Of a stretch of DNA of 61,895 bases, positions 1 through 61,895 are shown piece after piece; the first letter of the stretch is position 1; every line of letters begins with the position of its first letter. This stretch comes from an uncultured Bacilli bacterium (GTDB taxonomy: Bacteria > Bacillota_I > Bacilli_A > RF39 > UBA660): contig CANRDN010000012.1 of assembly GCA_947629375.1 (NCBI GenBank), positions 1 to 61,895 on the forward strand, given 5' to 3'. The notes under the pieces were generated by a model. The model was not told where the DNA came from, did no database searches, and saw only the letters and a program-made list of their open reading frames with translations. The position numbers were made by a program, and so were the translations under genes.

Positions 1-2447
1 GGACATGGGTCATTTCTTCCTACTTTTTCTTTTTTAGCTCTTTTAGCAACAGCATCTTTACCATCGTTAGTTATCTTATTCTTTGAAACTTCTTTTCTTT
101 CAATATTTTGTTTAACTTCCGCTCTCATAAGGAATGCTGTTACTTCTTTATCGATTTTCTCATTCATATCATCAAACATTTGGAAACCTTCTACTGTATA
201 TGCAGTTAATGGATCTGTTTGACCATAACTTCTCAAATGAATTCCTTCTCTTAAATGAGACATTGTATTAATATGTTCAGTCCAGTACTTATCAATAACA
301 TTTAAAGTTATAACTTTCTCAAACTCATCTCTTATTTCAGCTGGAACATCTTTAATCTTTAACTCATATTCTTCAACGATATGATTATAGATTAAATCGA
401 TAACTTCATTTTCTTTCTTCTTATATAGAATTTTAGCATCTATATCTTTCTTTAATAATCTTTCATTTACAGTAGTAACTATTTCATCGATGTCTTTCTC
501 TGTTAATTTTCCTTCTATTTCAAAGTGAGAGTTAACAATTGATGTAACATAGTTTTTCATTATACCAAGTACTGTCTCGTGAATAGATTCATTATCAAGT
601 ATTTCGTTTCTTCTTCCATACATTATTTCTCTTTGATTATTCATAACATCATCATATTGAAGAAGTTGTTTTCTTATATCGAAGTTATTACCTTCAACAC
701 GAGCTTGAGCAGTTGTTAATGCTTTAGAAAACATCTTACTTTGGATTGGTTGATCTTCTGAAAGTCCTAAAGTTTGCATTGTTCTTTTGATTCTGTCACT
801 TCCAAAACGCACCATTAACTCATCTTCCATTGATACGAAGAATTGAGTGTATCCAGGGTCTCCTTGACGACCTGAACGACCTCTTAACTGATTATCAATA
901 CGACGAGATTCGTGTCTTTCTGTTCCAAATACGCATAAACCTCCAAGTTCTTTAACACCTTCACCAAGTTTAATATCTGTTCCACGACCAGCCATATTAG
1001 TTGCTATAGTTACTGATTTTTTCTCTCCAGCCTTAGCAATAATTTCAGCTTCACGAGCATGGTTTTTAGCATTCAATACTTCATGTGGGATTTTCTTCTT
1101 ATTTAATAAATTATCAATTAGTTCATTTGTTTCAATAGCAATTGTACCAACAAGAACTGGTTGACCTTTTTTGTATCTTTCTTCGATAGCGTTTATTAAT
1201 GCTCTATATTTTCCTGCTTGTGTTGAATAAATTAAATCTGGTTCATCTACTCTTATTACTTCTTTATTTGTTGGAATACAAATAACATACATATTGTAGA
1301 TATTTCTAAATTCTTCCTCTTCAGTTTTAGCAGTACCAGTCATACCTGATATTTTCTTGTACATTCTGAATAAGTTCTGGAAAGTAATTGTTGCAAGAGT
1401 CTTTGTTTCTTGATTTATTTTAACTCCCTCTTTAGCTTCAATTGCTTGATGAAGACCATCGCTATAAGCACGACCTTTCATAAGACGACCAGTAAATTGG
1501 TCAACGATAACGATTTCACCATCTTGAACAACATAGTCAACGTCTTTTCTCATACTATAATTTGCTTTTAATGCTTGATTGATAAAGTGAACTAAACTTG
1601 TTTGTTCCAAATCGTATAAGTTATCTACTTTAAAATGTTTTTCTGCTTTCTTAACTCCATCTTCAGTTAAAGTTACGCCTTTAGTTTTTTCATCGTACAA
1701 GTAATCTTGTTCTTCTTTTAAACTTTTAACAAAAGAGTCAGCATCCATATAAAGAGATGCACTTTTCATTTCTCCACCTGAAATAATAAGTGGTGTTCTT
1801 GCTTCATCGATTAAAACTGAGTCAGCTTCATCTATTATTACAAAGTTAAGTCCACGTTGAACTCTATTCTCTTTTCTAACAACCATATTATCTCTTAAGT
1901 AGTCAAATCCTAACTCGTTGTTAGTTGTATATAAAATATCACAGTTATATTGTTCTTTCTTTTCTGTTGGTGATAAAGATCTCAAGTTTGTTCCGACAGT
2001 TAAACCTAAAAATCTATGAACGCTTCCCATCCAGTTACTATCACGATCTGCAAGATACTCGTTAACTGTTACAATGTGAACACCTTCTCCTGTTAGAGCA
2101 TTTAAGTATGCTGGCATCGTTGCAACAAGTGTTTTACCTTCACCTGTTTTCATTTCAGCAAGGTTACCAAAATGAAGAGCAATACCACCAATTATTTGCA
2201 CTCTAAAAGGTTTAAGTCCGATAACTCTTTGTGATGCTTCCCTAACTGTTGCAAAAGCTTCTGGTAAAATATCTTCAAGAGTTTCACCTTTACTTAATCT
2301 ATCTTTAAATTCTTGAGTCTTAGCTTGTAATTCTTTATCTGATAATTTTTGGTATTCTTCATCAAGAGCTTCAACTTTATCAGCAAGAAGTCCAAATCTT
2401 TTTAATTCTTTATATTCATGATCAAATAATTTCTTTATAAAATTCAT
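1..2447 (-). CDS. secA: Preprotein translocase ATPase SecA (3' end cut by window edge)
   Basis: SecA is the cytosolic motor that pushes unfolded preproteins through SecYEG using ATP. About 815 codons are visible. The Walker A segment MKTGEGKTL is near residue 100, the helicase II segment with IIDEADS near 200, and TNMAGRGTDIKLG followed by GRSGRQGDPG near 500. The last visible residues GRNDPCP begin the C-terminal zinc-binding tail (GRNDPCPCGSG in the family), so only about 15-20 residues are missing. The ATG is chosen because GGAGATGAT sits just upstream. A terminator of the preceding gene separates it from that unit, so it probably has its own promoter. hpf and secA are also neighbours in B. 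subtilis, which supports the call. Confidence 0.97.
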   Translation of the reverse strand, partial: MNFIKKLFDHEYKELKRFGLLADKVEALDEEYQKLSDKELQAKTQEFKDRLSKGETLEDILPEAFATVREASQRVIGLKPFRVQIIGGIALHFGNLAEMKTGEGKTLVATMPAYLNALTGEGVHIVTVNEYLADRDSNWMGSVHRFLGLTVGTNLRSLSPTEKKEQYNCDILYTTNNELGFDYLRDNMVVRKENRVQRGLNFVIIDEADSVLIDEARTPLIISGGEMKSASLYMDADSFVKSLKEEQDYLYDEKTKGVTLTEDGVKKAEKHFKVDNLYDLEQTSLVHFINQALKANYSMRKDVDYVVQDGEIVIVDQFTGRLMKGRAYSDGLHQAIEAKEGVKINQETKTLATITFQNLFRMYKKISGMTGTAKTEEEEFRNIYNMYVICIPTNKEVIRVDEPDLIYSTQAGKYRALINAIEERYKKGQPVLVGTIAIETNELIDNLLNKKKIPHEVLNAKNHAREAEIIAKAGEKKSVTIATNMAGRGTDIKLGEGVKELGGLCVFGTERHESRRIDNQLRGRSGRQGDPGYTQFFVSMEDELMVRFGSDRIKRTMQTLGLSEDQPIQSKMFSKALTTAQARVEGNNFDIRKQLLQYDDVMNNQREIMYGRRNEILDNESIHETVLGIMKNYVTSIVNSHFEIEGKLTEKDIDEIVTTVNERLLKKDIDAKILYKKKENEVIDLIYNHIVEEYELKIKDVPAEIRDEFEKVITLNVIDKYWTEHINTMSHLREGIHLRSYGQTDPLTAYTVEGFQMFDDMNEKIDKEVTAFLMRAEVKQNIERKEVSKNKITNDGKDAVAKRAKKEKVGRNDPC

Positions 2448-2494
2448 CTATATCATCTCCATAATAGATATTGTATCAAATTATCTTTATTTTT

Positions 2495-2523
2495 TAAAGA
2501 AAAAAAGCATTTTACAATGCTTT
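2495..2523 (-). terminator. Rho-independent terminator after the TM2 gene
   Basis: On the - strand AAAGCATT-GTAA-AATGCTTT forms an 8-bp stem followed by a run of Ts. It ends the unit upstream of secA. Confidence 0.8.
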
Positions 2524-2524
2524 C

Positions 2525-3160
2525 TTAGGCAAAAATCATATCGTTATCATCTTTAGCACTCATTAAGGCAAAAACTGCTTCGACGATGTTCATAATTATT
2601 ATTCCTATTAAGAATAAGAAACTAAATTCATAAGTACAATAGAAAACTAAATAGCTCTCATAAGTTGCTACAAAGAACGTCTTCATTATAAATGTAACAA
2701 CAAATAAAACAAAGTTTACTAAATAAATCCATCCTATTTTTCTATTTTCTGTTCTAAACTTATGTAGTCCTGTGTACCCTAAAAGCAATGTTGTCAATAT
2801 ATGATTGCTTTTCTTTACTTTCTCGTCTTCGTATTCAACAACATCCATTTCGTTTATTTTAACTAGACACACTTTTTGTAATACTAAGAAGACAAGGGCA
2901 ACAGCAAGTAAAACAAGAGCAATTACATACCTATAATTCATAAAGAATGCAAGTAAACCAGTAGGTACATTAGTACAAGCTAACTGACTTTCACTAACTG
3001 TTCCTGAAAAAGTATAAAAATTAACTCCTTCACAATCTAGCATAGAAATAGAATACACTAAAGCATAGACCATAAACAATGCTAATACACCAACTAAAAC
3101 CTTGTTATAATTAAGAACTTTTCTTCTTAAACTTCTAAACTCTTTTTTTTCTTTTTTCAT
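2525..3160 (-). CDS. TM2-domain-like membrane protein
   Basis: This is a 211-residue integral membrane protein of unknown role. Hydrophobic segments lie near residues 20-38, 72-92, 122-132, 140-162 and 172-200. The central segment with LLLGYTGLHKFRTE followed by IGWIYLVNFVLF resembles the TM2 domain pattern (LLG..G.H.FYLG....G). It starts with an ATG behind GGGGGA and follows hpf by about 20 bp, so it may be co-transcribed with hpf. A strong terminator overlaps its end. No enzymatic motif is seen. The TM2 assignment rests on pattern similarity only, and paralogues of this type usually remain uncharacterised. Confidence 0.6.
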   Translation of the reverse strand: MKKEKKEFRSLRRKVLNYNKVLVGVLALFMVYALVYSISMLDCEGVNFYTFSGTVSESQLACTNVPTGLLAFFMNYRYVIALVLLAVALVFLVLQKVCLVKINEMDVVEYEDEKVKKSNHILTTLLLGYTGLHKFRTENRKIGWIYLVNFVLFVVTFIMKTFFVATYESYLVFYCTYEFSFLFLIGIIIMNIVEAVFALMSAKDDNDMIFA

Positions 3161-3181
3161 ATACTTCCCCCACAGAATAAA

Positions 3182-3724
3182 TTATTCTGATTCAATAATA
3201 CCGTAATTTCCTTCTTTTCTTTTATAAACTACTGCAACTTTATTGGTTTCAGCATCTTTAAAGATATAAAATTGATGTTCAAGTAATTCCATTTGTAGAA
3301 CTGCTTCTTCTTCACTCATTGGTTTTACTTCAACAGTTTTTCTTTTAACGATTTTAACTTCTTCTTCACTATCATCTTCCATAGTATCGATAGCTTCAAA
3401 CATTAAGTCTTTTGAAAGTTTATCTTTAATTTTCTTAGATTGTAATTTTGTTTTATTCTTTCTAATTTGTCTTTCTAATTTATCTACAACTACATCTATT
3501 GCTGCATATAAATCATCTCTTGTTTCTTCTGCTCTTAAAATAACATTCTTTAAAGGTATTGTTACCTCTACTTTTTGATTATGATTTTTTACGCTGACCA
3601 TAACAGTTGCTCTTGTTTTGTCAGATTCTCCGATATACTTATTGATTCTACCCAACTTTTCCTTTGCATAATCCTGTATTGCTTTAGTAGCTTCAATGTT
3701 ATCACCGCGTACAAATATTTCCAT
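3182..3724 (-). CDS. hpf: Ribosome hibernation-promoting factor, long form
   Basis: Long HPF dimerises 70S ribosomes into inactive 100S particles in stationary phase. The N-terminal S30AE domain (about 1-100, MEIFVRGDNIEATKAIQDY...) binds the 30S decoding channel. The C-terminal domain (about 125-180, with MELLEHQFYIFKDAET) mediates dimerisation, and an acidic linker joins them. At about 180 aa it has the normal long-form length. The ATG used here has a perfect AGGAGG site 7 bases upstream; an extension of 10 residues further upstream has none. Its position next to secA matches B. subtilis yvyD-secA. Confidence 0.95.
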   Translation of the reverse strand: MEIFVRGDNIEATKAIQDYAKEKLGRINKYIGESDKTRATVMVSVKNHNQKVEVTIPLKNVILRAEETRDDLYAAIDVVVDKLERQIRKNKTKLQSKKIKDKLSKDLMFEAIDTMEDDSEEEVKIVKRKTVEVKPMSEEEAVLQMELLEHQFYIFKDAETNKVAVVYKRKEGNYGIIESE

Positions 3725-3760
3725 ATATTTCCTCCTATATAAATATCTTAACACAAAAAC

Positions 3761-3790
3761 ATTAAAAAAACTACCTATTTAATGGTAGTT
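3761..3790 (-). terminator. Terminator after the cold-shock gene
   Basis: On the - strand AACTACC, an 8-base loop and GGTAGTT are followed by seven Ts. The csp stop codon lies in the loop. Confidence 0.8.
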
Positions 3791-3993
3791 GTTTCTTTTA
3801 CAACATTAACATCCAAAGCTTGATAACCCTTTGTTGTCTCTAATAATTTAAATTCAACAAATTGTCCTTCGTTTAATGATTTATATCCGTCTTGGTTTAT
3901 TGCAGAGTAATGAACAAATATATCTTCATCCTCTTTATAGTCAATAAATCCATAACCTTTTTCATTATTAAACCACTTTACTCGTCCTCTCAC
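3775..3993 (-). CDS. csp: Cold-shock protein (CspA family)
   Basis: This is a small single-stranded nucleic-acid-binding OB-fold protein acting as an RNA chaperone. RNP1 is seen as KGYGFI and RNP2 as IFVHYSAI, after the family's N-terminal VKWFNNEKG. The reading frame is open further upstream, but GTG is preferred as start: it gives M-R-G-R-V-K-W-F, the usual family N-terminus (72 aa), and GAGAGGAG lies nine bases before it. The alternative ATGs upstream lack a ribosome-binding site. It is probably monocistronic, with its own terminator. Confidence 0.93.
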
Positions 3994-4142
3994 TTCTACT
4001 AGCTCCTCTCTATCATGATTTTTACTGCCTATGGCCATATCTTTTGCGCAATTATATGATAGCACTAGAAGATAATATTTGATTAAAATTTCCTTAAGTG
4101 GTTATTTTTTATCCTTTTTCCGTAATTAAGTTAACAATAAGT

Positions 4143-4859
4143 TTATTTATAATTACATACATAATTACTTACTTTTTTCTTATAATCTCTCGATATATCA
4201 TAAGATATAAATCCATTTTTCAAAGTTATTTTATTCTCTACTGTATTATATTCTTCTATTTGGTCAGCATTTATAATACAGCTTCTATTTATTTTAACAA
4301 ATCTTTTATCTAGTCTTTCACTTACTTTATTTAAAGGTTCTACTGTATAGTAATTTCCATAAGATGCTTTTATCATACATTTTTTACTATCTTTTTCTTT
4401 AACTATCATATCGATATTGTTAAAATCAATTCTTTTTATTACTCTATTAGATTCAAAAGTTAAACAACCGTGTCTATTATTATAGATTTTCATTATTTTC
4501 TCTAAGTCTTCTTTAAAGATTTTTAAGAAGTCAAATGTATTGATAATTACATCAAAAAGAAAAAGTCTTTTTTCAAGAACTTCGTGGCGTGCTTCACGAT
4601 GACCTGCTACTAAGATTATTAGTGAGTTCCAATCGTCTAAAATTTCTCTTATATATCTTGCTGCTTCAAGTCCATTGTTTTCACAATCATTTTCAAATAT
4701 ATAAACTTTATTTCCATATATTGTTTTAACTTTTTCTTTGAAATCTTTATTTAAGAAATGATATTTTACTTCTAAATCATAATTCATCATATGACTATCT
4801 ATTGTTGTTTTTAATTTTACTGCACTACTATGGTTACAACTCATTATAAAATTAATCAT
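4143..4859 (-). CDS. LytTR-domain DNA-binding regulator with degenerate receiver
   Basis: The protein has an AgrA/LytR-like layout. Residues 1-115 look like a response-regulator receiver (VYIFENDCENNGLEAARYIRE compares with the AgrA-type FLDIDL..GI..). Residues 135-235 are a LytTR DNA-binding domain, with FVKINRSCIINADQIEE and ITLKNG strands. The expected phospho-acceptor Asp is Glu56, and the N-terminal acidic pair is missing (FIMSCNH instead of a D/E cluster), so phosphorylation is unlikely. No histidine kinase is adjacent. It starts 12 bases after the tagO-like gene, so the two form an operon, which suggests a link to cell-envelope polymers. The target is unknown. Confidence 0.75.
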   Translation of the reverse strand: MINFIMSCNHSSAVKLKTTIDSHMMNYDLEVKYHFLNKDFKEKVKTIYGNKVYIFENDCENNGLEAARYIREILDDWNSLIILVAGHREARHEVLEKRLFLFDVIINTFDFLKIFKEDLEKIMKIYNNRHGCLTFESNRVIKRIDFNNIDMIVKEKDSKKCMIKASYGNYYTVEPLNKVSERLDKRFVKINRSCIINADQIEEYNTVENKITLKNGFISYDISRDYKKKVSNYVCNYK

Positions 4860-4871
4860 TTTTTCACCCTT

Positions 4872-5954
4872 TTATTTTCTTTTTATTTTGTGTTTTTCTT
4901 CAAATTCCTTTGTTTTATTCTCTAATTTTTCAGAGATTATGCTTGTTCCAAATACTAACCATCCGACTATTATTAGAAGTACTAGATAGAATACCATTCC
5001 AAAGTATGGACTTTTTAGTACATATAATATTGATGCGATAGAAAACATTATGTTAATGGCATATATTACAAGTACAGTTCTTCTTTGAGAGTATTTTTTC
5101 TTTAGTAATTGGTGGTGTAAATGTTCTTTATCTCCTTCAAATATTGGTTTACCTTTTAGTTTTCTTCTTATGATTGCAAATAATGTGTCCATAATTGGTA
5201 CTGCTAAAATAAGGATAGGTACTAGTACTGAAGTTAATAAAGTTCCTTTGTACCCTAAAAGAGATATAACAGATATTATAAATCCCATAAAAGCAGATCC
5301 TGCTTCCCCAGCAAATAAACGAGCTGGATAAAAATTGTGAACAAGGAATCCTGCACAAGCACCAAGCATTATAAATGTTAAAGTTATTTCAAGAGTCTCA
5401 ACTTGTCCTTGAAAGAAAGCAATTATTCCAATCGTTAAAAAGAAGATTGAACTAATACCTGAACTTAACCCATCAATTCCATCGATTAGCCTTATTATAT
5501 TCGTACATCCTAAAATAAAAAATAAAGTTATGGGATACGATAAAAGACCAAATTCGATAGTACAACCAAATACCGTTATACTTGTTAATAAGATTTGTCC
5601 ATAAAATACAATTGTTGCTGCTGCTATTAACTGCCCTAACAACTCGTATCTTGCTTTTAAAGTTTTAATATCATCAAAAATACCATAGATAATAATTATA
5701 AAACTTCCTATCAAGATGGAATTCATTTTAATACTTTGAACTCCAAACATCATATAACCAAATAAGAACCCCATAAATATTCCCAATCCACCTAATTTAG
5801 GAATTGGTTTATTATGCACTCTTCTATCATCTCTTGGTACATCAATAGCACCAATATGATTAGCTATCTTAATTGTAAAAGGCATAATTAAAGCAGTAAA
5901 TATAAATGTTGTTAATGCAATTAGAAATATTTCGTCTAAATAATCGTTAAACAT
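4872..5954 (-). CDS. tagO: Undecaprenyl-phosphate glycosyl-1-phosphate transferase (TagO/WecA-like)
   Basis: This polytopic membrane enzyme of the MraY/WecA family is likely to transfer GlcNAc-1-phosphate to undecaprenyl phosphate, starting teichoic acid or another wall polymer. Family motifs are present in order: DVPRDDRRVHNKPIPKLGG near the N-terminus, IRLIDGIDGLSSG in the middle, AGEAGSAFMGF, and HLHHQL, the His-rich motif that separates WecA/TagO from MraY. About ten hydrophobic segments are visible. The start is the ATG behind GGTGG; GTG codons four triplets upstream are an alternative. It pairs with the downstream LytTR gene. The exact substrate cannot be read from the sequence. Confidence 0.88.
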   Translation of the reverse strand: MFNDYLDEIFLIALTTFIFTALIMPFTIKIANHIGAIDVPRDDRRVHNKPIPKLGGLGIFMGFLFGYMMFGVQSIKMNSILIGSFIIIIYGIFDDIKTLKARYELLGQLIAAATIVFYGQILLTSITVFGCTIEFGLLSYPITLFFILGCTNIIRLIDGIDGLSSGISSIFFLTIGIIAFFQGQVETLEITLTFIMLGACAGFLVHNFYPARLFAGEAGSAFMGFIISVISLLGYKGTLLTSVLVPILILAVPIMDTLFAIIRRKLKGKPIFEGDKEHLHHQLLKKKYSQRRTVLVIYAINIMFSIASILYVLKSPYFGMVFYLVLLIIVGWLVFGTSIISEKLENKTKEFEEKHKIKRK

Positions 5955-6017
5955 ATTTACCACCACAAAAAGTATTATACCTAAAAAATCAAAAAAAAAC
6001 TATTATAAATCAACATT

Positions 6018-6290
6018 TCACACTTGATTAACAGTTTTTTCTCTTATATTTATATATTTTTGTTTAGTTGCTTCCCCACCATTTAGGTGTCTTATTTCGA
6101 TATGATACTTAAAAATCTCTTCTATTTTAATGTATCTATCCTTATCTATTTCACTTAGTCTTTCTTGCATATCTTTATGTACTGTACTTTTACTGACATT
6201 AAAGAGCTTGGCTACATCTCTTACTGTACTTTTATTTTTAATAATATAATCACTTTCATCTAAAACTCGTTTTAGTATTCTTTTATTCAT
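6018..6290 (-). CDS. spoIIID: Sporulation transcriptional regulator SpoIIID
   Basis: SpoIIID is the small DNA-binding protein that tunes sigma-E-dependent mother-cell transcription. The 90 residues align along their length with the family: TVRDVAKLFNVSKSTVHKDM is the helix-turn-helix, followed by ERLSEIDKD and the signature IRHLNGGEATKQKY. An AAAGGATGAT site precedes the ATG. It lies just downstream of spoIIQ on the same strand, as in B. subtilis (spoIIQ ... spoIIID), but a terminator lies between them. mbl, which follows in B. subtilis, is absent here. Confidence 0.95.
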   Translation of the reverse strand: MNKRILKRVLDESDYIIKNKSTVRDVAKLFNVSKSTVHKDMQERLSEIDKDRYIKIEEIFKYHIEIRHLNGGEATKQKYINIREKTVNQV

Positions 6291-6337
6291 TTAATCATCC
6301 TTTAATAAATTTTATTTCTTTGAATGATTAATATGAG

Positions 6338-6367
6338 TTAAAAAAATAGACATTTTATTATGTCTAT
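6338..6367 (-). terminator. Terminator after spoIIQ
   Basis: On the - strand ATAGACAT, a 6-base loop and ATGTCTAT are followed by seven Ts. It separates spoIIQ from spoIIID. Confidence 0.8.
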
Positions 6368-6371
6368 CGTT

Positions 6372-7004
6372 TTATAAACTATTTGTGTTAACACCAATTA
6401 CGGTATTAGGATCTCTTACAGTTCCATCTTTTAATACTTCAAAATGAAGATTGTTTCCTGTAGGCATTAGTTTCGATGTACCTGATTTTGCAATTGTGTC
6501 TCCTTGTCTAATTTCATCATCCACTTTGACATTTACGTTAGATATCATTTGGTACACTGTTATGTAGTTATTATCGTGCGTTATTTCGACAACTTGTCCT
6601 AAAATATCGTTATCGTATACTTTGGTTACTTTTCCGTCCATTACAGCAATTACACTAAATTCATTATCTGATGAATAAGTAATTCCTGTATTTTGAAGAT
6701 AAGTATTCTCGTACTTGATTATCGATTTTTCTTGAGAAGCTTGTTCTCCATTATAGTTATAGTACCCAATTTTTTCAGATACTCCTTCTCCTGAATAAGG
6801 ACTTAAAACATAACTATCAGTTGTACCTACTACTGGGACAGTGTTATCAAATACTGTATCAGATACATAGTTTTGATTTCCATCACCTTCATTTGTCTTA
6901 CCCCTATCATATAAGACCTTGGTTGCAAACATCATTATTGTAACTACTAGTATTATGTATAGCATAGGTAAAACAAACGGCTTTAAAACTAATTTCTTTT
7001 TCAA
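6372..7004 (-). CDS. spoIIQ: SpoIIQ-like M23-fold sporulation protein, catalytically degenerate
   Basis: SpoIIQ is the forespore protein that pairs with SpoIIIAH across the septum during engulfment. A single membrane segment (about residues 10-28) precedes a LytM/M23-type beta domain (about 105-205: VMDGKVTKVYDNDILGQVVEI ... NNLHFEVLKDG). The zinc ligands are lost: the HxGxD motif reads N-T-G-I-T (105-109) and HxH reads N-L-H (185-187), so it should not cleave peptidoglycan. Start is TTG behind GAGGTGA. The spoIID gene found beside it in B. subtilis is not here. The identity is supported by neighbours spoIIID, DUF1146 and murA. Confidence 0.82.
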   Translation of the reverse strand: MKKKLVLKPFVLPMLYIILVVTIMMFATKVLYDRGKTNEGDGNQNYVSDTVFDNTVPVVGTTDSYVLSPYSGEGVSEKIGYYNYNGEQASQEKSIIKYENTYLQNTGITYSSDNEFSVIAVMDGKVTKVYDNDILGQVVEITHDNNYITVYQMISNVNVKVDDEIRQGDTIAKSGTSKLMPTGNNLHFEVLKDGTVRDPNTVIGVNTNSL

Positions 7005-7055
7005 TTATATTCACCTCTAGATATATTTTTTTCCAAAGATGAAATAATATACATA

Positions 7056-7253
7056 TTATTTAACGATTAATGAAATATAAAAATCATAAATAAAGTTTGT
7101 TACTAAATATATTAGTGATATTGTTAAAAAGAAATAGAATAGTCTTGCTTGGGATATTTTGTTTTTCTTAAAGATTTGATTTATATTGATAGAATCCATT
7201 GACCATATTACAAAGATACCTACCACTATGTATAAAATGAATTTAATTCTCAT
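7056..7253 (-). CDS. ywzB: DUF1146 (YwzB) family small membrane protein
   Basis: A 65-residue protein with two hydrophobic helices (about 4-20 and 40-62) around the loop INQIFKKNKISQARLFYFFLTISL. This matches the YwzB/DUF1146 pattern, where KIIRKNRVAQARLLYILLTIAI-type residues join two helices. The function is unknown. In B. subtilis the gene lies beside the murAA-spoIID-spoIIQ cluster, as it does here. It probably belongs to one transcript with rpiB upstream and spoIIQ downstream. Confidence 0.75.
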   Translation of the reverse strand: MRIKFILYIVVGIFVIWSMDSININQIFKKNKISQARLFYFFLTISLIYLVTNFIYDFYISLIVK

Positions 7254-7275
7254 TTTACTTTATCAGTCCTTTCGT

Positions 7276-7710
7276 CTATTGTTCCATTTCTTTTATTTTA
7301 TTAACTCTTCTTTTGTGTCTTTCTTCATCTGAAAAAGGTGTTTTTAAGAAAGTTTCCACAATTTCTAAGTTATCACTTATTGGTGTTTTATTACTTAAAC
7401 ATAAGATATTAGCATCATTATCGTTTCTTGTTAGATAAGCATCTTCTTTAGTTGTACATCTTGCTGCCCTAATACCCTTTACTTTATTAGCTGCAATACT
7501 CATACCGATACCAGTACCACATATTAAAATACCAAAAGAATCGTTATTATTTACAACATTATTTGCAACTTCTTTAGCATAATCTACATAATCATCTGTC
7601 TCATTATGAGGAATGTTACTTAATACTACATCGATATTTTTATTCTTTAAATAATTTACAATCTTTGCTTCTGTCTCTACTCCTTTATGATCTGTTCCTA
7701 TATATATCAT
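7276..7710 (-). CDS. rpiB: Ribose-5-phosphate isomerase B
   Basis: This enzyme interconverts ribose 5-phosphate and ribulose 5-phosphate in the pentose phosphate pathway. The family N-terminus IYIGTDHKGVE is present, the active-site segment GILICGTGIGMSIAANKVKGIRAA lies near residues 65-90, and NDANILCLS follows. Length of 145 aa is normal. The ATG is chosen behind GAGGTGA; GTG and TTG codons just upstream are in frame but sit on or too near that site. The gene order rpiB-mntP-spoIIR-prmC-prfA of B. subtilis (ywlF region) is recognisable though rearranged. Confidence 0.95.
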   Translation of the reverse strand: MIYIGTDHKGVETEAKIVNYLKNKNIDVVLSNIPHNETDDYVDYAKEVANNVVNNNDSFGILICGTGIGMSIAANKVKGIRAARCTTKEDAYLTRNDNDANILCLSNKTPISDNLEIVETFLKTPFSDEERHKRRVNKIKEMEQ

Positions 7711-7761
7711 CAAGATAATCACCTCGATATTATTATAACTTATATTAAGTTTATTTACATT

Positions 7762-7785
7762 AAAAAAAATACCATTTGGTATTTT
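7762..7785 (-). terminator. Terminator after rpmE
   Basis: On the - strand AAAATACC-AAAT-GGTATTTT runs straight into a T tract just after the rpmE stop codon. Confidence 0.75.
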
Positions 7786-7787
7786 GA

Positions 7788-8003
7788 TTAAGCATTTTCT
7801 TCTTGAGAATATCCGTATTTCTTATTGAATTTGTCAACTCTTCCTGTATGAGCTTTTCTTGATTGTTGATTTGTATAGAATGGATGACATTTAGAACATA
7901 CTTCTACTAAAATCTCATCTTTAGTTGATTCAACTTCGAAAGTTTCTCCACAAGCACATTTAACTGTTGCTTTCTTATACTCTGGATGTATACCTTTTTT
8001 CAT
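7788..8003 (-). CDS. rpmE: 50S ribosomal protein L31, zinc-containing type
   Basis: L31 bridges the two ribosomal subunits. The 71 residues start [27 protein letters not shown] and end with the family segment [25 protein letters not shown]. Two Cys pairs (CAC and CSKC) mark the zinc-binding C+ type. The ATG lies eight bases behind AGGAG; an upstream extension in frame is not typical of the family. It follows a 42-codon gene with a strong promoter, probably on one transcript. Confidence 0.96.
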
Positions 8004-8060
8004 TTTTCTCTCTCCTCTCGCCATGAACTCTGTCATAGATAATTGATAAGGATTTAACCT

Positions 8061-8189
8061 TTAGTCTCTTTGAGTAGCGAATTTCTTTTTTAATTTAGCT
8101 GTTTTAACGCCAATAAAAGTTGGAATTGTTCCTGGTACAAATAAAAGTGCCAAAACTCCACAAGCCAACACTATCCCTTTTTTTGTCAT
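8061..8189 (-). CDS. 42-aa single-span membrane microprotein, unknown
   Basis: I do not recognise this family. The frame MTKKGIVLACGVLALLFVPG... encodes one hydrophobic helix (about residues 6-27) and a strongly basic C-terminal tail (KTAKLKKKFATQRD). GAGGAG lies seven bases before the ATG, and a near-consensus promoter is 24 bp further upstream. The next gene is rpmE after 57 bases. The good translation signals argue for a real gene that a length cut-off would miss. Possible roles such as a membrane-binding modulator are guesses. Confidence 0.65.
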   Translation of the reverse strand: MTKKGIVLACGVLALLFVPGTIPTFIGVKTAKLKKKFATQRD

Positions 8190-8212
8190 ATCTTCACTCC
8201 TCAAACGTCATT

Positions 8213-8241
8213 AATATACACTTTTTTAATGTTTTTGTCAA
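8213..8241 (-). promoter_or_regulatory. Sigma-A-type promoter for the microprotein and rpmE
   Basis: On the - strand TTGACA (8241-8236), a 17-base spacer and TATATT (8218-8213). It begins directly after the stop codon of the hydrolase gene, so the small gene and rpmE form a separate unit. Confidence 0.75.
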
Positions 8242-8997
8242 CTAGTCTATTTCCTTTAATATCTCTTTAGCAATAAGCTCGTAACCATTTTTACTTGGAT
8301 GGATGTTAAGGGGATTAGGTAGCCCTTCGTTATTGCCATCAAAGATATCAAAGATATCGACATAGGTAACATCAAGTTCTTCACATATTTCTTCTATTTC
8401 GTTATTATAATACTTTATTATTTCATCGATATTATCTTTAAACTGCGTAAGTCTTGGGAATGGATTGTAATAGCCAGTTACGATAATTTGATTTTTAGCA
8501 TATTTCTTTATTAATATTATTAATTCTTTTACATCTTTTGCTATTTCGTCAGCTTCCTTTTTTGTTTTTTTGATGTTTAGAATTTTTTCTCCAATATTAG
8601 AGTATGATAATCCCCCTAAAAAGTTGTTAGCACCTATAGTTAATGTAACTAAATCCGACTCTCTTAATGCTTCTTTAAGATAGATTTTTTTACCATCTAC
8701 TTCGATCATTTTATTGTTTTCGATATCTTCTTTTACATCGTCAGTTGTATATCCAGATTTAGTGAATCCTTTAGTATAGAACTCTAGTTTATCTCTTCCT
8801 CTAAGGTCGTCTGCAATAAAGTCAGTATAACCATAATCGACAACAGAGTAAGCATTCATTCCTTCTGCTACTGAGTCACCAAGAGGTATGTAGTTAATTT
8901 TTCTATTTTGATTAGAAAAAAGAGTGTATACGCCATATACACCAAACATAGTCAATATAAAGACGATTAATGTTAATAATAATTTCTTATGTTTCAT
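8242..8997 (-). CDS. SGNH/GDSL-family hydrolase with N-terminal membrane anchor
   Basis: A membrane helix (about residues 7-24) precedes an extracellular SGNH esterase domain. Block I is IPLGDSVAEGMNA, block III is LTIGANNFLGG, and block V is HPSKNGYELIA with the catalytic Asp-His region (LNIHPSKNG). It resembles secreted lipase/acylhydrolases of Firmicutes. The substrate may be lipid, peptidoglycan O-acetyl or glycan groups and cannot be read off. The ATG behind TAGGTG is used; a GTG three codons earlier is less likely. It follows murA by 18 bases and is probably co-transcribed with it. Confidence 0.85.
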   Translation of the reverse strand: MKHKKLLLTLIVFILTMFGVYGVYTLFSNQNRKINYIPLGDSVAEGMNAYSVVDYGYTDFIADDLRGRDKLEFYTKGFTKSGYTTDDVKEDIENNKMIEVDGKKIYLKEALRESDLVTLTIGANNFLGGLSYSNIGEKILNIKKTKKEADEIAKDVKELIILIKKYAKNQIIVTGYYNPFPRLTQFKDNIDEIIKYYNNEIEEICEELDVTYVDIFDIFDGNNEGLPNPLNIHPSKNGYELIAKEILKEID

Positions 8998-9015
8998 CTT
9001 TTTCACCTATATTTA

Positions 9016-10269
9016 TTATATTTCTTCTATTTTTATTTTAGCACCTACATCTGTTAATTTTTCGACAATTCCTTCATATCCCCTCAAAATATGTTCGATA
9101 TTTGAAATTGTTGTTACACCATCTGCTGCAAGTCCCGCTGCCACTAAAGCAGCCCCTGCTCTTAAATCTGTTGCTTGCACTTCTGTTCCTACAAGTTTGT
9201 TAGGTCCCGTAAAAGTTGCAACCATTCCGTTTCTTTCTATTTTCATACCCATCTTTTCTAATTCTTTAAGATGCATAAATCTATTTTCCCAAATTGTTTC
9301 TTCGACTTTTGATACCCCTTCACACTTCGATAGAAGTACAGAGAAAGGTTGTTGTAAGTCGGTTGGGAAGCCTGGATAAGAAAGAGTCTTTATTTCTGCT
9401 GGTAAATATTTATCTTTAGCACTTATTGTTATGTAGTCACTTCCTATTTCAAGGTTTGATCCCATCTCTTCAAGTTTAGATGTAAGTGACTCGATGTGTT
9501 CTGGGATAACATTATAAACTTTTAACTGGTCCCCTACTAAAGCTCCAATTATTAAGTATGTTCCTGTTTCAATTCTATCAGGTATTACTTCGTGATAACA
9601 TCCTTCTAGTTTTTCAACACCTACTATTCTAATCTCAGAAGTACCAGCTCCAGTGATTTTAGCACCCATATTATTTAAGAATGTTGCAATATTTACAATT
9701 TCAGGTTCCTTAGCAGCATTATCGATTATTGTTTTTCCTTTGGCAAGAACTGCTGCTAGCATAATATTTATCGTGGCACCAACAGAGGCGATATCAAGAT
9801 AGATATGAGCTCCTTTTAACTCTTTAGCATCCACAATGAACTTATCACCATCGTTAGTAATCGTTGCACCTAAAGCTTCGAATCCTTTTAAGTGAAGATT
9901 TATTGGTCTTGCACCGATAGAACAACCACCTGGTAAATATATTTCAACGTGTTTAAGTTTTCCAAGTAGTGCTCCCATAAAGTAGTAAGATGCTCTTAAT
10001 TTACTTGTATATTCTTGGGGAATTACTTTATTTGTTATGGTATTTGGTGTTATTACAACACTTTCTGATGCTCTTCTAACATCTGCTCCTAAATACTCTA
10101 AAGTCTGACATAAAACATCTGTATCTGTTATTTCTGGAACATTACAGATTGTTACATCTGAATCTGCTAAAAGTGATGCCGGAAGTAACGCAACCGAACT
10201 ATTTTTAGCACCACTTATCTTTATTGTCCCGGATAATTTATGATTACCTTCTATTCTCATTACTTTCAT
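9016..10269 (-). CDS. murA: UDP-N-acetylglucosamine 1-carboxyvinyltransferase MurA
   Basis: MurA catalyses the first committed peptidoglycan step, transferring enolpyruvate from PEP to UDP-GlcNAc. The substrate Lys22-Asn23 pair (SGAKNSS) and the catalytic Cys116 in LPGGCSIGARP are present. Cys at this site predicts fosfomycin sensitivity in principle. Length of 417 aa is normal. AGGTGG lies seven bases before the ATG, and a promoter lies about 90 bp upstream. The neighbourhood with DUF1146, spoIIQ and spoIIID matches the B. subtilis murAA copy. Confidence 0.97.
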   Translation of the reverse strand: MKVMRIEGNHKLSGTIKISGAKNSSVALLPASLLADSDVTICNVPEITDTDVLCQTLEYLGADVRRASESVVITPNTITNKVIPQEYTSKLRASYYFMGALLGKLKHVEIYLPGGCSIGARPINLHLKGFEALGATITNDGDKFIVDAKELKGAHIYLDIASVGATINIMLAAVLAKGKTIIDNAAKEPEIVNIATFLNNMGAKITGAGTSEIRIVGVEKLEGCYHEVIPDRIETGTYLIIGALVGDQLKVYNVIPEHIESLTSKLEEMGSNLEIGSDYITISAKDKYLPAEIKTLSYPGFPTDLQQPFSVLLSKCEGVSKVEETIWENRFMHLKELEKMGMKIERNGMVATFTGPNKLVGTEVQATDLRAGAALVAAGLAADGVTTISNIEHILRGYEGIVEKLTDVGAKIKIEEI

Positions 10270-10344
10270 AAAGCCACCACCTGTAATATTTTATTTAAAA
10301 TCTAAATATTTGTCACAATATTGAGATTATGTTTCTTTAATTCA

Positions 10345-10372
10345 ATTTTAACATATTAAATAATCTAGTCAA
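10345..10372 (-). promoter_or_regulatory. Promoter upstream of murA
   Basis: On the - strand TTGACT (10372-10367), a 16-base spacer and TAAAAT (10350-10345). It sits in the 117-bp gap between mntP and murA. Confidence 0.55.
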
Positions 10373-10386
10373 TAATTAATAGTACT

Positions 10387-10929
10387 CTAACAACCTTTAA
10401 TTATATAATTTATCGATAAAAAGAATAGAAGCATTATCCCTATTATTTTAGCTTTGTTACCGACTAAATCATTTATTTTGTAACCTAGGTAAAAACCCAA
10501 AAAGGTGAAAGTACTACTTACTATAAAGAAAATTGAAGAAATAAGGATTGGGGATGCTTCTATCGCATCAAGTCCAATTCCTGTTGTGAAGCTGTCGATA
10601 CTTACTGTTAGAGCAAAGATAAGTATTTCTATGTAGCTATTAAGAGGTTTAAGCTCTTCCTTTTTAAAAAGAGAAATAATTAACTCAATAGTTAAAATTA
10701 AGAAAACTAACCCGATTATTAAATCTTCTTTTATAGGAATGTTTCTTGTTACTATTTCACCGATGATTTCACCTAAAAGTGGCATAAAGAAATGAAAAAT
10801 ACCTACTGTTAAACTTATTTTAAGAATAGCTTTTTTATTTTGATTTAACATACCATAACTTAAAGATAAAGAAAATGTATCCATACTAAGTCCTACTGCT
10901 ATTAATAATATTGTAAAAAAAATAAACAT
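10387..10929 (-). CDS. mntP: MntP/YtaF-type membrane protein (DUF204), probable manganese exporter
   Basis: Six hydrophobic segments form two repeats. Each has the family's conserved acidic motif: GLSMDTFSLSLSYGM near residue 15 and VSIDSFTTGIGLDAIE near residue 112. MntP exports Mn(II). The sporulation protein YtaF belongs to the same superfamily, and sequence reading alone does not fully separate them. The position directly before spoIIR matches B. subtilis ywlD (mntP), which favours MntP. AGGAGG lies ideally before the ATG. No manganese riboswitch is seen, and only 23 bases separate it from spoIIR. Confidence 0.75.
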   Translation of the reverse strand: MFIFFTILLIAVGLSMDTFSLSLSYGMLNQNKKAILKISLTVGIFHFFMPLLGEIIGEIVTRNIPIKEDLIIGLVFLILTIELIISLFKKEELKPLNSYIEILIFALTVSIDSFTTGIGLDAIEASPILISSIFFIVSSTFTFLGFYLGYKINDLVGNKAKIIGIMLLFFLSINYIIKGC

Positions 10930-10952
10930 AGTACCTCCTATATATACTATGT

Positions 10953-11477
10953 TTAAAAATATTTATTTAAGATATCTTTTATGTAACTTCTATATTCTAT
11001 TTCTTTATTTTCGTAATTTTCTTCTATTAAACAAAGTGGTGGATATAAAACACACCAGTAGTTACTACCTTTTCCACTTCCTAAAGTAACAACTAAAGAT
11101 TCGTAATACCCTTCATTATATTTAACTCCTTGAAACATTTTACTAGGAAAATAATTTAATCCATAGTTAATGTTGAAAACTTCTTCTATATTTTCTTCTT
11201 TTAAACTTTTATCAACAGTTTCTGTGAATAAACTCATATTATTCTCTAACTTTTCTCTTGCTTCATCTATTCCTTTAACATCTTTTAAAATATTATTCAC
11301 AGTTCTGTTTAAATCATCTTTAACTTTTTCTTTTATTTTAATATCTTTTTCATCATCACTATTTGCAATCACTCTTATTCTTATTGCTTCATTAGGAATA
11401 ATAAGTAGTTCTTCTTGGTTATTATGTATTAGAAAAATACTGAAAAGGATTGCTATAATTATTGTTAACTTTTTCAA
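10953..11477 (-). CDS. spoIIR: Stage II sporulation protein R
   Basis: SpoIIR is made in the forespore and secreted to trigger SpoIIGA processing of pro-sigma-E in the mother cell. A signal-anchor helix (2-18) is followed by the family motifs IRIRVIANSDDEKDIKIKEKV, FPSKMFQGVKYNEGYYESLVVTLGSG and NYWCVLYPPLCLI. Length of 174 aa is slightly short at the C-terminus. The start is TTG behind TTTGGTGAT. It lies between mntP and prmC as in B. subtilis, but a terminator isolates it from prmC, fitting an independent compartment-specific promoter. Confidence 0.93.
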   Translation of the reverse strand: MKKLTIIIAILFSIFLIHNNQEELLIIPNEAIRIRVIANSDDEKDIKIKEKVKDDLNRTVNNILKDVKGIDEAREKLENNMSLFTETVDKSLKEENIEEVFNINYGLNYFPSKMFQGVKYNEGYYESLVVTLGSGKGSNYWCVLYPPLCLIEENYENKEIEYRSYIKDILNKYF

Positions 11478-11520
11478 ATTATCACCAAATATATAATGAT
11501 TTCAAATATTTTATTTTAAA

Positions 11521-11546
11521 CAAAAAAATAGGATTTTTTCCTATTT
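11521..11546 (-). terminator. Terminator after prmC
   Basis: On the - strand AAAATAGGA, a short A loop and TCCTATTTT are followed by Ts. It separates prfA-prmC from spoIIR. Confidence 0.75.
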
Positions 11547-12356
11547 TCTTTCAATAAAGAGCATTCTGTCTCTTCCTGATAGATCTTTTTTACAAGTTAT
11601 TTCTACATTTTCTAGATATTTATTAGCAATAGAAATGATATCTTCTTTTTCATATGCCCCTATTTCAAAAGCGATTAAGAACTTATCATTTAAGTAGTTC
11701 TTTATATCTTTTAGAATTCTCTCGTAATATAAAAGTCCATCTTTACCTGCATAGAGTGCTAGATGTGGTTCATTGTTTTTAACGATGTCCTCTATTTCTT
11801 CATCTTCCTTGATATAAGGGGGATTACTAATTATGCAATCGTACTTTTTAGTGATGTTTTGAAATAAGTCACTTTCGATAATATTGATATTAAGGTTATA
11901 TGTATCTTTATTTATCTTAGCGACTTCTAAAGCTTTACTACTTATATCGGACATTTCTACATCACTGTTTCCTAGTTTTGTCTTGATAGTTATCCCAATT
12001 GCACCACTTCCACAGCACAAATCAAGAACACTTGGATTTACAAAATCTCTATTTAAAATCTGTAAAGTGTTTTCCACTAACTCTTCCGTCTCAAATCGTG
12101 GTATCAACACACTTTCGTTAACATATAAATCTATTCCGTAAAAATTGACACTGTGGGTTAAATACTGAACAGGTATATTACTTCTTCTTGCTTCCACTAG
12201 CTTTTTAAATAAATCTTCTTGTTTTTCAGTTAATTCGTAATGAAGATAATTAATTATCTCTAAAGCATCGAAACCAGTTACATTAGATATAAGCATTTTA
12301 GTTTCTGTCGAAGAAATAAATTTTTTTCCATAAACAACTGCATCTTCAATCGTCAT
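11541..12356 (-). CDS. prmC: Release-factor glutamine methyltransferase PrmC
   Basis: PrmC methylates the Gln of the GGQ motif in release factors 1 and 2. The SAM-binding motif VLDLCCGSGAIGITI lies near residues 107-121 and the catalytic IISNPPYI near 175-183. The N-terminal helical domain with NIPVQYLTHSVNFYG is typical. Length of 271 aa is normal. Its start lies two bases after the prfA stop, so enzyme and substrate are translated from one message, as in most bacteria. Confidence 0.96.
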   Translation of the reverse strand: MTIEDAVVYGKKFISSTETKMLISNVTGFDALEIINYLHYELTEKQEDLFKKLVEARRSNIPVQYLTHSVNFYGIDLYVNESVLIPRFETEELVENTLQILNRDFVNPSVLDLCCGSGAIGITIKTKLGNSDVEMSDISSKALEVAKINKDTYNLNINIIESDLFQNITKKYDCIISNPPYIKEDEEIEDIVKNNEPHLALYAGKDGLLYYERILKDIKNYLNDKFLIAFEIGAYEKEDIISIANKYLENVEITCKKDLSGRDRMLFIERK

Positions 12357-12358
12357 TA

Positions 12359-13414
12359 TTATTCTCCAGCAAGAATTCTTCTTTGGTCTTCAGTGATTAG
12401 AGCTTCGATAACTGGTTCTAATTCACCTTCCATTACTCTATCTAATTGCATTAAAGTAAAGCCGATTCGATGATCAGTTACTCTATTTTGTGGATAGTTA
12501 TATGTTCTTATCTTTTCTGATCTATCCCCAGTTCCTATCTTGCTTCGTCTTTCTGCTCCTTCTTTTTCCTCTTTTTCTTGAAGTTTCATATTATATAGAC
12601 GAGTTTTTAAAGTGTTAAGAGCCATCTCTTTATTTTGAATTTGACTTCTACCTACTTGGCAGTAAACGATTGTTCCTGTTGGAATATGAGTTACACGCAC
12701 TGCTGAATCAGTTGTGTTAACACCTTGTCCTCCACTTCCACTAGATCTTGTAATATCGATTCTTACTTCGTTCATATCAAGTTCAAAATCAAATTCTTCA
12801 GCTTCTGGCATTGCAATTACGGTAGCAGTTGATGTATGAACTCTTCCTTGTGTTTCTGTTACTGGTACTCTTTGAACACGATGAGCTCCACTTTCATATT
12901 TCATTTTAGAATAAACATTTTGTCCTTTAATCATAAAGCTTACAAGAGTAAAACCTCCACCTTCTGAATATTCTTCAGTGATTGGTTCAACCTTCCATCC
13001 TTGTTTTTCAGCGTATTTTAAATACATTCTGTAAAGGTCACCTGCAAAGATATTGGCTTCGTCTCCTCCTGCTGCTCCTCTTATCTCGACAATAACATTT
13101 TTACCATCATTAGGGTCCTTTGGTATTAATAAAATCTCTATTTTGTGTTCCAAATCAGCTTTTTTAGTTTCTAAAGACTCTAATTCTTCTCTTGCAAATT
13201 CACCCATTTCAGGATCTTTAGCCATCTCTTTAGCAGCTTCTATATCCTCTAAAACTTTTTTATAATCATCATAAGTATTAACTGTCTCTTCTAAATCTTT
13301 AGCTTCCTTAGAAAGTTCTCTTGTCTTTTTAATATCTTTTAATACTTCTGGATCTAACAATTCTTTATTCAATGTTTCATATCTTTCTTTTATTATATTT
13401 AATCTTTCTATCAT
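12359..13414 (-). CDS. prfA: Peptide chain release factor 1
   Basis: RF1 terminates translation at UAA and UAG. The GGQ motif appears in GSGGQGVNTTDSAVRVTH near residue 230, and a PxT-type anticodon region precedes it. The product is 351 aa. The ATG behind CGGAG is used; the frame continues seven codons upstream without a better site. It is followed at once by prmC. UGA stops elsewhere in the window imply that an RF2 gene exists outside it. Confidence 0.97.
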   Translation of the reverse strand: MIERLNIIKERYETLNKELLDPEVLKDIKKTRELSKEAKDLEETVNTYDDYKKVLEDIEAAKEMAKDPEMGEFAREELESLETKKADLEHKIEILLIPKDPNDGKNVIVEIRGAAGGDEANIFAGDLYRMYLKYAEKQGWKVEPITEEYSEGGGFTLVSFMIKGQNVYSKMKYESGAHRVQRVPVTETQGRVHTSTATVIAMPEAEEFDFELDMNEVRIDITRSSGSGGQGVNTTDSAVRVTHIPTGTIVYCQVGRSQIQNKEMALNTLKTRLYNMKLQEKEEKEGAERRSKIGTGDRSEKIRTYNYPQNRVTDHRIGFTLMQLDRVMEGELEPVIEALITEDQRRILAGE

Positions 13415-13500
13415 AGAATCATCTCCGTCACTCATTATATCATAAAGTTAAATACATTTAGAATAATTTCCTTTTATGCATTATATTTTAACAAATTCTT

Positions 13501-13530
13501 AGTAAAAGAAAAAGAACTAAAAATTATTGT
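13501..13530 (-). terminator. Possible terminator after rpoE
   Basis: On the - strand TAGAAC, a loop and GTTCT(A/T) are followed by TTTTTCTTTT. The stem is only five to six base pairs and overlaps the rpoE stop region. Confidence 0.45.
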
Positions 13531-13976
13531 TCTAAATCTAGTTCTTCTTCATCTAGTACAACTAAATCTTTTAAGTCGTCATCACCATCATCGAAGTCGT
13601 CATCATCAGTTGCTTGACTATCATACTCATCTGATTCATCTTCAAGCATTTTATCCTCTAAATCTTCTTCGTCTTCTTCCTCTTCTTCATCTTCATCTTC
13701 TTGCTCATCAGCTTTCAATACTTTATCAGATGTATGTCTTTTTCTTAAATCCCATTTACCATCTTCAAGAAGCAAAAAGTTTTTATCAGTACTTAATGTT
13801 GTGTAATAATCTCCGATTTTCTTTTCGATCATCGCTTTAGATAGGCCAAGAAGGCTTCCAATTTTATTGAATAAATCAAGAGTGTTCATTGGTCCTTTTT
13901 CCTCTAACAACATTGAAGTTATATCTTTATATGATAATAATTCTAAATCTTCTTTTTTCATTTTTTCTATGCTCAT
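13524..13976 (-). CDS. rpoE: RNA polymerase delta subunit
   Basis: Delta increases RNA polymerase recycling and core specificity in Firmicutes. The folded N-terminal HARE domain (1-95: LSYKDITSMLLEEKGPMNTLDLFNKI ... FLLLEDGKWDLRKRH) is followed by a long Asp/Glu-rich disordered tail, as expected. GGAGG lies well before the ATG. The gene has its own promoter and sits between argS and prfA, as part of the rpoE-argS neighbourhood of B. subtilis. Confidence 0.95.
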   Translation of the reverse strand: MSIEKMKKEDLELLSYKDITSMLLEEKGPMNTLDLFNKIGSLLGLSKAMIEKKIGDYYTTLSTDKNFLLLEDGKWDLRKRHTSDKVLKADEQEDEDEEEEEDEEDLEDKMLEDESDEYDSQATDDDDFDDGDDDLKDLVVLDEEELDLEQ

Positions 13977-14039
13977 AATAATCCTCCAATAACGGGTTTT
14001 TTTATGTAATTTTTTTCTTTTAAAAAATACTCAAATACA

Positions 14040-14068
14040 CTTATATCACTATTCATATTTAAAATCAA
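14040..14068 (-). promoter_or_regulatory. Promoter upstream of rpoE
   Basis: On the - strand TTGATT (14068-14063), a 17-base spacer and TATAAG (14045-14040), in the 100-bp gap after argS. Confidence 0.65.
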
Positions 14069-14075
14069 TATCTTT

Positions 14076-15821
14076 TTACATTTTTTCAGGGCAGTCAATT
14101 CCCATTATATTTAAAAGCATCATATTAGTCTCCCAAACTGTTTTAGATAGAACTAACCAAGATTCTCTTAAATTATCGTTTTCTTCAGTTAAAACTTTAT
14201 TTTCAGAATAAAATTTATTATAGGAACTTGTTAATTTATAGATGTAATCTGTTACTTCATTAAGAGATTTTGATTCGTAAGCTCTTTTTAAAACATTTGG
14301 TAAGTTTAAAAGTGTAAGAAGTACATCTTTATCAGTATTATTCTTTATAACAGTATAATTTTTATACTCGATATTTTCTTCTTTAGCTTTATTTAATAGT
14401 GATTTCATTCTTATAGTGGAATATAAAAGGTATGGACCTGTTTTACCATCTAAGTCACTAAATTTAGCTGGATCAAATATGTAGTCAGTTGCTCTAAAAG
14501 GTAAAAGGTCAGCGTATTTAAGGGCAGCTAGTGCGATGGTTTCAGATACATTATCTCTGTTTTCTTCTTCGACGATGTTTTCATTTAGTCTTTTACGACA
14601 TTCCACTTTGATTAAGTCGATTAGTTCATTAAGAGGCATAACTCCGCCAGTTCTTGTCTTAAATGGTTTACCATCGCTTCCATTCATTGTTCCAAAGCCG
14701 TAGAATCCTAGTTTAACACTTTCTGGAACTATTCCTGATTTATAAGCTGCTCTAAAGACTTGAGTAAAGTGAAGTTCCTGTCTTATATCCGTCGTGTACC
14801 AGATTTCATCAATTGGGAAGCGTTTCATTCTTCCGTAGATAGTAGCTAAATCAGTAGTTGCATAAAGGTATGCTCCATCACTTTTTTGAAGAAGGATAGG
14901 TGGCATTTCTTTATCGTCAGTATCTTCTTTAACATCCATAACAGTTGCCCCATCACTTACATAAGTTAGGCCTTTTTCTTTTAGTAAATCAAACATTTCA
15001 GGGATGTATTGAAAGCTATCTCTTTCACCTTCCCACAAGTCAAACTTAGCATTTAATCTTTCGTAAGTTTCTTTGATATCGACTATAGAAAGAGCTGATA
15101 ATTTATCCCACAACTTAGTATATGCTATGTTATTTTTTTGAATTTGATATGTTATTTGTCTTGCTTCATTTAAAAAGTTTTCATCTTCTTTACTTTTATT
15201 AGAAGCAGTAGGGTAAATTTCCTTTAAATCTTCTTTGACGATAGGAAGCTCGAAGTCCTCACCATTATACCCTTCTTGGAAGCACAATAGCTCTGGGAAT
15301 CTTTCTTTCATTTCAAGAACAACTAGTCCTGCTTGAAGACCAGCATCTCCTAGGTGTGCATCACTTATTGTTTTATGACCTAAAGCCTTAGCAAGTCTAT
15401 TTAAAGCTTCACCAATATTAGCACTTCTTAAATGTCCAACGTGAAGAGCTTTAGCAACATTGGCACCTCCATAATCGATAACGATGTTTTTAGGTTCCAT
15501 TTTATCGATGTTGTTTTCGATATTATCTTTTATTTCATTAACAAATGAAGTTAAACATTGGTCAGTTAATGATAAATTAATAAATCCGGCACCTGCAATA
15601 TTAATATCTTTAAAGTTTTTATCTTCATCAAGTACTCTTTTTATATCGTTAGCTATTTCAATTGGACTTTTATGATACTCTTTAGCAAGTCTCATCGCAT
15701 CATTTATTTGAAATTCTCCTAAATCAGGTCTATTTGATAAAGACAAAGTAACACTAGTGTCATACCCAGCTTCTTTAACTGCCTTATTTAAGTCTTCTTC
15801 TAACTTTTTCCAATAACTCAT
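14076..15821 (-). CDS. argS: Arginyl-tRNA synthetase
   Basis: This class I synthetase charges tRNA-Arg. The HIGH-type motif is HVGHLRSANIG near residue 127, preceded by ANVAKALHVGH. A C-terminal DALR anticodon-binding domain (about 460-581, with KYADLLPFRATDYIFD and LYSTIRMKSLL) is present. No KMSKS is seen, which is usual for ArgS. Length of 581 aa is normal. GAGGTGG precedes the ATG, and the start overlaps the stop of the ywiB-like gene by four bases (ATGA), so the two are translationally coupled, as in B. subtilis. Confidence 0.97.
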   Translation of the reverse strand: MSYWKKLEEDLNKAVKEAGYDTSVTLSLSNRPDLGEFQINDAMRLAKEYHKSPIEIANDIKRVLDEDKNFKDINIAGAGFINLSLTDQCLTSFVNEIKDNIENNIDKMEPKNIVIDYGGANVAKALHVGHLRSANIGEALNRLAKALGHKTISDAHLGDAGLQAGLVVLEMKERFPELLCFQEGYNGEDFELPIVKEDLKEIYPTASNKSKEDENFLNEARQITYQIQKNNIAYTKLWDKLSALSIVDIKETYERLNAKFDLWEGERDSFQYIPEMFDLLKEKGLTYVSDGATVMDVKEDTDDKEMPPILLQKSDGAYLYATTDLATIYGRMKRFPIDEIWYTTDIRQELHFTQVFRAAYKSGIVPESVKLGFYGFGTMNGSDGKPFKTRTGGVMPLNELIDLIKVECRKRLNENIVEEENRDNVSETIALAALKYADLLPFRATDYIFDPAKFSDLDGKTGPYLLYSTIRMKSLLNKAKEENIEYKNYTVIKNNTDKDVLLTLLNLPNVLKRAYESKSLNEVTDYIYKLTSSYNKFYSENKVLTEENDNLRESWLVLSKTVWETNMMLLNIMGIDCPEKM

Positions 15822-16156
15822 ACTTCCACCTCTTTTATATCAAGTAACAAACTTATTTCTTCTTTATCTATTAAATACTTAACAAATACTCTATTCTCTT
15901 CAAAAGAATATTCTAAAACTTTTATCTTAAGTGCTAACTTTTTTTCATTTTCAATTATAATTTCTTCTTTGTCAAAATCAATAATTATTTTATTATCTTT
16001 ATTAGATTTTATTAATCTTTTTATACCAAAATCAAAAATATAATCGTAATCGTTATCGTTAAACTCTAAGATATCTTTATTTAATTTAGCCATACCTTCA
16101 TAATTATAAGGCATATTCTTATTAGTAATTTTAAAGGATATTATTTTTTCTTTCAC
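15818..16156 (-). CDS. ywiB: DUF1934 (YwiB-like) beta-barrel protein
   Basis: This is a 112-residue protein predicted to be all beta: alternating charged and hydrophobic strands such as DYIFDFGIKRLIKSN and KIIIDFDKEEIIIENE. Sequence similarity to the calycin-like YwiB family is weak. The call rests largely on its position, overlapping the argS start by four bases as ywiB does in B. subtilis. The start is GTG behind AGGTGG. The function is unknown. The divergent gene on the other side is a penicillin-binding protein. Confidence 0.65.
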   Translation of the reverse strand: MKEKIISFKITNKNMPYNYEGMAKLNKDILEFNDNDYDYIFDFGIKRLIKSNKDNKIIIDFDKEEIIIENEKKLALKIKVLEYSFEENRVFVKYLIDKEEISLLLDIKEVEV

Positions 16157-16184
16157 TCATACCACCTACTAAAATACTACTGGA

Positions 16185-16190
16185 ATTATA
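16185..16190 (-). promoter_or_regulatory. Extended -10 element for ywiB-argS
   Basis: On the - strand TATGCTATAAT combines the TGn extension with a perfect TATAAT. No clear -35 is seen. Confidence 0.55.
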
Positions 16191-16262
16191 GCATAGTTCC
16201 ACTTTTTTTAATACATATTTTTTTATTAATTATTCACACTATTATTAGATTGGACTGATAAT

Positions 16263-18209
16263 GTGAAAGTAATTAAAAAGTTATTTAAATATGTTTTTAT
16301 CTTTGGTTTTTTGTTTTTTCTAATATCTTTTGCTTTTTTTGGATATTCTAAACTTTCTGTTAAGTTAGAAATTAAGAATGCTAATAATATATCACTATAT
16401 GATAAAAATGGAAATGTTTTTTTTGTGGGAAATGGGACAAATGAATGGATAAGTCTCGATGATATTTCAAAGGATCTAATTAATGCGACTATTTCGACAG
16501 AAGATAAAAATTTCTATAAGCATTTTGGTTTTGATATTCCAAGAATTATTAAAGCTGGATGGAAAAATCTAACGAGTGGTAAAACGCTTGAAGGGGCTTC
16601 TACTATATCCCAGCAGTATGTTAAGAATTTGTTTTTGGATTTCGATAAGACTTGGGAAAGAAAATGGAATGAGATGTGGCTTACTTTAAATATCGAGATG
16701 CATTATTCAAAAGATGAGATACTTGAAGGATACTTGAATACCATTAATTATGGACACGGAAATTATGGGGCACAGAATGCTGCTAAGTTCTATTTTGGAA
16801 AAAGTGCAAGTGACTTAGATCTGGCTGAAGCTAGTATGTTAGTGGGTATTCCTAAGTCTCCTGCTAATTATTCACCACTGGTAAACTTCGACCTTGCTAA
16901 AGAAAGACAGAAACTCGTGTTAAGCTTGATGGTCAAAAATGGTTATATCACGGAAAGTGAGATGGAAGAAGCTCTAAACGAGGAACTTGTTATCATCGGT
17001 AAAAAGAATAATATAAATTTATCCACTGTTATGTACTATCAAGACGCTGTTTTTAAAGAGTTAGAAGGATTAGATATTCCTAAATCTTTTTTAGATACTA
17101 AAGGACTTAAGATATATACGGCCTTTGATTTTGATGCCCAAAAAACTTTAGAAGAGAAAATAAACGATAATTTAAAAGACAATCAAGAATTGCAAGCAAA
17201 CGCTATTATGATGGAATCAGATACTGGAAGGATAATAGCTCTTGTAGGTGGCAGAGACTATTCAAAGTCACAATATAATAGAGCTACATCTTCCTATCGT
17301 CAGGTCGGTTCCACTATTAAACCGATTTTGTATTATGCAGCTTTAGAAAACGGCTTTACTTCTTCAACCTGTTTTACAAGTCAGGAAACAACTTTTACTT
17401 TTTCAAATCAACAGTTATATAGTCCCAAAAATTATAGTGATGTCTATGGTAATAAACCAATTTCTCTTGCTGCTGCTATTGCTTATTCCGATAATATTTA
17501 TGCAGTTAAAACCATTTTGTTTCTAGGTGAAGAGTCTCTTATTTCGATGGCTCAAAGACTTGGAATTAATTCGAAACTACCAGAAGTACCATCGATTGCA
17601 CTTGGTACAAGTGAGATGAACATTATGGAAATAACTAGTGCCTATGCAGCGTTTTCAAATCTTGGGTACAAGGTTGAACCACATCTAATAACAAAAATTG
17701 AAGATAATAATGGCAATGTTTTATATGAAAAAGAAGAAGTTAAAGAATCTGTGTTGAATCCAAGCCTTGTTTACATCTTAAATAATTTACTTACAAACAC
17801 TTACGATAAGGAACTAATCGATTATAACTACCCTACTGTTATAGGAATTGCCAACAAGCTTTCTAGAAAATACTCAATTAAATCAGGAACGACGGCCACG
17901 GACAGCTGGACTATTGGCTACACCCCAGATATTGTTACATCAATTTGGGTTGGCTACGATGACAATAAGGAAATAGCATCCACAGACTATATGTATACCA
18001 AAAGAATTTTTGCGGATACGATGGAAGAATATTTAAGTGGTAGTGAAGAATCCTGGTACACGATGCCAAGTAATGTCGTCGGTGTCTTAGTAGACCCGAT
18101 TAATGGACTTCCTGTAACAGAAAAAAGTCAAAAGAAAAAGGTTCTATACTATTTAAAAGGTACAGAACCTACAAATAATCAAGTTGTCTTTGATGAGGTT
18201 ATTAAATAA
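16263..18209 (+). CDS. Class A penicillin-binding protein (glycosyltransferase plus transpeptidase)
   Basis: This bifunctional enzyme polymerises and crosslinks peptidoglycan at the outer membrane face. A membrane anchor (about 8-28) precedes a GT51 domain with ISTEDKNFYKHFGFD and EGASTISQQYVKNLFL, then a transpeptidase domain. The active-site SxxK is S-T-I-K in RQVGSTIKPILYYA, SxN is YSDNIYA, and the KTG-type motif is KSGTTATDSW. Length of 648 aa fits the PBP1A/PBP2d group; pbpG of B. subtilis is a possible relative. The start is GTG with a weak site. It lies on the lagging strand, unlike most neighbours, and converges with pduL, overlapping by eight bases. Confidence 0.92.
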   Translation: MKVIKKLFKYVFIFGFLFFLISFAFFGYSKLSVKLEIKNANNISLYDKNGNVFFVGNGTNEWISLDDISKDLINATISTEDKNFYKHFGFDIPRIIKAGWKNLTSGKTLEGASTISQQYVKNLFLDFDKTWERKWNEMWLTLNIEMHYSKDEILEGYLNTINYGHGNYGAQNAAKFYFGKSASDLDLAEASMLVGIPKSPANYSPLVNFDLAKERQKLVLSLMVKNGYITESEMEEALNEELVIIGKKNNINLSTVMYYQDAVFKELEGLDIPKSFLDTKGLKIYTAFDFDAQKTLEEKINDNLKDNQELQANAIMMESDTGRIIALVGGRDYSKSQYNRATSSYRQVGSTIKPILYYAALENGFTSSTCFTSQETTFTFSNQQLYSPKNYSDVYGNKPISLAAAIAYSDNIYAVKTILFLGEESLISMAQRLGINSKLPEVPSIALGTSEMNIMEITSAYAAFSNLGYKVEPHLITKIEDNNGNVLYEKEEVKESVLNPSLVYILNNLLTNTYDKELIDYNYPTVIGIANKLSRKYSIKSGTTATDSWTIGYTPDIVTSIWVGYDDNKEIASTDYMYTKRIFADTMEEYLSGSEESWYTMPSNVVGVLVDPINGLPVTEKSQKKKVLYYLKGTEPTNNQVVFDEVIK

Positions 18210-18762
18210 AGATTTCTACTTCTTCACCAGTTTTAGCAAGTGCTCCATTACCATCATCAGTATCTAAATGAAGCTCTAAAGTAAAGTCTGGGCTTTCTTT
18301 TATTACTACATCTTCAAAAATAGTAGATTTTTCCCCTACAATTCTTGCTTTTACTTTCTCGACACCTACAAGGCCAAGTTCTTTTCTTTGTTCTGGATTT
18401 ATATGAAGATGACGATTGGCAATAATACAACAAGGCTTTGTAACTTCTCCACAAGGCCCTACGATTGTAACTACAGCAGCACCTTCTAAATCTCCACTAT
18501 TTCTCATAGGTGGATCTATTCCAAGACCAAAACTATCTGTCTTAGATATTTCTACTTGCGTATATTTTCTAAGAGGTCCTAAGAGTCTTACATTATCAAA
18601 AGCTCTTTTTTCTGTTTTAATTGTAACTTTTTTATCTGAAGAATATTGTCCTGGTTGAACTAAATCTTTTACTTTTCCAAGAGGTTCATCTCCAAATAAA
18701 GTCTTATAATCTTCTTCTGTTAAATGAATATGTCTATTTGAAATTCCTAAAATAACTTTCAC
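18202..18762 (-). CDS. pduL: Phosphate acyltransferase, PduL family
   Basis: PduL exchanges CoA and phosphate on acyl groups (acetyl- or propanoyl-CoA to acyl phosphate). The two zinc-binding histidine motifs are SNRHIHLTEED near the N-terminus and IANRHLHINPEQ near residue 117, with LGPLRKYTQVEIS and the C-terminal LELHLDTDDGNGA. No microcompartment genes lie nearby and the N-terminus has no obvious encapsulation peptide. It therefore more likely serves as the housekeeping phosphotransacetylase for acetate formation. The start is uncertain: GTG at the SD-proximal position is used, with another GTG three codons upstream. Confidence 0.92.
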   Translation of the reverse strand: MKVILGISNRHIHLTEEDYKTLFGDEPLGKVKDLVQPGQYSSDKKVTIKTEKRAFDNVRLLGPLRKYTQVEISKTDSFGLGIDPPMRNSGDLEGAAVVTIVGPCGEVTKPCCIIANRHLHINPEQRKELGLVGVEKVKARIVGEKSTIFEDVVIKESPDFTLELHLDTDDGNGALAKTGEEVEIFI

Positions 18763-18833
18763 TTTTATCACCCATAATAATTATAACAACAAACAAAACG
18801 AGTGATTAATTTAATTTAAAATATGGGTTAAAT

Positions 18834-18862
18834 TTGACATTTTTTGATATTTGTGTTATAAT
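18834..18862 (+). promoter_or_regulatory. Consensus sigma-A promoter for the coiled-coil gene
   Basis: TTGACA (18834-18839), a 17-base spacer and TATAAT (18857-18862). Both hexamers are perfect. The start point should fall near 18869, about 20 bases before the ATG. Confidence 0.88.
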
Positions 18863-18890
18863 TAGCGCACTAATTGAGGGGGAATTTGGT

Positions 18891-20132
18891 ATGATAAACG
18901 ATTTATTAGCGTGCTTAGAAATTTATAAACAATATATTATGAACGGAAATTATAAAAAGGAACACACAGAAAGTGCTAAAAAGGCTTTACTTGAAATTAA
19001 TGCATTCGAAGAATTAGTTAAATCTAATCAAAGTTTAAACTATTTCAATTACAGTTCTTTAAGAAGAGATATTAAAGCAGTATTTAATCCTGAATATTTT
19101 AAGGAAGGAAATGCTTCTCAAATATTTAATAAATTTAATGAAGTAATAGATAAAATTAAAAAAGAGATTAAAGCTGGTATCGATATAAGATTTAAAGAAG
19201 AACAAACTGATAAAAGAACTTATGAATATAGAAAAGAAAATTATGTTACAAATGTAGATACTGCATCTATGGAAAAAAGCAATGATAATATTTCCTCATA
19301 TTTAATCGACAGTTTTTATTCATTCTTTAAGAAAGAACCAAGTAGCATTTTAGATTATTTTCACTTAGTTGATAGAATGACTGCTAAACTTGATAAAATA
19401 ATTGAAAAATTAAAAGAATTAGATTTAAATATTGCTGTTTTAGAAAGAAAAGTTAAATTTAATGATGAAAAAAGACTAGAAGCTATCTCTGATGATAAAA
19501 TAAATGATTCTTATAATAATCTTTGTCTTAAATTAGGAGAAACAGTTACAAATCTTTATGGAAAACAAAGTGAAAAGAAAGTACAATTAAAGAAGAGATT
19601 CAATGAATTATGCCCAGTTATCGATGATAAATGTGAAGAATGGTCTATTAGATATGACGATTTAATTGAAGAAAAGAATATCCTTGTTGTAGATTATCAA
19701 GAAGCTAAAAGAGATGGTAACAATAAAAAAGCTAAAGCAATTTTAAAGAAATTAGAAGAAATAAATGCTAAATTAGAGAAAAAAGCAAAAGTACTAGAAT
19801 ATGGACTTCAAGAATATATAACTGCTCTTGTAATTAAAAAAGACCATAAATATCAAGATATTCAAAAGAAATATAAAGATTTAATAAGTGAAACAAATCT
19901 TACTGAAAACAGATATAATTATGTACTTGATAATAAAGAAGAAACTAAAATGAAAATAAAAGATTCTATTGAAGAACCTTATATTGAAGTTCAAAACAAA
20001 ATAAGTAGTGTTCTTACAAGACTACATTCTAGAAGATATAGATTAGAGAAGTTATTTAATAAATTAAATACTCAATATGAAGAATTCCTAGAAAATAATA
20101 AACAATATGCACCTTGTAATAAAAGTAAATAA
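18891..20132 (+). CDS. Unknown 413-aa coiled-coil protein
   Basis: I do not recognise a family. The protein is Lys/Glu/Asn-rich and lacks signal peptide and membrane segments. Long heptad-like stretches lie at about 170-215 (DRMTAKLDKIIEKLKELDLNI) and 255-400 (KAKAILKKLEEINAKLEKKAKVL). The ATG behind GAGGGGG is chosen because the longer open frame upstream runs through the promoter. A perfect sigma-A promoter and a clean terminator make it a well-expressed single gene. It is on the + strand next to a LemA-like gene, opposite to the local bias. A structural or cytoskeletal-type role is possible but unproven. Confidence 0.75.
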   Translation: MINDLLACLEIYKQYIMNGNYKKEHTESAKKALLEINAFEELVKSNQSLNYFNYSSLRRDIKAVFNPEYFKEGNASQIFNKFNEVIDKIKKEIKAGIDIRFKEEQTDKRTYEYRKENYVTNVDTASMEKSNDNISSYLIDSFYSFFKKEPSSILDYFHLVDRMTAKLDKIIEKLKELDLNIAVLERKVKFNDEKRLEAISDDKINDSYNNLCLKLGETVTNLYGKQSEKKVQLKKRFNELCPVIDDKCEEWSIRYDDLIEEKNILVVDYQEAKRDGNNKKAKAILKKLEEINAKLEKKAKVLEYGLQEYITALVIKKDHKYQDIQKKYKDLISETNLTENRYNYVLDNKEETKMKIKDSIEEPYIEVQNKISSVLTRLHSRRYRLEKLFNKLNTQYEEFLENNKQYAPCNKSK

Positions 20133-20155
20133 AAGCGTAATGCTTTTTTTCTTTT
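20131..20155 (+). terminator. Terminator after the coiled-coil gene
   Basis: AAAAGC-GTAAT-GCTTTT followed by a T tract, directly behind the stop codon. Confidence 0.85.
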
Positions 20156-20185
20156 GTTTTTATAGTATTCTTCCAGTTTTTTTGC

Positions 20186-20191
20186 TATAAT
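20186..20191 (+). promoter_or_regulatory. -10 element for the LemA-like gene
   Basis: A perfect TATAAT lies 24 bases before the start codon; no good -35 is visible. Confidence 0.45.
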
Positions 20192-20215
20192 TTAATATGA
20201 TAAGAGGTGTTTAGT

Positions 20216-20749
20216 ATGTGGTTATACATTATTCCTTGTATTGTAGTTATATTTTTTGCAATATTATTTATAGTGTTTATCGTTAATAAAAATAGATTTC
20301 AGTCTTTAAAGATTAAGATTAATGAGGTAGAAAAAGATATTGATGATCTATTAAATCAAAAGTTTGAGAAGTTAAAGGAAATAGGTAATCTCGTTAAAAG
20401 TAAAACTGAAGATAATTCTTTTGATGAGTTAGAAAATCTTAATATTGAAAGCTGTGCTAAGGTAGATAGAAATAATTTACTTGCTAAGTATGATAACAGT
20501 ATTAAAGAATATAGAGATTTCAATAAGAATATTCAATTTGATGAAGAAGAGCTAAAAATATTTGATGAATATTTTAATATCAATACTTTGTGTCTTGCCA
20601 CTGAAAGATATTATAATGATAATGTTGTTATATATAATAAGTTAGTTAAAAAATTTCCAGCAAGTTTAGTTGCTAAGATAAAAAGATATAGAGAAAAAGA
20701 TTTGTTTGTTAATGAAAAAGAAGAGATATTTGAAATACTTAAAAAGTAA
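20216..20749 (+). CDS. LemA-family-like membrane protein
   Basis: One N-terminal helix (about 1-25, WLYIIPCIVVIFFAILFIVFI) is followed by a helical, charged domain. The C-terminal segment TERYYNDNVVIYNKLVKKFPAS closely follows the LemA signature (aR.YN..V..YN.....FP...). LemA proteins are bacterial membrane-anchored four-helix bundles of unknown function. The end differs from the usual FxxxxYF tail. The ATG behind AGAGGTG is used. Its stop is one base from the stop of ung on the other strand, so the two transcripts converge with almost no spacer. Confidence 0.7.
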   Translation: MWLYIIPCIVVIFFAILFIVFIVNKNRFQSLKIKINEVEKDIDDLLNQKFEKLKEIGNLVKSKTEDNSFDELENLNIESCAKVDRNNLLAKYDNSIKEYRDFNKNIQFDEEELKIFDEYFNINTLCLATERYYNDNVVIYNKLVKKFPASLVAKIKRYREKDLFVNEKEEIFEILKK

Positions 20750-20750
20750 A

Positions 20751-21419
20751 TCAAATATCTTTTATTTTCCAATCTATAGGTTTTATACCATTTTTAATAA
20801 GAAAGGCATTTGTTTTTGAGAAAGGTTTACTTCCAAAGAAGCCTCTATAAGCAGATAGTGGTGATGGATGAGCTGACTCAAGAATCAAATGTTTTTTATT
20901 TGTTATAAGGTTTTTCTTGCTTCTAGCGTCACTTCCCCAAAGAATAAAAACAACTGGAGTTTCTTTTTTATTGATTAGTTTTATAACTTCATCGGTAAAT
21001 GTTTCCCAACCTCGATTAAAGTGAGACCTTGGACTATCCTTAACTACTGTAAGTGTTGAGTTTAAAAGTAAAACGCCCTGCTTTGCCCAACTTATTAAAC
21101 TTCCGTGGTTTGGTGGTTCTATTCCCAAATCACTTTTTAATTCACTGAAGATGTTAATTAATGACGGTGGTTTAGCAATACCAACTTTTACAGAAAAAGA
21201 AAGTCCCTCCGCTTCATTTTCTCCGTGATATGGATCTTGTCCAATTATAACAACTTTAATATCATCGTAAGATGTCTTTTGAAAAGCATTGAATATTTCA
21301 GACATTTTAGGATATATCGTTTTTGTTTTATACTCGTTTATAATAAATTCCTGTAAGTTTTTAAAGTAATCTTTTTTATATTCGTCTTTTAATAATAAAT
21401 CCCAATCATTTCCAATCAT
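20751..21419 (-). CDS. ung: Uracil-DNA glycosylase, family 1
   Basis: Ung removes uracil from DNA as the first base-excision step. The water-activating motif GQDPYHGE is at residues 61-67 with Asp62, and the Leu-loop HPSPLSAYRGFFG begins at His184. Length of 222 aa is normal. The start codon overlaps the stop of the upstream transporter (TAATG), so it is translated as the second gene of that transcript. dut elsewhere in the window serves the same goal of keeping uracil out of DNA. Confidence 0.97.
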   Translation of the reverse strand: MIGNDWDLLLKDEYKKDYFKNLQEFIINEYKTKTIYPKMSEIFNAFQKTSYDDIKVVIIGQDPYHGENEAEGLSFSVKVGIAKPPSLINIFSELKSDLGIEPPNHGSLISWAKQGVLLLNSTLTVVKDSPRSHFNRGWETFTDEVIKLINKKETPVVFILWGSDARSKKNLITNKKHLILESAHPSPLSAYRGFFGSKPFSKTNAFLIKNGIKPIDWKIKDI

Positions 21420-22666
21420 TATATCTTTTTAAGCTCCTTTCTCATTTTAAATAAGGAATAAATATTAATAATAGTAGTAAGTGATGTAGCAATATCGACA
21501 AAAGCCCAAATATTACCAGTACTTACATTAGCACTTAAAACAATTACTATTATAACAATTATTTTAGCAAGTGTGTTAGTTTTGTTCTTAAATAGATATT
21601 TTAAGGCCTGCTCCCCGTAAAAATAAGAAGTAATAATTGTGGAAAAAGCAAATAAGGTAACTACTAAATTAGATAAGTACATTCCAAATTCTCCAAAGTG
21701 ATAGAAAAATGAGTAGTTTATAATTTCAATACCATTGATATTCTGAAAATTATAAGCTTCATAATTTGTTGTAAGAATAATAAAAGCTGAAATAGTACAT
21801 ATTACAAGAGTAATAAAATACATTCCGAAGAGTTGAATTTTAGCTTCTTTAATATAGTCATTACTATTTGAGGTAGCTACAACAAAAGAAGTAGAACCCA
21901 TTCCTGCTTCATTTGAAAATATTGATCTTTGAAATCCAATTATAAAAGGAATAGTAGCAAGAGATTTAATATTGAAAGCTTCTTTAAAAATATCTTTAAG
22001 AATCATAAAAGTTAACTGATGGTTAACTTTTATGACATATAAACCGATAAGGATATAAATAAGTCCCATTATAGGTACTAGAAAAGACACAACTTTAGTT
22101 ATACCTTTAAGACCTTTTCTAATAGATAAAAGAACAAATATTAAAAGTATTAAAGTTAAAGTTAATTTATTAAATGAAAAGATACTTTCAAAGGAAGACA
22201 CAATGGTATTTGCTTGAATTAAGATAAAGGCATATAAGAAAGTAAAAATAATTAGAATACTATAAATTTTGGATAACTTTCTATTTTTTAAAACTCTTTC
22301 GATATATACTTGAGGACCACCAATTTTTTGACCATTAATATTCTCTCGATATTTAATACCCGTTTTAGTTTCCAAATAAGTAAAAATCGATAAAAATAAT
22401 GATGATATCCAGATCCAAAAAAGAGTTCCCTTGCCACCAACAATTATTGAAATAGCAATTCCTGATATAGAACCTACGCCAATTTTACCTGCAAGGGTTA
22501 AATTTAAGAGTTTAAATGTTTCTTTTACATTATTTTTGTCACTTTTCTTTACTTTATTCGACAAGGAAAATTGTGGAAACTTTAAGTAAAGTGAGAAGAA
22601 AATCGACGCTATGATTATAATTATTGTAGTAACAATCCATAAAAGCGAACTTATCTCCGTTAGCAT
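21419..22666 (-). CDS. Sodium:alanine/glycine symporter family (AGCS) transporter
   Basis: This is an integral membrane transporter with about eleven hydrophobic segments. Family motifs are GKIGVGSISGIAISIIVGGKGTLFWIWIS near residue 60-90 and FSNEAGMGSTSFVVATSNSND near residue 245-265. The family takes up alanine or glycine with sodium. At 415 aa it is somewhat shorter than most members. The ATG follows ATGGTGATAAT. It lies downstream of a terminator that ends the rlmH transcript, and it overlaps ung. The precise substrate is not readable. Confidence 0.9.
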   Translation of the reverse strand: MLTEISSLLWIVTTIIIIIASIFFSLYLKFPQFSLSNKVKKSDKNNVKETFKLLNLTLAGKIGVGSISGIAISIIVGGKGTLFWIWISSLFLSIFTYLETKTGIKYRENINGQKIGGPQVYIERVLKNRKLSKIYSILIIFTFLYAFILIQANTIVSSFESIFSFNKLTLTLILLIFVLLSIRKGLKGITKVVSFLVPIMGLIYILIGLYVIKVNHQLTFMILKDIFKEAFNIKSLATIPFIIGFQRSIFSNEAGMGSTSFVVATSNSNDYIKEAKIQLFGMYFITLVICTISAFIILTTNYEAYNFQNINGIEIINYSFFYHFGEFGMYLSNLVVTLFAFSTIITSYFYGEQALKYLFKNKTNTLAKIIVIIVIVLSANVSTGNIWAFVDIATSLTTIINIYSLFKMRKELKKI

Positions 22667-22690
22667 ATTATCACCATTAAATTATATAAA

Positions 22691-22715
22691 AAGAAAAAGC
22701 TACTTATGCAGCTTT
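22691..22715 (-). terminator. Terminator after rlmH
   Basis: On the - strand AAAGCT-GCATAAGT-AGCTTT followed by TTCTTTTT. Confidence 0.75.
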
Positions 22716-22719
22716 AACT

Positions 22720-23175
22720 CTATTTATGGTATTCTTCATTGTTATTTATTTTAAATGCTCTATATAGTTGTTCTAATAAAATAACTCTAAACAATTGATG
22801 AGGAAATGTCATCTTAGAAAAAGACATCTTGTAATTGGATAAGTTTTTAACATTGTCACTTAATCCGTAAGATCCACCAATGATAAATGTAATATTACTA
22901 TTCTCTATTAAGATGTTATCTAGTCTTTTAGCAAAATCGATTGATGACTCTTCTTTACCTTCTATTTCAAGAGTAATAATGTAATCCTTCGGATTTATCA
23001 CTTTCATTATTTTTTCTTCTTCTTTTCTTAAGGCGACAACCTTATCATTAATTCCAACATCTTCTAATTCTATTATTTCTAATTGGCAATACTTACTTAA
23101 TCTTTTTTGATACTCTTTTACAGCGTTTGTAAAGAATTCTTCTTTAATCTTACCTAAACAAATAATCTTAATCAT
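22720..23175 (-). CDS. rlmH: 23S rRNA pseudouridine-1915 methyltransferase RlmH
   Basis: This SPOUT-class enzyme methylates pseudouridine 1915 of 23S rRNA on the 70S ribosome. The SAM-binding knot is seen in ITFIIGGSYGLSDNVK and the family C-terminus in FPHQLFRVILLEQLYRAFKINNNEEYHK. Length of 151 aa is normal. Its start overlaps the stop of walJ by one base. walJ and rlmH are close to each other in B. subtilis too, though separated there by a protease gene that is absent here. Confidence 0.96.
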   Translation of the reverse strand: MIKIICLGKIKEEFFTNAVKEYQKRLSKYCQLEIIELEDVGINDKVVALRKEEEKIMKVINPKDYIITLEIEGKEESSIDFAKRLDNILIENSNITFIIGGSYGLSDNVKNLSNYKMSFSKMTFPHQLFRVILLEQLYRAFKINNNEEYHK

Positions 23176-23936
23176 TATATTTCAATCATTTCCGTTTCGA
23201 TATGCTGTTTAGCAAGAATTATCTTACTTTTATATTTATTATCTTTTAACTCATCTTCTACTTCACTTTGAGCAAGTTCTTCAGTGTTATTGTTTTCACT
23301 TAAATGAGCTAAAATTATATATTTAGTCTTATCTCCAATGGATTTATTTAAGAATTTACCTGTATATCTATTTGAAAGGTGACCTTTATCACTTATTACT
23401 CTTTGCTTTAATATATAAGGATATGGCCCTTCCATAAGCATTTTTTCATCGTGATTAGATTCTATAATATAAGCATCTAAATTTTCTACTTTAGGATAAT
23501 ATTTTCGATTTATATAACCAGTATCTGTTAAATACAATATTTTTCTTTTATCATCACTAATTATAAAACCGAAAGCTGGGACATCGTGAGAAGCATTTAT
23601 TAATTCAATATCTAATGAGTTTATTACAACATTACTTTCTTCTATTAATACAATATTTTCTTTAGGAATTATATTCTTTATCTCAGAATACAACTCTTCT
23701 TTTATAAATACAGGAATATTAACCTTTTTGATAAGAGATGCAAGTCCTCCAATATGATCGGAATGAGTATGGCTTATTAAAATACCATCTAAAGAATTAA
23801 TATCTCTATCTATCTTCTCAAGAGACTTTTTAATTCTTGTATAATTTATTCCACAATCGATTAATATTCTCGTATTATTTGATTCAATAAAAGTTGAGTT
23901 ACCTTTTGAACCACTTGCTAAAACTTGTATTATCAC
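23175..23936 (-). CDS. walJ: MBL-fold metallohydrolase WalJ (YycJ)
   Basis: This is a cytosolic metallo-beta-lactamase-fold nuclease-like protein. The N-terminus VLASGSKGNSTFIESNNTRILIDCG and the metal motif ISHTHSDHIGGL are diagnostic of YycJ. In B. subtilis it closes the walRK operon and links cell-wall control to replication; walRK itself is not in this window. It overlaps the M23 peptidase gene upstream by four bases and rlmH downstream by one, so all three share a transcript. Confidence 0.92.
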   Translation of the reverse strand: MIIQVLASGSKGNSTFIESNNTRILIDCGINYTRIKKSLEKIDRDINSLDGILISHTHSDHIGGLASLIKKVNIPVFIKEELYSEIKNIIPKENIVLIEESNVVINSLDIELINASHDVPAFGFIISDDKRKILYLTDTGYINRKYYPKVENLDAYIIESNHDEKMLMEGPYPYILKQRVISDKGHLSNRYTGKFLNKSIGDKTKYIILAHLSENNNTEELAQSEVEDELKDNKYKSKIILAKQHIETEMIEI

Positions 23937-25408
23937 TTGTAGAAACTCATTGGATTGTAAAACTCATAATTTCCTCTATATGGGTAACCTCTTGAAATAC
24001 CAAAGTGTACGTGGCAGCCAGTTGCGTGTCCTGTTGCTCCCATAGTTCCTATCTTTTGTCCCATTTGAACTACTTGACCTTTTTTAACTGATATTGTTGC
24101 CATATGAGCATATATTGAATAGTATCCGTTATTGTGATTTATAACTACATAGTTACCATTTGGCCATACATATGTAGCAGCTTCTACTGTACCGTTATTA
24201 GCAGCATACAAAGGTGAACCACAACCTGAGCAAGATATGTCTACTGCATCGTGTAGTTTTCCCCAACGCCAACCGAATGAACTTGTAATACAATATGGTT
24301 TAGCAGCAGGCCAAGCCCATACTCCGACATTACCAACATTAGGTATAACTTTGCTACCTTTAACAATTATTTTAGGAACAGCTGCTTTAATTACTTCTGT
24401 GTTTGTGATAACAGCAGATTCTATCTCGCCATTAACTTTTTGAACTTTTTTAGTTAACTTAAGTGTACCGTTTTGTCCTTGTTGCTTTACTGACTCGTAC
24501 CCAACAAGTATATTAGAATCATATTCAATTTTAGTATCAAACTTATCTGTTTCATATTCTACGACGTGATCTTCTTCAACTAATTTAAAAGCTGGATTAA
24601 TAAGTCCTAGGTTAACAACTTGTCCTTCATAAAGCAAATTATTTTCACTAGTAAATTCAGGATTTGCAATTAAGAATTCCTCTACTGATAACTTGTTCTT
24701 AAAAGATATATCACTTATTGAATCACCTGCTTTTACTGTATAAGTCTTTTGTTCTTCAGTTGTACCAAAAAGCATATATTTATTTAATTCTTCGACATCA
24801 GTAAATATTGGTTCCTCTGTAGATATCTTTCCTTCTTTTATTGTTATTGTGTTTTTTACATATACATCTTCGATTAATGTTCCAACATCCTTTATCTCTT
24901 TTTGAGTATCATTTAAAAAATTACTATAATTTTCTTCACTTATAAATACACTTATCGTATCTTTTAATGATTCTGTAAACACATCTTTATCGATAACATT
25001 TATAACCTTATCAGGAATAGTTATAGGTCCTTCTGTTTCATCAGAATCATCTTCAAATCCCTTAATGGTTACAATATATCCATTGATTGTGAAAGGTGCT
25101 AAATCTTTTATTTCTTCATATATTTCTTTAGCAGTTGATACCTTTTCATTATAAGTAACTTCCTTAACGATATCCAAATCATTTGGTAAGTATACTTTAT
25201 CAATTTTATATTTTTCTTTTAATTCATACTGTTTCTCATTAATGTAATCTTCTAGTTCTTGCTTATCGTCGATATAACCTAAAGTTTCTCCTTTAAGATA
25301 TACACGATATAATTCGACTGGTTCTCTTGACTTACCAAAGTCTACGAATAAGAATCCAGAACAGGCGATTAATGCGATAATAGTATATATAATATCCTTT
25401 TTATTCAT
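23933..25408 (-). CDS. LysM-G5-M23 cell-wall endopeptidase
   Basis: This is a secreted or membrane-anchored peptidoglycan hydrolase. The N-terminal helix is at about 8-24. A LysM domain lies near 225-270 (TYTVKAGDSISDISFKNKLS), a G5 domain near 280-350, and an M23 peptidase at 365-491. The zinc ligands are intact: SSFGWRWGKLHDAVDIS supplies H and D, and GCHVHFGIS supplies HxH. It should cleave peptide crossbridges, unlike the degenerate SpoIIQ at 6.4-7.0 kb. Its start overlaps the dnaC stop by eight bases behind GAGGT. Confidence 0.93.
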   Translation of the reverse strand: MNKKDIIYTIIALIACSGFLFVDFGKSREPVELYRVYLKGETLGYIDDKQELEDYINEKQYELKEKYKIDKVYLPNDLDIVKEVTYNEKVSTAKEIYEEIKDLAPFTINGYIVTIKGFEDDSDETEGPITIPDKVINVIDKDVFTESLKDTISVFISEENYSNFLNDTQKEIKDVGTLIEDVYVKNTITIKEGKISTEEPIFTDVEELNKYMLFGTTEEQKTYTVKAGDSISDISFKNKLSVEEFLIANPEFTSENNLLYEGQVVNLGLINPAFKLVEEDHVVEYETDKFDTKIEYDSNILVGYESVKQQGQNGTLKLTKKVQKVNGEIESAVITNTEVIKAAVPKIIVKGSKVIPNVGNVGVWAWPAAKPYCITSSFGWRWGKLHDAVDISCSGCGSPLYAANNGTVEAATYVWPNGNYVVINHNNGYYSIYAHMATISVKKGQVVQMGQKIGTMGATGHATGCHVHFGISRGYPYRGNYEFYNPMSFYK

Positions 25409-26753
25409 TTTTTACCTCTTTATTTTCTTCAAATACTGAGAAGAATTTTGAAATGTCTTTCTTGAATCTTAATGGAATAGTTCCACGAGATCCACTACGG
25501 TTCTTAGCTACAATAAATTCTAGATCACTTATATTATCTTTTGTCTCTAATTCTTTATTGTAGTAGTCTTCTCTATATAAGAATGCGACGATATCGGCAT
25601 CCTGCTCGATAGATCCTGACTCTCTCAAATCACTTAACATTGGTCTATCTTTTCTTTGCTCTGCTGCACGAGAAAGTTGGGCAAGAGCGATTACAGGAAC
25701 TTTAAGTTCAAGGGCCATAAGTTTTAGTGAACGAGATATATCAGATACCTCTTGTTGTCTATTTGATCCATAGTTAGCTGCAGATGTTATAAGCTGTAGG
25801 TAGTCGACTATAACAAGATCTAGTCCGTGTTCTGAATTTGCAAGACGACGACACTTACTTCTAATTTCACCGATTGTTATTCCCGTTGTATCATCCATAA
25901 ACATATTTGTATTTTCTAGTTTTGCAAGAGCTTCATTTACTTTATCCCAATCATCACTATCTAATCTACCTGTTGAAAGTTTATTTCCTTCGATGTGACC
26001 AAGACAAGCAATCATTCTTGTTGTCAAAGATTCTGCAGGCATTTCCAAACTGAATATAGCAACTGTAGCTTTAGAGTTTATCGCTGCATTTGTAGCAAGG
26101 TTCAAAGCCCAAGCACTTTTACCAACTGATGGACGAGCTGCAATTATAACAAGTTGTCCTGGATGCAATCCTGTAGTTAGTTTATCAAGTCTTTCCCATC
26201 CTGTTGCAAGGCCAGATATTTCACTACCTTGAGTAGATAGTCTTTCCAAATTAGCTTTAGTAGTATTAACAACTTCTTGAATCGTTCTTAACTCAGTAGT
26301 TCTACGATTATTAACAATATTTAATATCTTTCTTTCAGATTCATCTAAAAGAGTACCAATATCTATAGAATTATCGTAAGCGTTTGATGCAATTTCTGTT
26401 GATACTTCTATTAGTTTTCTTTGAAGAGCAGTTTCTTCGACAAGTTTAATATATTGCTCGACATTAGCTGCTGTTGGAACTATGTTAAATATTTCCGTTA
26501 AGTAATCTAACCCACCTACTTGATTTAATAATTCTTTATTTTTTAATTCTGATGTAACAGTAGTCGCATCTATTGGAATACCTCTACTATGAAGGTCCTG
26601 CATCGTTGTAAAGATTTTGGCATTGTTATCGTAGTAGAATGATTCAGGCTGTAATTCATCACAGGCTTTCTGTAAGGCAAATGTAGATAAAAACATTGAA
26701 CCAAGAACTGATTGCTCTGCAACCATATTGTTAGGTATTTCTTTTAATGCCAT
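25401..26753 (-). CDS. dnaC: Replicative DNA helicase (DnaB family; DnaC in Bacillus naming)
   Basis: This hexameric helicase unwinds DNA at the fork. The N-terminal primase-interacting domain (EQSVLGSMFLSTFALQKACDELQPE) is followed by the RecA-like motor with Walker A ARPSVGKSAWALNLA near residue 205 and the Walker B region LVIVDYLQLI near 310. The arginine-finger segment AKNRSGSRGTIPLRF is near the end. The product is 450 aa and intein-free. It follows rplI by 11 bases; gdpP-rplI-dnaC is the conserved Firmicute order. Confidence 0.97.
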   Translation of the reverse strand: MALKEIPNNMVAEQSVLGSMFLSTFALQKACDELQPESFYYDNNAKIFTTMQDLHSRGIPIDATTVTSELKNKELLNQVGGLDYLTEIFNIVPTAANVEQYIKLVEETALQRKLIEVSTEIASNAYDNSIDIGTLLDESERKILNIVNNRRTTELRTIQEVVNTTKANLERLSTQGSEISGLATGWERLDKLTTGLHPGQLVIIAARPSVGKSAWALNLATNAAINSKATVAIFSLEMPAESLTTRMIACLGHIEGNKLSTGRLDSDDWDKVNEALAKLENTNMFMDDTTGITIGEIRSKCRRLANSEHGLDLVIVDYLQLITSAANYGSNRQQEVSDISRSLKLMALELKVPVIALAQLSRAAEQRKDRPMLSDLRESGSIEQDADIVAFLYREDYYNKELETKDNISDLEFIVAKNRSGSRGTIPLRFKKDISKFFSVFEENKEVKNE

Positions 26754-26764
26754 ATTATCACTTC

Positions 26765-27205
26765 CTATTTTTCTAGTTTAACTTTAACAACCCCAATTAC
26801 ATCCTTATATAATTCTATATTAACATTGTGATATCCTAGTGAAGAAATACCTTCTTCTAGCAATATCTGTTTTTTATCGACACTTATTTTCTTTTTGTCT
26901 AATTCTTCTTTTATTTGCTTAGTACTAATACTTCCAAAAACTTTGTCTTGAGCACCTGTTTTAACTTTAAAAACTAGTTCAATCTGCCCTAGAAGTTCTT
27001 TTTGCTTTTCTGCTTTCTTTCTGTTTTCCTTATCTAGTTGCGCTTCTTCTTTCTTTGTCTCAAGATAACTATTGTAGTTTTGCTCTGTCAATTTTTTAGC
27101 ATAGCCATTTTTAATTAAGTAGTTTTCGGCATAACCGTCTTTAACTTCCTTAATCTCCCCTCTTTTTCCTTGTCCTCTTAAGTCTTTAATAAATATTACT
27201 TTCAT
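26765..27205 (-). CDS. rplI: 50S ribosomal protein L9
   Basis: L9 binds 23S rRNA through its N-terminal domain and extends from the ribosome through a long helix. The signature [30 protein letters not shown] is intact, then the connecting helix (about 45-75) and C-terminal domain ([13 protein letters not shown]) follow. Length of 146 aa is normal. It lies between the gdpP-like gene and dnaC. Confidence 0.97.
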
Positions 27206-27217
27206 TATTACTCCTTT

Positions 27218-28189
27218 CTAATTTAGAGACTTTATAATATTTTTTAATTCTTCATCAACTTTCTTAATAGTGGTATTTTTAATAGCAGCACCTGCTTCAT
27301 TTTCATTTCCACCACCATTTAAATTTTCAAGGATTTTACCAACATTTATTTTACCAGAAGATCTTGAACTGATTCCTACTGTATCTTTATCTAGTTTACC
27401 TATAACAAATGATGCTTCTATTTTATCAAATTGTAATAAAGTATCAGCAATTTTTGCTAAGTCTTCTCTTCTATATATTATTGAAGATTTACAAGTAGAA
27501 AGTGCAATATTTTTTATTTGTTTGATATTTGTTATTACTTTTTGTCTTTCAACATATTTTTTTATGTCCTGCTTTAATAAGTATTGTACATAACTTGGAT
27601 CTGCTCCCCACTCTGTTAGGATATAGCTTGTCCTAAAGGTATTGCTTGTTGTTTTTAAAACATAGTTGTTGGTATCTAATACTATACCAGACAAAATATA
27701 AGTTGCAACATCTTTATCTACTTTTATGTTCTCTTTATCTAATAAATCTGTTATCATTTCACAAGTACTAGATGCTTCCCTATCGATGATAACTAAACCA
27801 TTCTTTATAGAATCTTGATTAGTATCGTGATGGTCAATAACTAAAACATTTTTAAATAGATTTAAGGCATTTTTATCTTGCAATAAGTATCCTTTATTGG
27901 TGTCTACTACAATCAGTAAACTTTTATCATTTATTTTTTCCTTTATTTTAGAGCTTTTCTTGATGTTATAAGTATTTCCTACTTTATCAAGTATCTTCTT
28001 AACACCTTTTTCAAGTCTATTGTCATTGATAACTAATGTTGCTCTTTTATTTTTTCCTTTTACATATTCACAGATGCCTATACAGGAACCGATTGCATCT
28101 AAATCTAGATAGTTATGTCCCATTATAAAAATATTTGATGCATCATTAATCATTTTATTTATGTTTTCTTTCTGCTTAATTATTTCCAT
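27218..28189 (-). CDS. DHH-DHHA1 phosphoesterase, GdpP without its membrane half
   Basis: GdpP degrades the second messenger c-di-AMP and is normally about 655 aa: two membrane helices, a PAS domain, a degenerate GGDEF domain, then DHH-DHHA1. This 323-residue protein begins directly at DHH. Metal motifs are GHNYLDLDAIGS, VVDTN and VIDHHDTN. The DHHA1 glycine motif reads GGGNENEAG, with Asn where family members usually have His. GGAGG sits before the ATG, so the short form is a true start. Its place before rplI-dnaC is exactly that of gdpP. It might act on c-di-AMP, pApA or nanoRNA. Confidence 0.85.
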   Translation of the reverse strand: MEIIKQKENINKMINDASNIFIMGHNYLDLDAIGSCIGICEYVKGKNKRATLVINDNRLEKGVKKILDKVGNTYNIKKSSKIKEKINDKSLLIVVDTNKGYLLQDKNALNLFKNVLVIDHHDTNQDSIKNGLVIIDREASSTCEMITDLLDKENIKVDKDVATYILSGIVLDTNNYVLKTTSNTFRTSYILTEWGADPSYVQYLLKQDIKKYVERQKVITNIKQIKNIALSTCKSSIIYRREDLAKIADTLLQFDKIEASFVIGKLDKDTVGISSRSSGKINVGKILENLNGGGNENEAGAAIKNTTIKKVDEELKNIIKSLN

Positions 28190-28229
28190 AAGGCCTCCAA
28201 GTTCTCTTTTATTATACTATAATAAAGGT

Positions 28230-28265
28230 CAAAAAAAAAGTGAAAGTGTACGACTATCTACTTTC
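28230..28265 (-). terminator. Terminator after yabQ
   Basis: On the - strand GAAAGT, a 12-base loop and ACTTTC are followed by a run of nine Ts. The stem begins inside the yabQ stop region. Confidence 0.65.
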
Positions 28266-28566
28266 CTCTTTCTTGTTTTATATTTAGTTTTGGACTTCTT
28301 CTAAATTTTCTTGTATTTAAGTTACCTATTATAAAACCTAATATTACTAATAGAAAAAAGTATGGATGAATATAAGCATTATTAATAAGTAACATAAAGT
28401 AGAAAAATAATAGTGCTAAAGAAATGCTGTAGATGATATTAAATATGATTCTTATATATTTATGTCTATTATATAAAAGAAAATAAAAAAGATTATAGAT
28501 TAAAGATGTGAACAAGCCAAAAACAAAGGATACTATTAAAGACTGAATCTGTGTTTCTAAAGGCAT
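28258..28566 (-). CDS. yabQ: YabQ-like spore cortex membrane protein
   Basis: YabQ is a mother-cell membrane protein needed for spore cortex formation. The 102 residues contain three or four hydrophobic segments (8-32, 42-62, 66-86) and a basic tail with RKFRRSPK, matching the YabQ layout. Sequence similarity alone is modest. The call rests on its start touching the yabP stop codon, the same pair as in B. subtilis (yabP-yabQ). divIC, which normally follows, is absent here. Confidence 0.7.
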   Translation of the reverse strand: MPLETQIQSLIVSFVFGLFTSLIYNLFYFLLYNRHKYIRIIFNIIYSISLALLFFYFMLLINNAYIHPYFFLLVILGFIIGNLNTRKFRRSPKLNIKQERGK

Positions 28567-28856
28567 TACTTAAATAACCTGTTAAATATTCCTTGAGAAT
28601 CTTTACTTTTAGTTTCTTCTATATAATCAAATGAGTTTATTTTACCTTTAATTGAGACATTTCCTTGCATAGTATCTAACTTTATAAGTTCTAAACCTTC
28701 ACCTTTTACAACAAGATAACCCATAGTTGTTTCCATTAGAAATTCTAAATCATCAAAGTTTTCTATTTTTTTTACTCCTGATACTAAAAGATTTTTTCTT
28801 TCTGCAAGTGTTACTCCGTGATTGTAACTCGTAATAGAGCTATCTATCTTCTCCAT
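28566..28856 (-). CDS. yabP: Sporulation protein YabP
   Basis: YabP is a YabP/YqfC-family protein required for spore coat and cortex assembly. The 96 residues carry the family pattern: LAERKNLLVSGVKKIENFDD, then YLVVKGEGLELIKLDTMQG and NVSIKGKINSFDY. AGGAGG lies before the ATG. A terminator of spoVG lies just upstream, so yabP-yabQ form an independent two-gene unit. In B. subtilis that operon depends on sigma-E; a CATATTAT-like -10 is present here upstream, but no convincing -35 is seen. Confidence 0.9.
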   Translation of the reverse strand: MEKIDSSITSYNHGVTLAERKNLLVSGVKKIENFDDLEFLMETTMGYLVVKGEGLELIKLDTMQGNVSIKGKINSFDYIEETKSKDSQGIFNRLFK

Positions 28857-28910
28857 ATTTGTCCTCCTATTTATTTATATTAAGATAGACACAATAATAT
28901 GAATTTTTTT

Positions 28911-28938
28911 CAAAAATAAAAAGCCCTTAGGGCTTTAT
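28911..28938 (-). terminator. Terminator after spoVG
   Basis: On the - strand AAAGCCC-TAA-GGGCTTT followed by TTATTTTTG: the most GC-rich hairpin in this stretch. Confidence 0.88.
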
Positions 28939-28939
28939 A

Positions 28940-29245
28940 TTATTCATCTTCTGAATCAGTTTCGTCTTCTGCTTCTTCGTATGCTTTAAGGATTTTTTCT
29001 TCGAACATAGCTCTTACTTCAGAGTTGATAGGATGAACAATATCACGATGTACTGTTACTGTTTCTCCGTCTTCATTTTCAACTTCTCTTGAAGTGCTTG
29101 GCATAGCAATGAACAATCCATTTTTTCCTTCGATTATACGAATGTTATGAATTGCAAGTCCGTTGTCAACAACAACAGATGCTCTACCTTTCATATGAGA
29201 TCCTTCGCGTTCTTCCTTCTTTACTTTTACAGATGTAATTTCCAT
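28940..29245 (-). CDS. spoVG: RNA/DNA-binding regulator SpoVG
   Basis: SpoVG is a small nucleic-acid-binding regulator that affects septation, sporulation and envelope genes. The 101 residues show the family core: MEITSVKVKK, LKGRASVVVDN-type segment (MKGRASVVVDNGLAIHNIRII), then GLFIAMPSTSRE and HRDIVHPINSEVR. A perfect GGGGAGG precedes the ATG; an ATG five codons upstream lies on that site and is rejected. The acidic tail is ordinary. It stands alone between veg and yabP. Confidence 0.96.
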   Translation of the reverse strand: MEITSVKVKKEEREGSHMKGRASVVVDNGLAIHNIRIIEGKNGLFIAMPSTSREVENEDGETVTVHRDIVHPINSEVRAMFEEKILKAYEEAEDETDSEDE

Positions 29246-29318
29246 TTGTATCCTCCCCATAAAGTCTCTTAACTTTATACTTTAATAATATAAAAAATTA
29301 CAACAAAATGCAAACAAT

Positions 29319-29534
29319 TTATACAAAAATTTGCAAAGTTTCATTAATAACATCATTATAAGTAAAAGATTTAATACTGTTTGACTCTTCTAATTTGATA
29401 GTAAAAACCGAGTTATAGGTGTTTTCAATAGTTCCATCGAACTCTTCTGTTTGATTTCTAGAACCATTATATTTAAAGTGAACTACCTTTCCTTTAAAGG
29501 TTTCAATGTCTTCTTTTACCTTAGATTTATTCAT
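29319..29534 (-). CDS. veg: Veg protein (biofilm-associated, DUF1021)
   Basis: Veg is a very small, abundantly expressed Firmicute protein; in B. subtilis it stimulates biofilm gene expression by countering SinR. The 71 residues keep the family pattern FKGKVVHFKYNGSRNQTEEFDGTIENTYNSVFTIKLE and SFTYNDVINETLQIF. It is a little shorter than B. subtilis Veg at both ends. Its start overlaps the yabG stop in an ATGA, so translation is coupled. yabG-veg is the B. subtilis order. Confidence 0.92.
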   Translation of the reverse strand: MNKSKVKEDIETFKGKVVHFKYNGSRNQTEEFDGTIENTYNSVFTIKLEESNSIKSFTYNDVINETLQIFV

Positions 29535-30292
29535 CTTGGATACCCCTCATACATAATTCCATTTGTTATTATTCCTCCAAATCCTTCTTGTTTGTATTTT
29601 GTACTGTTGATGATGTTCTTTAAGTCGATAGGTTTATGTCGTTCTGAGAATGCTATCTTGCTTGCAACTATGGCTGGATCTAGGGCGTGAATATTGATTC
29701 TTTTGGGACTGCTGGCAAAGTTAGCCCCGGCTTTAATAAGTTCTTCATAATTAGATTGGCAAGCTCCCGCAATAACGATAAGCTTTTCTTGACTCTTTTC
29801 GTAGTTTCTTACTTTTTTAATTGAATTTATAAAGTTATTACTATTTTTATAAGTGTCATCACTGTAGTGAGCGTCGTGCCCTGTTATTACGACAATATCA
29901 GGTTTAATCTTTAATAGGTAGTCATCTATGTTGTCTTCTATCTCATCTTCTTCAAGTAATAGTCCATAGGCCATTATGTTCATTTTCTTATATAGATTCA
30001 TACATCTATCGAGATAGTTTTTATCAGCATCTATATGTAGAACCTTTCCTGGCAAATAAAAGTATTCATCTCTATCTAGTTTCGTTTCTCTAATGAGCTC
30101 TGTCACTTCATCTAAATCGTCATTATCTCTTTCTTCTTCCTTTTTTAAGTCAGATAAATCACTATCTGCAACTAGACGAAGATTAATACCTTCAAGAATA
30201 GCCGTATTATCACTACTTATCGATTTTATTCTAAAGACGATATCGTTATTGTGAGAGTTTCTGCTTACTAAATCCCCAATAGAAAAAAGCAT
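29531..30292 (-). CDS. yabG: Sporulation-specific protease YabG
   Basis: YabG is a mother-cell cysteine protease that trims spore coat proteins and promotes coat crosslinking. Signature segments are present: FYLPGKVLHIDADKNYLD near residue 88-105, IKPDIVVITGHDAHY near 138-152, IVIAGACQSNYEELIKAGANFASSPKRINIHALDP near 180-215, with the conserved Cys in GACQS. Length of 253 aa is slightly short. Its ribosome-binding site and ATG lie inside a 10-bp-stem hairpin. It sits between rsmA and veg as in B. subtilis. Confidence 0.94.
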   Translation of the reverse strand: MLFSIGDLVSRNSHNNDIVFRIKSISSDNTAILEGINLRLVADSDLSDLKKEEERDNDDLDEVTELIRETKLDRDEYFYLPGKVLHIDADKNYLDRCMNLYKKMNIMAYGLLLEEDEIEDNIDDYLLKIKPDIVVITGHDAHYSDDTYKNSNNFINSIKKVRNYEKSQEKLIVIAGACQSNYEELIKAGANFASSPKRINIHALDPAIVASKIAFSERHKPIDLKNIINSTKYKQEGFGGIITNGIMYEGYPR

Positions 30293-30322
30293 ATAATCAT
30301 CTCCTGTTAATCATATGCTTTT
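30283..30322 (-). promoter_or_regulatory. Hairpin enclosing the yabG ribosome-binding site
   Basis: On the - strand AAAAGCATAT, an 18-base loop containing AACAGGAGATG, and ATATGCTTTT, then TT. The yabG start codon lies in the 3' arm and its Shine-Dalgarno in the loop. It could terminate the rsmA transcript, limit yabG translation, or both. Confidence 0.6.
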
Positions 30323-30345
30323 AAGTCTTCTTTTTATTCTAAATT

Positions 30346-31128
30346 TTATAAACTATTGCTTATTTCTACAAATACTTCTATAGGAATATTTTCTGCTCTT
30401 ACATCAAAAGGAAGATTGTTCTTTAAAAGTATTTCTTCTACTTTAGTAAAGTCATAACTCTTTAAATTGTTTCTTAAAGTCTTTCTTTTTTGCACAAAGG
30501 AATCTTTTATAAGTTTGAAGAACACCTCTTCGTTTTTAACATCGTATTTCTTTTCTTTCTTTGTAAGAGAAAGGATAACACTATCGACATTTGGTCTTGG
30601 ATAGAAAGAGTTTCTATTAACCAAGAATTCCTTTTTTATGTCGTAGTAGTAATTTAAAAAGATGGTAATAGACGAATAGTCTTTAGATCCATAAGTTGCA
30701 CTGAATCTTTCCCCTACTTCTTTTTGGACCATTATAATCATCTGTTTAACATCGATCTTCTCACTTATTATCTTATTTATTATAGGGGTCGTAATGTAAT
30801 ATGGAAGATTTGCTACAAAATAAAGTTTGTCATATTGAAAGTTTTTTAAATCTTCTTTAATATTTCTATTAAGGAAATCATCAAAGATAAATGCAACATT
30901 TTTATCTTTAAACTTTTCTTCAAGTTGGTCTTTTAATTCTAAATCTATTTCGTATGCTAAAACTTTTGACTTTTCTACTAGTTCTTCTGTGAGTGCTCCT
31001 GCTCCTGGACCTATTTCGATTATTAAATCGTCTTTACCAGTATTTGCTTGGGCAGCTATTTTCTTGATGATATTTTTATCTTGTAAAAAGTTTTGGCCAA
31101 ATTTTTTCTTAAAGTTATGTGTGATCAT
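30346..31128 (-). CDS. rsmA: 16S rRNA dimethyladenosine transferase RsmA (KsgA)
   Basis: RsmA dimethylates two adjacent adenosines in helix 45 of 16S rRNA during 30S maturation. The start HNFKKKFGQNFLQDKNIIKKI, SAM motif LIIEIGPGAGALTEEL and catalytic VANLPYYITTPII are clear. Length of 260 aa is normal. TAGGAG precedes the ATG. In B. subtilis rnmV (RNase M5) lies just upstream of this gene; no such gene is found here. Confidence 0.97.
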   Translation of the reverse strand: MITHNFKKKFGQNFLQDKNIIKKIAAQANTGKDDLIIEIGPGAGALTEELVEKSKVLAYEIDLELKDQLEEKFKDKNVAFIFDDFLNRNIKEDLKNFQYDKLYFVANLPYYITTPIINKIISEKIDVKQMIIMVQKEVGERFSATYGSKDYSSITIFLNYYYDIKKEFLVNRNSFYPRPNVDSVILSLTKKEKKYDVKNEEVFFKLIKDSFVQKRKTLRNNLKSYDFTKVEEILLKNNLPFDVRAENIPIEVFVEISNSL

Positions 31129-31140
31129 ATTAACTCCTAT

Positions 31141-31166
31141 TAAAAAAATCTGAATATATCAGATTT
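31141..31166 (-). terminator. Terminator after the YabE-like gene
   Basis: On the - strand AAATCTGA-TATAT-TCAGATTT followed by Ts. The stop codon of the gene lies in the 5' flank. Confidence 0.8.
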
Positions 31167-31764
31167 ATTTTTTCTTTGTAGTTTGTACGCTTACCATATT
31201 TCTTCCCATATAACCACGGTCGATAACGCTATCTTTATTTTTTACAAACAAATCAAGTCTATCATCTTTATAGCAAGCTCCACAAGTATCAAGTATAATT
31301 CCTGGATATACTACTCCATCGATTGTTATATTAACTTCATCGTAATATTTATAATAAGTTACACCTTCTCTTGTTCCAAATTGTTTTTGTAAGTAAGTAG
31401 TTGCTGATGCTAGAACAAGTTTTCCATTATAAGTGTACCATCCTTTTTCATTTACTCCAAAGTCCCAAGAACATAATCCAGAACCAGTGCAATCTCCTGT
31501 TTTTAACTCATCGTTTGGATAAAATGAAGTAAGTCTATACTTTGTAACAGGTCCAATAGCAGGTGCTACTTTAGGTGCTTCTTTCTTTGGTGGTACATAC
31601 TTATCTATAAGATAAGATGTTTGAAGTGATTTAACACTTTGAATATTATAAGATGTTATTGTTGAAACACTATCGAAGTCACATAACATTAGAAGAAGTC
31701 CAATAACAAATAATGTATATAAAAAACAGTTTCTAAAAATTTTAAAAGTATTACTTTTTCTCAT
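31165..31764 (-). CDS. YabE-like 3D-domain cell-wall protein, short form
   Basis: A signal-anchor helix (about 12-28) precedes a linker with PPKKEAPK and a C-terminal domain (about 72-195) resembling the 3D lytic transglycosylase fold of YabE and MltA. The acidic residues in PGIILDTCGACYKDDRLDLFVKN fit the conserved Asp positions. B. subtilis YabE is more than twice as long and carries DUF348 and G5 domains that are absent here. Two extra Cys residues in DTCGAC are unusual. The gene lies between tatD and rsmA, as yabE does, and has its own promoter. Confidence 0.7.
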   Translation of the reverse strand: MRKSNTFKIFRNCFLYTLFVIGLLLMLCDFDSVSTITSYNIQSVKSLQTSYLIDKYVPPKKEAPKVAPAIGPVTKYRLTSFYPNDELKTGDCTGSGLCSWDFGVNEKGWYTYNGKLVLASATTYLQKQFGTREGVTYYKYYDEVNITIDGVVYPGIILDTCGACYKDDRLDLFVKNKDSVIDRGYMGRNMVSVQTTKKK

Positions 31765-31799
31765 ATTAAACTGCCATATCCTTTCAAGTTTCTAAATTG

Positions 31800-31828
31800 A
31801 TAATAACATATTTTAATCATTTAGTCAA
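31800..31828 (-). promoter_or_regulatory. Promoter of the YabE-like gene
   Basis: On the - strand TTGACT (31828-31823), a 17-base spacer and TATTAT (31805-31800). The -35 overlaps the end of tatD. Confidence 0.65.
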
Positions 31829-32594
31829 TTTTGTTGGCACTTCTTAATGTGAAAATTTTGTGTGCATTCTCTGTTGTTACTTCTTCTATTTCGCTTATTT
31901 CTACTCCCTTACAAGTAGCTAGTTCTTCCGCAATAAGAGGGATATACTTCGGTTCATTTTGTTCTCCTCTATGTGGGGTTGGTGCTAAATAAGGGGAATC
32001 AGTTTCAAGTAATATTCTATCAAGAGGTATTTCTTTAACTGTCTCTTTTAGATTAGTGTTTTTAAAAGTTAAAACACCACCTATTCCTAGATAGAACCCT
32101 ATAGATAAGTACATCTTGGCATTATCTAGATTTCCACTGAAACAGTGGATAACTCCAAAGTTTTTAGATTCTTTTAAAATATCAAAAGTATCCTGAAAAG
32201 CATCTCGTGAATGAATTACAACAGGTAAATTAAGTTCTTTTGCTAAATCAAGTTGCTTTTTAAATAGAGTTTTTTGTTCTTCTTTATTATCCTTGTCCCA
32301 GTGATAATCAAGGCCTATTTCACCGACAGCAACAACTTTATTGTTGTTCTTAATTATCTCTTTTAGCTCTAATAAGTCTAAATCAGTCGTCGTTTTTACT
32401 TCACTTGGATGGTACCCTAAAGCTAAATAGATATTATCGTGTTTATTTGCAATCTCAATTGATTCTTTAATGTTTTCTTTATCGCAACCACTTATTATTA
32501 AGTATGAAACATTATTTTCTTTAGCATTTTCAATAACGGTTTCTATATTTTCATAGTCATTTTTTGATAAATGACAGTGAGTATCTATATACAT
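31821..32594 (-). CDS. tatD: TatD-family DNase
   Basis: A metal-dependent TIM-barrel hydrolase, a 3'-5' DNase in characterised members. Metal ligands are in YIDTHCHLS at the N-terminus, VGEIGLDYHWD near residue 92, PVVIHSRDAF near 128 and LLETDSPYLAP near 205. Length of 257 aa is normal. metG-tatD-yabE is the B. subtilis order. A terminator after metG separates the two in this genome. Confidence 0.95.
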   Translation of the reverse strand: MYIDTHCHLSKNDYENIETVIENAKENNVSYLIISGCDKENIKESIEIANKHDNIYLALGYHPSEVKTTTDLDLLELKEIIKNNNKVVAVGEIGLDYHWDKDNKEEQKTLFKKQLDLAKELNLPVVIHSRDAFQDTFDILKESKNFGVIHCFSGNLDNAKMYLSIGFYLGIGGVLTFKNTNLKETVKEIPLDRILLETDSPYLAPTPHRGEQNEPKYIPLIAEELATCKGVEISEIEEVTTENAHKIFTLRSANKID

Positions 32595-32614
32595 ATGTCC
32601 TCCATAAATTATTT

Positions 32615-32640
32615 CTTAAAAAGAAGACATTAAGTCTTCT
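32615..32640 (-). terminator. Terminator after metG
   Basis: On the - strand AGAAGAC-TTAAT-GTCTTCT followed by TTTTAAG. Confidence 0.75.
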
Positions 32641-34189
32641 ATTTTGTTTGTTCAATTTCTGCTAACTTTTTTTCTTTATCGATTCTTTGGAATAGTGGTG
32701 ATGGTTCAATTGTGTTGTATTCATTCGTTTCACTATATGCTTCAGTATAATCATTTATGTTAAGTTGTCTTAATATTTCATCTGATGTATCAGGTAAGAA
32801 AGGTTTTAATAGTAATCCACATACTCTTATTGCTTCTAGTAAGTTATAGATTACTGTTTCAAGTTTATCTTTTTCACTTTCTTCTTTAGCAAGTGTCCAA
32901 GGTGTTGTTTCATCGACATATTTGTTACTTCTTCTTAGAACTTCAAAGATTTCATCTAGTGCTGCTCCTATTTCTAATTTATCCATTTTTTCATCTACTT
33001 TAGTTGCCAAAGAGTTAACTTTTTCGATTAAATCGGCATCAAACTCAGTACTTACCTTTTTATTTTTAACAGAACCATTAAAATATTTATTTGCCATTGA
33101 TATTGATCTATTGACAAGGTTTCCTAAAACATTTGCTAAGTCACCATTGATTCTTTCTATAATTAGGTCGTAAGTTATTGTTCCATCGTTAGCAAAAGGT
33201 ATTTCGTGTAATAAATAATATCTTATTGCGTCTACCCCAAATAAGTTAACAAGGTCATCGGCGTACATAATGTTGCCCTTTGATTTACTCATTTTATCAT
33301 TTCCCATTAGCAACCAAGGATGACCGAATACCTGTTTAGGAAGTGGTAAGTCAAGTGCCATTAAAATGATAGGCCAGTAAATAGTATGGAATCTTATAAT
33401 GTCTTTTCCAATAAGATGTAAGTCTGCTGGCCAAAGTTTTTTGAATTCATCAGTTGAGCCATCGACATCATAACCGATATTAGTTATATAGTTTGATAAG
33501 GCATCTATCCATACATATACGACGTGTTTAGGGTCAAAATCTACTTGAACTCCCCAATCAAATGATGTTCTTGAAACACATAAGTCTTGTAGACCTGGCT
33601 TTAAGAAGTTATTAATCATTTCATTTTTTCTTGATTCAGGTTGAATAAATTCTGGATGGTCTTCAATATATTTGATTAATCTATCTTGATATTTTGATAA
33701 TTTAAAGAAATATGCTTCTTCGCTTGCAACTTCAACTTCTCTTCCACAATCTGGACATTTTCCATCTACTAACTGACTTTCTGTGAAGAAAGATTCGCAA
33801 GGTGTGCAATATAATCCTTCATATTTACCTTTATAAATATCTCCTTGATCATATAATTTTTTAAATATTTTTTGTACTTTTCTTTTATGTTCCTTATCAC
33901 TTGTTCTTACAAATCTATCGTAAGTTGTATTCATTATGTCCCATATTCTTCTTAGTTCACTTGAGACTTCATCGACATATTGTTGTGGTGTTACATTTTT
34001 TTCTTCGGCTTTTAATTGAATTTTTTGTCCGTGTTCATCTGTACCTGTCTGCAAATACACATCGAATCCTCTTTGTCTTTTGTATCTTGCAATAGCATCC
34101 GCTAAAACGATTTCATAAGTGTTTCCAATATGAGGTTTTGATGATGTATATGCAATTGCTGTTGATATATAATATTTTGGTTTTTCCAT
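32639..34189 (-). CDS. metG: Methionyl-tRNA synthetase
   Basis: This class I synthetase charges initiator and elongator tRNA-Met. The HIGH motif appears as AYTSSKPHIGNTYE, the zinc knuckle as CTPCESFF and CPDCGREV near residues 125-148, and KMSKS as NDKMSKSKGNI near residue 300. At 516 aa it ends after the anticodon domain and lacks the C-terminal tRNA-binding (EMAP-like) domain of B. subtilis MetS. AAAGGAGAG precedes the ATG. It is the second gene after the T-box leader, behind dut. Confidence 0.97.
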   Translation of the reverse strand: MEKPKYYISTAIAYTSSKPHIGNTYEIVLADAIARYKRQRGFDVYLQTGTDEHGQKIQLKAEEKNVTPQQYVDEVSSELRRIWDIMNTTYDRFVRTSDKEHKRKVQKIFKKLYDQGDIYKGKYEGLYCTPCESFFTESQLVDGKCPDCGREVEVASEEAYFFKLSKYQDRLIKYIEDHPEFIQPESRKNEMINNFLKPGLQDLCVSRTSFDWGVQVDFDPKHVVYVWIDALSNYITNIGYDVDGSTDEFKKLWPADLHLIGKDIIRFHTIYWPIILMALDLPLPKQVFGHPWLLMGNDKMSKSKGNIMYADDLVNLFGVDAIRYYLLHEIPFANDGTITYDLIIERINGDLANVLGNLVNRSISMANKYFNGSVKNKKVSTEFDADLIEKVNSLATKVDEKMDKLEIGAALDEIFEVLRRSNKYVDETTPWTLAKEESEKDKLETVIYNLLEAIRVCGLLLKPFLPDTSDEILRQLNINDYTEAYSETNEYNTIEPSPLFQRIDKEKKLAEIEQTK

Positions 34190-34202
34190 TTTTATCTCTC
34201 CT

Positions 34203-34664
34203 TTAATAATTAGATTTTCTTACTTTATTATTTTCTTCTTCATTATCTACTTTAAGATATTTTATAAATATTCCTTGGATTATTCCTTCACCTTTTTTTA
34301 CTATGTAGTCTTTATCTCCTTCGTTTTGAAGTTTAACCCACATATGTCCTTCATTATCTTCATTGTTATAATAATCTTTATCGATTACACCTACTTGGTT
34401 GCACATCCGAACATTGTACTTAAATCCTTGACTACTTCTATCGATTAGCAATAACACTTCATCATCTTCCATATCGGCCTTTATCCCTGTTGGAATTTTT
34501 TTAATCTCATTTGGATGAATGACAAAATCTTCGATTGCTTCAAAATCATATCCAGCAGCATACTTAGTTTTCCTTACTGGTAAATTATATGATTCATATA
34601 ACTTTTTATCATCTTTAACATCTTTTTTAAATTGTTCAAAGCTAATTTTTTCAAAGCGACGCAT
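34203..34664 (-). CDS. dut: dUTP diphosphatase
   Basis: Dut hydrolyses dUTP to dUMP, preventing uracil incorporation and feeding thymidylate synthesis. Trimeric dUTPase motifs are visible: motif 1 KTKYAAGYDFEA, motif 2 IDRSSQGFKYNV, motif 3 NQVGVIDKDYY, motif 4 KLQNEGDKDYIVKKGEGIIQG. Motif 5 at the C-terminus is not typical and lacks a clear glycine-rich arm. GGAGGTGAT stands ideally before the chosen ATG. It is the first gene after the Met T-box and precedes metG by 13 bases. Confidence 0.85.
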   Translation of the reverse strand: MRRFEKISFEQFKKDVKDDKKLYESYNLPVRKTKYAAGYDFEAIEDFVIHPNEIKKIPTGIKADMEDDEVLLLIDRSSQGFKYNVRMCNQVGVIDKDYYNNEDNEGHMWVKLQNEGDKDYIVKKGEGIIQGIFIKYLKVDNEEENNKVRKSNY

Positions 34665-34683
34665 TTTAATCACCTCCAAGTAT

Positions 34684-34898
34684 TAAAAAAACTCATCCAG
34701 CAAAGGACGAGTTATTCGTGGTACCACCTTAATTCGTAGAAAGATTCTACCTTAATAATATAACGCTTTAAGCGAATTTATCTAAATATCGATAAATCAG
34801 TTCCGGAACCATTCTCAATAATTCTCTATGTCTTCTTTCACCTTCCAAGACTCTCTTAGATAGATCCTTATATCTCTTTCCTTCATAACATTTAATTA
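34684..34898 (-). promoter_or_regulatory. T-box riboswitch, probably methionine-specific
   Basis: On the - strand the T-box TTAAGGTGGTACCACG is at 34732-34717, followed by a terminator hairpin AACTCGTCC-TTTGCT-GGATGAGTT with a T7 run (34713-34684). Stem I (about 34880-34803) has the AGAG and apical GTCTT...AAGAC elements. In the 3' side of the specifier loop, GAGAATGGTTCC offers ATG at 34812-34810, fitting Met and the downstream metG. Uncharged tRNA-Met should stabilise the antiterminator and switch on dut-metG. The specifier reading is inference from folding by eye. Confidence 0.88.
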
Positions 34899-34904
34899 TG
34901 TGTT

Positions 34905-34932
34905 ATTATAGCACTTATATTTTTATTTTCAA
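34905..34932 (-). promoter_or_regulatory. Promoter of the T-box leader
   Basis: On the - strand TTGAAA (34932-34927), a 16-base spacer and a perfect TATAAT (34910-34905). Confidence 0.7.
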
Positions 34933-34936
34933 TATC

Positions 34937-35563
34937 TTAATTAACTGTATTTTTATTTAAATTAGTGTACTTATTAAATGATTCAATAGACATATTTCTT
35001 AAAGATTCATCTCTAAATATAGTCTGTTCTTTTAATCTTGAAATTACATTGTCACTAAATAAAGAATTGATTCTTGAATTTATTCGGTCCATCTGATCAG
35101 TCGACTCAAGTTTATATTTTTTAATTATCTTTGGGGAAAACTCTGTACATATTTCCTTCTTTAAAGATACTTCAATTTCTTCATTTATTCTTTCTGTTTC
35201 TTTTTTTAATTCTTCGTAATATTTATCTAAAAACTCATTAGTAAGTACTTCTTCTTCCTGTTCTTGTTCTAAAAAGTTTTCTTTTAATCTAACTTTCTTT
35301 TCTTCAATCTTGGCATTTACTATATCATTTATTTCTTTTCTTTCTCGATAAAGAAACCCTAGTAGCTCTTCTTTTTTGTATTTAACATCTATCTCTTGAA
35401 AGTACTTTGTAAAGAATAGAAATAATTTGTTTATCTCGAGTGCTACACAATTGTCGGTAGTATTCTTTAATGCTTCAAGATTCCTTTCCATTTCTAGAAT
35501 CAGGCTGTTCTTAAATATTTCTTTGTTTTTATCTTTAAACATCTTGTTGATATCTGTATCCAT
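34937..35563 (-). CDS. Unknown 208-aa charged coiled-coil protein
   Basis: No family is recognised. The protein has no signal or membrane segment. It is rich in Glu and Lys, with a predicted helical stretch at about 70-150 (ERKEINDIVNAKIEEKKVRLKE ... ELKKETERINEEIEVSLKKE). AAAAGGTG lies before the ATG and a promoter lies 30 bp further upstream. It occupies the interval between mfd and the T-box where B. subtilis has unrelated genes on the far side of mfd. It is probably a lineage-specific gene. Confidence 0.7.
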   Translation of the reverse strand: MDTDINKMFKDKNKEIFKNSLILEMERNLEALKNTTDNCVALEINKLFLFFTKYFQEIDVKYKKEELLGFLYRERKEINDIVNAKIEEKKVRLKENFLEQEQEEEVLTNEFLDKYYEELKKETERINEEIEVSLKKEICTEFSPKIIKKYKLESTDQMDRINSRINSLFSDNVISRLKEQTIFRDESLRNMSIESFNKYTNLNKNTVN

Positions 35564-35594
35564 CTATAACACCTTTTCCTATTTTTATATATTG

Positions 35595-35623
35595 ATATTA
35601 ACAAATTATTTCGTTATAGTCAA
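35595..35623 (-). promoter_or_regulatory. Promoter of the 208-aa coiled-coil gene
   Basis: On the - strand TTGACT (35623-35618), a 17-base spacer and TAATAT (35600-35595), just after the mfd stop. Confidence 0.65.
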
Positions 35624-35627
35624 GGTT

Positions 35628-38600
35628 TTAGCTGTTAGATACTTGGTCTTTAAGCGTTATTTTATCTAGTAATTTTGTAAGTAAGATGACATAATTTTCT
35701 TCTAGTTTTATAGTGTCTAAAATTAAGATTAAGTGATTACTTTTCATTTGAAATCTAAACATTCTAGAGATATTGAATGCATCTAGGAATAGTTTTTCCC
35801 CGTCGATTTTGTTGGACATCTCTGTTGAGAATATAAGTTCAATTGAGTTTCTAGTTTCTCTTACTTGTTCTACTTCATATTTTTTAGCAAGTGTTTCAAA
35901 CCACTCTTCATACATATAAGTTATAACTTTATCGTCAAGTTTACCAAATCGATCTTCAAGTTCTTTTTTAACTGCAAGTAATTTACCGTAGCTATCGATT
36001 TCATTAATCTTTTTATGAATTTCAATTTTTAAGTCAGGATCATCGACATACTCATCAGTTATGTGAGTTTCAACATTAAGAAGTGGTTTTTCATCTTTAA
36101 CTGTTTCTTCCTCAACTGGTTCACCTTTAAGTTTTGCAACTTCTTCATTTAGTATTTTTAAATACAATTCAATACCAATATTATCGATAAATCCAGCTTG
36201 CTCACTACCTAGGATATCCCCGGCTCCTCTAATTGATAAGTCTCTTGTAGCAATTGAGAAGCCACTTCCAAGTTCCGTAAATTCTTTGATGACATTTAGT
36301 CTTTTAACCGCAACATCGTTTAGAACTTTGTTTCGATCGTACATTAGATATGCGTAGGCAATTTTGTTACTTCTTCCGACACGACCTCTTACTTGGTATA
36401 ACTGACTTAGTCCAAAATAGTCAGCGTTAAGGATAATAAGGGTGTTAACATTTGGAATATCAATTCCTGTTTCTATTATCGTCGTACAAAGCATAATGTC
36501 GTACTCGTGATTTATAAAATCGATCATCCTGTTTTCAAGTTCATCTTTAGTCATCTGTCCGTGAGCTACAACTATTCTTGCTTCAGGCATAAGTTTTTCT
36601 AGTTCCATTTTTTTAGATTCGATTGTTTCCACTCTGTTATATAAAATAAATACTTGTCCATTTCGTGATAATTCTTTATACACAGCATCTTTAATTATGT
36701 GATTGTTTTCTTCTAAAACATAAGTCTGTACCGGATACCTATCTACCGGTGGTGTTTCAATTAAAGAAAGACTTCTAAGTCCCGTCATCGACATTTGTAA
36801 TGTTCGAGGAATTGGGGTTGCTGTTAAAGTTAAAACATCGACATTTTCTTTATACTCTTTTATTTTTTCTTTATGGATAACACCGAAGCGCTGTTCTTCA
36901 TCGATTACTAGAAGTCCTAAATCTTTTGGTCTAATATCGTCACTTAGTAATCTATGAGTTCCAAAGACAATATCGACCTTTTTTTCTTGTAGGTCACTAA
37001 TTATCTTTTTAGTTTCCTTTAAAGAAGTAAATCTATTCAAAAGAGCAATATTTACGGGATAATTTTTAAATCTTTCTTTTGCATTTTCATATTGCTGATT
37101 AGATAAAATTGTTGTAGGACATAAATACAATACCTGCTTACCATCGTTAACTGCCTTAAACATTGCACGGAATGCTACTTCTGTTTTTCCATAACCAACA
37201 TCACCACAGACCAATCTATCCATCGGTGTAATGGATTCCATATCATCTTTAATTTGTCTTGTTACAAGTAACTGGTCTTTAGTGGGTTCATAAGGGAATT
37301 CACTTTCAAACATCTCTTGTAATTCATCATCTTTTTTAAATTGATAACCTTGTTTCATTTCTCTTATGGCATAAAGTTTTAAAAGCTTTTCTGCAATATC
37401 TTTAACTTTATTTTTAACACGAAGTTTCGTCTTTTCCCATTCGGTACCGCCAAGTTTATTTATTTTTGGTGCTACTCCTTCTTTACCAGTGTACTTAGAT
37501 ATAAGTTCTATTTTTTCAACAGGTATATAAAGTTTATCTTTACCTTGATACAAAATTTCTAAGTAGTCTTTTAAGATATCCCCTTGTTTTAATGTTTTAA
37601 TTCCATTATAAACACCAATACCGTGAAGACTATGAACGACATAATCACCAATTTCAAGGCTGTTGATACTTCTTATCTTTGAAGAATATTTAAAGTTAGT
37701 TTTATACTTGGCTTTATTTGTTCTCTTATTGAAAAGTTCTGTCTCCGTTAACAAGATATAATTTTTATAGATGAACCCTTTAGAAAACTCAATATTAATT
37801 AAGTTAACTTTGTTTTCTAAGATATTTGTTACATTAGTAACTATGTAAGGAACTGTTAAATACTTAGAGAAACTTTTTATTTGAAAATCTTTAAGAGCGA
37901 CAATAATTGTTTTTCCCTTAGTAATATTTTCATCTAAATACTTATTTATAAGATCTATATTTTCATTAAAGTTTTCTATTTCTTTTATAGAAAAATCAAC
38001 AACATTTTCTTTTGGAACATCATCTATTATGTTATCGATAGTGTTATAGTAAATTACATCATCAATCTTTATTTCATCTAAATTAAACATATAATTATCT
38101 TTAAAGTCTTGATCTCTATCACTTCTATATTCAAGGATTTGTTCAATCATATTTTTGTAATTTACTTCTATTTGTTTGTGGTTTTTAAATATTGTAATTG
38201 GGTTATCTAAATAATCATAAATTGATTCGATGTGATTGTTTGTTAGTTCCTTTAAATATTTCTGGTTTGTCTTCTCGTTTTCATAGTAATTATCGACAAT
38301 GAATTCAGAGTTAGGAAATATCCTGCACTCTTTTATTTCTTCAATAGTTTTTTGTGTTTCTTCATCAAATAATCTTAAGGAATCTATTTCATCTCCAAAA
38401 AATTCAATTCTTATCGGATGGTTATATTCAACTGGAAAAATATCGATTACAAATCCTCTTACACCCATTTCACCTGTCTTTGTAACGATACTTTCTTTGA
38501 CATAGCCAACGGCACTTAATTTTTTTATTAATTCATCACGAGATATTTCTTCTCCGACTTTTAAATTTATTATTGATTTTAAATAATTATCTTTAGTAGG

Positions 38601-38945
38601 AAGATATCTTAAGTAACCGTTTAGGTGAGTTATTATTATTTTTTTATCTTTAGTTAAAGTTTTATTAAGTGTTTCAAGTCTAGTTGTTTTAAGGTCAGGA
38701 CTCATTGCAACAGATTCGCAAGTCAAGAAATCATCCATTGGAAATAAATAACTTTTATCGGTGTATACGGAAAGAATGCTGTTGATTATGTTTGCTTCAT
38801 ATAAAGAAGAAGTAACAATTAAAATGTTCTTGTCTTTTTGTTCAAATAACTTATTTATATACAACGAAAAGAATTCGTCGTTCAATCCGACCAATCCTAC
38901 TTTTTTTTCATCTTTAATTTTAACTAAATCTTGAAGTAAGTTCAT
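35628..38945 (-). CDS. mfd: Transcription-repair coupling factor Mfd
   Basis: Mfd is a DNA translocase that removes stalled RNA polymerase and recruits UvrA. The N-terminal UvrB-like modules are followed by the RNA-polymerase-interacting domain (about 415-480, IGDYVVHSLHGIGVYNGIKTL), then the motor with VCGDVGYGKTEVAFRA, VIDEEQRFGV, LTATPIPRTLQMSM and QVRGRVGRSNKIAYAYL, and the C-terminal TRCF domain. Length of 1105 aa is slightly short of B. subtilis Mfd. It follows pth by nine bases; pth-mfd are separated only by fin in B. subtilis. Confidence 0.97.
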   Translation of the reverse strand: MNLLQDLVKIKDEKKVGLVGLNDEFFSLYINKLFEQKDKNILIVTSSLYEANIINSILSVYTDKSYLFPMDDFLTCESVAMSPDLKTTRLETLNKTLTKDKKIIITHLNGYLRYLPTKDNYLKSIINLKVGEEISRDELIKKLSAVGYVKESIVTKTGEMGVRGFVIDIFPVEYNHPIRIEFFGDEIDSLRLFDEETQKTIEEIKECRIFPNSEFIVDNYYENEKTNQKYLKELTNNHIESIYDYLDNPITIFKNHKQIEVNYKNMIEQILEYRSDRDQDFKDNYMFNLDEIKIDDVIYYNTIDNIIDDVPKENVVDFSIKEIENFNENIDLINKYLDENITKGKTIIVALKDFQIKSFSKYLTVPYIVTNVTNILENKVNLINIEFSKGFIYKNYILLTETELFNKRTNKAKYKTNFKYSSKIRSINSLEIGDYVVHSLHGIGVYNGIKTLKQGDILKDYLEILYQGKDKLYIPVEKIELISKYTGKEGVAPKINKLGGTEWEKTKLRVKNKVKDIAEKLLKLYAIREMKQGYQFKKDDELQEMFESEFPYEPTKDQLLVTRQIKDDMESITPMDRLVCGDVGYGKTEVAFRAMFKAVNDGKQVLYLCPTTILSNQQYENAKERFKNYPVNIALLNRFTSLKETKKIISDLQEKKVDIVFGTHRLLSDDIRPKDLGLLVIDEEQRFGVIHKEKIKEYKENVDVLTLTATPIPRTLQMSMTGLRSLSLIETPPVDRYPVQTYVLEENNHIIKDAVYKELSRNGQVFILYNRVETIESKKMELEKLMPEARIVVAHGQMTKDELENRMIDFINHEYDIMLCTTIIETGIDIPNVNTLIILNADYFGLSQLYQVRGRVGRSNKIAYAYLMYDRNKVLNDVAVKRLNVIKEFTELGSGFSIATRDLSIRGAGDILGSEQAGFIDNIGIELYLKILNEEVAKLKGEPVEEETVKDEKPLLNVETHITDEYVDDPDLKIEIHKKINEIDSYGKLLAVKKELEDRFGKLDDKVITYMYEEWFETLAKKYEVEQVRETRNSIELIFSTEMSNKIDGEKLFLDAFNISRMFRFQMKSNHLILILDTIKLEENYVILLTKLLDKITLKDQVSNS

Positions 38946-38953
38946 TCTATCAC

Positions 38954-39514
38954 CTAATTTTTGTTGTAATTACACATCAACTTATCAAAGTCTAACACTA
39001 AAAAATCATAAAGTAAATTATTAATTGTATCTTTTAAGTTATCTAGTGTTTCCTTTTCTTCTTTAGTAAACTTACCTAATACATAATCTTTAGTATCGAT
39101 TGTTTTATCATTAGATATACCTATTTTTAATCTTTTAAAGTTTTCTGTATTTAGATTTAGGGCAATATTTTTAAGACCATTGTGACCACCACTTGATCCT
39201 TGAGGTCTAAGTCTTATTTTACCAATGTCCATATCTAAGTCATCATTAATTATTAGAATATCATTTATATCTATCTTGAAATAATCAACATATTTTTTGA
39301 CTACTTCTCCAGATAAATTCATATAGGATAAAGGTTTTAGAAGGATTACCTTTTGATTATTTATTGTAGCTTCTTTATAAAGTCCATTAAACTTTTCTTT
39401 GTCGATTGATATTCCTTCTTTTTTGGCAAAATTATCAATAAAGATAAATCCTGTGTTGTGTCTTGTATTTTCATATTCTTTTCCAGGATTACCTAGTCCC
39501 ACTATTAATTTCAT
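38954..39514 (-). CDS. pth: Peptidyl-tRNA hydrolase
   Basis: Pth recycles tRNA from dropped-off peptidyl-tRNA. The motif IVGLGNPGKEYENTRHNTGFIFID carries the catalytic His (near 20), and ILLKPLSYMNLSGEVV, LIINDDLDMDIGKIRLRPQGSSGGHNGLKNI are typical. Length of 186 aa is normal. Its ATG overlaps the trmN6 stop codon (ATGA), giving translational coupling. The genes that lie between yabB and pth in B. subtilis are absent or elsewhere. Confidence 0.97.
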   Translation of the reverse strand: MKLIVGLGNPGKEYENTRHNTGFIFIDNFAKKEGISIDKEKFNGLYKEATINNQKVILLKPLSYMNLSGEVVKKYVDYFKIDINDILIINDDLDMDIGKIRLRPQGSSGGHNGLKNIALNLNTENFKRLKIGISNDKTIDTKDYVLGKFTKEEKETLDNLKDTINNLLYDFLVLDFDKLMCNYNKN

Positions 39515-40254
39515 TGTTTACCCCTTTCTTGGAAGAAAGATTTTACTTTATCTGTGTACTCTCCATCATTGTTGTGTGCAATTAATGGTTCAAGTACTTT
39601 TAATCCAGGTCTACCATTTTTTCTTCCTTCTATTAAAAACATATTAGATTCCGTTCCAACTTTAGGATAGACTAATTGAATTCTTTTAGGTTCTATATTA
39701 TTTTTTCTAAATTCTTCGATAACTTCTATTAATCTATCTGTTCTATGAACCATTGCTAAAGTGCCATTATTATTTAAAAACTTTTTAGCAATAGCAACAA
39801 TCTCTTCCAAAGTAATTTCTTTTTCGTGTCTTGCAATTGTTTTCTGTACTGTCTCATTTATGTTTGATTGTTCATTTAGTTTAAAATAAGGTGGATTGGA
39901 TAAAATAATATCAAATGAATTAATTTCAAAGTATCTATCTAAGTTTTTCATATTGTCATTTATTAGATGAATTTTTTCTTCCAAGTTATTTAGTTTTAGT
40001 GATTCAACTGCCATATCATATATTTCTTTTTGTAATTCTATTCCATATATTTCAGCATTTTTCGTTTCTTCCATCGTCGATAAAATCATAGGAATTGGTG
40101 CATTACCAGTACCTAAATCAAGTATTTTCTTCACATTTGTTTTAATATTAATAAAGTTAGGAAGTAGTACAGAATCAAGTGAGAAACTGAAGAAGTTTTC
40201 ATCTTGGACAATCTTCATATTATTATAATTCAATAGATCATTTATTACTTTCAT
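39511..40254 (-). CDS. trmN6: tRNA1(Val) adenine-37 N6-methyltransferase-like (YabB/TrmN6)
   Basis: This is a SAM-dependent methyltransferase. The N-terminus YNNMKIVQDENFFSFSLDSVLLPNF is typical of the YabB/TrmN6 group, followed by SAM motif ILDLGTGNAPIPMIL and catalytic IILSNPPYFK. The C-terminal segment RIQLVYPKVGTESNMFLIEGRKNG matches too. The exact tRNA target is inferred from the family. The start overlaps ricT by 17 bases. ricT-yabA-yabB is the B. subtilis order; yabA, the DnaA regulator, is missing here. Confidence 0.9.
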   Translation of the reverse strand: MKVINDLLNYNNMKIVQDENFFSFSLDSVLLPNFINIKTNVKKILDLGTGNAPIPMILSTMEETKNAEIYGIELQKEIYDMAVESLKLNNLEEKIHLINDNMKNLDRYFEINSFDIILSNPPYFKLNEQSNINETVQKTIARHEKEITLEEIVAIAKKFLNNNGTLAMVHRTDRLIEVIEEFRKNNIEPKRIQLVYPKVGTESNMFLIEGRKNGRPGLKVLEPLIAHNNDGEYTDKVKSFFQERGKQ

Positions 40255-41038
40255 TTTTATTATACTCTACTTCTACTTGAGTTTTATCATTTTTTTCAAG
40301 TGTTATTTTATGATTAATTACATTTAATGAGACAACTTTTCCTTCAACATCTCCAACTTTAATTCTAGTACCGATACTTGGATAGTCTTTCTTTAATTCC
40401 TTATATGTTTCATCTTCATAATTTAGGCAACATAATAATCTTCCACAGATTCCATTGATTTTAGTTGGATTTAGTGAAATATTTTGATTCTTAGCCATAT
40501 TTATAGAAACACTGTTGAAATCGTTTAAGAAAGTAGCACAGCAAAGAATTCTTCCACAAGGACCGATTCCTCCTATTTCTTTTGACTTATCTCTTACTCC
40601 AACTTGTCTTAGTTCAATTCTTGTTTTGTATTGTGATGCAAGCTTTTTAGCAAGTTCTCTAAAATCAACTCTTTCATCTGCTAGGAAGTTAAATACCAAT
40701 TGATTTCTATCAAGTGTAAAAGAACAATCAATAAACTTCATTTCAAGATTTAATTCATCAGAAATTTTTTTAGCTTTCTTCAAAGCTTCTTCACAAACTT
40801 TTCTATTGTCTTCAGCTTTCTTTATATCATCTTTAGTAGCTATTCTAAGTATTGGTCTTAAAGGTGTAACTACTTTGGAATTTGGAATTTGAATTACATC
40901 TGTTACAGCAGTACAAAATTGAAGACCTCTTTCTGTTTCGACAACAAGCTTGTCCCCTTTTTTTACATCAAGATTATTTTTTTCAAAGTAATAAATTCGA
41001 TTACCACTTTCAAAATTTATTCCAATTACATCGTTCAT
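40238..41038 (-). CDS. ricT: PSP1-domain protein RicT (YaaT)
   Basis: RicT works with RicA and RicF in an FeS-bearing complex that promotes RNase Y-dependent mRNA maturation and affects sporulation, competence and biofilm in B. subtilis. The PSP1 core is present, with the conserved cysteines GPCGRILCCATFLNDF and GICGRLLCCLNYED. Its ATG overlaps the holB stop (ATGA). Neither RicA nor RicF is in this window. Confidence 0.95.
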   Translation of the reverse strand: MNDVIGINFESGNRIYYFEKNNLDVKKGDKLVVETERGLQFCTAVTDVIQIPNSKVVTPLRPILRIATKDDIKKAEDNRKVCEEALKKAKKISDELNLEMKFIDCSFTLDRNQLVFNFLADERVDFRELAKKLASQYKTRIELRQVGVRDKSKEIGGIGPCGRILCCATFLNDFNSVSINMAKNQNISLNPTKINGICGRLLCCLNYEDETYKELKKDYPSIGTRIKVGDVEGKVVSLNVINHKITLEKNDKTQVEVEYNKNESNK

Positions 41039-41886
41039 ATAGTTACATCAACTCCTGTCATAAGTATAACTAGCTTGTCCAACAATAATTTAATATTGGG
41101 ATTATGCTTTAATCTTTCAATGCATACATTTATTGCATTTATTTTTTTCCTCAAATCATCAATTGAGTTTTTTTCATTAATTACCTTTATTTTATCACTA
41201 TATTCTTGAAAATACTGTACTTTTCCACTTACTTTATAGTGAATTACATCATCATAGATAAATAAAATATTATTTAAAAATTCTTGGATGTAATTTCTTT
41301 CAGATAGTTTCTTTATATCATATCTATTCTGAAATGCAATAGCAGCTTCTTTATTTTCTTCTATGTTCATAACAAATTCAAACATTGAATCAATATATTC
41401 TTTTTCACAATCTTTAAATTTATCTTCTGCGATAAAAAATCTTAACATTTGGCATCGAGACACAATAGTTTTTAAAACATTATTTTTATTTTCTGTTACT
41501 AAAATAGCTACAATATCTTCTTCTGGTTCTTCAATAAACTTTAAAAGTTTATTTGCTGCAAAATCATTTAGTTTTTCTGCTTCTTCAATAATATAGATTC
41601 TTTTGCTACCACTTGTCGATTTAGTCATAAATTTATCTTTTATATTTTCTATGTCTTCAGTTTTGATTGAATTAGTTTCAGTCTTTATAATTAATAAGTC
41701 AGAATTTTTTTCTAATTCTTCAAGTGATGATACTTTATCGAAGGAAATGATTTTTTGAGCTAGTTTTTTAGCTAAAGTTATCCTATCGTTACAATTTGTT
41801 TCTATTAAAAAAGCGTGATTTATTTTGTCTTTTTTTATATAAGTATCAAGTAATTGTTCATACTTTTTTTCTACTTCATCATTCAA
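41035..41886 (-). CDS. holB: DNA polymerase III delta-prime subunit
   Basis: Delta-prime is the stator of the clamp loader. The AAA+ core is recognisable by IKDKFMTKSTSGSKRIYIIEEAEKLNDFAANKLLKFIEEPEEDIVAILVTENKNNVLKTIVSRCQM in shorter blocks such as NKLLKFIEEPEED and IVSRCQMLRF. There is no Walker A motif: the region reads HAFLIETNCNDRITLAKKLA, as expected for a non-hydrolysing subunit. Start is probably TTG behind GGGGGTGAT, where the bofA stop TGA lies inside the Shine-Dalgarno. No ATG is available in frame nearby. Confidence 0.9.
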   Translation of the reverse strand: MNDEVEKKYEQLLDTYIKKDKINHAFLIETNCNDRITLAKKLAQKIISFDKVSSLEELEKNSDLLIIKTETNSIKTEDIENIKDKFMTKSTSGSKRIYIIEEAEKLNDFAANKLLKFIEEPEEDIVAILVTENKNNVLKTIVSRCQMLRFFIAEDKFKDCEKEYIDSMFEFVMNIEENKEAAIAFQNRYDIKKLSERNYIQEFLNNILFIYDDVIHYKVSGKVQYFQEYSDKIKVINEKNSIDDLRKKINAINVCIERLKHNPNIKLLLDKLVILMTGVDVTI

Positions 41887-41891
41887 AAATA

Positions 41892-42083
41892 TCACCCCCA
41901 ATAAAATAGTTTAAGGACAGACACTAATAAAATTAGTCCTGGTGCATCTAAAAAAGTTAAGAGTCCAACTGTTATGTAATTAATTGGAACAATTAAATTA
42001 AAAGATGTTGCCACTAAGTTATATGTATATAAAAGCAAAAATGCAAATATTACTTTTTTTATAAGTTTTGTTACGATTTTCAT
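41892..42083 (-). CDS. bofA: Sigma-K-processing inhibitor BofA
   Basis: BofA is a small membrane protein that holds the SpoIVFB protease inactive until the sigma-K checkpoint. The 63 residues have two hydrophobic segments and the family's loop: YNLVATSFNLIVPINYITVGLLTFLDAPGLILLVSVLKLFYWG, in pieces such as FNLIVPINYITVGLL and DAPGLILLVSVLKLF. GGGTGA precedes the chosen ATG. recR-yaaL-bofA is the B. subtilis order; yaaL is missing here. This implies that SpoIVFB-type control exists elsewhere in the genome. Confidence 0.9.
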   Translation of the reverse strand: MKIVTKLIKKVIFAFLLLYTYNLVATSFNLIVPINYITVGLLTFLDAPGLILLVSVLKLFYWG

Positions 42084-42121
42084 AAAGTCACCCATTTTAA
42101 CTTATGAAAAAAGAAGAAAAG

Positions 42122-42718
42122 TTATTCTATTTCTTTTCTATCGGTTAAGGCTCTTTCAAGAGTCATTGAATCAATGTATTCTATATCTGTTCCAATCGGT
42201 ACTCCACTAGCAATTCTAGTAACTTTTATTTTTAAACCTTCCAAGATTTTCTTTATATATAATGCAGTTGTTTCTCCCTCGATACTTGGTTTAACGGCAA
42301 TTATTATTTCACTATAGTTTCCACTTTGAACTCTTTTTACAAGTTTTTCAATCCCAATATCATCAGGATCTACTCCATCAAGAGGTGATATTAAACCATC
42401 CAAGATATGGTAATCTCCACCATAAGTGCCAACTTTTTCAAACAAGAAAACGCTCTTTGGATCTTCCACAACACATAAAACATTATGGTTTCTTGAATCA
42501 CTACTGCATATATCACAAACTTCCTTGTCTGTTATACCATTACATACACTGCACTTTCTAACTTTATCTTTAGCATTAATAATGGAATTTGCAAAGAAAT
42601 CTGTTTTTTCTTTATCTTCATTTATTAAGAAGAAGGCCATACGCTCTGCAGTCTTTTCACCTACTCCCGGAAGAAGTTTAAAACTCTCAATTAAATTCTT
42701 TAAACTTTCTGGATACAT
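42122..42718 (-). CDS. recR: Recombination protein RecR
   Basis: RecR works with RecO and RecF to load RecA at gaps. A helix-hairpin-helix (LKLLPGVGEKTAERMAFFL) is followed by a C4 zinc finger (Cys56, 59, 68, 71: CSVCNGITDKEVCDIC) and a TOPRIM domain (LCVVEDPKSVFLFEKVG). Length of 198 aa is normal. It starts one base after the ebfC stop, within the dnaX-ebfC-recR operon found in most bacteria. Confidence 0.97.
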   Translation of the reverse strand: MYPESLKNLIESFKLLPGVGEKTAERMAFFLINEDKEKTDFFANSIINAKDKVRKCSVCNGITDKEVCDICSSDSRNHNVLCVVEDPKSVFLFEKVGTYGGDYHILDGLISPLDGVDPDDIGIEKLVKRVQSGNYSEIIIAVKPSIEGETTALYIKKILEGLKIKVTRIASGVPIGTDIEYIDSMTLERALTDRKEIE

Positions 42719-42719
42719 T

Positions 42720-43019
42720 TTAGAATAATCCTGGCATCATATTAGAATATTTTGACATTTTCTTTTCTCTTAAATCATCAACTTTTTTAAAAGCATTATT
42801 AAGAGCAACCATCATCATTTCTTCTAATAATTCCAAATCATCTTTCTCTAAATTTTCTTTATTTTCTATTGTTACAGATAAAACTTCCTTTTTACCATTT
42901 ACTTTTACTTTTACTAAGGCACTTTCTCCTTCAAATGTTGTACTTTCTATTTCTTCTTCTACTTTCTGCATATCTTTTTGTAATGTTTGTGCTTGTTTCA
43001 TTAAAGCTTGTATATTCAT
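42720..43019 (-). CDS. ebfC: Nucleoid-associated protein EbfC (YaaK/YbaB)
   Basis: A small dimeric DNA-binding protein with helical N-terminus (NIQALMKQAQTLQKDMQKVEEEIE) and a beta core (VKVKVNGKKEVLSVTI), ending in the family tail KMSKYSNMMPGLF. Its role at the chromosome is not settled; the gene is nearly always between dnaX and recR, as here. AAAGGAAAAAG precedes the ATG. It follows dnaX by 17 bases. Confidence 0.96.
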   Translation of the reverse strand: MNIQALMKQAQTLQKDMQKVEEEIESTTFEGESALVKVKVNGKKEVLSVTIENKENLEKDDLELLEEMMMVALNNAFKKVDDLREKKMSKYSNMMPGLF

Positions 43020-43036
43020 AATCTTTTTCCTTTCTC

Positions 43037-44605
43037 TTAATCTTCAAATAGTTCTTTAGCTTTTTCTTTTAATGATTGTTTGCTAGAAGGTTTTGTTTCA
43101 ATCTCTTCTTGATATTTAAATTTGTCTTTATTATTTTTAAATTCAAGAGTATATTCTTTCCACTCATCTTGTGATAAACATACAATCTTGTTATCTATGC
43201 CAAAAACCTTTTTAAAGATTTTCTCTACTGTAATTATATCAGAATTTAATTGAGTTGCTAACCCCTTCATTTTAGATACGATAATAATATTAGTGTTACT
43301 TGCAGCAACTGGATTTATATCTGAAGACAATAGTCTTGCAATATTTCCGTATTCTTCATCGAAAGCAAGATCTTTTAAATCAGACCACTTTTCTCTTATA
43401 TTTGAGATAATGTTTTTTTGAGGATTGCATAAAGTATTACCTACTCTTATTTCTTTAAATTTTTCATCCACATCTAATGGTTTAACATCATTAGTTTCAA
43501 TCAGTTTTTCTTCAACACGATTATTGTCTTGTTTATCATTATTTTCTACTCGAACATTTGTTGCTGGTTTGTGATTTTCATTATCGTCTTTTGTATCAAG
43601 CAAATAATTTATTAATGTAACTTCAAATACTATTTTTGGATTCTCTGATTTTTCCATTATTGATATCATTTTATCAAGTTCAATTATTAAAGAACAAATA
43701 TCTTTATTATAGTTTTTAGAATCAATCATTTTATTTCTTAAATAATCAACTATATTATTAGCTAATTTAATAAGATCAACACCATCATTATAATAATCAT
43801 TTATTTTAGTAAGAATATCTTCAATATTTTTACTTTCAAATAATGAAGTAAACTCTTCTAATTCCTCGTCAGATATATTTCCAGATATTTCTTTAATTGT
43901 ATTATCAGTTATTGTATCAGATGTATAAGAATTAGCTTTTTCTAATAATCCAATTGCATCTCTTAATCCACCGTTTGAATATTTAGCTATTTCTTTAAGT
44001 CCTGTATCATCTATTTTAATATCTTCCTTTTCAGCAATCTCATTCAATTTATTTTTCATAGATTGTTCATCAATCTTTTTGAATTCCAATGTCTGACATC
44101 TTGAAATAATAGTTAATGGAACTTTATTAAGTTCAGTTGTAGCAAGAATAAATATTGCGTGACTAGGTGGTTCTTCCAAAGTTTTAAGTAAAGCGTTGAA
44201 TGCACCTGTAGAAAGCATATGAACCTCATCTACAATATATACTTTGTATTTAAGAACAGAAGGAACAAAAGATATTTTATTTTTTAATTCTCTTATTTCT
44301 TCAACTCCATTATTAGATGCAGCATCGATTTCAATAATATCAACACAACCATTATCTTTTGTGTTAATACAATTATCGCATTCTTCGCAAGGAATTCCAT
44401 CTTTAGGATTTAAACAGTTAATAGTTCTTGAGAAAATCTTAGCAATTGATGTTTTTCCAGTACCCCTTGGGCCATAAAACAAATATGCGTGTGAAATATG
44501 ATCATTAATAATAGCATTTTTAAGAATTTGCATTGTTACTTTTTGTCCAGCAACTTCGTTAAAATTCTTTGGTCTATATTTTCTATAAAGAGCTTGATAT
44601 TTCAT
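43037..44605 (-). CDS. dnaX: DNA polymerase III subunits gamma/tau
   Basis: DnaX is the ATPase of the clamp loader and its tau form links polymerases to the helicase. Walker A is YGPRGTGKT (45-52), the zinc module uses Cys64, 73, 76 and 79, and VDEVHMLSTGAFNALLKTLEEPP is the Walker B and sensor region. The C-terminus beyond 370 is divergent and charged. GGGGGTG precedes the chosen ATG. The parS/Noc-box block lies directly upstream, and no gene intervenes between the nearest parS and its promoter. Confidence 0.96.
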   Translation of the reverse strand: MKYQALYRKYRPKNFNEVAGQKVTMQILKNAIINDHISHAYLFYGPRGTGKTSIAKIFSRTINCLNPKDGIPCEECDNCINTKDNGCVDIIEIDAASNNGVEEIRELKNKISFVPSVLKYKVYIVDEVHMLSTGAFNALLKTLEEPPSHAIFILATTELNKVPLTIISRCQTLEFKKIDEQSMKNKLNEIAEKEDIKIDDTGLKEIAKYSNGGLRDAIGLLEKANSYTSDTITDNTIKEISGNISDEELEEFTSLFESKNIEDILTKINDYYNDGVDLIKLANNIVDYLRNKMIDSKNYNKDICSLIIELDKMISIMEKSENPKIVFEVTLINYLLDTKDDNENHKPATNVRVENNDKQDNNRVEEKLIETNDVKPLDVDEKFKEIRVGNTLCNPQKNIISNIREKWSDLKDLAFDEEYGNIARLLSSDINPVAASNTNIIIVSKMKGLATQLNSDIITVEKIFKKVFGIDNKIVCLSQDEWKEYTLEFKNNKDKFKYQEEIETKPSSKQSLKEKAKELFED

Positions 44606-44633
44606 AGACACCCCCATAAATATTTGCACTAAT

Positions 44634-44639
44634 ATTATA
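44634..44639 (-). promoter_or_regulatory. Extended -10 element for dnaX
   Basis: On the - strand TATGTTATAAT has the TGn extension and a perfect TATAAT, 29 bases before the dnaX ATG. Confidence 0.55.
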
Positions 44640-44683
44640 ACATATATAACCTAAAATATTTTAATTTAAGTTAAATTATTTAA

Positions 44684-44699
44684 TGTTTCACGTGAAACA
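44684..44699. other. parS site 1
   Basis: Perfect palindrome TGTTTCACGTGAAACA, within the 20-base palindrome AATGTTTCACGTGAAACATT. It matches the ParB/Spo0J centromere consensus TGTTNCACGTGAAACA. Confidence 0.95.
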
Positions 44700-44729
44700 T
44701 TGATAAAAATCGAAAAAAAAAGTTTGGGA

Positions 44730-44749
44730 AATATTTCCCGGGAAATATT
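44730..44749. other. Noc-box-like palindrome 1 (perfect)
   Basis: The 14-base core ATTTCCCGGGAAAT equals the consensus for the nucleoid-occlusion factor Noc in B. subtilis. Here it is part of a 20-base perfect palindrome. This copy lacks the TTGACA flank. Confidence 0.9.
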
Positions 44750-44771
44750 TTGGCTCAATTTACTATAAAAT

Positions 44772-44787
44772 TATTTCCCGGGAAATA
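44772..44787. other. Noc-box-like palindrome 2 (perfect)
   Basis: TATTTCCCGGGAAATA, a perfect 16-base palindrome followed by ATTTTGACACTGT. Confidence 0.9.
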
Positions 44788-44843
44788 ATTTTGACACTGT
44801 AAAAATTCGTAATTAGCATTTTAAATTCAAAAATCTTGGTAAA

Positions 44844-44859
44844 TATTTCCTGGGAAATA
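44844..44859. other. Noc-box-like palindrome 3 (one mismatch)
   Basis: TATTTCCTGGGAAATA differs from the perfect palindrome by one central base and is followed by ATTTTGACAGTGT. It opens the first copy of the 373-bp duplication. Confidence 0.8.
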
Positions 44860-44909
44860 ATTTTGACAGTGTTCAATTTTTATTCTGATATATATTCAAC
44901 TATATTCAA

Positions 44910-44925
44910 TGTTTCACGTGAAACA
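44910..44925. other. parS site 2
   Basis: Perfect TGTTTCACGTGAAACA in the first copy of the tandem repeat. Confidence 0.95.
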
Positions 44926-45077
44926 TTGATTTAGCAAAAGCTACATCATTAATATAATATATATTTAATTGTTTGTACAAAAAGAGTTATACTAAATTTT
45001 AAAATAAATAAAGCATAAAAATAGTTTAAGTTGTATACAAATTTAATTTTAAAATCAAAACATTAGATTATATCTAA

Positions 45078-45093
45078 TGTTTCACGTGAAACA
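45078..45093. other. parS site 3
   Basis: Perfect TGTTTCACGTGAAACA. It is preceded by a second inverted repeat, CATTAGA-TTATA-TCTAATG, whose right arm runs into the parS. Confidence 0.95.
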
Positions 45094-45216
45094 TTGAATC
45101 ACCAAAATAGTTTATATAGTAAAAAATTAATCTATAGAATAGAAAAAAATAAAATATTATTCATTTGGTTGTTCATATAATCAAAAATTCAATCAAATAT
45201 AAAATAAGGCAAAAAA

Positions 45217-45232
45217 TATTTCCCGGGAAATA
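45217..45232. other. Noc-box-like palindrome 4 (perfect)
   Basis: TATTTCCCGGGAAATA followed by ATTTTGACAGTGT; it opens the second copy of the duplication. Confidence 0.9.
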
Positions 45233-45282
45233 ATTTTGACAGTGTTCAAATTTTATTCTGATATGTATTCAACTATATTCAA

Positions 45283-45298
45283 TGTTTCACGTGAAACA
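45283..45298. other. parS site 4
   Basis: Perfect TGTTTCACGTGAAACA, the duplicate of site 2. Confidence 0.95.
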
Positions 45299-45450
45299 TT
45301 GATTTAGCAAAAGCTACATCATTAATATAATATATATTTAATTGTTTGTACAAAAAGAGTTATACTAAATTTTAAAATAAATAAAGCATAAAAATAGTTT
45401 AAGTTGTATACAAATTTAATTTTAAAATCAAAACATTAGATTATATCTAA

Positions 45451-45466
45451 TGTTTCACGTGAAACA
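45451..45466. other. parS site 5
   Basis: Perfect TGTTTCACGTGAAACA, the duplicate of site 3 and preceded by the same CATTAGA/TCTAATG inverted repeat. Confidence 0.95.
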
Positions 45467-45587
45467 TTGAATCACCAAAATAGTTTATATAGTAAAAAAT
45501 TAATCTATAGAATAGAAAAAAATAAAATATTATTCATTTGGTTGTTCATATAATCAAAAACTAAATCAAATATAAAATAAGGCAAAA

Positions 45588-45603
45588 TATTTCCCAGGAA
45601 ATA
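45588..45603. other. Noc-box-like palindrome 5 (one mismatch)
   Basis: TATTTCCCAGGAAATA, followed by ATTTTGACACTGT. The mismatch is again at the centre. Confidence 0.8.
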
Positions 45604-45640
45604 ATTTTGACACTGTATAAATTTTAAATTAAAAAAATAA

Positions 45641-45656
45641 TGTTTCACGTGAAACA
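45641..45656. other. parS site 6
   Basis: Perfect TGTTTCACGTGAAACA between the repeats and tadA. Nothing else is seen in the rest of this gene-free stretch apart from AT-rich sequence. Confidence 0.95.
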
Positions 45657-45713
45657 TTACATAACTTGTTAAATTATTTTAGATGACTTAATTTGATTAT
45701 TGATTTTTAATAA

Positions 45714-46157
45714 TTAATCTTCCAATGTTTCACGTGAAACATTACCTGTTCTTATTTCTTTAAATTTTTCTTTTATAAGATCTTCACATTTTTTAATAAT
45801 CTCTGTTGATTTAATCTGGTTAAGATTTATATTATCTAATGAATTTTTATCATTATCTGCTCCATAAATTACTTTAATTACTTTAGCTTCGTTTATTACT
45901 TGTTGACACATTTTGCAAGGTTTTAAAGTCGTGTATAAAGTTGCATCTACTAATCTCCAATTGTCCAAGGCTTTATTTGCTTTTTCAATTGCAATAATCT
46001 CAGCGTGTTTTGTAACAATGTTCGAACTATCTCTCAAGTTGTAACCCCTTGCTACTATTTCATTATTTACAACAACTACTGCACCAATAGGTATTTCATT
46101 TTTTTTATATGCTTTTAATGCTTCTTTATAAGCTTCCATCATAAAATATTCATCCAT
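45714..46157 (-). CDS. tadA: tRNA-specific adenosine deaminase
   Basis: TadA converts adenosine 34 to inosine in tRNA-Arg(ACG). The zinc site is H-A-E at 51-53 with the catalytic Glu53, plus Cys81 and Cys84 in LKPCKMCQ. The family segment NEIPIGAVVVVNNEIVARGYNLRD is present. The C-terminal residues GNVSRETLED are encoded partly by a perfect parS site, so the tail sequence is set by the centromere. The gene follows the SRP RNA, as tadA-scr-dnaX does in B. subtilis. GTGGTGAT precedes the chosen ATG. Confidence 0.95.
   Translation of the reverse strand: MDEYFMMEAYKEALKAYKKNEIPIGAVVVVNNEIVARGYNLRDSSNIVTKHAEIIAIEKANKALDNWRLVDATLYTTLKPCKMCQQVINEAKVIKVIYGADNDKNSLDNINLNQIKSTEIIKKCEDLIKEKFKEIRTGNVSRETLED
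45726..45741. other. parS site 7, inside the tadA coding region
   Basis: Perfect TGTTTCACGTGAAACA that also encodes part of the tadA C-terminus (N-V-S-R-E-T). Confidence 0.95.
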
Positions 46158-46176
46158 AACAATCACCACAAATAAA

Positions 46177-46258
46177 AATGATGCACATAAGTACTAAAAT
46201 AAAGCATTAAGGCTGCTACATTCCTGTCCTGACCTGTTTCTGCCGTACTTATTGCATC
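46177..46258 (-). ncRNA. ffs: Signal recognition particle RNA, short 4.5S type
   Basis: On the - strand the conserved apical domain reads ACAGGTCAGGACAGGAA followed by TGTAGCAGCC. The ends pair: ATGCA-ATAAGTAC with GTACTTAT-G-TGCAT, giving a hairpin of about 80 nt without an Alu domain. T-rich sequence follows directly, so the terminal stem may act as terminator. The short form differs from the long 6S-like scRNA of B. subtilis. It sits between gyrA and tadA and has its own promoter. Confidence 0.93.
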
Positions 46259-46265
46259 GATTTGT

Positions 46266-46294
46266 ATTGTACTATAAAAAATTTAAAAAGACAA
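46266..46294 (-). promoter_or_regulatory. Promoter of the SRP RNA
   Basis: On the - strand TTGTCT (46294-46289), a 17-base spacer and TACAAT (46271-46266), seven to eight bases before the RNA 5' end. Confidence 0.75.
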
Positions 46295-46303
46295 TTGTTT
46301 TTA

Positions 46304-46334
46304 ATAAAAAGAAAAAGAGGAATTATATTTCCTC
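46304..46334 (-). terminator. Terminator after gyrA
   Basis: On the - strand GAGGAA-ATATAA-TTCCTC followed by TTTTTCTTTTT. The stem overlaps the gyrA stop codon. Confidence 0.85.
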
Positions 46335-48971
46335 TTCACTTTGTTCTTCAGTACTATCAACTTCGTATATATTATCTAGATCATTATTTTGTCGATCTTC
46401 TGTTTGAGTTTCAGCAACTGGTTCATTACTTACTTGATTATCCGAATTTTCTTCTTCCTCAACTTTTTCAATTATAGCTGTTGTAGATACTTTTTGTTCA
46501 TCTTTCAAATTAATAAGTCTTACACCTTGAGTATTTCTACTTAATGTTGATATTTGAGATATTTCCATTCTAATAGTCATACCACTATCTGTAATAATTA
46601 TTAAATCTTCATCTTCATAAACAGTTCTTAATGATACTAACTTACCATTCTTTTCTGTTACATTTAATGTCTTAACACCTTTACTACCTCTATGAGTTAA
46701 TCTATATTCCTCAATTGGTGTTTTCTTACCATAACCTTTTTCAGTAACAATTAATACTTCTGCATTTGGTTCAACAACTTCTGCACCAACTACTACTTCA
46801 TCGTCATTTAGTTCGATTCCTTTAACACCAGAACTTCCTCTACCCATTACACGAACTTCTGTTTCATTAAATCTTACCAACTTACCATTACTTGCACCAA
46901 TTATTACTTCTTTAGTACCATCAGTCTTTCTTACGGCAATTAATTCATCGCCTTCTTTAAGAACTATTGCTTTCTTACCGTTCGAACGAATGTTTTCAAA
47001 TTCTTCTCTTCTAGTTCTTTTTATTAAACCTTGTTTAGTAACAAATGTTAACATTGTTTGATCACTATCGTCGCTTACAGTTACAACAGATGTTATTTTT
47101 TCGTCTTTTTCAAGTGGTAATAAATTAATTATTGGTAATCCTTTAGACTGTCTTGAGAATTCAGGTACTTCGTAACCTTTCATCCTATAAACTTTTCCAA
47201 GATTACTAAACATTAATAGATAATCGTGAGTCTTCATAGATAACAACTTTTCAGGGAAATCTTCCTCATTTGTTGTCATTCCCTTAATTCCTACACCACC
47301 ACGATGTTGTGTTTTAAATGTATCGTTTGGAACTCTCTTAATATAACCTTTATTTGTTAAAGCAATTAAGATGTTTTCAACAGGTATTAATGATTCATCT
47401 TCAATATAATCTACAGCTGACATATCGATTGTTGTTCTTCTATCATCACTATATTTATCTTTAATTTCAAGCATTTCTTTCTTAATAATACCTAACACCT
47501 TTTGTTCTGATGCCAAAATTGACTTTAATTCTTCTATTTCTATTAATAAGGCATTTAATTCTGCATCTATCTTGTCTCTTTCTAGTCCAGTTAATCTTCT
47601 TAATCTTAGCTCTAAGATATTATCTGTTTGAATCTCAGTTAAACCGAATCTTTCCATCAATTGTTCTTTAGCTTCAACATCTGTTTCAGCATTTCTAATA
47701 ATTTTAACAACTTCATCGATGTTATCAAGAGCAATCTTATAACCTTCTAGGATATGTACTCTCTTTTCATCTCTAGCAAGATCAAATTTAGTTCTTCTAA
47801 TAATAACTTCTTTTTGGAAATCGATATATTTAGAAATTATTGATTTTAGACTTAATGTTTTTGGAGTTAAACCATCTAAAACCAGTAGAATAATACCGTA
47901 TGTAACTTGGAAATTAGTATGTTTATACAAATTATTTAGTACTACCTGTGGATTTGCGTCTCTTTTTAGAGTAATTGTAATCTTTACTCCATCTTTTAAA
48001 TCTGTATGATAATCTGCTATTCCATCGATTGTCTTATTGTGAACAAGTTCTGCTACTTTATTTTTAAGTTCCATAGTATTAACACCATAAGGAACTTCAG
48101 TTATTACGATAGTACTATGTGTACCGTGATCTTCAATTAAAGCCTTACTTCTTATAGTAATAGTACCTCTTCCTGTATCGTACGCTTGTTTGATACCAGA
48201 ATTACCTAAAATAATACCACCTGTTGGGAAATCTGGTCCTTTTATATATTGCATTAATCCAAGAGTATCAATTTCAGGATTATCGATATAAGCAACACAA
48301 CCATCTATTACTTCACCTAAATTGTGAGGTGGAATATTAGTAGCCATACCAACAGCAATTCCCATAGCACCATTTACAAGAACATTTGGAAATCTACCTG
48401 GTAAAACTCTTGGTTCTTTTCTTGTTACATCGAAGTTGTCGTCCATATCGACTGTATCTTTTCCAATATCTCTTAGTAATTCAAGAGATATCTTGGAAAG
48501 ACGCGACTCAGTATAACGCATAGCTGCGGCACCGTCACCCTCGATGTTACCAAAGTTTCCGTGACCATCGATTAACATATATCTTTGGTTAAAATCTTGT
48601 GCCATTCTAACCATTGCTTCATAGATTGAAGAATCTCCGTGTGGGTGGTAATTACCCATAACTTCTCCGACTGTTTTAGCACTCTTTCTATGTGGTTTAT
48701 CTGGTGTGTAACCTGATTCATACATTGACCATAAAATACGTCTGTGAACTGGCTTTAATCCATCTCTTAGGTCAGGTAATGCACGAGAAGCAATTACACT
48801 CATAGAATACTCTAAGAAAGATGTTTTTACTTCATCTACTATATTATTTTCTGATAAACTATCTCTTTCGTGAAAGTGTCCATCAAAATTTGAGTCGTTA
48901 AGTTCAACTCTTTCTAGAGATTCATCGAATTCTTCATTAAGTTCTTCATTATTTTTATTTTCGTCGTCCAT
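46323..48971 (-). CDS. gyrA: DNA gyrase subunit A
   Basis: GyrA cuts and rejoins DNA during negative supercoiling. The catalytic Tyr153 lies in [11 protein letters not shown]. The quinolone region reads [19 protein letters not shown] with Ser114 and Glu118 (E. coli positions 83 and 87), the susceptible-type residues. Six C-terminal beta-pinwheel blades follow, with a GyrA-box-like [12 protein letters not shown] ([14 protein letters not shown]). Residues 1-45 form an acidic, low-complexity N-terminal extension longer than usual, and the tail is acidic as well. gyrB lies 12 bases upstream. Confidence 0.97.
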
Positions 48972-48983
48972 TCAACTTACCTC

Positions 48984-50906
48984 CTATATATCTAGATTTT
49001 GAACATATCCAGCATTTTCTTCAATAAATGCTCTTCTTGGATCTACTTCATCACCCATTAATTTTTCAAATATTGCGTCTGCTGCTACACAGTCATTAAC
49101 TGTTATTTTTCTTAAAACACGCTTTTCGATATCCATTGTTGTCTCATTTAACTCTTCGGCATCCATTTCACCAAGACCTTTCATTCTAGCGATTTCTGCC
49201 CTATTTCTCACATTATCCGGTAATGTTTTCAAATAGTTTTCTAACTCTTCTTCATTTAAAACATATTTTCTTGTTTTACCGTGCATTATTCTAAATAAAG
49301 GTGGTTGAGCAGCATATACGTGTCCTGCTTCGACGATAGGTCTAAAAAATCTATAGAATAAAGTTAACAATAATACTCTTATGTGAGATCCATCAACATC
49401 GGCATCGGTCATTATTATTATCTTGTCATATCTTAGTTTATTTAAATCGAATTCTTCCCCTATTCCAGTTCCGAATGCTGTTATAATTGTTCTTATTTCT
49501 TCATTTGATAAAGCTCTATCAAGTCTTGCTTTTTCAACATTTAATATTTTACCTCTCAAAGGAAGAATAGCTTGTGTCATTGAGTCTCTACCTTTTTTAG
49601 CAGAACCACCTGCTGAATCTCCCTCGACGATAAAGATTTCAGATTCTTTTGGATCTTTACTCTTACAATCTGATAGTTTTCCAAAGAAGGAAGTGGTATT
49701 TAAGTCACCTTTTCTTGTAATTTCTCTTGCTTTTCTTGCAGCATTTCTTGCTCTACAAGCTAAAAGTACTTTATTTATAATTTCTCGAGCATCATTTGGA
49801 TTTTCTAGTAAAAATCTTTCAAATCCTTCTGAAAATACATTGTCAGCAAGTTTTCTTACTTCTGAATTTCCAAGACGACCTTTAGTTTGTCCTTCAAATT
49901 GAGGATTTGGATGCTTACAAGATACAATCATCGTTAAACCTTCTTTAACATCATCACCAGTAAACGATTCATCTTTTTCCTTTAAAATATTATTTTTTCT
50001 TGCGTAAGCATTTATTACTCTTACTAAAGCTCTTCTTACTCCTTCTTCGTGAGTTCCACCATCGTGAGTGTTAATATTATTAACAAATGAATATATGTTT
50101 TCGTTATATCCAGTGTTATATTGCATAGCTACTTCAAAGAAAACGCCATCTTCTTCACCTTCTAGATGAATAATATCTTCGTGAACTGGTGTTTTTCCAG
50201 TATTGATAAATCTAACATATTCACTGATACCACCATCATATTTGAATGTTTCACCAGTTGTATCTTCATCATCTCTATCATCTCTTATATTTATTGATAG
50301 ACCTCTATTTAAGAAGGCAAGTTCCCTTATTCTTATCATCAAAGTTTCATAATCATAAATATCTGAATCGAAAATATCTGGATCAGGCTTAAAAGTTACT
50401 GTTGTACCAGTCCTATTTTCTTCGCACTCCCCTATTTCTTTTAGAGGTTCTACTGGATGTCCACCATTTTCAAACCTCATAAAATAAACTTTGCCATTTT
50501 TATATACTTTAACTTCCAACCATTTTGATAAGGCATTAACGACAGAAGCACCTACTCCGTGAAGTCCTCCAGATACTTTGTATCCTCCACCACCAAATTT
50601 ACCTCCAGCGTGTAATACAGTATATACTGTTTCTACTGTTGATTTACCAGTCTTTGGATGGATATCTACTGGAATTCCACGACCATTATCTTTTACTGTA
50701 ATTGAATTATCTTTATTAATAACCACTTCGATATGATTACAATAACCTGCTAAAGCTTCATCAATTGAGTTATCTACTATTTCCCATACTAGATGGTGTA
50801 GTCCTTTAACATCAGTTGTACCAATGTACATTCCTGGTCTTTTTCTTACTGCTTCAAGCCCTTCTAATACTTGTATAGAAGAAGAATCATAGTTATCATT
50901 TTGCAT
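48984..50906 (-). CDS. gyrB: DNA gyrase subunit B
   Basis: GyrB supplies ATP to the gyrase reaction. The GHKL ATPase region has [20 protein letters not shown] and [15 protein letters not shown], the TOPRIM domain [15 protein letters not shown] and [15 protein letters not shown], and the C-terminus ends ...[17 protein letters not shown]. Length of 640 aa is normal. Its start overlaps the recF end by 11 bases, so recF-gyrB-gyrA form one operon. Confidence 0.98.
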
Positions 50907-52023
50907 TGTTATTTCCCACCTTTTCTACTATATTTCCCTTTACTACTTTAAAAATTTTTGCAGTGTCTAAAAATTTTCTATTTATTCCTTTTGTATCATT
51001 AGATGTTATTATCACTTGAATATCATCTGGAATAAAATCTATAAGTTTATTCCTTGTTTTTAGGTCCAAATCACTAAAAATATCGTCAAGTAAGATAATT
51101 GGGTTACTTCCAGTTAAATCTTTAAATATCTTTATTTCTGAAAGTTTTAGAGCAATTATTGCAACCTTTTGTTGTCCTTGAGAGCCATAAATCTTTATGT
51201 CATCATCATTAAATAAGAATCTTAATTCGTCTCTATGAGGTCCATAAAGCGTCATTCCATTCTCTATTTCCTTATTTAAAGAAGCGTTATACTTCTTTTT
51301 AAGTCTTTCTTTTAAATGTTCCGTCTCAAAGTTATCAAAATCAACATTAGTTTCATACTCTATCCTGAAATTTTTAATACGCATAATATCTTCGTATATT
51401 TTTGATACATTACTATTAATTAAATCAATAAATCTTTTTCTTTCTTGATAAATATCAATTTCTCTTTCAATAAGATTTTCAGTTAAACTATCTAAATATC
51501 TTCTATCAGGATTAGAACTGTTATAAAGCATCTTTAGATAATTGTTCCTTATTTTTAATATTTTGTTGAATTCATTATACTTTTTAATATAATTTTTGGA
51601 TAATTGACTTAATTCGATATTAAGAAAATTTCTACGATCTGCTGGTGTTCCTTGAAGAATGTTTATATCTTCTGGAGATACTAATATTACATTTAAATTT
51701 GTTATATAATCAGATATTTTATTTACATCGTTATTATTTATTTTAGCTTTTTTAATAGAATCCTTAATTTCTACCGATAGACTTTTAAAAATTCCATTAT
51801 CTCTAACCTCACCTTTAACTTTAGTAAATGTTTCATCTTTTCTAATTAAATTTGCATCGTTTGTCCTGTAGGACTTGGTAAGAGCTAAAAAATATATACT
51901 TTCAAGTATATTTGTTTTTCCTTGAGCATTATCCCCTATAAAAATATTTGTATTTTTATTAAGATTTATATCTTGTTTAACTAAATTTCTAAAATTAATT
52001 GTCGTAACTTTCTTTAAAATCAT
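50896..52023 (-). CDS. recF: DNA replication and repair protein RecF
   Basis: RecF directs RecOR to gap boundaries. The Walker A motif is [11 protein letters not shown] (28-38), the signature YGPHRDEL and the Walker B region [13 protein letters not shown] follow. Length of 375 aa is normal. The start [15 protein letters not shown] is the family N-terminus, but no Shine-Dalgarno precedes it directly. The ATG overlaps the stop codon of an 8-codon leader frame that does have AAGGTGAG, suggesting coupled translation. Confidence 0.96.
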
Positions 52024-52046
52024 TTATTTTTGTTTAAAATGCTCAT
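52020..52046 (-). CDS. 8-codon leader ORF overlapping the recF start
   Basis: The frame M-S-I-L-N-K-N-K-stop has a good Shine-Dalgarno (AAGGTGAG) six bases before its ATG. Its TGA overlaps the recF ATG (ATGA). It is too short for function on its own and probably delivers ribosomes to recF, which lacks its own site. A coding role cannot be shown from one sequence. Confidence 0.5.
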   Translation of the reverse strand: MSILNKNK

Positions 52047-52118
52047 ATTCTCACCTTACCCCATATTAGTATTCCTATACACACAATATAATTATACCAC
52101 AAAAATCGGCTAAAAACC

Positions 52119-52162
52119 AACAAAAAAGAGAATTAATCATTCCTTTTTTGGTTAATTCTCTT
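52119..52162 (-). terminator. Terminator overlapping the end of comK
   Basis: On the - strand AAGAGAATTAA, a 15-base loop and TTAATTCTCTT form an 11-bp stem followed by TTTTG. A TATAAT further on at about 52093-52098 may restart transcription for recF-gyrBA. Confidence 0.8.
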
Positions 52163-52591
52163 AAAAATTATTGCTTCTAATTTTGTTGATCTATAAATTT
52201 GGTTTTCTAGTGATAATTTTGATACATCTAAAGTGATTTCCCTTCCATTTATGAAGGTTATTTTAGATTTATTATCAACTTTCTCTATTTTTTTAATACT
52301 GTTTAGGTTAATCCAGCAACAATCATCTAAAAGTGATGATTTTATTGGGAAAAAGATTAATACCCTACTCTCTTCCACTAAAATTGGTAACTTATAACTG
52401 CAATTTAATAGTTCTTTAGCAGCTTCTAATCTACCTTTGTAACTACTTCCGTAGTACTTACAACTTTCATCCATTATTTTATAAGCATCTTGGTTAATTA
52501 AATACTCATTATTTCCTTCAATTATTTGAGTTTTCCCCAGATTCTGTGCAATAACGGCGTAAGTTTCTTCATTGATTTCATAATTATCCAT
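52133..52591 (-). CDS. comK: ComK-family competence transcription factor
   Basis: ComK is the master activator of DNA-uptake genes in B. subtilis. The match runs through the core: YEINEETYAVIAQN at the N-terminus, MDESCKYYGSSYKGRLEAAKEL (family: DRSCRFFGSSYAGR), LPILVEESRVLIFFPIKS, DDCCWINLNSIKKIE and ITFINGREITLDVSKLSLENQIYRSTKLEA. It is 152 aa, lacking most of the C-terminal tail that carries the MecA-binding region in B. subtilis. AAGGGGG precedes the ATG. It sits 82 bases after dnaN and before recF. Confidence 0.9.
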   Translation of the reverse strand: MDNYEINEETYAVIAQNLGKTQIIEGNNEYLINQDAYKIMDESCKYYGSSYKGRLEAAKELLNCSYKLPILVEESRVLIFFPIKSSLLDDCCWINLNSIKKIEKVDNKSKITFINGREITLDVSKLSLENQIYRSTKLEAIIFKRINQKRND

Positions 52592-52672
52592 ATATATCCC
52601 CCTTAAAACGAGATATATAATACTAAATTATTTTGTCTTAATTTGTTGAATTCTGTCGAAATTTAATTATTT

Positions 52673-53803
52673 TTAATATGTTCTTATAGGTACAACTAAT
52701 TGAAGTAAACCATCATCGACGTTATTCTTTATAACGATAGGTTTAACTTCCCCTACAAAAGACATTTCCACTTCATCTGTGGATAAAGCATTTAAAGCAT
52801 CCATCATATATTTAGCACTGAAAGCAATTGTTATTTCTTCATCTGTATCTTTAGTAACATTCATCTTCATTTCAGCTTTACCTTTTTCGTTAGAAATAGA
52901 TTTAACTGTTAATAAATCTCCTTTAGTAGATAAAGATACGATATTTTTTTCCTTATCTGTTGTTAATATACTAGCCTGCTCTATTACATTATATAATTGA
53001 GAATGATTTGCTTTAATAGTTAAAGAGAACTCTTCTGGAATAGATTTAGCAGTTGGTGGATAATTTCCACTTATTAATCTTGATTGGAAAAGTAAATCTT
53101 CATTTTCGAACAAAATCTTATTATTAAAGATATGAAGTTTAACTTCTGATGTGTTGTCATCTATGATTTTTGCAAATTCGATTATATTCTTACTTGGAAT
53201 TATGATATTGTAACTTTCCTCTACTGTTTTAGATAAACGAAGATTCTTTTTAGCAAGACGATATGAATCTGTAGCAATACACTCAAGTAAATCTCCATTT
53301 ATTTTAAAACTTATTCCAGTTAATACTGGTCTTGATTCATCATTAGATGTAGCAAAAGCTGTTTCTCTTACGATTGTCATAAGTTCGTCTGCTTTAATAG
53401 TTACAAAGTTTTCACTCTTTTCCAAGTTAACATTAGGATAATCATTTTTATTAATAACATTTAAGTCATATTTTGTTTTCTCATCATCTGTGTATATTAA
53501 TACTTTAGCATCATCAAATACTTCGATATTAATTTCTTCTTCTGATATTACTCTAACTATATCTAAAATATCTTTTCCTTGAAGTATTACTACTCCTTCT
53601 TTTTCAACATTCATATTTTCTTTTTCTAGTTTAATAAATTTTTGAATAGTTATATCATTATTAGATGCTGTTAAAGTTAATCCATTCTTATCAAGATCAA
53701 ATTTAATACCAGCAAGTGTTGGAATTAAGTTCTTTGTAGATATTGCTTTAGATACTTTGTTTAAATTTTCAAGTAATAAGTCTTTTTTTATTTTTAGTTT
53801 CAT
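52673..53803 (-). CDS. dnaN: DNA polymerase III beta sliding clamp
   Basis: The beta clamp rings DNA and tethers polymerase. Three similar domains fill the 376 residues; the start MKLKIKKDLLLENLNKVSKAIS and the segments FATSNDESRPVLTGISF and ATDSYRLAKKNL are typical, as is the end LQLVVPIRTY. GAGGT lies before the chosen ATG. dnaA lies upstream across a 130-bp gap with DnaA boxes. Confidence 0.97.
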   Translation of the reverse strand: MKLKIKKDLLLENLNKVSKAISTKNLIPTLAGIKFDLDKNGLTLTASNNDITIQKFIKLEKENMNVEKEGVVILQGKDILDIVRVISEEEINIEVFDDAKVLIYTDDEKTKYDLNVINKNDYPNVNLEKSENFVTIKADELMTIVRETAFATSNDESRPVLTGISFKINGDLLECIATDSYRLAKKNLRLSKTVEESYNIIIPSKNIIEFAKIIDDNTSEVKLHIFNNKILFENEDLLFQSRLISGNYPPTAKSIPEEFSLTIKANHSQLYNVIEQASILTTDKEKNIVSLSTKGDLLTVKSISNEKGKAEMKMNVTKDTDEEITIAFSAKYMMDALNALSTDEVEMSFVGEVKPIVIKNNVDDGLLQLVVPIRTY

Positions 53804-53823
53804 AATTTTACCTCTTTCTCTCA

Positions 53824-53934
53824 TTTATTATTATATTATTTATATTATTAGTGTGGATATTGTTTATATCTTTTAATACCCTTTATTTATAGGCTTTAAC
53901 CTAATTATTTATCAACAGTATTGTGAATAATTTG
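53824..53934 (-). other. Secondary oriC element: DnaA boxes and AT-rich unwinding candidate
   Basis: Between dnaA and dnaN, read on the - strand: TTATTCACA (53930-53922, exact), TGTTGATAA (53917-53909, near), ATATCCACA (53860-53852, one mismatch). The last box is followed at once by CTAATAATATAAATAATATA, a run of TAA/TAG-like triplets that resembles DnaA-trios. B. subtilis has its unwinding site at the same place. Confidence 0.7.
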
Positions 53935-55305
53935 TTAATTGTGTAAGTCTTTCTCCATCTTCTCTATTTCTTCAGCAAGACTTTTATTGTTTTTTATCTC
54001 TTGTTCAATCTTTTCACAGGAGTGCATTACTGTCGAGTGATCCTTTCCCCCAAACTCTATACCGATCTTTGGAAAAGATTCATCTGTATGCTTTCTGCAC
54101 AAGTACATTGCTATTTGTCTTGGAAAAGCAATATCAGCATTTCTTTTCTTTGATTTTAGGTCCTCGATTGAGATATTAAAGTGTTCTGCGACAACTTTTT
54201 GCACCCTACCTACATCATTTTTTTCACTATAGCCTGAGTTTATATTGTCTTTTAAAGCTTCAATAGCAAGATCTAGATTTATATCTGCTCCCATCATTGT
54301 GGAATAAGCAACTAATCTATATAAGCTTCCTTCAAGACTTCTTATATCTGTTCCTATATTAGATGCCATATACTCTACTACATTATCAGGAACATCGATG
54401 TTTTCAGCATTTATTCTTCTTTTTAAGATAGCGACCTTTAAATCGAAGTCCGGTGGATAAATATTTACTGTAAGTCCCCAATTAAATCTTGTTCTTAAGC
54501 TGTCTTCAAAGATTTTTAAATCATTCGGTGACCTATCAGATGAAATAATTATTTGTTTTTCATCACCATATAAATCATTAAAGGTGTGGAAAAATTCTTT
54601 CTGTGACTCTGTTTTCTTTGCTAAAAACTGGATATCATCGACAATCAATACGTCGATTCCACGGTACTTCTTCTTAAAGAAGTCAATATTAGCAAAATCA
54701 CTTTTATTTTCTTTTTTCCTTGTTATTTCAATAAATTCGTTAACAAAGGTTTCACTCGTTATATATAGAACCTTCTTATTAGAGTTCTTTTCAATATAAT
54801 TACCTATCGCGTGCATAAGATGGGTCTTCCCTAGCCCACTATTTCCATATATAAACAGTGGATTATACATAGCACCAGGTTTTTCTGCTACGGCAAGAGC
54901 TGCAGCGTGTGCAAATTTGTTTGTATTACCGACTACAAAGTTATCAAAAGTATATTTTCTATTTAAATTCGATTCAAAATTAGAATTTTCTTTCTCTTCA
55001 TATATTATATCATTATTTTTAGGAGTTTCTTCAGGAAGAATCTCTTCCTCCTCTATTTCTTCTTGAATTACAAACTCAAGTTCAACCGGTTCTCCTAATT
55101 CTTCAATAAAGCAAGATGTTATAAGTTTTGTATAGTTTTCTTTAATATGTTTTTTATGGAAAGCATAAGGTACAAGGATTTTTGCTACTCCATTTTTTAA
55201 TTCGTACAGTTCAGTCTCTTCAAACCACACTTCAAAAGTTAAAGAATTTAACTCATTCTTTATCTTCTCGAGAATATTTGACCATAAGATAGAATTATTA
55301 TTCAT
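53935..55305 (-). CDS. dnaA: Chromosomal replication initiator DnaA
   Basis: DnaA binds oriC and opens it. Domain I is WSNILEKIKNELNSLTFEVWFEE, domain III has Walker A GNSGLGKTHLMHAIGN and Walker B VLIVDDIQFLA, and domain IV ends with the DNA-binding signature GGKDHSTVMHSCEKIEQE. The product is 456 aa. The ATG behind GGGGGATTG is chosen over a frame extension upstream. It faces away from rpmH across oriC. Confidence 0.98.
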   Translation of the reverse strand: MNNNSILWSNILEKIKNELNSLTFEVWFEETELYELKNGVAKILVPYAFHKKHIKENYTKLITSCFIEELGEPVELEFVIQEEIEEEEILPEETPKNNDIIYEEKENSNFESNLNRKYTFDNFVVGNTNKFAHAAALAVAEKPGAMYNPLFIYGNSGLGKTHLMHAIGNYIEKNSNKKVLYITSETFVNEFIEITRKKENKSDFANIDFFKKKYRGIDVLIVDDIQFLAKKTESQKEFFHTFNDLYGDEKQIIISSDRSPNDLKIFEDSLRTRFNWGLTVNIYPPDFDLKVAILKRRINAENIDVPDNVVEYMASNIGTDIRSLEGSLYRLVAYSTMMGADINLDLAIEALKDNINSGYSEKNDVGRVQKVVAEHFNISIEDLKSKKRNADIAFPRQIAMYLCRKHTDESFPKIGIEFGGKDHSTVMHSCEKIEQEIKNNKSLAEEIEKMEKDLHN

Positions 55306-55682
55306 CCCTATCAATCCCCCTGTACTTGCTAAATACAAGAATTATTGTAGACTAAATGTGGAAAAAAGAAAAGAGAAAAAACACAAAAAAAATTATCGAC
55401 AATTTTTGCACAAAGTTATCCATAAGTAAAACCCTTATTTGACTTATATTATATGAGTTATTCACACTTTCCACAAATTTTAAATCACAGTGTGTTTAAA
55501 ACTTATAAACAAGGTTGTTAATTATGTTGAAAAGTTTTTGAGTTTTACACAGCTTGTTGTGAATATCTTGTGAATAATTATTAAAAAATGTTGATATATT
55601 TGACTATTAATGATATCATTTTAATTGACATTTAAGAAATTACTTATTATAATAATGTCGATTTTAGTTTGGAGGTGGAATT
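55306..55682. other. oriC: Replication origin oriC, dnaA-rpmH intergenic region
   Basis: No gene is seen. DnaA-box-like 9-mers (consensus TTATNCACA): TTATTCACA at 55458-55466 (exact), TTATCCATA 55416-55424, TTATCGACA 55393-55401, TTTTACACA 55543-55551 on +; TGTGAATAA 55569-55577 (exact), TGTGAATAT 55558-55566 and TGTGGAAAA 55357-55365 on -. CTTTCCACA (55467-55475) abuts the first exact box. Both dnaA and rpmH diverge from here. Confidence 0.93.
55625..55653 (+). promoter_or_regulatory. Consensus promoter of rpmH
   Basis: TTGACA (55625-55630), a 17-base spacer and TATAAT (55648-55653), both perfect. Confidence 0.92.
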
Positions 55683-55802
55683 GTGAAAAGAACTTATCAA
55701 CCAAATAATAGAAAAAAAGCTAAAAAGCACGGTTTCTTTGCTCGTAAAAAGACAAAAGTTTTAAATAATAGAAGAAGTAAAGGACGTAAAAAATTAGTTT
55801 AA
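55683..55802 (+). CDS. rpmH: 50S ribosomal protein L34, short form
   Basis: L34 is a small, very basic 23S rRNA-binding protein. The 39 residues read [29 protein letters not shown]..., then [10 protein letters not shown]. The family standard is 44, and the gap falls where most L34 have a MSTKNGR-like turn. GGAGGTGG precedes a GTG start. It has a perfect promoter and is followed directly by a terminator before rnpA. Confidence 0.95.
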
Positions 55803-55806
55803 AATT

Positions 55807-55829
55807 CCACTGTAAGCAGTGGCTTTTTT
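55807..55829 (+). terminator. Terminator/attenuator between rpmH and rnpA
   Basis: CCACTG-TAAG-CAGTGG followed by CTTTTTTG. It would make rpmH message more abundant than rnpA. Confidence 0.85.
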
Positions 55830-55837
55830 GTTTAGAG

Positions 55838-56206
55838 GTGATTTGTCTGGATAAATTACATACGGTTAAGAAAAGTAAAGATTTTACTGATATAATACAT
55901 AACGGCGTTTTTTTTAAGAACAAGAGTTATGTTGTATATTATAAGGATAATGGACTTCCAGTTTATAGATTTGGAATTTCTGTAAGTAAAAAGTTGGGTA
56001 GGGCAGTTGATAGAAATAAATACAAGAGACAATTGCGTTTTATTATTGATAAATACAAAAAAAACTACCAAAATGGTACCGATTATATTATAATAATTAG
56101 GAACGGATATATAGATTTAGATTTTACTTCAAAAGACAATGACTTTATATATTTAATGAATAAAATTCATAATAAAATTAAAGGAGAATTAGATGAAAAA
56201 GAATAA
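55838..56206 (+). CDS. rnpA: Ribonuclease P protein component
   Basis: RnpA binds RNase P RNA and helps it process pre-tRNA 5' ends. Family features are LHTVKKSKDFTDIIHNGVFFKN, ISVSKKLGRAVDRNKYKRQLR (the RNR motif) and DYIIIIRNGY. The start is unclear. GTG at 55838 lies inside GAGGTGAT, the only good Shine-Dalgarno. That site fits better with a CTG at 55847, giving LDKLHTVKKSKDF as N-terminus. The interval given uses the GTG. The 3' end overlaps yidC by 14 bases. Confidence 0.95.
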   Translation: MICLDKLHTVKKSKDFTDIIHNGVFFKNKSYVVYYKDNGLPVYRFGISVSKKLGRAVDRNKYKRQLRFIIDKYKKNYQNGTDYIIIIRNGYIDLDFTSKDNDFIYLMNKIHNKIKGELDEKE

Positions 56207-57113
56207 TTTAAAAAAGCTATTAGTCGTTTTTATGCTTGTATTTGTTCTAACTGGATGTACTACTCAATTAACTGATAAAAACAAAAAAGCTGTTACGAAT
56301 AAAACAACTGGTCAAACTTTAACAGAAAATATTTTATGTCGTCCTGAAGATAAAGATACAATCAAGTTATATGAAGAAAATGGCGTAAAGATAGAAGAAT
56401 TACCAAAATGTAAAAATTTCTCTATAGATAGTGGTGGTTATGAAGGAATTTGGACAAGTCTTATTATAAAACCACTTGCTTGGGTAATCATTCAATTTGG
56501 TAATATGGTTAAGTATTATGGACTTGGACTTATTATTACAAGTTTATTAATTAGATTACTAGCATTTCCAATAACAAGAAAGACAGCAATGCAATCTGAA
56601 TTAATTAAGCAAGCCCAACCTGAGTTAAATAGGCTAGAGAAGAAGTACGAAGGTAAAACAGATCAACAATCAATGATGAAGAAGTCTAATGAAATGGCTT
56701 TAATATATAAGAAATATAACATTAATCCGATTTCTGGTTGCTTATTTGCTTTTCTTCAAATACCTTTATTTATAGGTTTCTTGGAAGCTATCAATCGAGT
56801 ACCGGCAATCTTTGAGGAAAACTTCATTGGATTCCAATTAGGTACGACACCTATAACGGGATTAACTCACGGACATTATATATACTTAATTCTAACAGTG
56901 ATTGTTGGATTAACTACTTATTTCTCATTAAAGTTAAATTCAGCGTCTAATCCTGATAATCAACAGATGCAAATGATGACTAAAGTAATGTTTGTAATAA
57001 TTTTAGTTACATCATTCTTTATGACATCAGCACTTAACATTTATTGGATAACAACAAACTTGTTCACAGTAGTTCAGAACTTGCTTGTTAAGATAAAGAA
57101 AGAGAAGGTATAA
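56193..57113 (+). CDS. yidC: Membrane protein insertase YidC (SpoIIIJ type)
   Basis: YidC inserts membrane proteins alone or with SecYEG. It has a lipoprotein signal with lipobox LTGC and lipidated Cys22. Five later hydrophobic segments match the Oxa1 core, with ITSLLIRLLAFPITRKTAMQSE including the hydrophilic-groove Arg. Length of 306 aa is longer than B. subtilis SpoIIIJ by about 45 residues in the N-terminal extracellular stretch (CRPEDKDTIKLYEENGVKIEEL...). AAGGAG precedes the ATG. Confidence 0.96.
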   Translation: MKKNNLKKLLVVFMLVFVLTGCTTQLTDKNKKAVTNKTTGQTLTENILCRPEDKDTIKLYEENGVKIEELPKCKNFSIDSGGYEGIWTSLIIKPLAWVIIQFGNMVKYYGLGLIITSLLIRLLAFPITRKTAMQSELIKQAQPELNRLEKKYEGKTDQQSMMKKSNEMALIYKKYNINPISGCLFAFLQIPLFIGFLEAINRVPAIFEENFIGFQLGTTPITGLTHGHYIYLILTVIVGLTTYFSLKLNSASNPDNQQMQMMTKVMFVIILVTSFFMTSALNIYWITTNLFTVVQNLLVKIKKEKV

Positions 57114-57115
57114 GT

Positions 57116-57727
57116 ATGGAGAAGTATGTATTTTCTGGTAAAACAGAAGAAGAAGCACTTGAAAATGCTTTAAATGAGTTATCATTAGAAAAGAAAGACA
57201 TTCTATATGATGTAAAAGAACAAAAAGGTGGATTATTTAAAGGAAAGAAAATAGAAGTATCAGTAACTAAAAAGAGTGACATTAATGAGTTTATAAAAGA
57301 AATAGTATTAAAGCTTGTTACCGATATGGGTTTCGAGGCTCAAATCGAATCTAAAGTAAGAGATGACATACTTAATTTAACAATTCATAGCAATAACAAT
57401 AACTTACTAATAGGAAAAGATGGAAAGAATATGAATGCATTATCTCTTATAGTAAAACAGATTGTGCAAAATGAAGTAGGGGGAACATACAAGTTTAATC
57501 TAGATGTTGGAGAATACAAGTTAAAACATCAAAAAAGACTCGAAAGACTTGCTAAACAAGTTGCAAGAGAAGTTGCCAAAAGCAAAGTTGAAGTTAAACT
57601 TGACCCAATGAATTCATATGAAAGAAGAATAATTCACAATGCATTAAATGATGATAGATATGTTTATACAGAAAGTACAGGCGAAGAACCTAATAGATGT
57701 GTTGTAATTAAAATAAGAAATGATTAA
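57116..57727 (+). CDS. jag: RNA-binding protein Jag (KhpB)
   Basis: Jag/KhpB is an RNA-binding protein linked to cell elongation and division. The Jag-N domain (2-52: YVFSGKTEEEALENALNEL ... KGGLFKGKK) is followed by a KH domain (about 80-130, NNLLIGKDGKNMNALSLIV) and an R3H domain (about 140-203, MNSYERRIIHNALNDD). Length of 203 aa is normal. It starts two bases after yidC, which is the usual pair, and a terminator follows. Confidence 0.96.
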   Translation: MEKYVFSGKTEEEALENALNELSLEKKDILYDVKEQKGGLFKGKKIEVSVTKKSDINEFIKEIVLKLVTDMGFEAQIESKVRDDILNLTIHSNNNNLLIGKDGKNMNALSLIVKQIVQNEVGGTYKFNLDVGEYKLKHQKRLERLAKQVAREVAKSKVEVKLDPMNSYERRIIHNALNDDRYVYTESTGEEPNRCVVIKIRND

Positions 57728-57750
57728 GGACTTAGGTCCTTTTTTCTTTT
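57726..57750 (+). terminator. Terminator after jag
   Basis: AAGGAC-TTAG-GTCCTT followed by TTTTTCTTTT, overlapping the jag stop codon. Confidence 0.88.
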
Positions 57751-57766
57751 ATTTTTAGCAATATTG

Positions 57767-57775
57767 TGTTATAAT
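57767..57775 (+). promoter_or_regulatory. Extended -10 promoter for mnmE
   Basis: TGTTATAAT combines the TGn extension with TATAAT; the -35 region is only T-rich. Confidence 0.55.
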
Positions 57776-57798
57776 TTCTCGTGTTAAGGGGTGATATT

Positions 57799-59154
57799 AT
57801 GGATGATATCATTGTAGCTATATCAACGGTACTAGGAAAAGGGGCTATTTCGATAGTAAGATTAAGCGGAGAAGGATCTATTGAACTTGTTAATAAATGT
57901 TTTAAAGGTAAAGATTTAACTAATGTTGATAGTCATACGATTAATTTTGGTTATATTGTCGATAATGATAAAGTAATTGACCAAGTTTTAGTATCTATAA
58001 TGAAAGCACCAAAAACTTATACAAGAGAAGATGTAGTAGAAATAAATTGTCACGGTGGGGTAGCAGTTACAAACAAAGTACTAGAACTTATGGTCCTTAA
58101 TGGAGCAAGACTTGCTGAACCAGGTGAGTTTACTAAAAGAGCTTTTTTAAACGGAAGAATAGATTTAGTGGAAGCAGAAGCAGTAATGGACCTTATCAAC
58201 TCAAAAACAGAGAAGGCAAGAGTCCAATCAATAAATCAAATCGAGGGAAGACTAACTCAAATAATAAGAAATTTTAGACAAGAATTACTAGAATTACTTG
58301 CTAACGTCGAAGTAAATATCGATTATCCGGAGTATGAAGACATCGAAGAAGTAACAATCGACAATATAAAAGATAGAGTAGTTAAAATGAGAGAATCTCT
58401 ATCTAATATCATTAAAGAAAGTGAAACAAGAAAGATTATCAAGGAAGGCATTAATGTTGCTATTGTTGGAAGACCAAATGTTGGAAAAAGTAGTATTCTT
58501 AATCGTTTACTTGGTGAAGAAAAAGCAATTGTAACCGATATTGCGGGAACAACAAGAGATATTGTCGAAGGAAGCATAACACTTAATGGAATTCAACTAA
58601 ACTTTATCGATACAGCAGGAATAAGAAATACAAACGATGTAGTAGAGCAATTTGGGGTAGAGAAGAGTATTCTTCAAATAGAAAAAGCTGATTTAGTTAT
58701 TTTAGTTCTTAACAATAATGAAGAATTAACACTAGATGATAAAGAATTAATATCAAAAGTAAAAAATAAAAAATATATAACGGTAATTAACAAAAAGGAT
58801 CTAGAAGAAAAACTAGATGTTAAAAGTGAAAATCTTGCTAATGTAATCTATACGGATACAATATCACAAGATGGTATCGAGTCTTTAAAGAACAAGATTA
58901 TCGAACTATTTAATTTAGAAGAAATAGAAGGAAATGATATAGAAATATTTACTAACACAAGACAGATAACACTTGCTAAAGAGTGCTTAAAAATTCTTGA
59001 TGATGTCGAAGAGGGTATTAAAAATAATGTGCCAGTAGATTTAGTAGCAATAGATATTAAAAGAATATGGACAAAACTAGGAGAAATATTGGGTGAAAAC
59101 TATAGTGATGAGCTAATTGATCAATTGTTTAAACAGTTTTGTCTAGGTAAATAA
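57799..59154 (+). CDS. mnmE: tRNA modification GTPase MnmE
   Basis: MnmE works with MnmG to place the carboxymethylaminomethyl group on wobble uridine 34. The N-terminal folate-binding domain, a helical region and an inserted G domain (GRPNVGKSSILNRLL, DIAGTTRDIVEG, DTAGIR, NKKD) are all seen. The C-terminus ends FCLGK, the FCxGK catalytic motif. The ATG behind AAGGGGTGAT is used. A short frame upstream is not needed. Confidence 0.97.
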   Translation: MDDIIVAISTVLGKGAISIVRLSGEGSIELVNKCFKGKDLTNVDSHTINFGYIVDNDKVIDQVLVSIMKAPKTYTREDVVEINCHGGVAVTNKVLELMVLNGARLAEPGEFTKRAFLNGRIDLVEAEAVMDLINSKTEKARVQSINQIEGRLTQIIRNFRQELLELLANVEVNIDYPEYEDIEEVTIDNIKDRVVKMRESLSNIIKESETRKIIKEGINVAIVGRPNVGKSSILNRLLGEEKAIVTDIAGTTRDIVEGSITLNGIQLNFIDTAGIRNTNDVVEQFGVEKSILQIEKADLVILVLNNNEELTLDDKELISKVKNKKYITVINKKDLEEKLDVKSENLANVIYTDTISQDGIESLKNKIIELFNLEEIEGNDIEIFTNTRQITLAKECLKILDDVEEGIKNNVPVDLVAIDIKRIWTKLGEILGENYSDELIDQLFKQFCLGK

Positions 59155-59213
59155 AAGAACTATCCATTTATGAAGAATAGTTGTATAATACAGTAGATTT
59201 TGGAAGTGATAAT

Positions 59214-61070
59214 ATGTATGATGTTATAGTTATTGGTGGTGGTCACGCTGGATGTGAAGCATCCCTTGCAGCAGCGCGTCTTGGTAAAAAGACCTTACTT
59301 GTAACTGGTAAAATAAAAAATATTGCCGATATGCCTTGTAACCCTTCAATTGGGGGACCTGCTAAAGGAATAATTGTAAGAGAAATAGATGCTCTTGGTG
59401 GTGAAATGGCCAAAAATATCGATAAAAGTTTCTTACAAATGAAAATGCTTAATACTAAAAAAGGTCCTGCAGTAAGAGCACTTCGTGCCCAAGCCGATAA
59501 AGTTACTTATCAAAAAGAAATGCAAAATACGATATTAAATCAAGAAAACCTTGAAGTACTTGAAACAATGGCAGAAGACTTAATTGTCGAAGACAAAAAA
59601 TTCAAGGGTATAGTGACGAAAGATGGTAAAGAAATTTATGGTAAAGCTGTAATCATAACGACAGGAACTTACTTAAAAGGTATGATTCTATATGGTGACA
59701 CAAAATTTTCTAGTGGACCACATAGCGAAGAGCCATCCCTTCATCTTAGTGATGCCTTAAAGCGTATTGGATTCAATATAAAAAGACTTAAAACAGGAAC
59801 GCCTCCTAGAATAAAAAAGAGTAGTATTGATTACTCAAAAGCTGTAATTCAACCAGGAGATGATGAATTATATAACTTTTCTTTTGCTAATACTCCTAAT
59901 TATAAAGCAGAAGACCAAATTCCGTGTTATTTAATTTATACGACTCCAAAAACGCATCAAATAATAAAAGATAACCTTACTAAATCAAGTATGTATGGTG
60001 GTTATGTCGAAGGAGTAGGGCCAAGATATTGTCCATCAATCGAAGATAAAATAGTTAAATTTGCCGATAAAGAAAGACATCAAATTTTTCTAGAACCAGA
60101 AAGCATCTATTATGATGATATCTATATTCAAGGTTTTTCCACATCGATGCCTCACGATATTCAAGAGCAAATGGTTCATAGTCTTCCAGGGCTTGAAAAT
60201 GCTGAAATAGTAAAATATGCTTATGCTATCGAGTATGATGCAATTGATTCTTTGCAACTTAAAGCAAGTCTTGAAAGTAAAATCGTAGAAAACCTTTATA
60301 CGGCAGGTCAAATCAATGGAACTAGTGGCTACGAGGAAGCAGCAGGACAAGGACTAATCGCAGGAATTAACGCAGCAAGAAAAATAGATGGAAAAGAACC
60401 TTTAATCTTAAAAAGAAATGAAGCATATATAGGAGTACTAATTGATGACTTAGTAACTAAAGGAGTAATTGATCCTTATAGACTTTTAACATCAAGAGCA
60501 GAGTATCGTCTTTTACTTCGTCACGACAATGCCGATATAAGACTTATGGAATATGGTAATGAAATTGGTCTATTACAAGAAGAAACTTATAAAAAATTTA
60601 AAGAAAAAGAAAAGAAAATAGAAGAATTAAAGAAATTGCTTAAAGAAAAGAAAATAACGCCAAAAGAAGAAACAAATAAATATCTAGAAAGTCTTGGAAG
60701 CGCTAAGTTATTTGATTCAATTACTTTGTATGACTTATTAAAAAGACCAGAGATAGAGTACGAGCACATCGAAAAATATGTAGGCGAAACTTTTGACAAA
60801 GAAGTAATAGAGCAGGTAGTTATAAATATTAAATATGAAGGTTACATTGCTAAAGCAAATAAAGAAGCTGAAAAGATGCTCGAGTATGAAAATATCAAAT
60901 TAAGTGAAGATTTTGATTATTCTAAAGTACCAAATCTTGCTAAAGAAGCAATTCAAAAACTAAATGAAATAAAGCCAGGTAGTTTAGGTCAAGCGATAAG
61001 AATTAGTGGTGTAAATCCAGCAGATATCTCAATGATACTTTTATATTTAAAGAGGAACAAAAATGAATAA
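59214..61070 (+). CDS. mnmG: tRNA uridine-5-carboxymethylaminomethyl synthase MnmG (GidA)
   Basis: MnmG is the FAD-dependent partner of MnmE. The N-terminal FAD site is VIVIGGGHAGCEAALAAARLG-like (GGGHAGCEASLAAARLG), and the family motif MPCNPSIGGPAKG with the catalytic Cys follows. The tRNA-binding C-terminal segment has TSRAEYRLLLRHDNADIRL. The product is 618 aa. GGAAGTGAT precedes the chosen ATG. The 3' end overlaps rsmG by eight bases. Confidence 0.97.
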   Translation: MYDVIVIGGGHAGCEASLAAARLGKKTLLVTGKIKNIADMPCNPSIGGPAKGIIVREIDALGGEMAKNIDKSFLQMKMLNTKKGPAVRALRAQADKVTYQKEMQNTILNQENLEVLETMAEDLIVEDKKFKGIVTKDGKEIYGKAVIITTGTYLKGMILYGDTKFSSGPHSEEPSLHLSDALKRIGFNIKRLKTGTPPRIKKSSIDYSKAVIQPGDDELYNFSFANTPNYKAEDQIPCYLIYTTPKTHQIIKDNLTKSSMYGGYVEGVGPRYCPSIEDKIVKFADKERHQIFLEPESIYYDDIYIQGFSTSMPHDIQEQMVHSLPGLENAEIVKYAYAIEYDAIDSLQLKASLESKIVENLYTAGQINGTSGYEEAAGQGLIAGINAARKIDGKEPLILKRNEAYIGVLIDDLVTKGVIDPYRLLTSRAEYRLLLRHDNADIRLMEYGNEIGLLQEETYKKFKEKEKKIEELKKLLKEKKITPKEETNKYLESLGSAKLFDSITLYDLLKRPEIEYEHIEKYVGETFDKEVIEQVVINIKYEGYIAKANKEAEKMLEYENIKLSEDFDYSKVPNLAKEAIQKLNEIKPGSLGQAIRISGVNPADISMILLYLKRNKNE

Positions 61071-61767
61071 AGAAGAATTTATTGAAGAAGTTAAAAAATT
61101 AGGTATAGATGTTACAGAAGAAAAGTTAGCATTACTAGATAGATTCTATCACTTGCTTATCGAGTGGAACGAAAAGATTAATCTAACAGCAATAACAGAG
61201 GAAAAAGATGTATATTTAAAGCATTTCTATGACAGCCTAACACTTTATAAATGTATCGATTTAACTAAAGATATCTCTTTGTGCGATGTGGGTAGTGGAG
61301 CAGGTTTTCCTGGAATCGTACTAAAAATCTTCTTTCCAAACTTAAAGATAAAGTTAATTGATTCTCTAGAAAAAAGAATAAAGTACCTAAACGAAGTAAT
61401 AAAAGAACTTAATCTTACTAATATTTCAGCAGAACATTATCGTATGGAAGACTACTCAAAATTACACGAAGAAGAGTATGACTTTATAACAGCAAGAGCA
61501 GTAGCAAACCTAGGTGTTATATCCGAAATATCAGTAAAAGCCTTAAAAACAGGAGGACATTTAGTCTTTATGAAAGGTAAGTGTGACGAAGAACTAAATA
61601 AATTTTCTTCTAAATCTTCTAATCTTGGGTTAGTTCTAGTAAACAAAGAAGAATTCTTATTACCATTTGAAGAAAGTTCTAGAACTTTGTTAGATTATCA
61701 AAAATTATCAAAAACAAAGGAAAAGTATCCAAGAAGAATAGAAATCATTAGAAAAGACTATTCATAA
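61063..61767 (+). CDS. rsmG: 16S rRNA guanine-527 N7-methyltransferase RsmG (GidB)
   Basis: RsmG methylates G527 of 16S rRNA. The N-terminal LLIEWNEKINLTAITE and SAM motif LCDVGSGAGFPGIVLKI are typical, with ITARAVANLGVISEISVKAL later. Length of 234 aa is normal. It is the last gene in the window. In B. subtilis the next genes are noc, soj (parA) and spo0J (parB), which fits the parS and Noc-box block found at 44.7-45.7 kb. Confidence 0.96.
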   Translation: MNKEEFIEEVKKLGIDVTEEKLALLDRFYHLLIEWNEKINLTAITEEKDVYLKHFYDSLTLYKCIDLTKDISLCDVGSGAGFPGIVLKIFFPNLKIKLIDSLEKRIKYLNEVIKELNLTNISAEHYRMEDYSKLHEEEYDFITARAVANLGVISEISVKALKTGGHLVFMKGKCDEELNKFSSKSSNLGLVLVNKEEFLLPFEESSRTLLDYQKLSKTKEKYPRRIEIIRKDYS

Positions 61768-61799
61768 AGAAAATATTTAATTATTTTCTTTTATTTTTT
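61766..61799 (+). terminator. Terminator after rsmG
   Basis: AAAGAAAATA, a 6-base loop and TATTTTCTTT, followed by TATTTTTTA. Confidence 0.7.
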
Positions 61800-61835
61800 A
61801 CAAATTTATCTTATAATTATCTTGAGTTTTGCAGT

Positions 61836-61878
61836 AAAAATGAGCAAACCTAACAATTACAAGGATTTGCTCATTTTT
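61836..61878. terminator. Strong hairpin near the right edge, probably a bidirectional terminator
   Basis: AAAAATGAGCAAA and TTTGCTCATTTTT form a perfect 13-bp stem, with CC/GG extending it around a bulged A. T runs lie on both strands. Confidence 0.7.
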
Positions 61879-61895
61879 TACATCTTGTGTAATAT

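Follow-up and report, generated by a model that had tools for sequence, protein, structure and literature searches.

A block close to the replication origin of an uncultured Bacilli bacterium (positions 44,684–45,741) contains seven perfect parS sites together with five Noc boxes (NBS), as seen by scanning the window, by which we mean the whole stretch of 61,895 nucleotides that was analysed. We propose that this block is probably a composite origin-proximal element, with parS sites serving to load ParB and the NBS between them serving to load Noc, and that Noc is here mainly an origin protein. The sites, their location and restriction to the origin, the genes for both proteins, the specificity residues of these proteins and the conservation of the arrangement in the family are directly observed. 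The coordinates of the features are collected in Table 1.

Table 1. Sites of the composite block, neighbouring genes and the genes of the candidate readers. Positions are those of the window, except those with the prefix L018, which belong to contig C4.
Feature	Position	Strand	Remarks
dnaX, left neighbour	43037..44629	-	NF004046, 475 bits
parS 1	44684..44699		perfect
NBS 1	44732..44747		perfect
NBS 2	44772..44787		perfect
373-bp unit x2, tandem, carrying NBS-parS-parS	44841..45586		spacing 373 (copies begin at 44841 and 45214); 99% identical over 300 nt compared
NBS 3	44844..44859		TATTTCCTGGGAAATA, one central mismatch
parS 2	44910..44925		perfect
parS 3	45078..45093		perfect
NBS 4	45217..45232		perfect
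parS 4	45283..45298		perfect; duplicate of parS 2
parS 5	45451..45466		perfect; duplicate of parS 3
NBS 5	45588..45603		TATTTCCCAGGAAATA, one central mismatch
parS 6	45641..45656		perfect
tadA-like deaminase, right neighbour	45714..46157	-	NF008113, 103 bits (below cut-off of 150); tadA at the same place in relatives
parS 7	45726..45741		perfect; within 3' end of tadA reading frame
small SRP RNA	46174..46261	-	RF00169
gyrA	46323..48971	-	right-hand border of the interval, conserved among relatives
dnaA	53935..55338	-	origin region
rsmG	61063..61767	+	noc-soj-parB next, on overlapping contig C4
noc	L018:374-1930		contig C4, directly right of rsmG
soj (ParA)	L018:2028-2816		contig C4
parB	L018:2803-3684		contig C4

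The NBS sequence TATTTCCCGGGAAATA occurs in three perfect copies and two with a central mismatch among copies of the parS sequence TGTTTCACGTGAAACA, just as the initial annotation had described, and its observation that positions 2, 7, 10 and 15 are the only ones at which the two 16-mers differ also holds. The order of sites along the block is P N N N P P N P P N P P (P, parS; N, NBS), and all five NBS are confined to 0.9 kb near the origin, the window containing no further NBS at up to 3 mismatches. Shuffled windows contain on average 0.23 NBS and 0.43 parS, and the observed totals of five and seven were never reached. The block is flanked by dnaX on one side and tadA on the other, with dnaA nearby; beyond the block and tadA follow the SRP RNA, gyrA, gyrB, recF, dnaN and dnaA, and the distances to dnaA are approximately 8–11 kb for parS and 8–10 kb for NBS. 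When both sites were mapped across the assembly (1.87 Mb in 72 contigs, 95.6% complete), no other NBS or parS was found anywhere at up to 1 mismatch, and at 2 mismatches there was one stray NBS and one stray parS in the whole assembly, not above the reversed-pattern control. The shuffles and the genome-wide search together rule out a chance occurrence of the sites.

Genes for both candidate readers lie to the right of rsmG, where the initial annotation had advised looking for noc and parB. The right end of the window and the start of contig C4 overlap by 269 identical bases, in rsmG and just past it, and C4 carries noc, soj and parB. Inverted matching ends, GAGTTTTGCAGT and ACTGCAAAACTC, flank this shared stretch (window 61820–61895; L018:1–72), a pattern suggestive of an assembly break between rsmG and noc caused by strain variation or by a mobile element. 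ParA and ParB are encoded together, and canonical parS sites, seven of them perfect, lie near the origin, as in a ParABS system. FtsZ is present; a search for MinC_C, made in one genome, gave no match.

The Noc protein is 518 aa long and best matches the solved CTP- and DNA-binding domains of Noc (E ~1e-61), Spo0J being a weaker match; it contains ParB_N (PF02195, 120 bits) and HTH_ParB (PF17762, 111 bits) domains, and the CTP motifs GERR and ENLQR are retained in the alignment to solved Noc. Against the NCBIfam model TIGR04285 it scores 288.9 bits over residues 6–208 only, which is below the cut-off of 315, and the ParB of the same genome scores 252.7 bits. Mutagenesis and crystal structures established that positions 173, 179, 184 and 201 separate NBS from parS binding, a single K at 179 or 184 being sufficient for NBS specificity (PMC7383237). 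At these positions Noc has Q-K-A-R, which is the NBS type, and ParB has R-M-N-S, in which R173 is of the parS type and S201, in place of G201, is unusual; S201 has been found in parS-specific as well as in dual-specificity variants (PMC7383237). Both cognate readers are thus present, and we infer that Noc and ParB bind to the block and load on it as clamps. A third protein with a ParB_N domain and a far weaker match (L019, G000:C8:4761–5015, in a 351-aa frame) comes perhaps from a plasmid-like or integrated element.

Comparison of the block in relatives, in a sample of the family comprising 145 genomes from 144 genera, shows that the composite is conserved. Of the 145 genomes, 126 have NBS, 115 have parS, 135 have Noc and 144 have ParB, with reversed-pattern controls almost nil, and most members have 1–8 NBS per genome. 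The presence of NBS goes with the presence of Noc (Fisher p 0.004), the mismatches being 14 genomes with Noc and no NBS and 5 with NBS and no detected Noc, and some of these genomes are incomplete. Nearly all of the approximately 60 Noc proteins read preserve Q173-K179-R201; the Noc proteins of G034 and G134 have V and E respectively in place of Q173, and both genomes are without NBS.

These data bear on the possibility that in this genus one ParB of relaxed specificity (R173, M179, N184, S201) reads both parS and NBS, the block then being simply a larger centromere. Dual-specificity variants mostly have S or T at position 201 (PMC7383237), and the ParB of the window genome has S201 where extant ParB is reported as G201. 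However, parS-specific variants in the same scan may carry S201 too, and most ParB proteins of the family keep G201, yet distinct NBS persist in those genomes. Moreover, parS and NBS stay perfect and distinct, with no merging into hybrids, and a separate Noc with NBS-type residues is widespread, its presence tracked by that of NBS, all of which makes reading of both sites by a single ParB quite improbable.

The confinement of NBS seen in the window is also seen in relatives. In the 11 less fragmented genomes all NBS are on one contig and within 23 kb, and one of these genomes has four NBS in a 20-kb stretch on a 1.04-Mb contig. In 21 genomes with both site types, unselected for close pairs, a parS lies no more than 20 kb away for 63 of the 70 NBS; the two site types are strictly interleaved in 8 of the 21 and form adjacent yet separate NBS and parS groups in the rest. 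Outside the family, within the same class, NBS groups are found in only a few genomes, of which G169, from another family, has five NBS in 39 kb (G169:C1:111463–150331) and could represent another lineage in which Noc boxes cluster at the origin.

Some individual loci depart from the common arrangement. At 5 of 50 loci (L198, L204, L210, L211 and L212) NBS lie 100–800 bp upstream of noc and are possibly autoregulatory; a general autoregulatory site at this position was rejected, so few loci having an NBS there and the window genome none. A run of ten copies of the parS variant TGTTTCACGTGGAACA, approximately 37 bp apart, is found in G030 (G030:C6:51529–51880); the variant is frequent among members of the family, and a version with two changes, TGTTCCACGTGGAACA, also occurs.

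A scan in which each species was represented by a single genome yielded at least 114 stretches with parS no more than about 60 bp from an NBS. Almost all of those listed bear the label uncultured Bacilli, Tenericutes, Mollicutes, Bacillales or Erysipelotrichaceae, with Candidatus Onthousia and Scybalousia among the carriers. The recR-dnaX-tadA-gyrA interval holds mixed clusters in more than 110 relatives and in all 121 loci mapped, these loci having been preselected for close parS-NBS pairs; the cluster is mostly in the tadA-gyrA gap and sometimes, like that in the window, in the dnaX-tadA gap. Five loci (L074, L112, L123, L155 and L160) have strictly alternating N-P arrays with a period of approximately 127 bp, and in L074 the strict alternation involves up to 21 sites. 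In the mapped clusters that are not periodic there are 250 switches between site types against 186 expected from label shuffles (z 7.6), and the order in the window, with 6 switches against 5.8 expected from label shuffles, is not above chance in alternation.

Neighbouring NBS and parS have start-to-start distances that peak near 25, 36, 47, 57 and 68 bp. The best period among those scanned (6–18 bp) is 10.9–11.0 bp, split halves agree, and a jitter null gives p ≤0.0005, a value obtained after grouping related species at 70–85% identity and to be read as exploratory, kinship being only partly removed. Distances between parS and parS, used as a control, have no helical phasing, and NBS-NBS pairs were too few for this analysis.

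It could be argued that the cluster is a by-product of tandem duplication and has no joint function. The 373-bp duplication in the window is recent and is the source of one of its NBS and two of its parS; clean tandem arrays are also seen in several relatives. However, alternation above shuffles is seen in the non-periodic clusters too, the clusters sit in one and the same interval in species that differ in all their spacings, and sites remain perfect while the spacers diverge; we therefore think that duplication without joint function is a decidedly improbable explanation.

Among the ParB proteins read, only that of one relative, G092, has a Noc-like Q173, its residues being Q-T-R-T. Under the published rule, a Q at 173 recognises A at position 1 (PMC7383237), so the expected site of this ParB was the hybrid TATTTCACGTGAAATA, a prediction that preceded the search. 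Among the 145 genomes a perfect TATTTCACGTGAAATA is present in G092 only, at L246:9970 (G092:C96:11969), between tadA and gyrA and next to an NBS, and G092 has no parS at up to 1 mismatch; single-base variants of the hybrid occur in other genomes. The site is possibly a terminator, because it is inside a longer palindrome just past gyrA. Judged from sequence, the G092 ParB and its hybrid site appear to be a natural intermediate of the specificity switch, in a single genome. The four residues and two base positions of the ParB/Noc switch described previously (PMC7383237) are the same as those that separate the sites in these wild genomes, although the intermediates there were engineered whereas the candidate here is natural, and would provide a wild example for the engineered path from ParB to Noc specificity.

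The location of the G092 hybrid site is one of two observations consistent with the palindromes being terminators or operators of dnaX and tadA that merely resemble NBS, the other being a terminator-like hairpin scored at one NBS region of the window (44723–44742), which is a weak match. As this was the only such match, pure terminators were rejected as candidates. A wider role as terminators or operators is extremely improbable, as the sites are exact 16-bp matches to a known site, are spread through the family and tied there to their cognate reader, and form arrays in which the site types alternate, as many as 21 sites lying within a single intergenic gap; they are also helically phased with parS, and a terminator needs no such features.

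In B. subtilis an N-terminal amphipathic helix of Noc is required for membrane binding and function (PMC4331003, PMC8429893). The N-terminal helix is absent from the Noc of the window genome, because its alignment to solved and B. subtilis Noc begins only at about residue 25–26, and N-termini are likewise short in nearly all of the relatives' Noc read, a few of which have uncertain start codons. The initial annotation had proposed that the block places ParB partition complexes and membrane-recruiting Noc complexes side by side at the origin. The presence of the site readers and the conservation of the block agree with this, but membrane recruitment is not supported, the helix being absent here and in nearly all relatives read. 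In place of the helix there is a variable linker, and Noc open frames range from 335 to 728 aa across the family. Three short linker motifs recur among 48 Noc proteins, namely A.DI in 24 (1.9 expected from shuffles), [RK]FF in 16 (0.8 expected) and the core D[LI][DE][DSN]LL in 13 (0.0 expected), these counts being partly due to shared descent. The Noc of G030 (L210) has a linker of repeated units like QPEPFNPFSAPVQNEMPQMDQ, an extreme linker expansion.

The likeness to B. subtilis Noc includes an identical 16-bp box, noc adjoining rsmG and soj-parB, ParB_N and HTH domains with the Q/K/R specificity residues, and the retained CTP-binding motifs. However, B. subtilis has approximately 70 NBS around most of its chromosome (PMC4331003, PMC8429893), whereas the window genome has five, all among parS beside the origin, and its Noc, besides being without the amphipathic helix, has a linker and C-terminal region of approximately 310 residues. 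In S. aureus, with which the core box and a link between Noc and the origin region are shared, there are 41 Noc sites over about 1.4 Mb and Noc controls replication initiation (PMC5540599); here there is a single cluster of boxes, and replication control, demonstrated in S. aureus, is putative. The canonical parS 16-mer, ParA and ParB, and the location by gyrA and dnaA are those of a ParABS centromere, from which the locus differs in having Noc boxes woven in and, family-wide, helically phased relative to parS. The open-access papers searched yielded no description of a composite locus of this kind.

ParB and Noc both belong to the family of CTP-dependent DNA clamps, and the two would therefore be expected to build up on one stretch of a few kb beside dnaA. 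In the model that we propose, parS sites would load ParB and NBS would load Noc on shared DNA, and Noc would be mainly an origin protein, its boxes in these bacteria being origin-proximal, for the most part within or close to the parS cluster, instead of chromosome-wide. As the family's boxes are found only near the origin, an occlusion map that spans the chromosome, as in B. subtilis, cannot hold for these bacteria. Each newly replicated origin would probably bear both a Noc complex and a ParB-ParA complex for segregation, and the action of Noc, either in keeping FtsZ off an unsegregated origin or in restraining re-initiation as in S. aureus, would be tied to the position of the origin. Noc without the N-terminal helix may act through the conserved short linker motifs, although any account of its action without this helix, and of the biological output of the block, is speculative.

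We rank an origin-tied action of Noc as the likeliest, with replication control as the main alternative, in which the origin NBS mainly restrain initiation and have little role in division. That all boxes are within some 10 kb of dnaA and none elsewhere, that Noc controls initiation in S. aureus (PMC5540599), and that the membrane helix is absent would all be consistent with such a role; but no site lies within or adjoining dnaA in the window, and we regard a role mainly in initiation as rather unlikely. Origin-tied action can be extended, tentatively and as a reading that could well be correct, to a two-clamp centromere, in which Noc would have turned from an inhibitor of division across the chromosome into the family's second origin-region protein, its boxes helically phased among parS and motifs in its long flexible linker replacing the membrane helix. 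A single composite element would then be the starting point both of segregation and of the control of division or replication.

Because the mixed block recurs across a large related family, the segregation and division-control systems appear to have been joined at the origin. Noc is known as a division inhibitor with sites spread over the chromosome; in more than 100 genera, mostly of gut bacteria, it is linked to the origin region and to the centromere. The locus makes it possible to test what role Noc has when its sites mark the origin only, and how CTP clamps of two related kinds behave on DNA that carries both.
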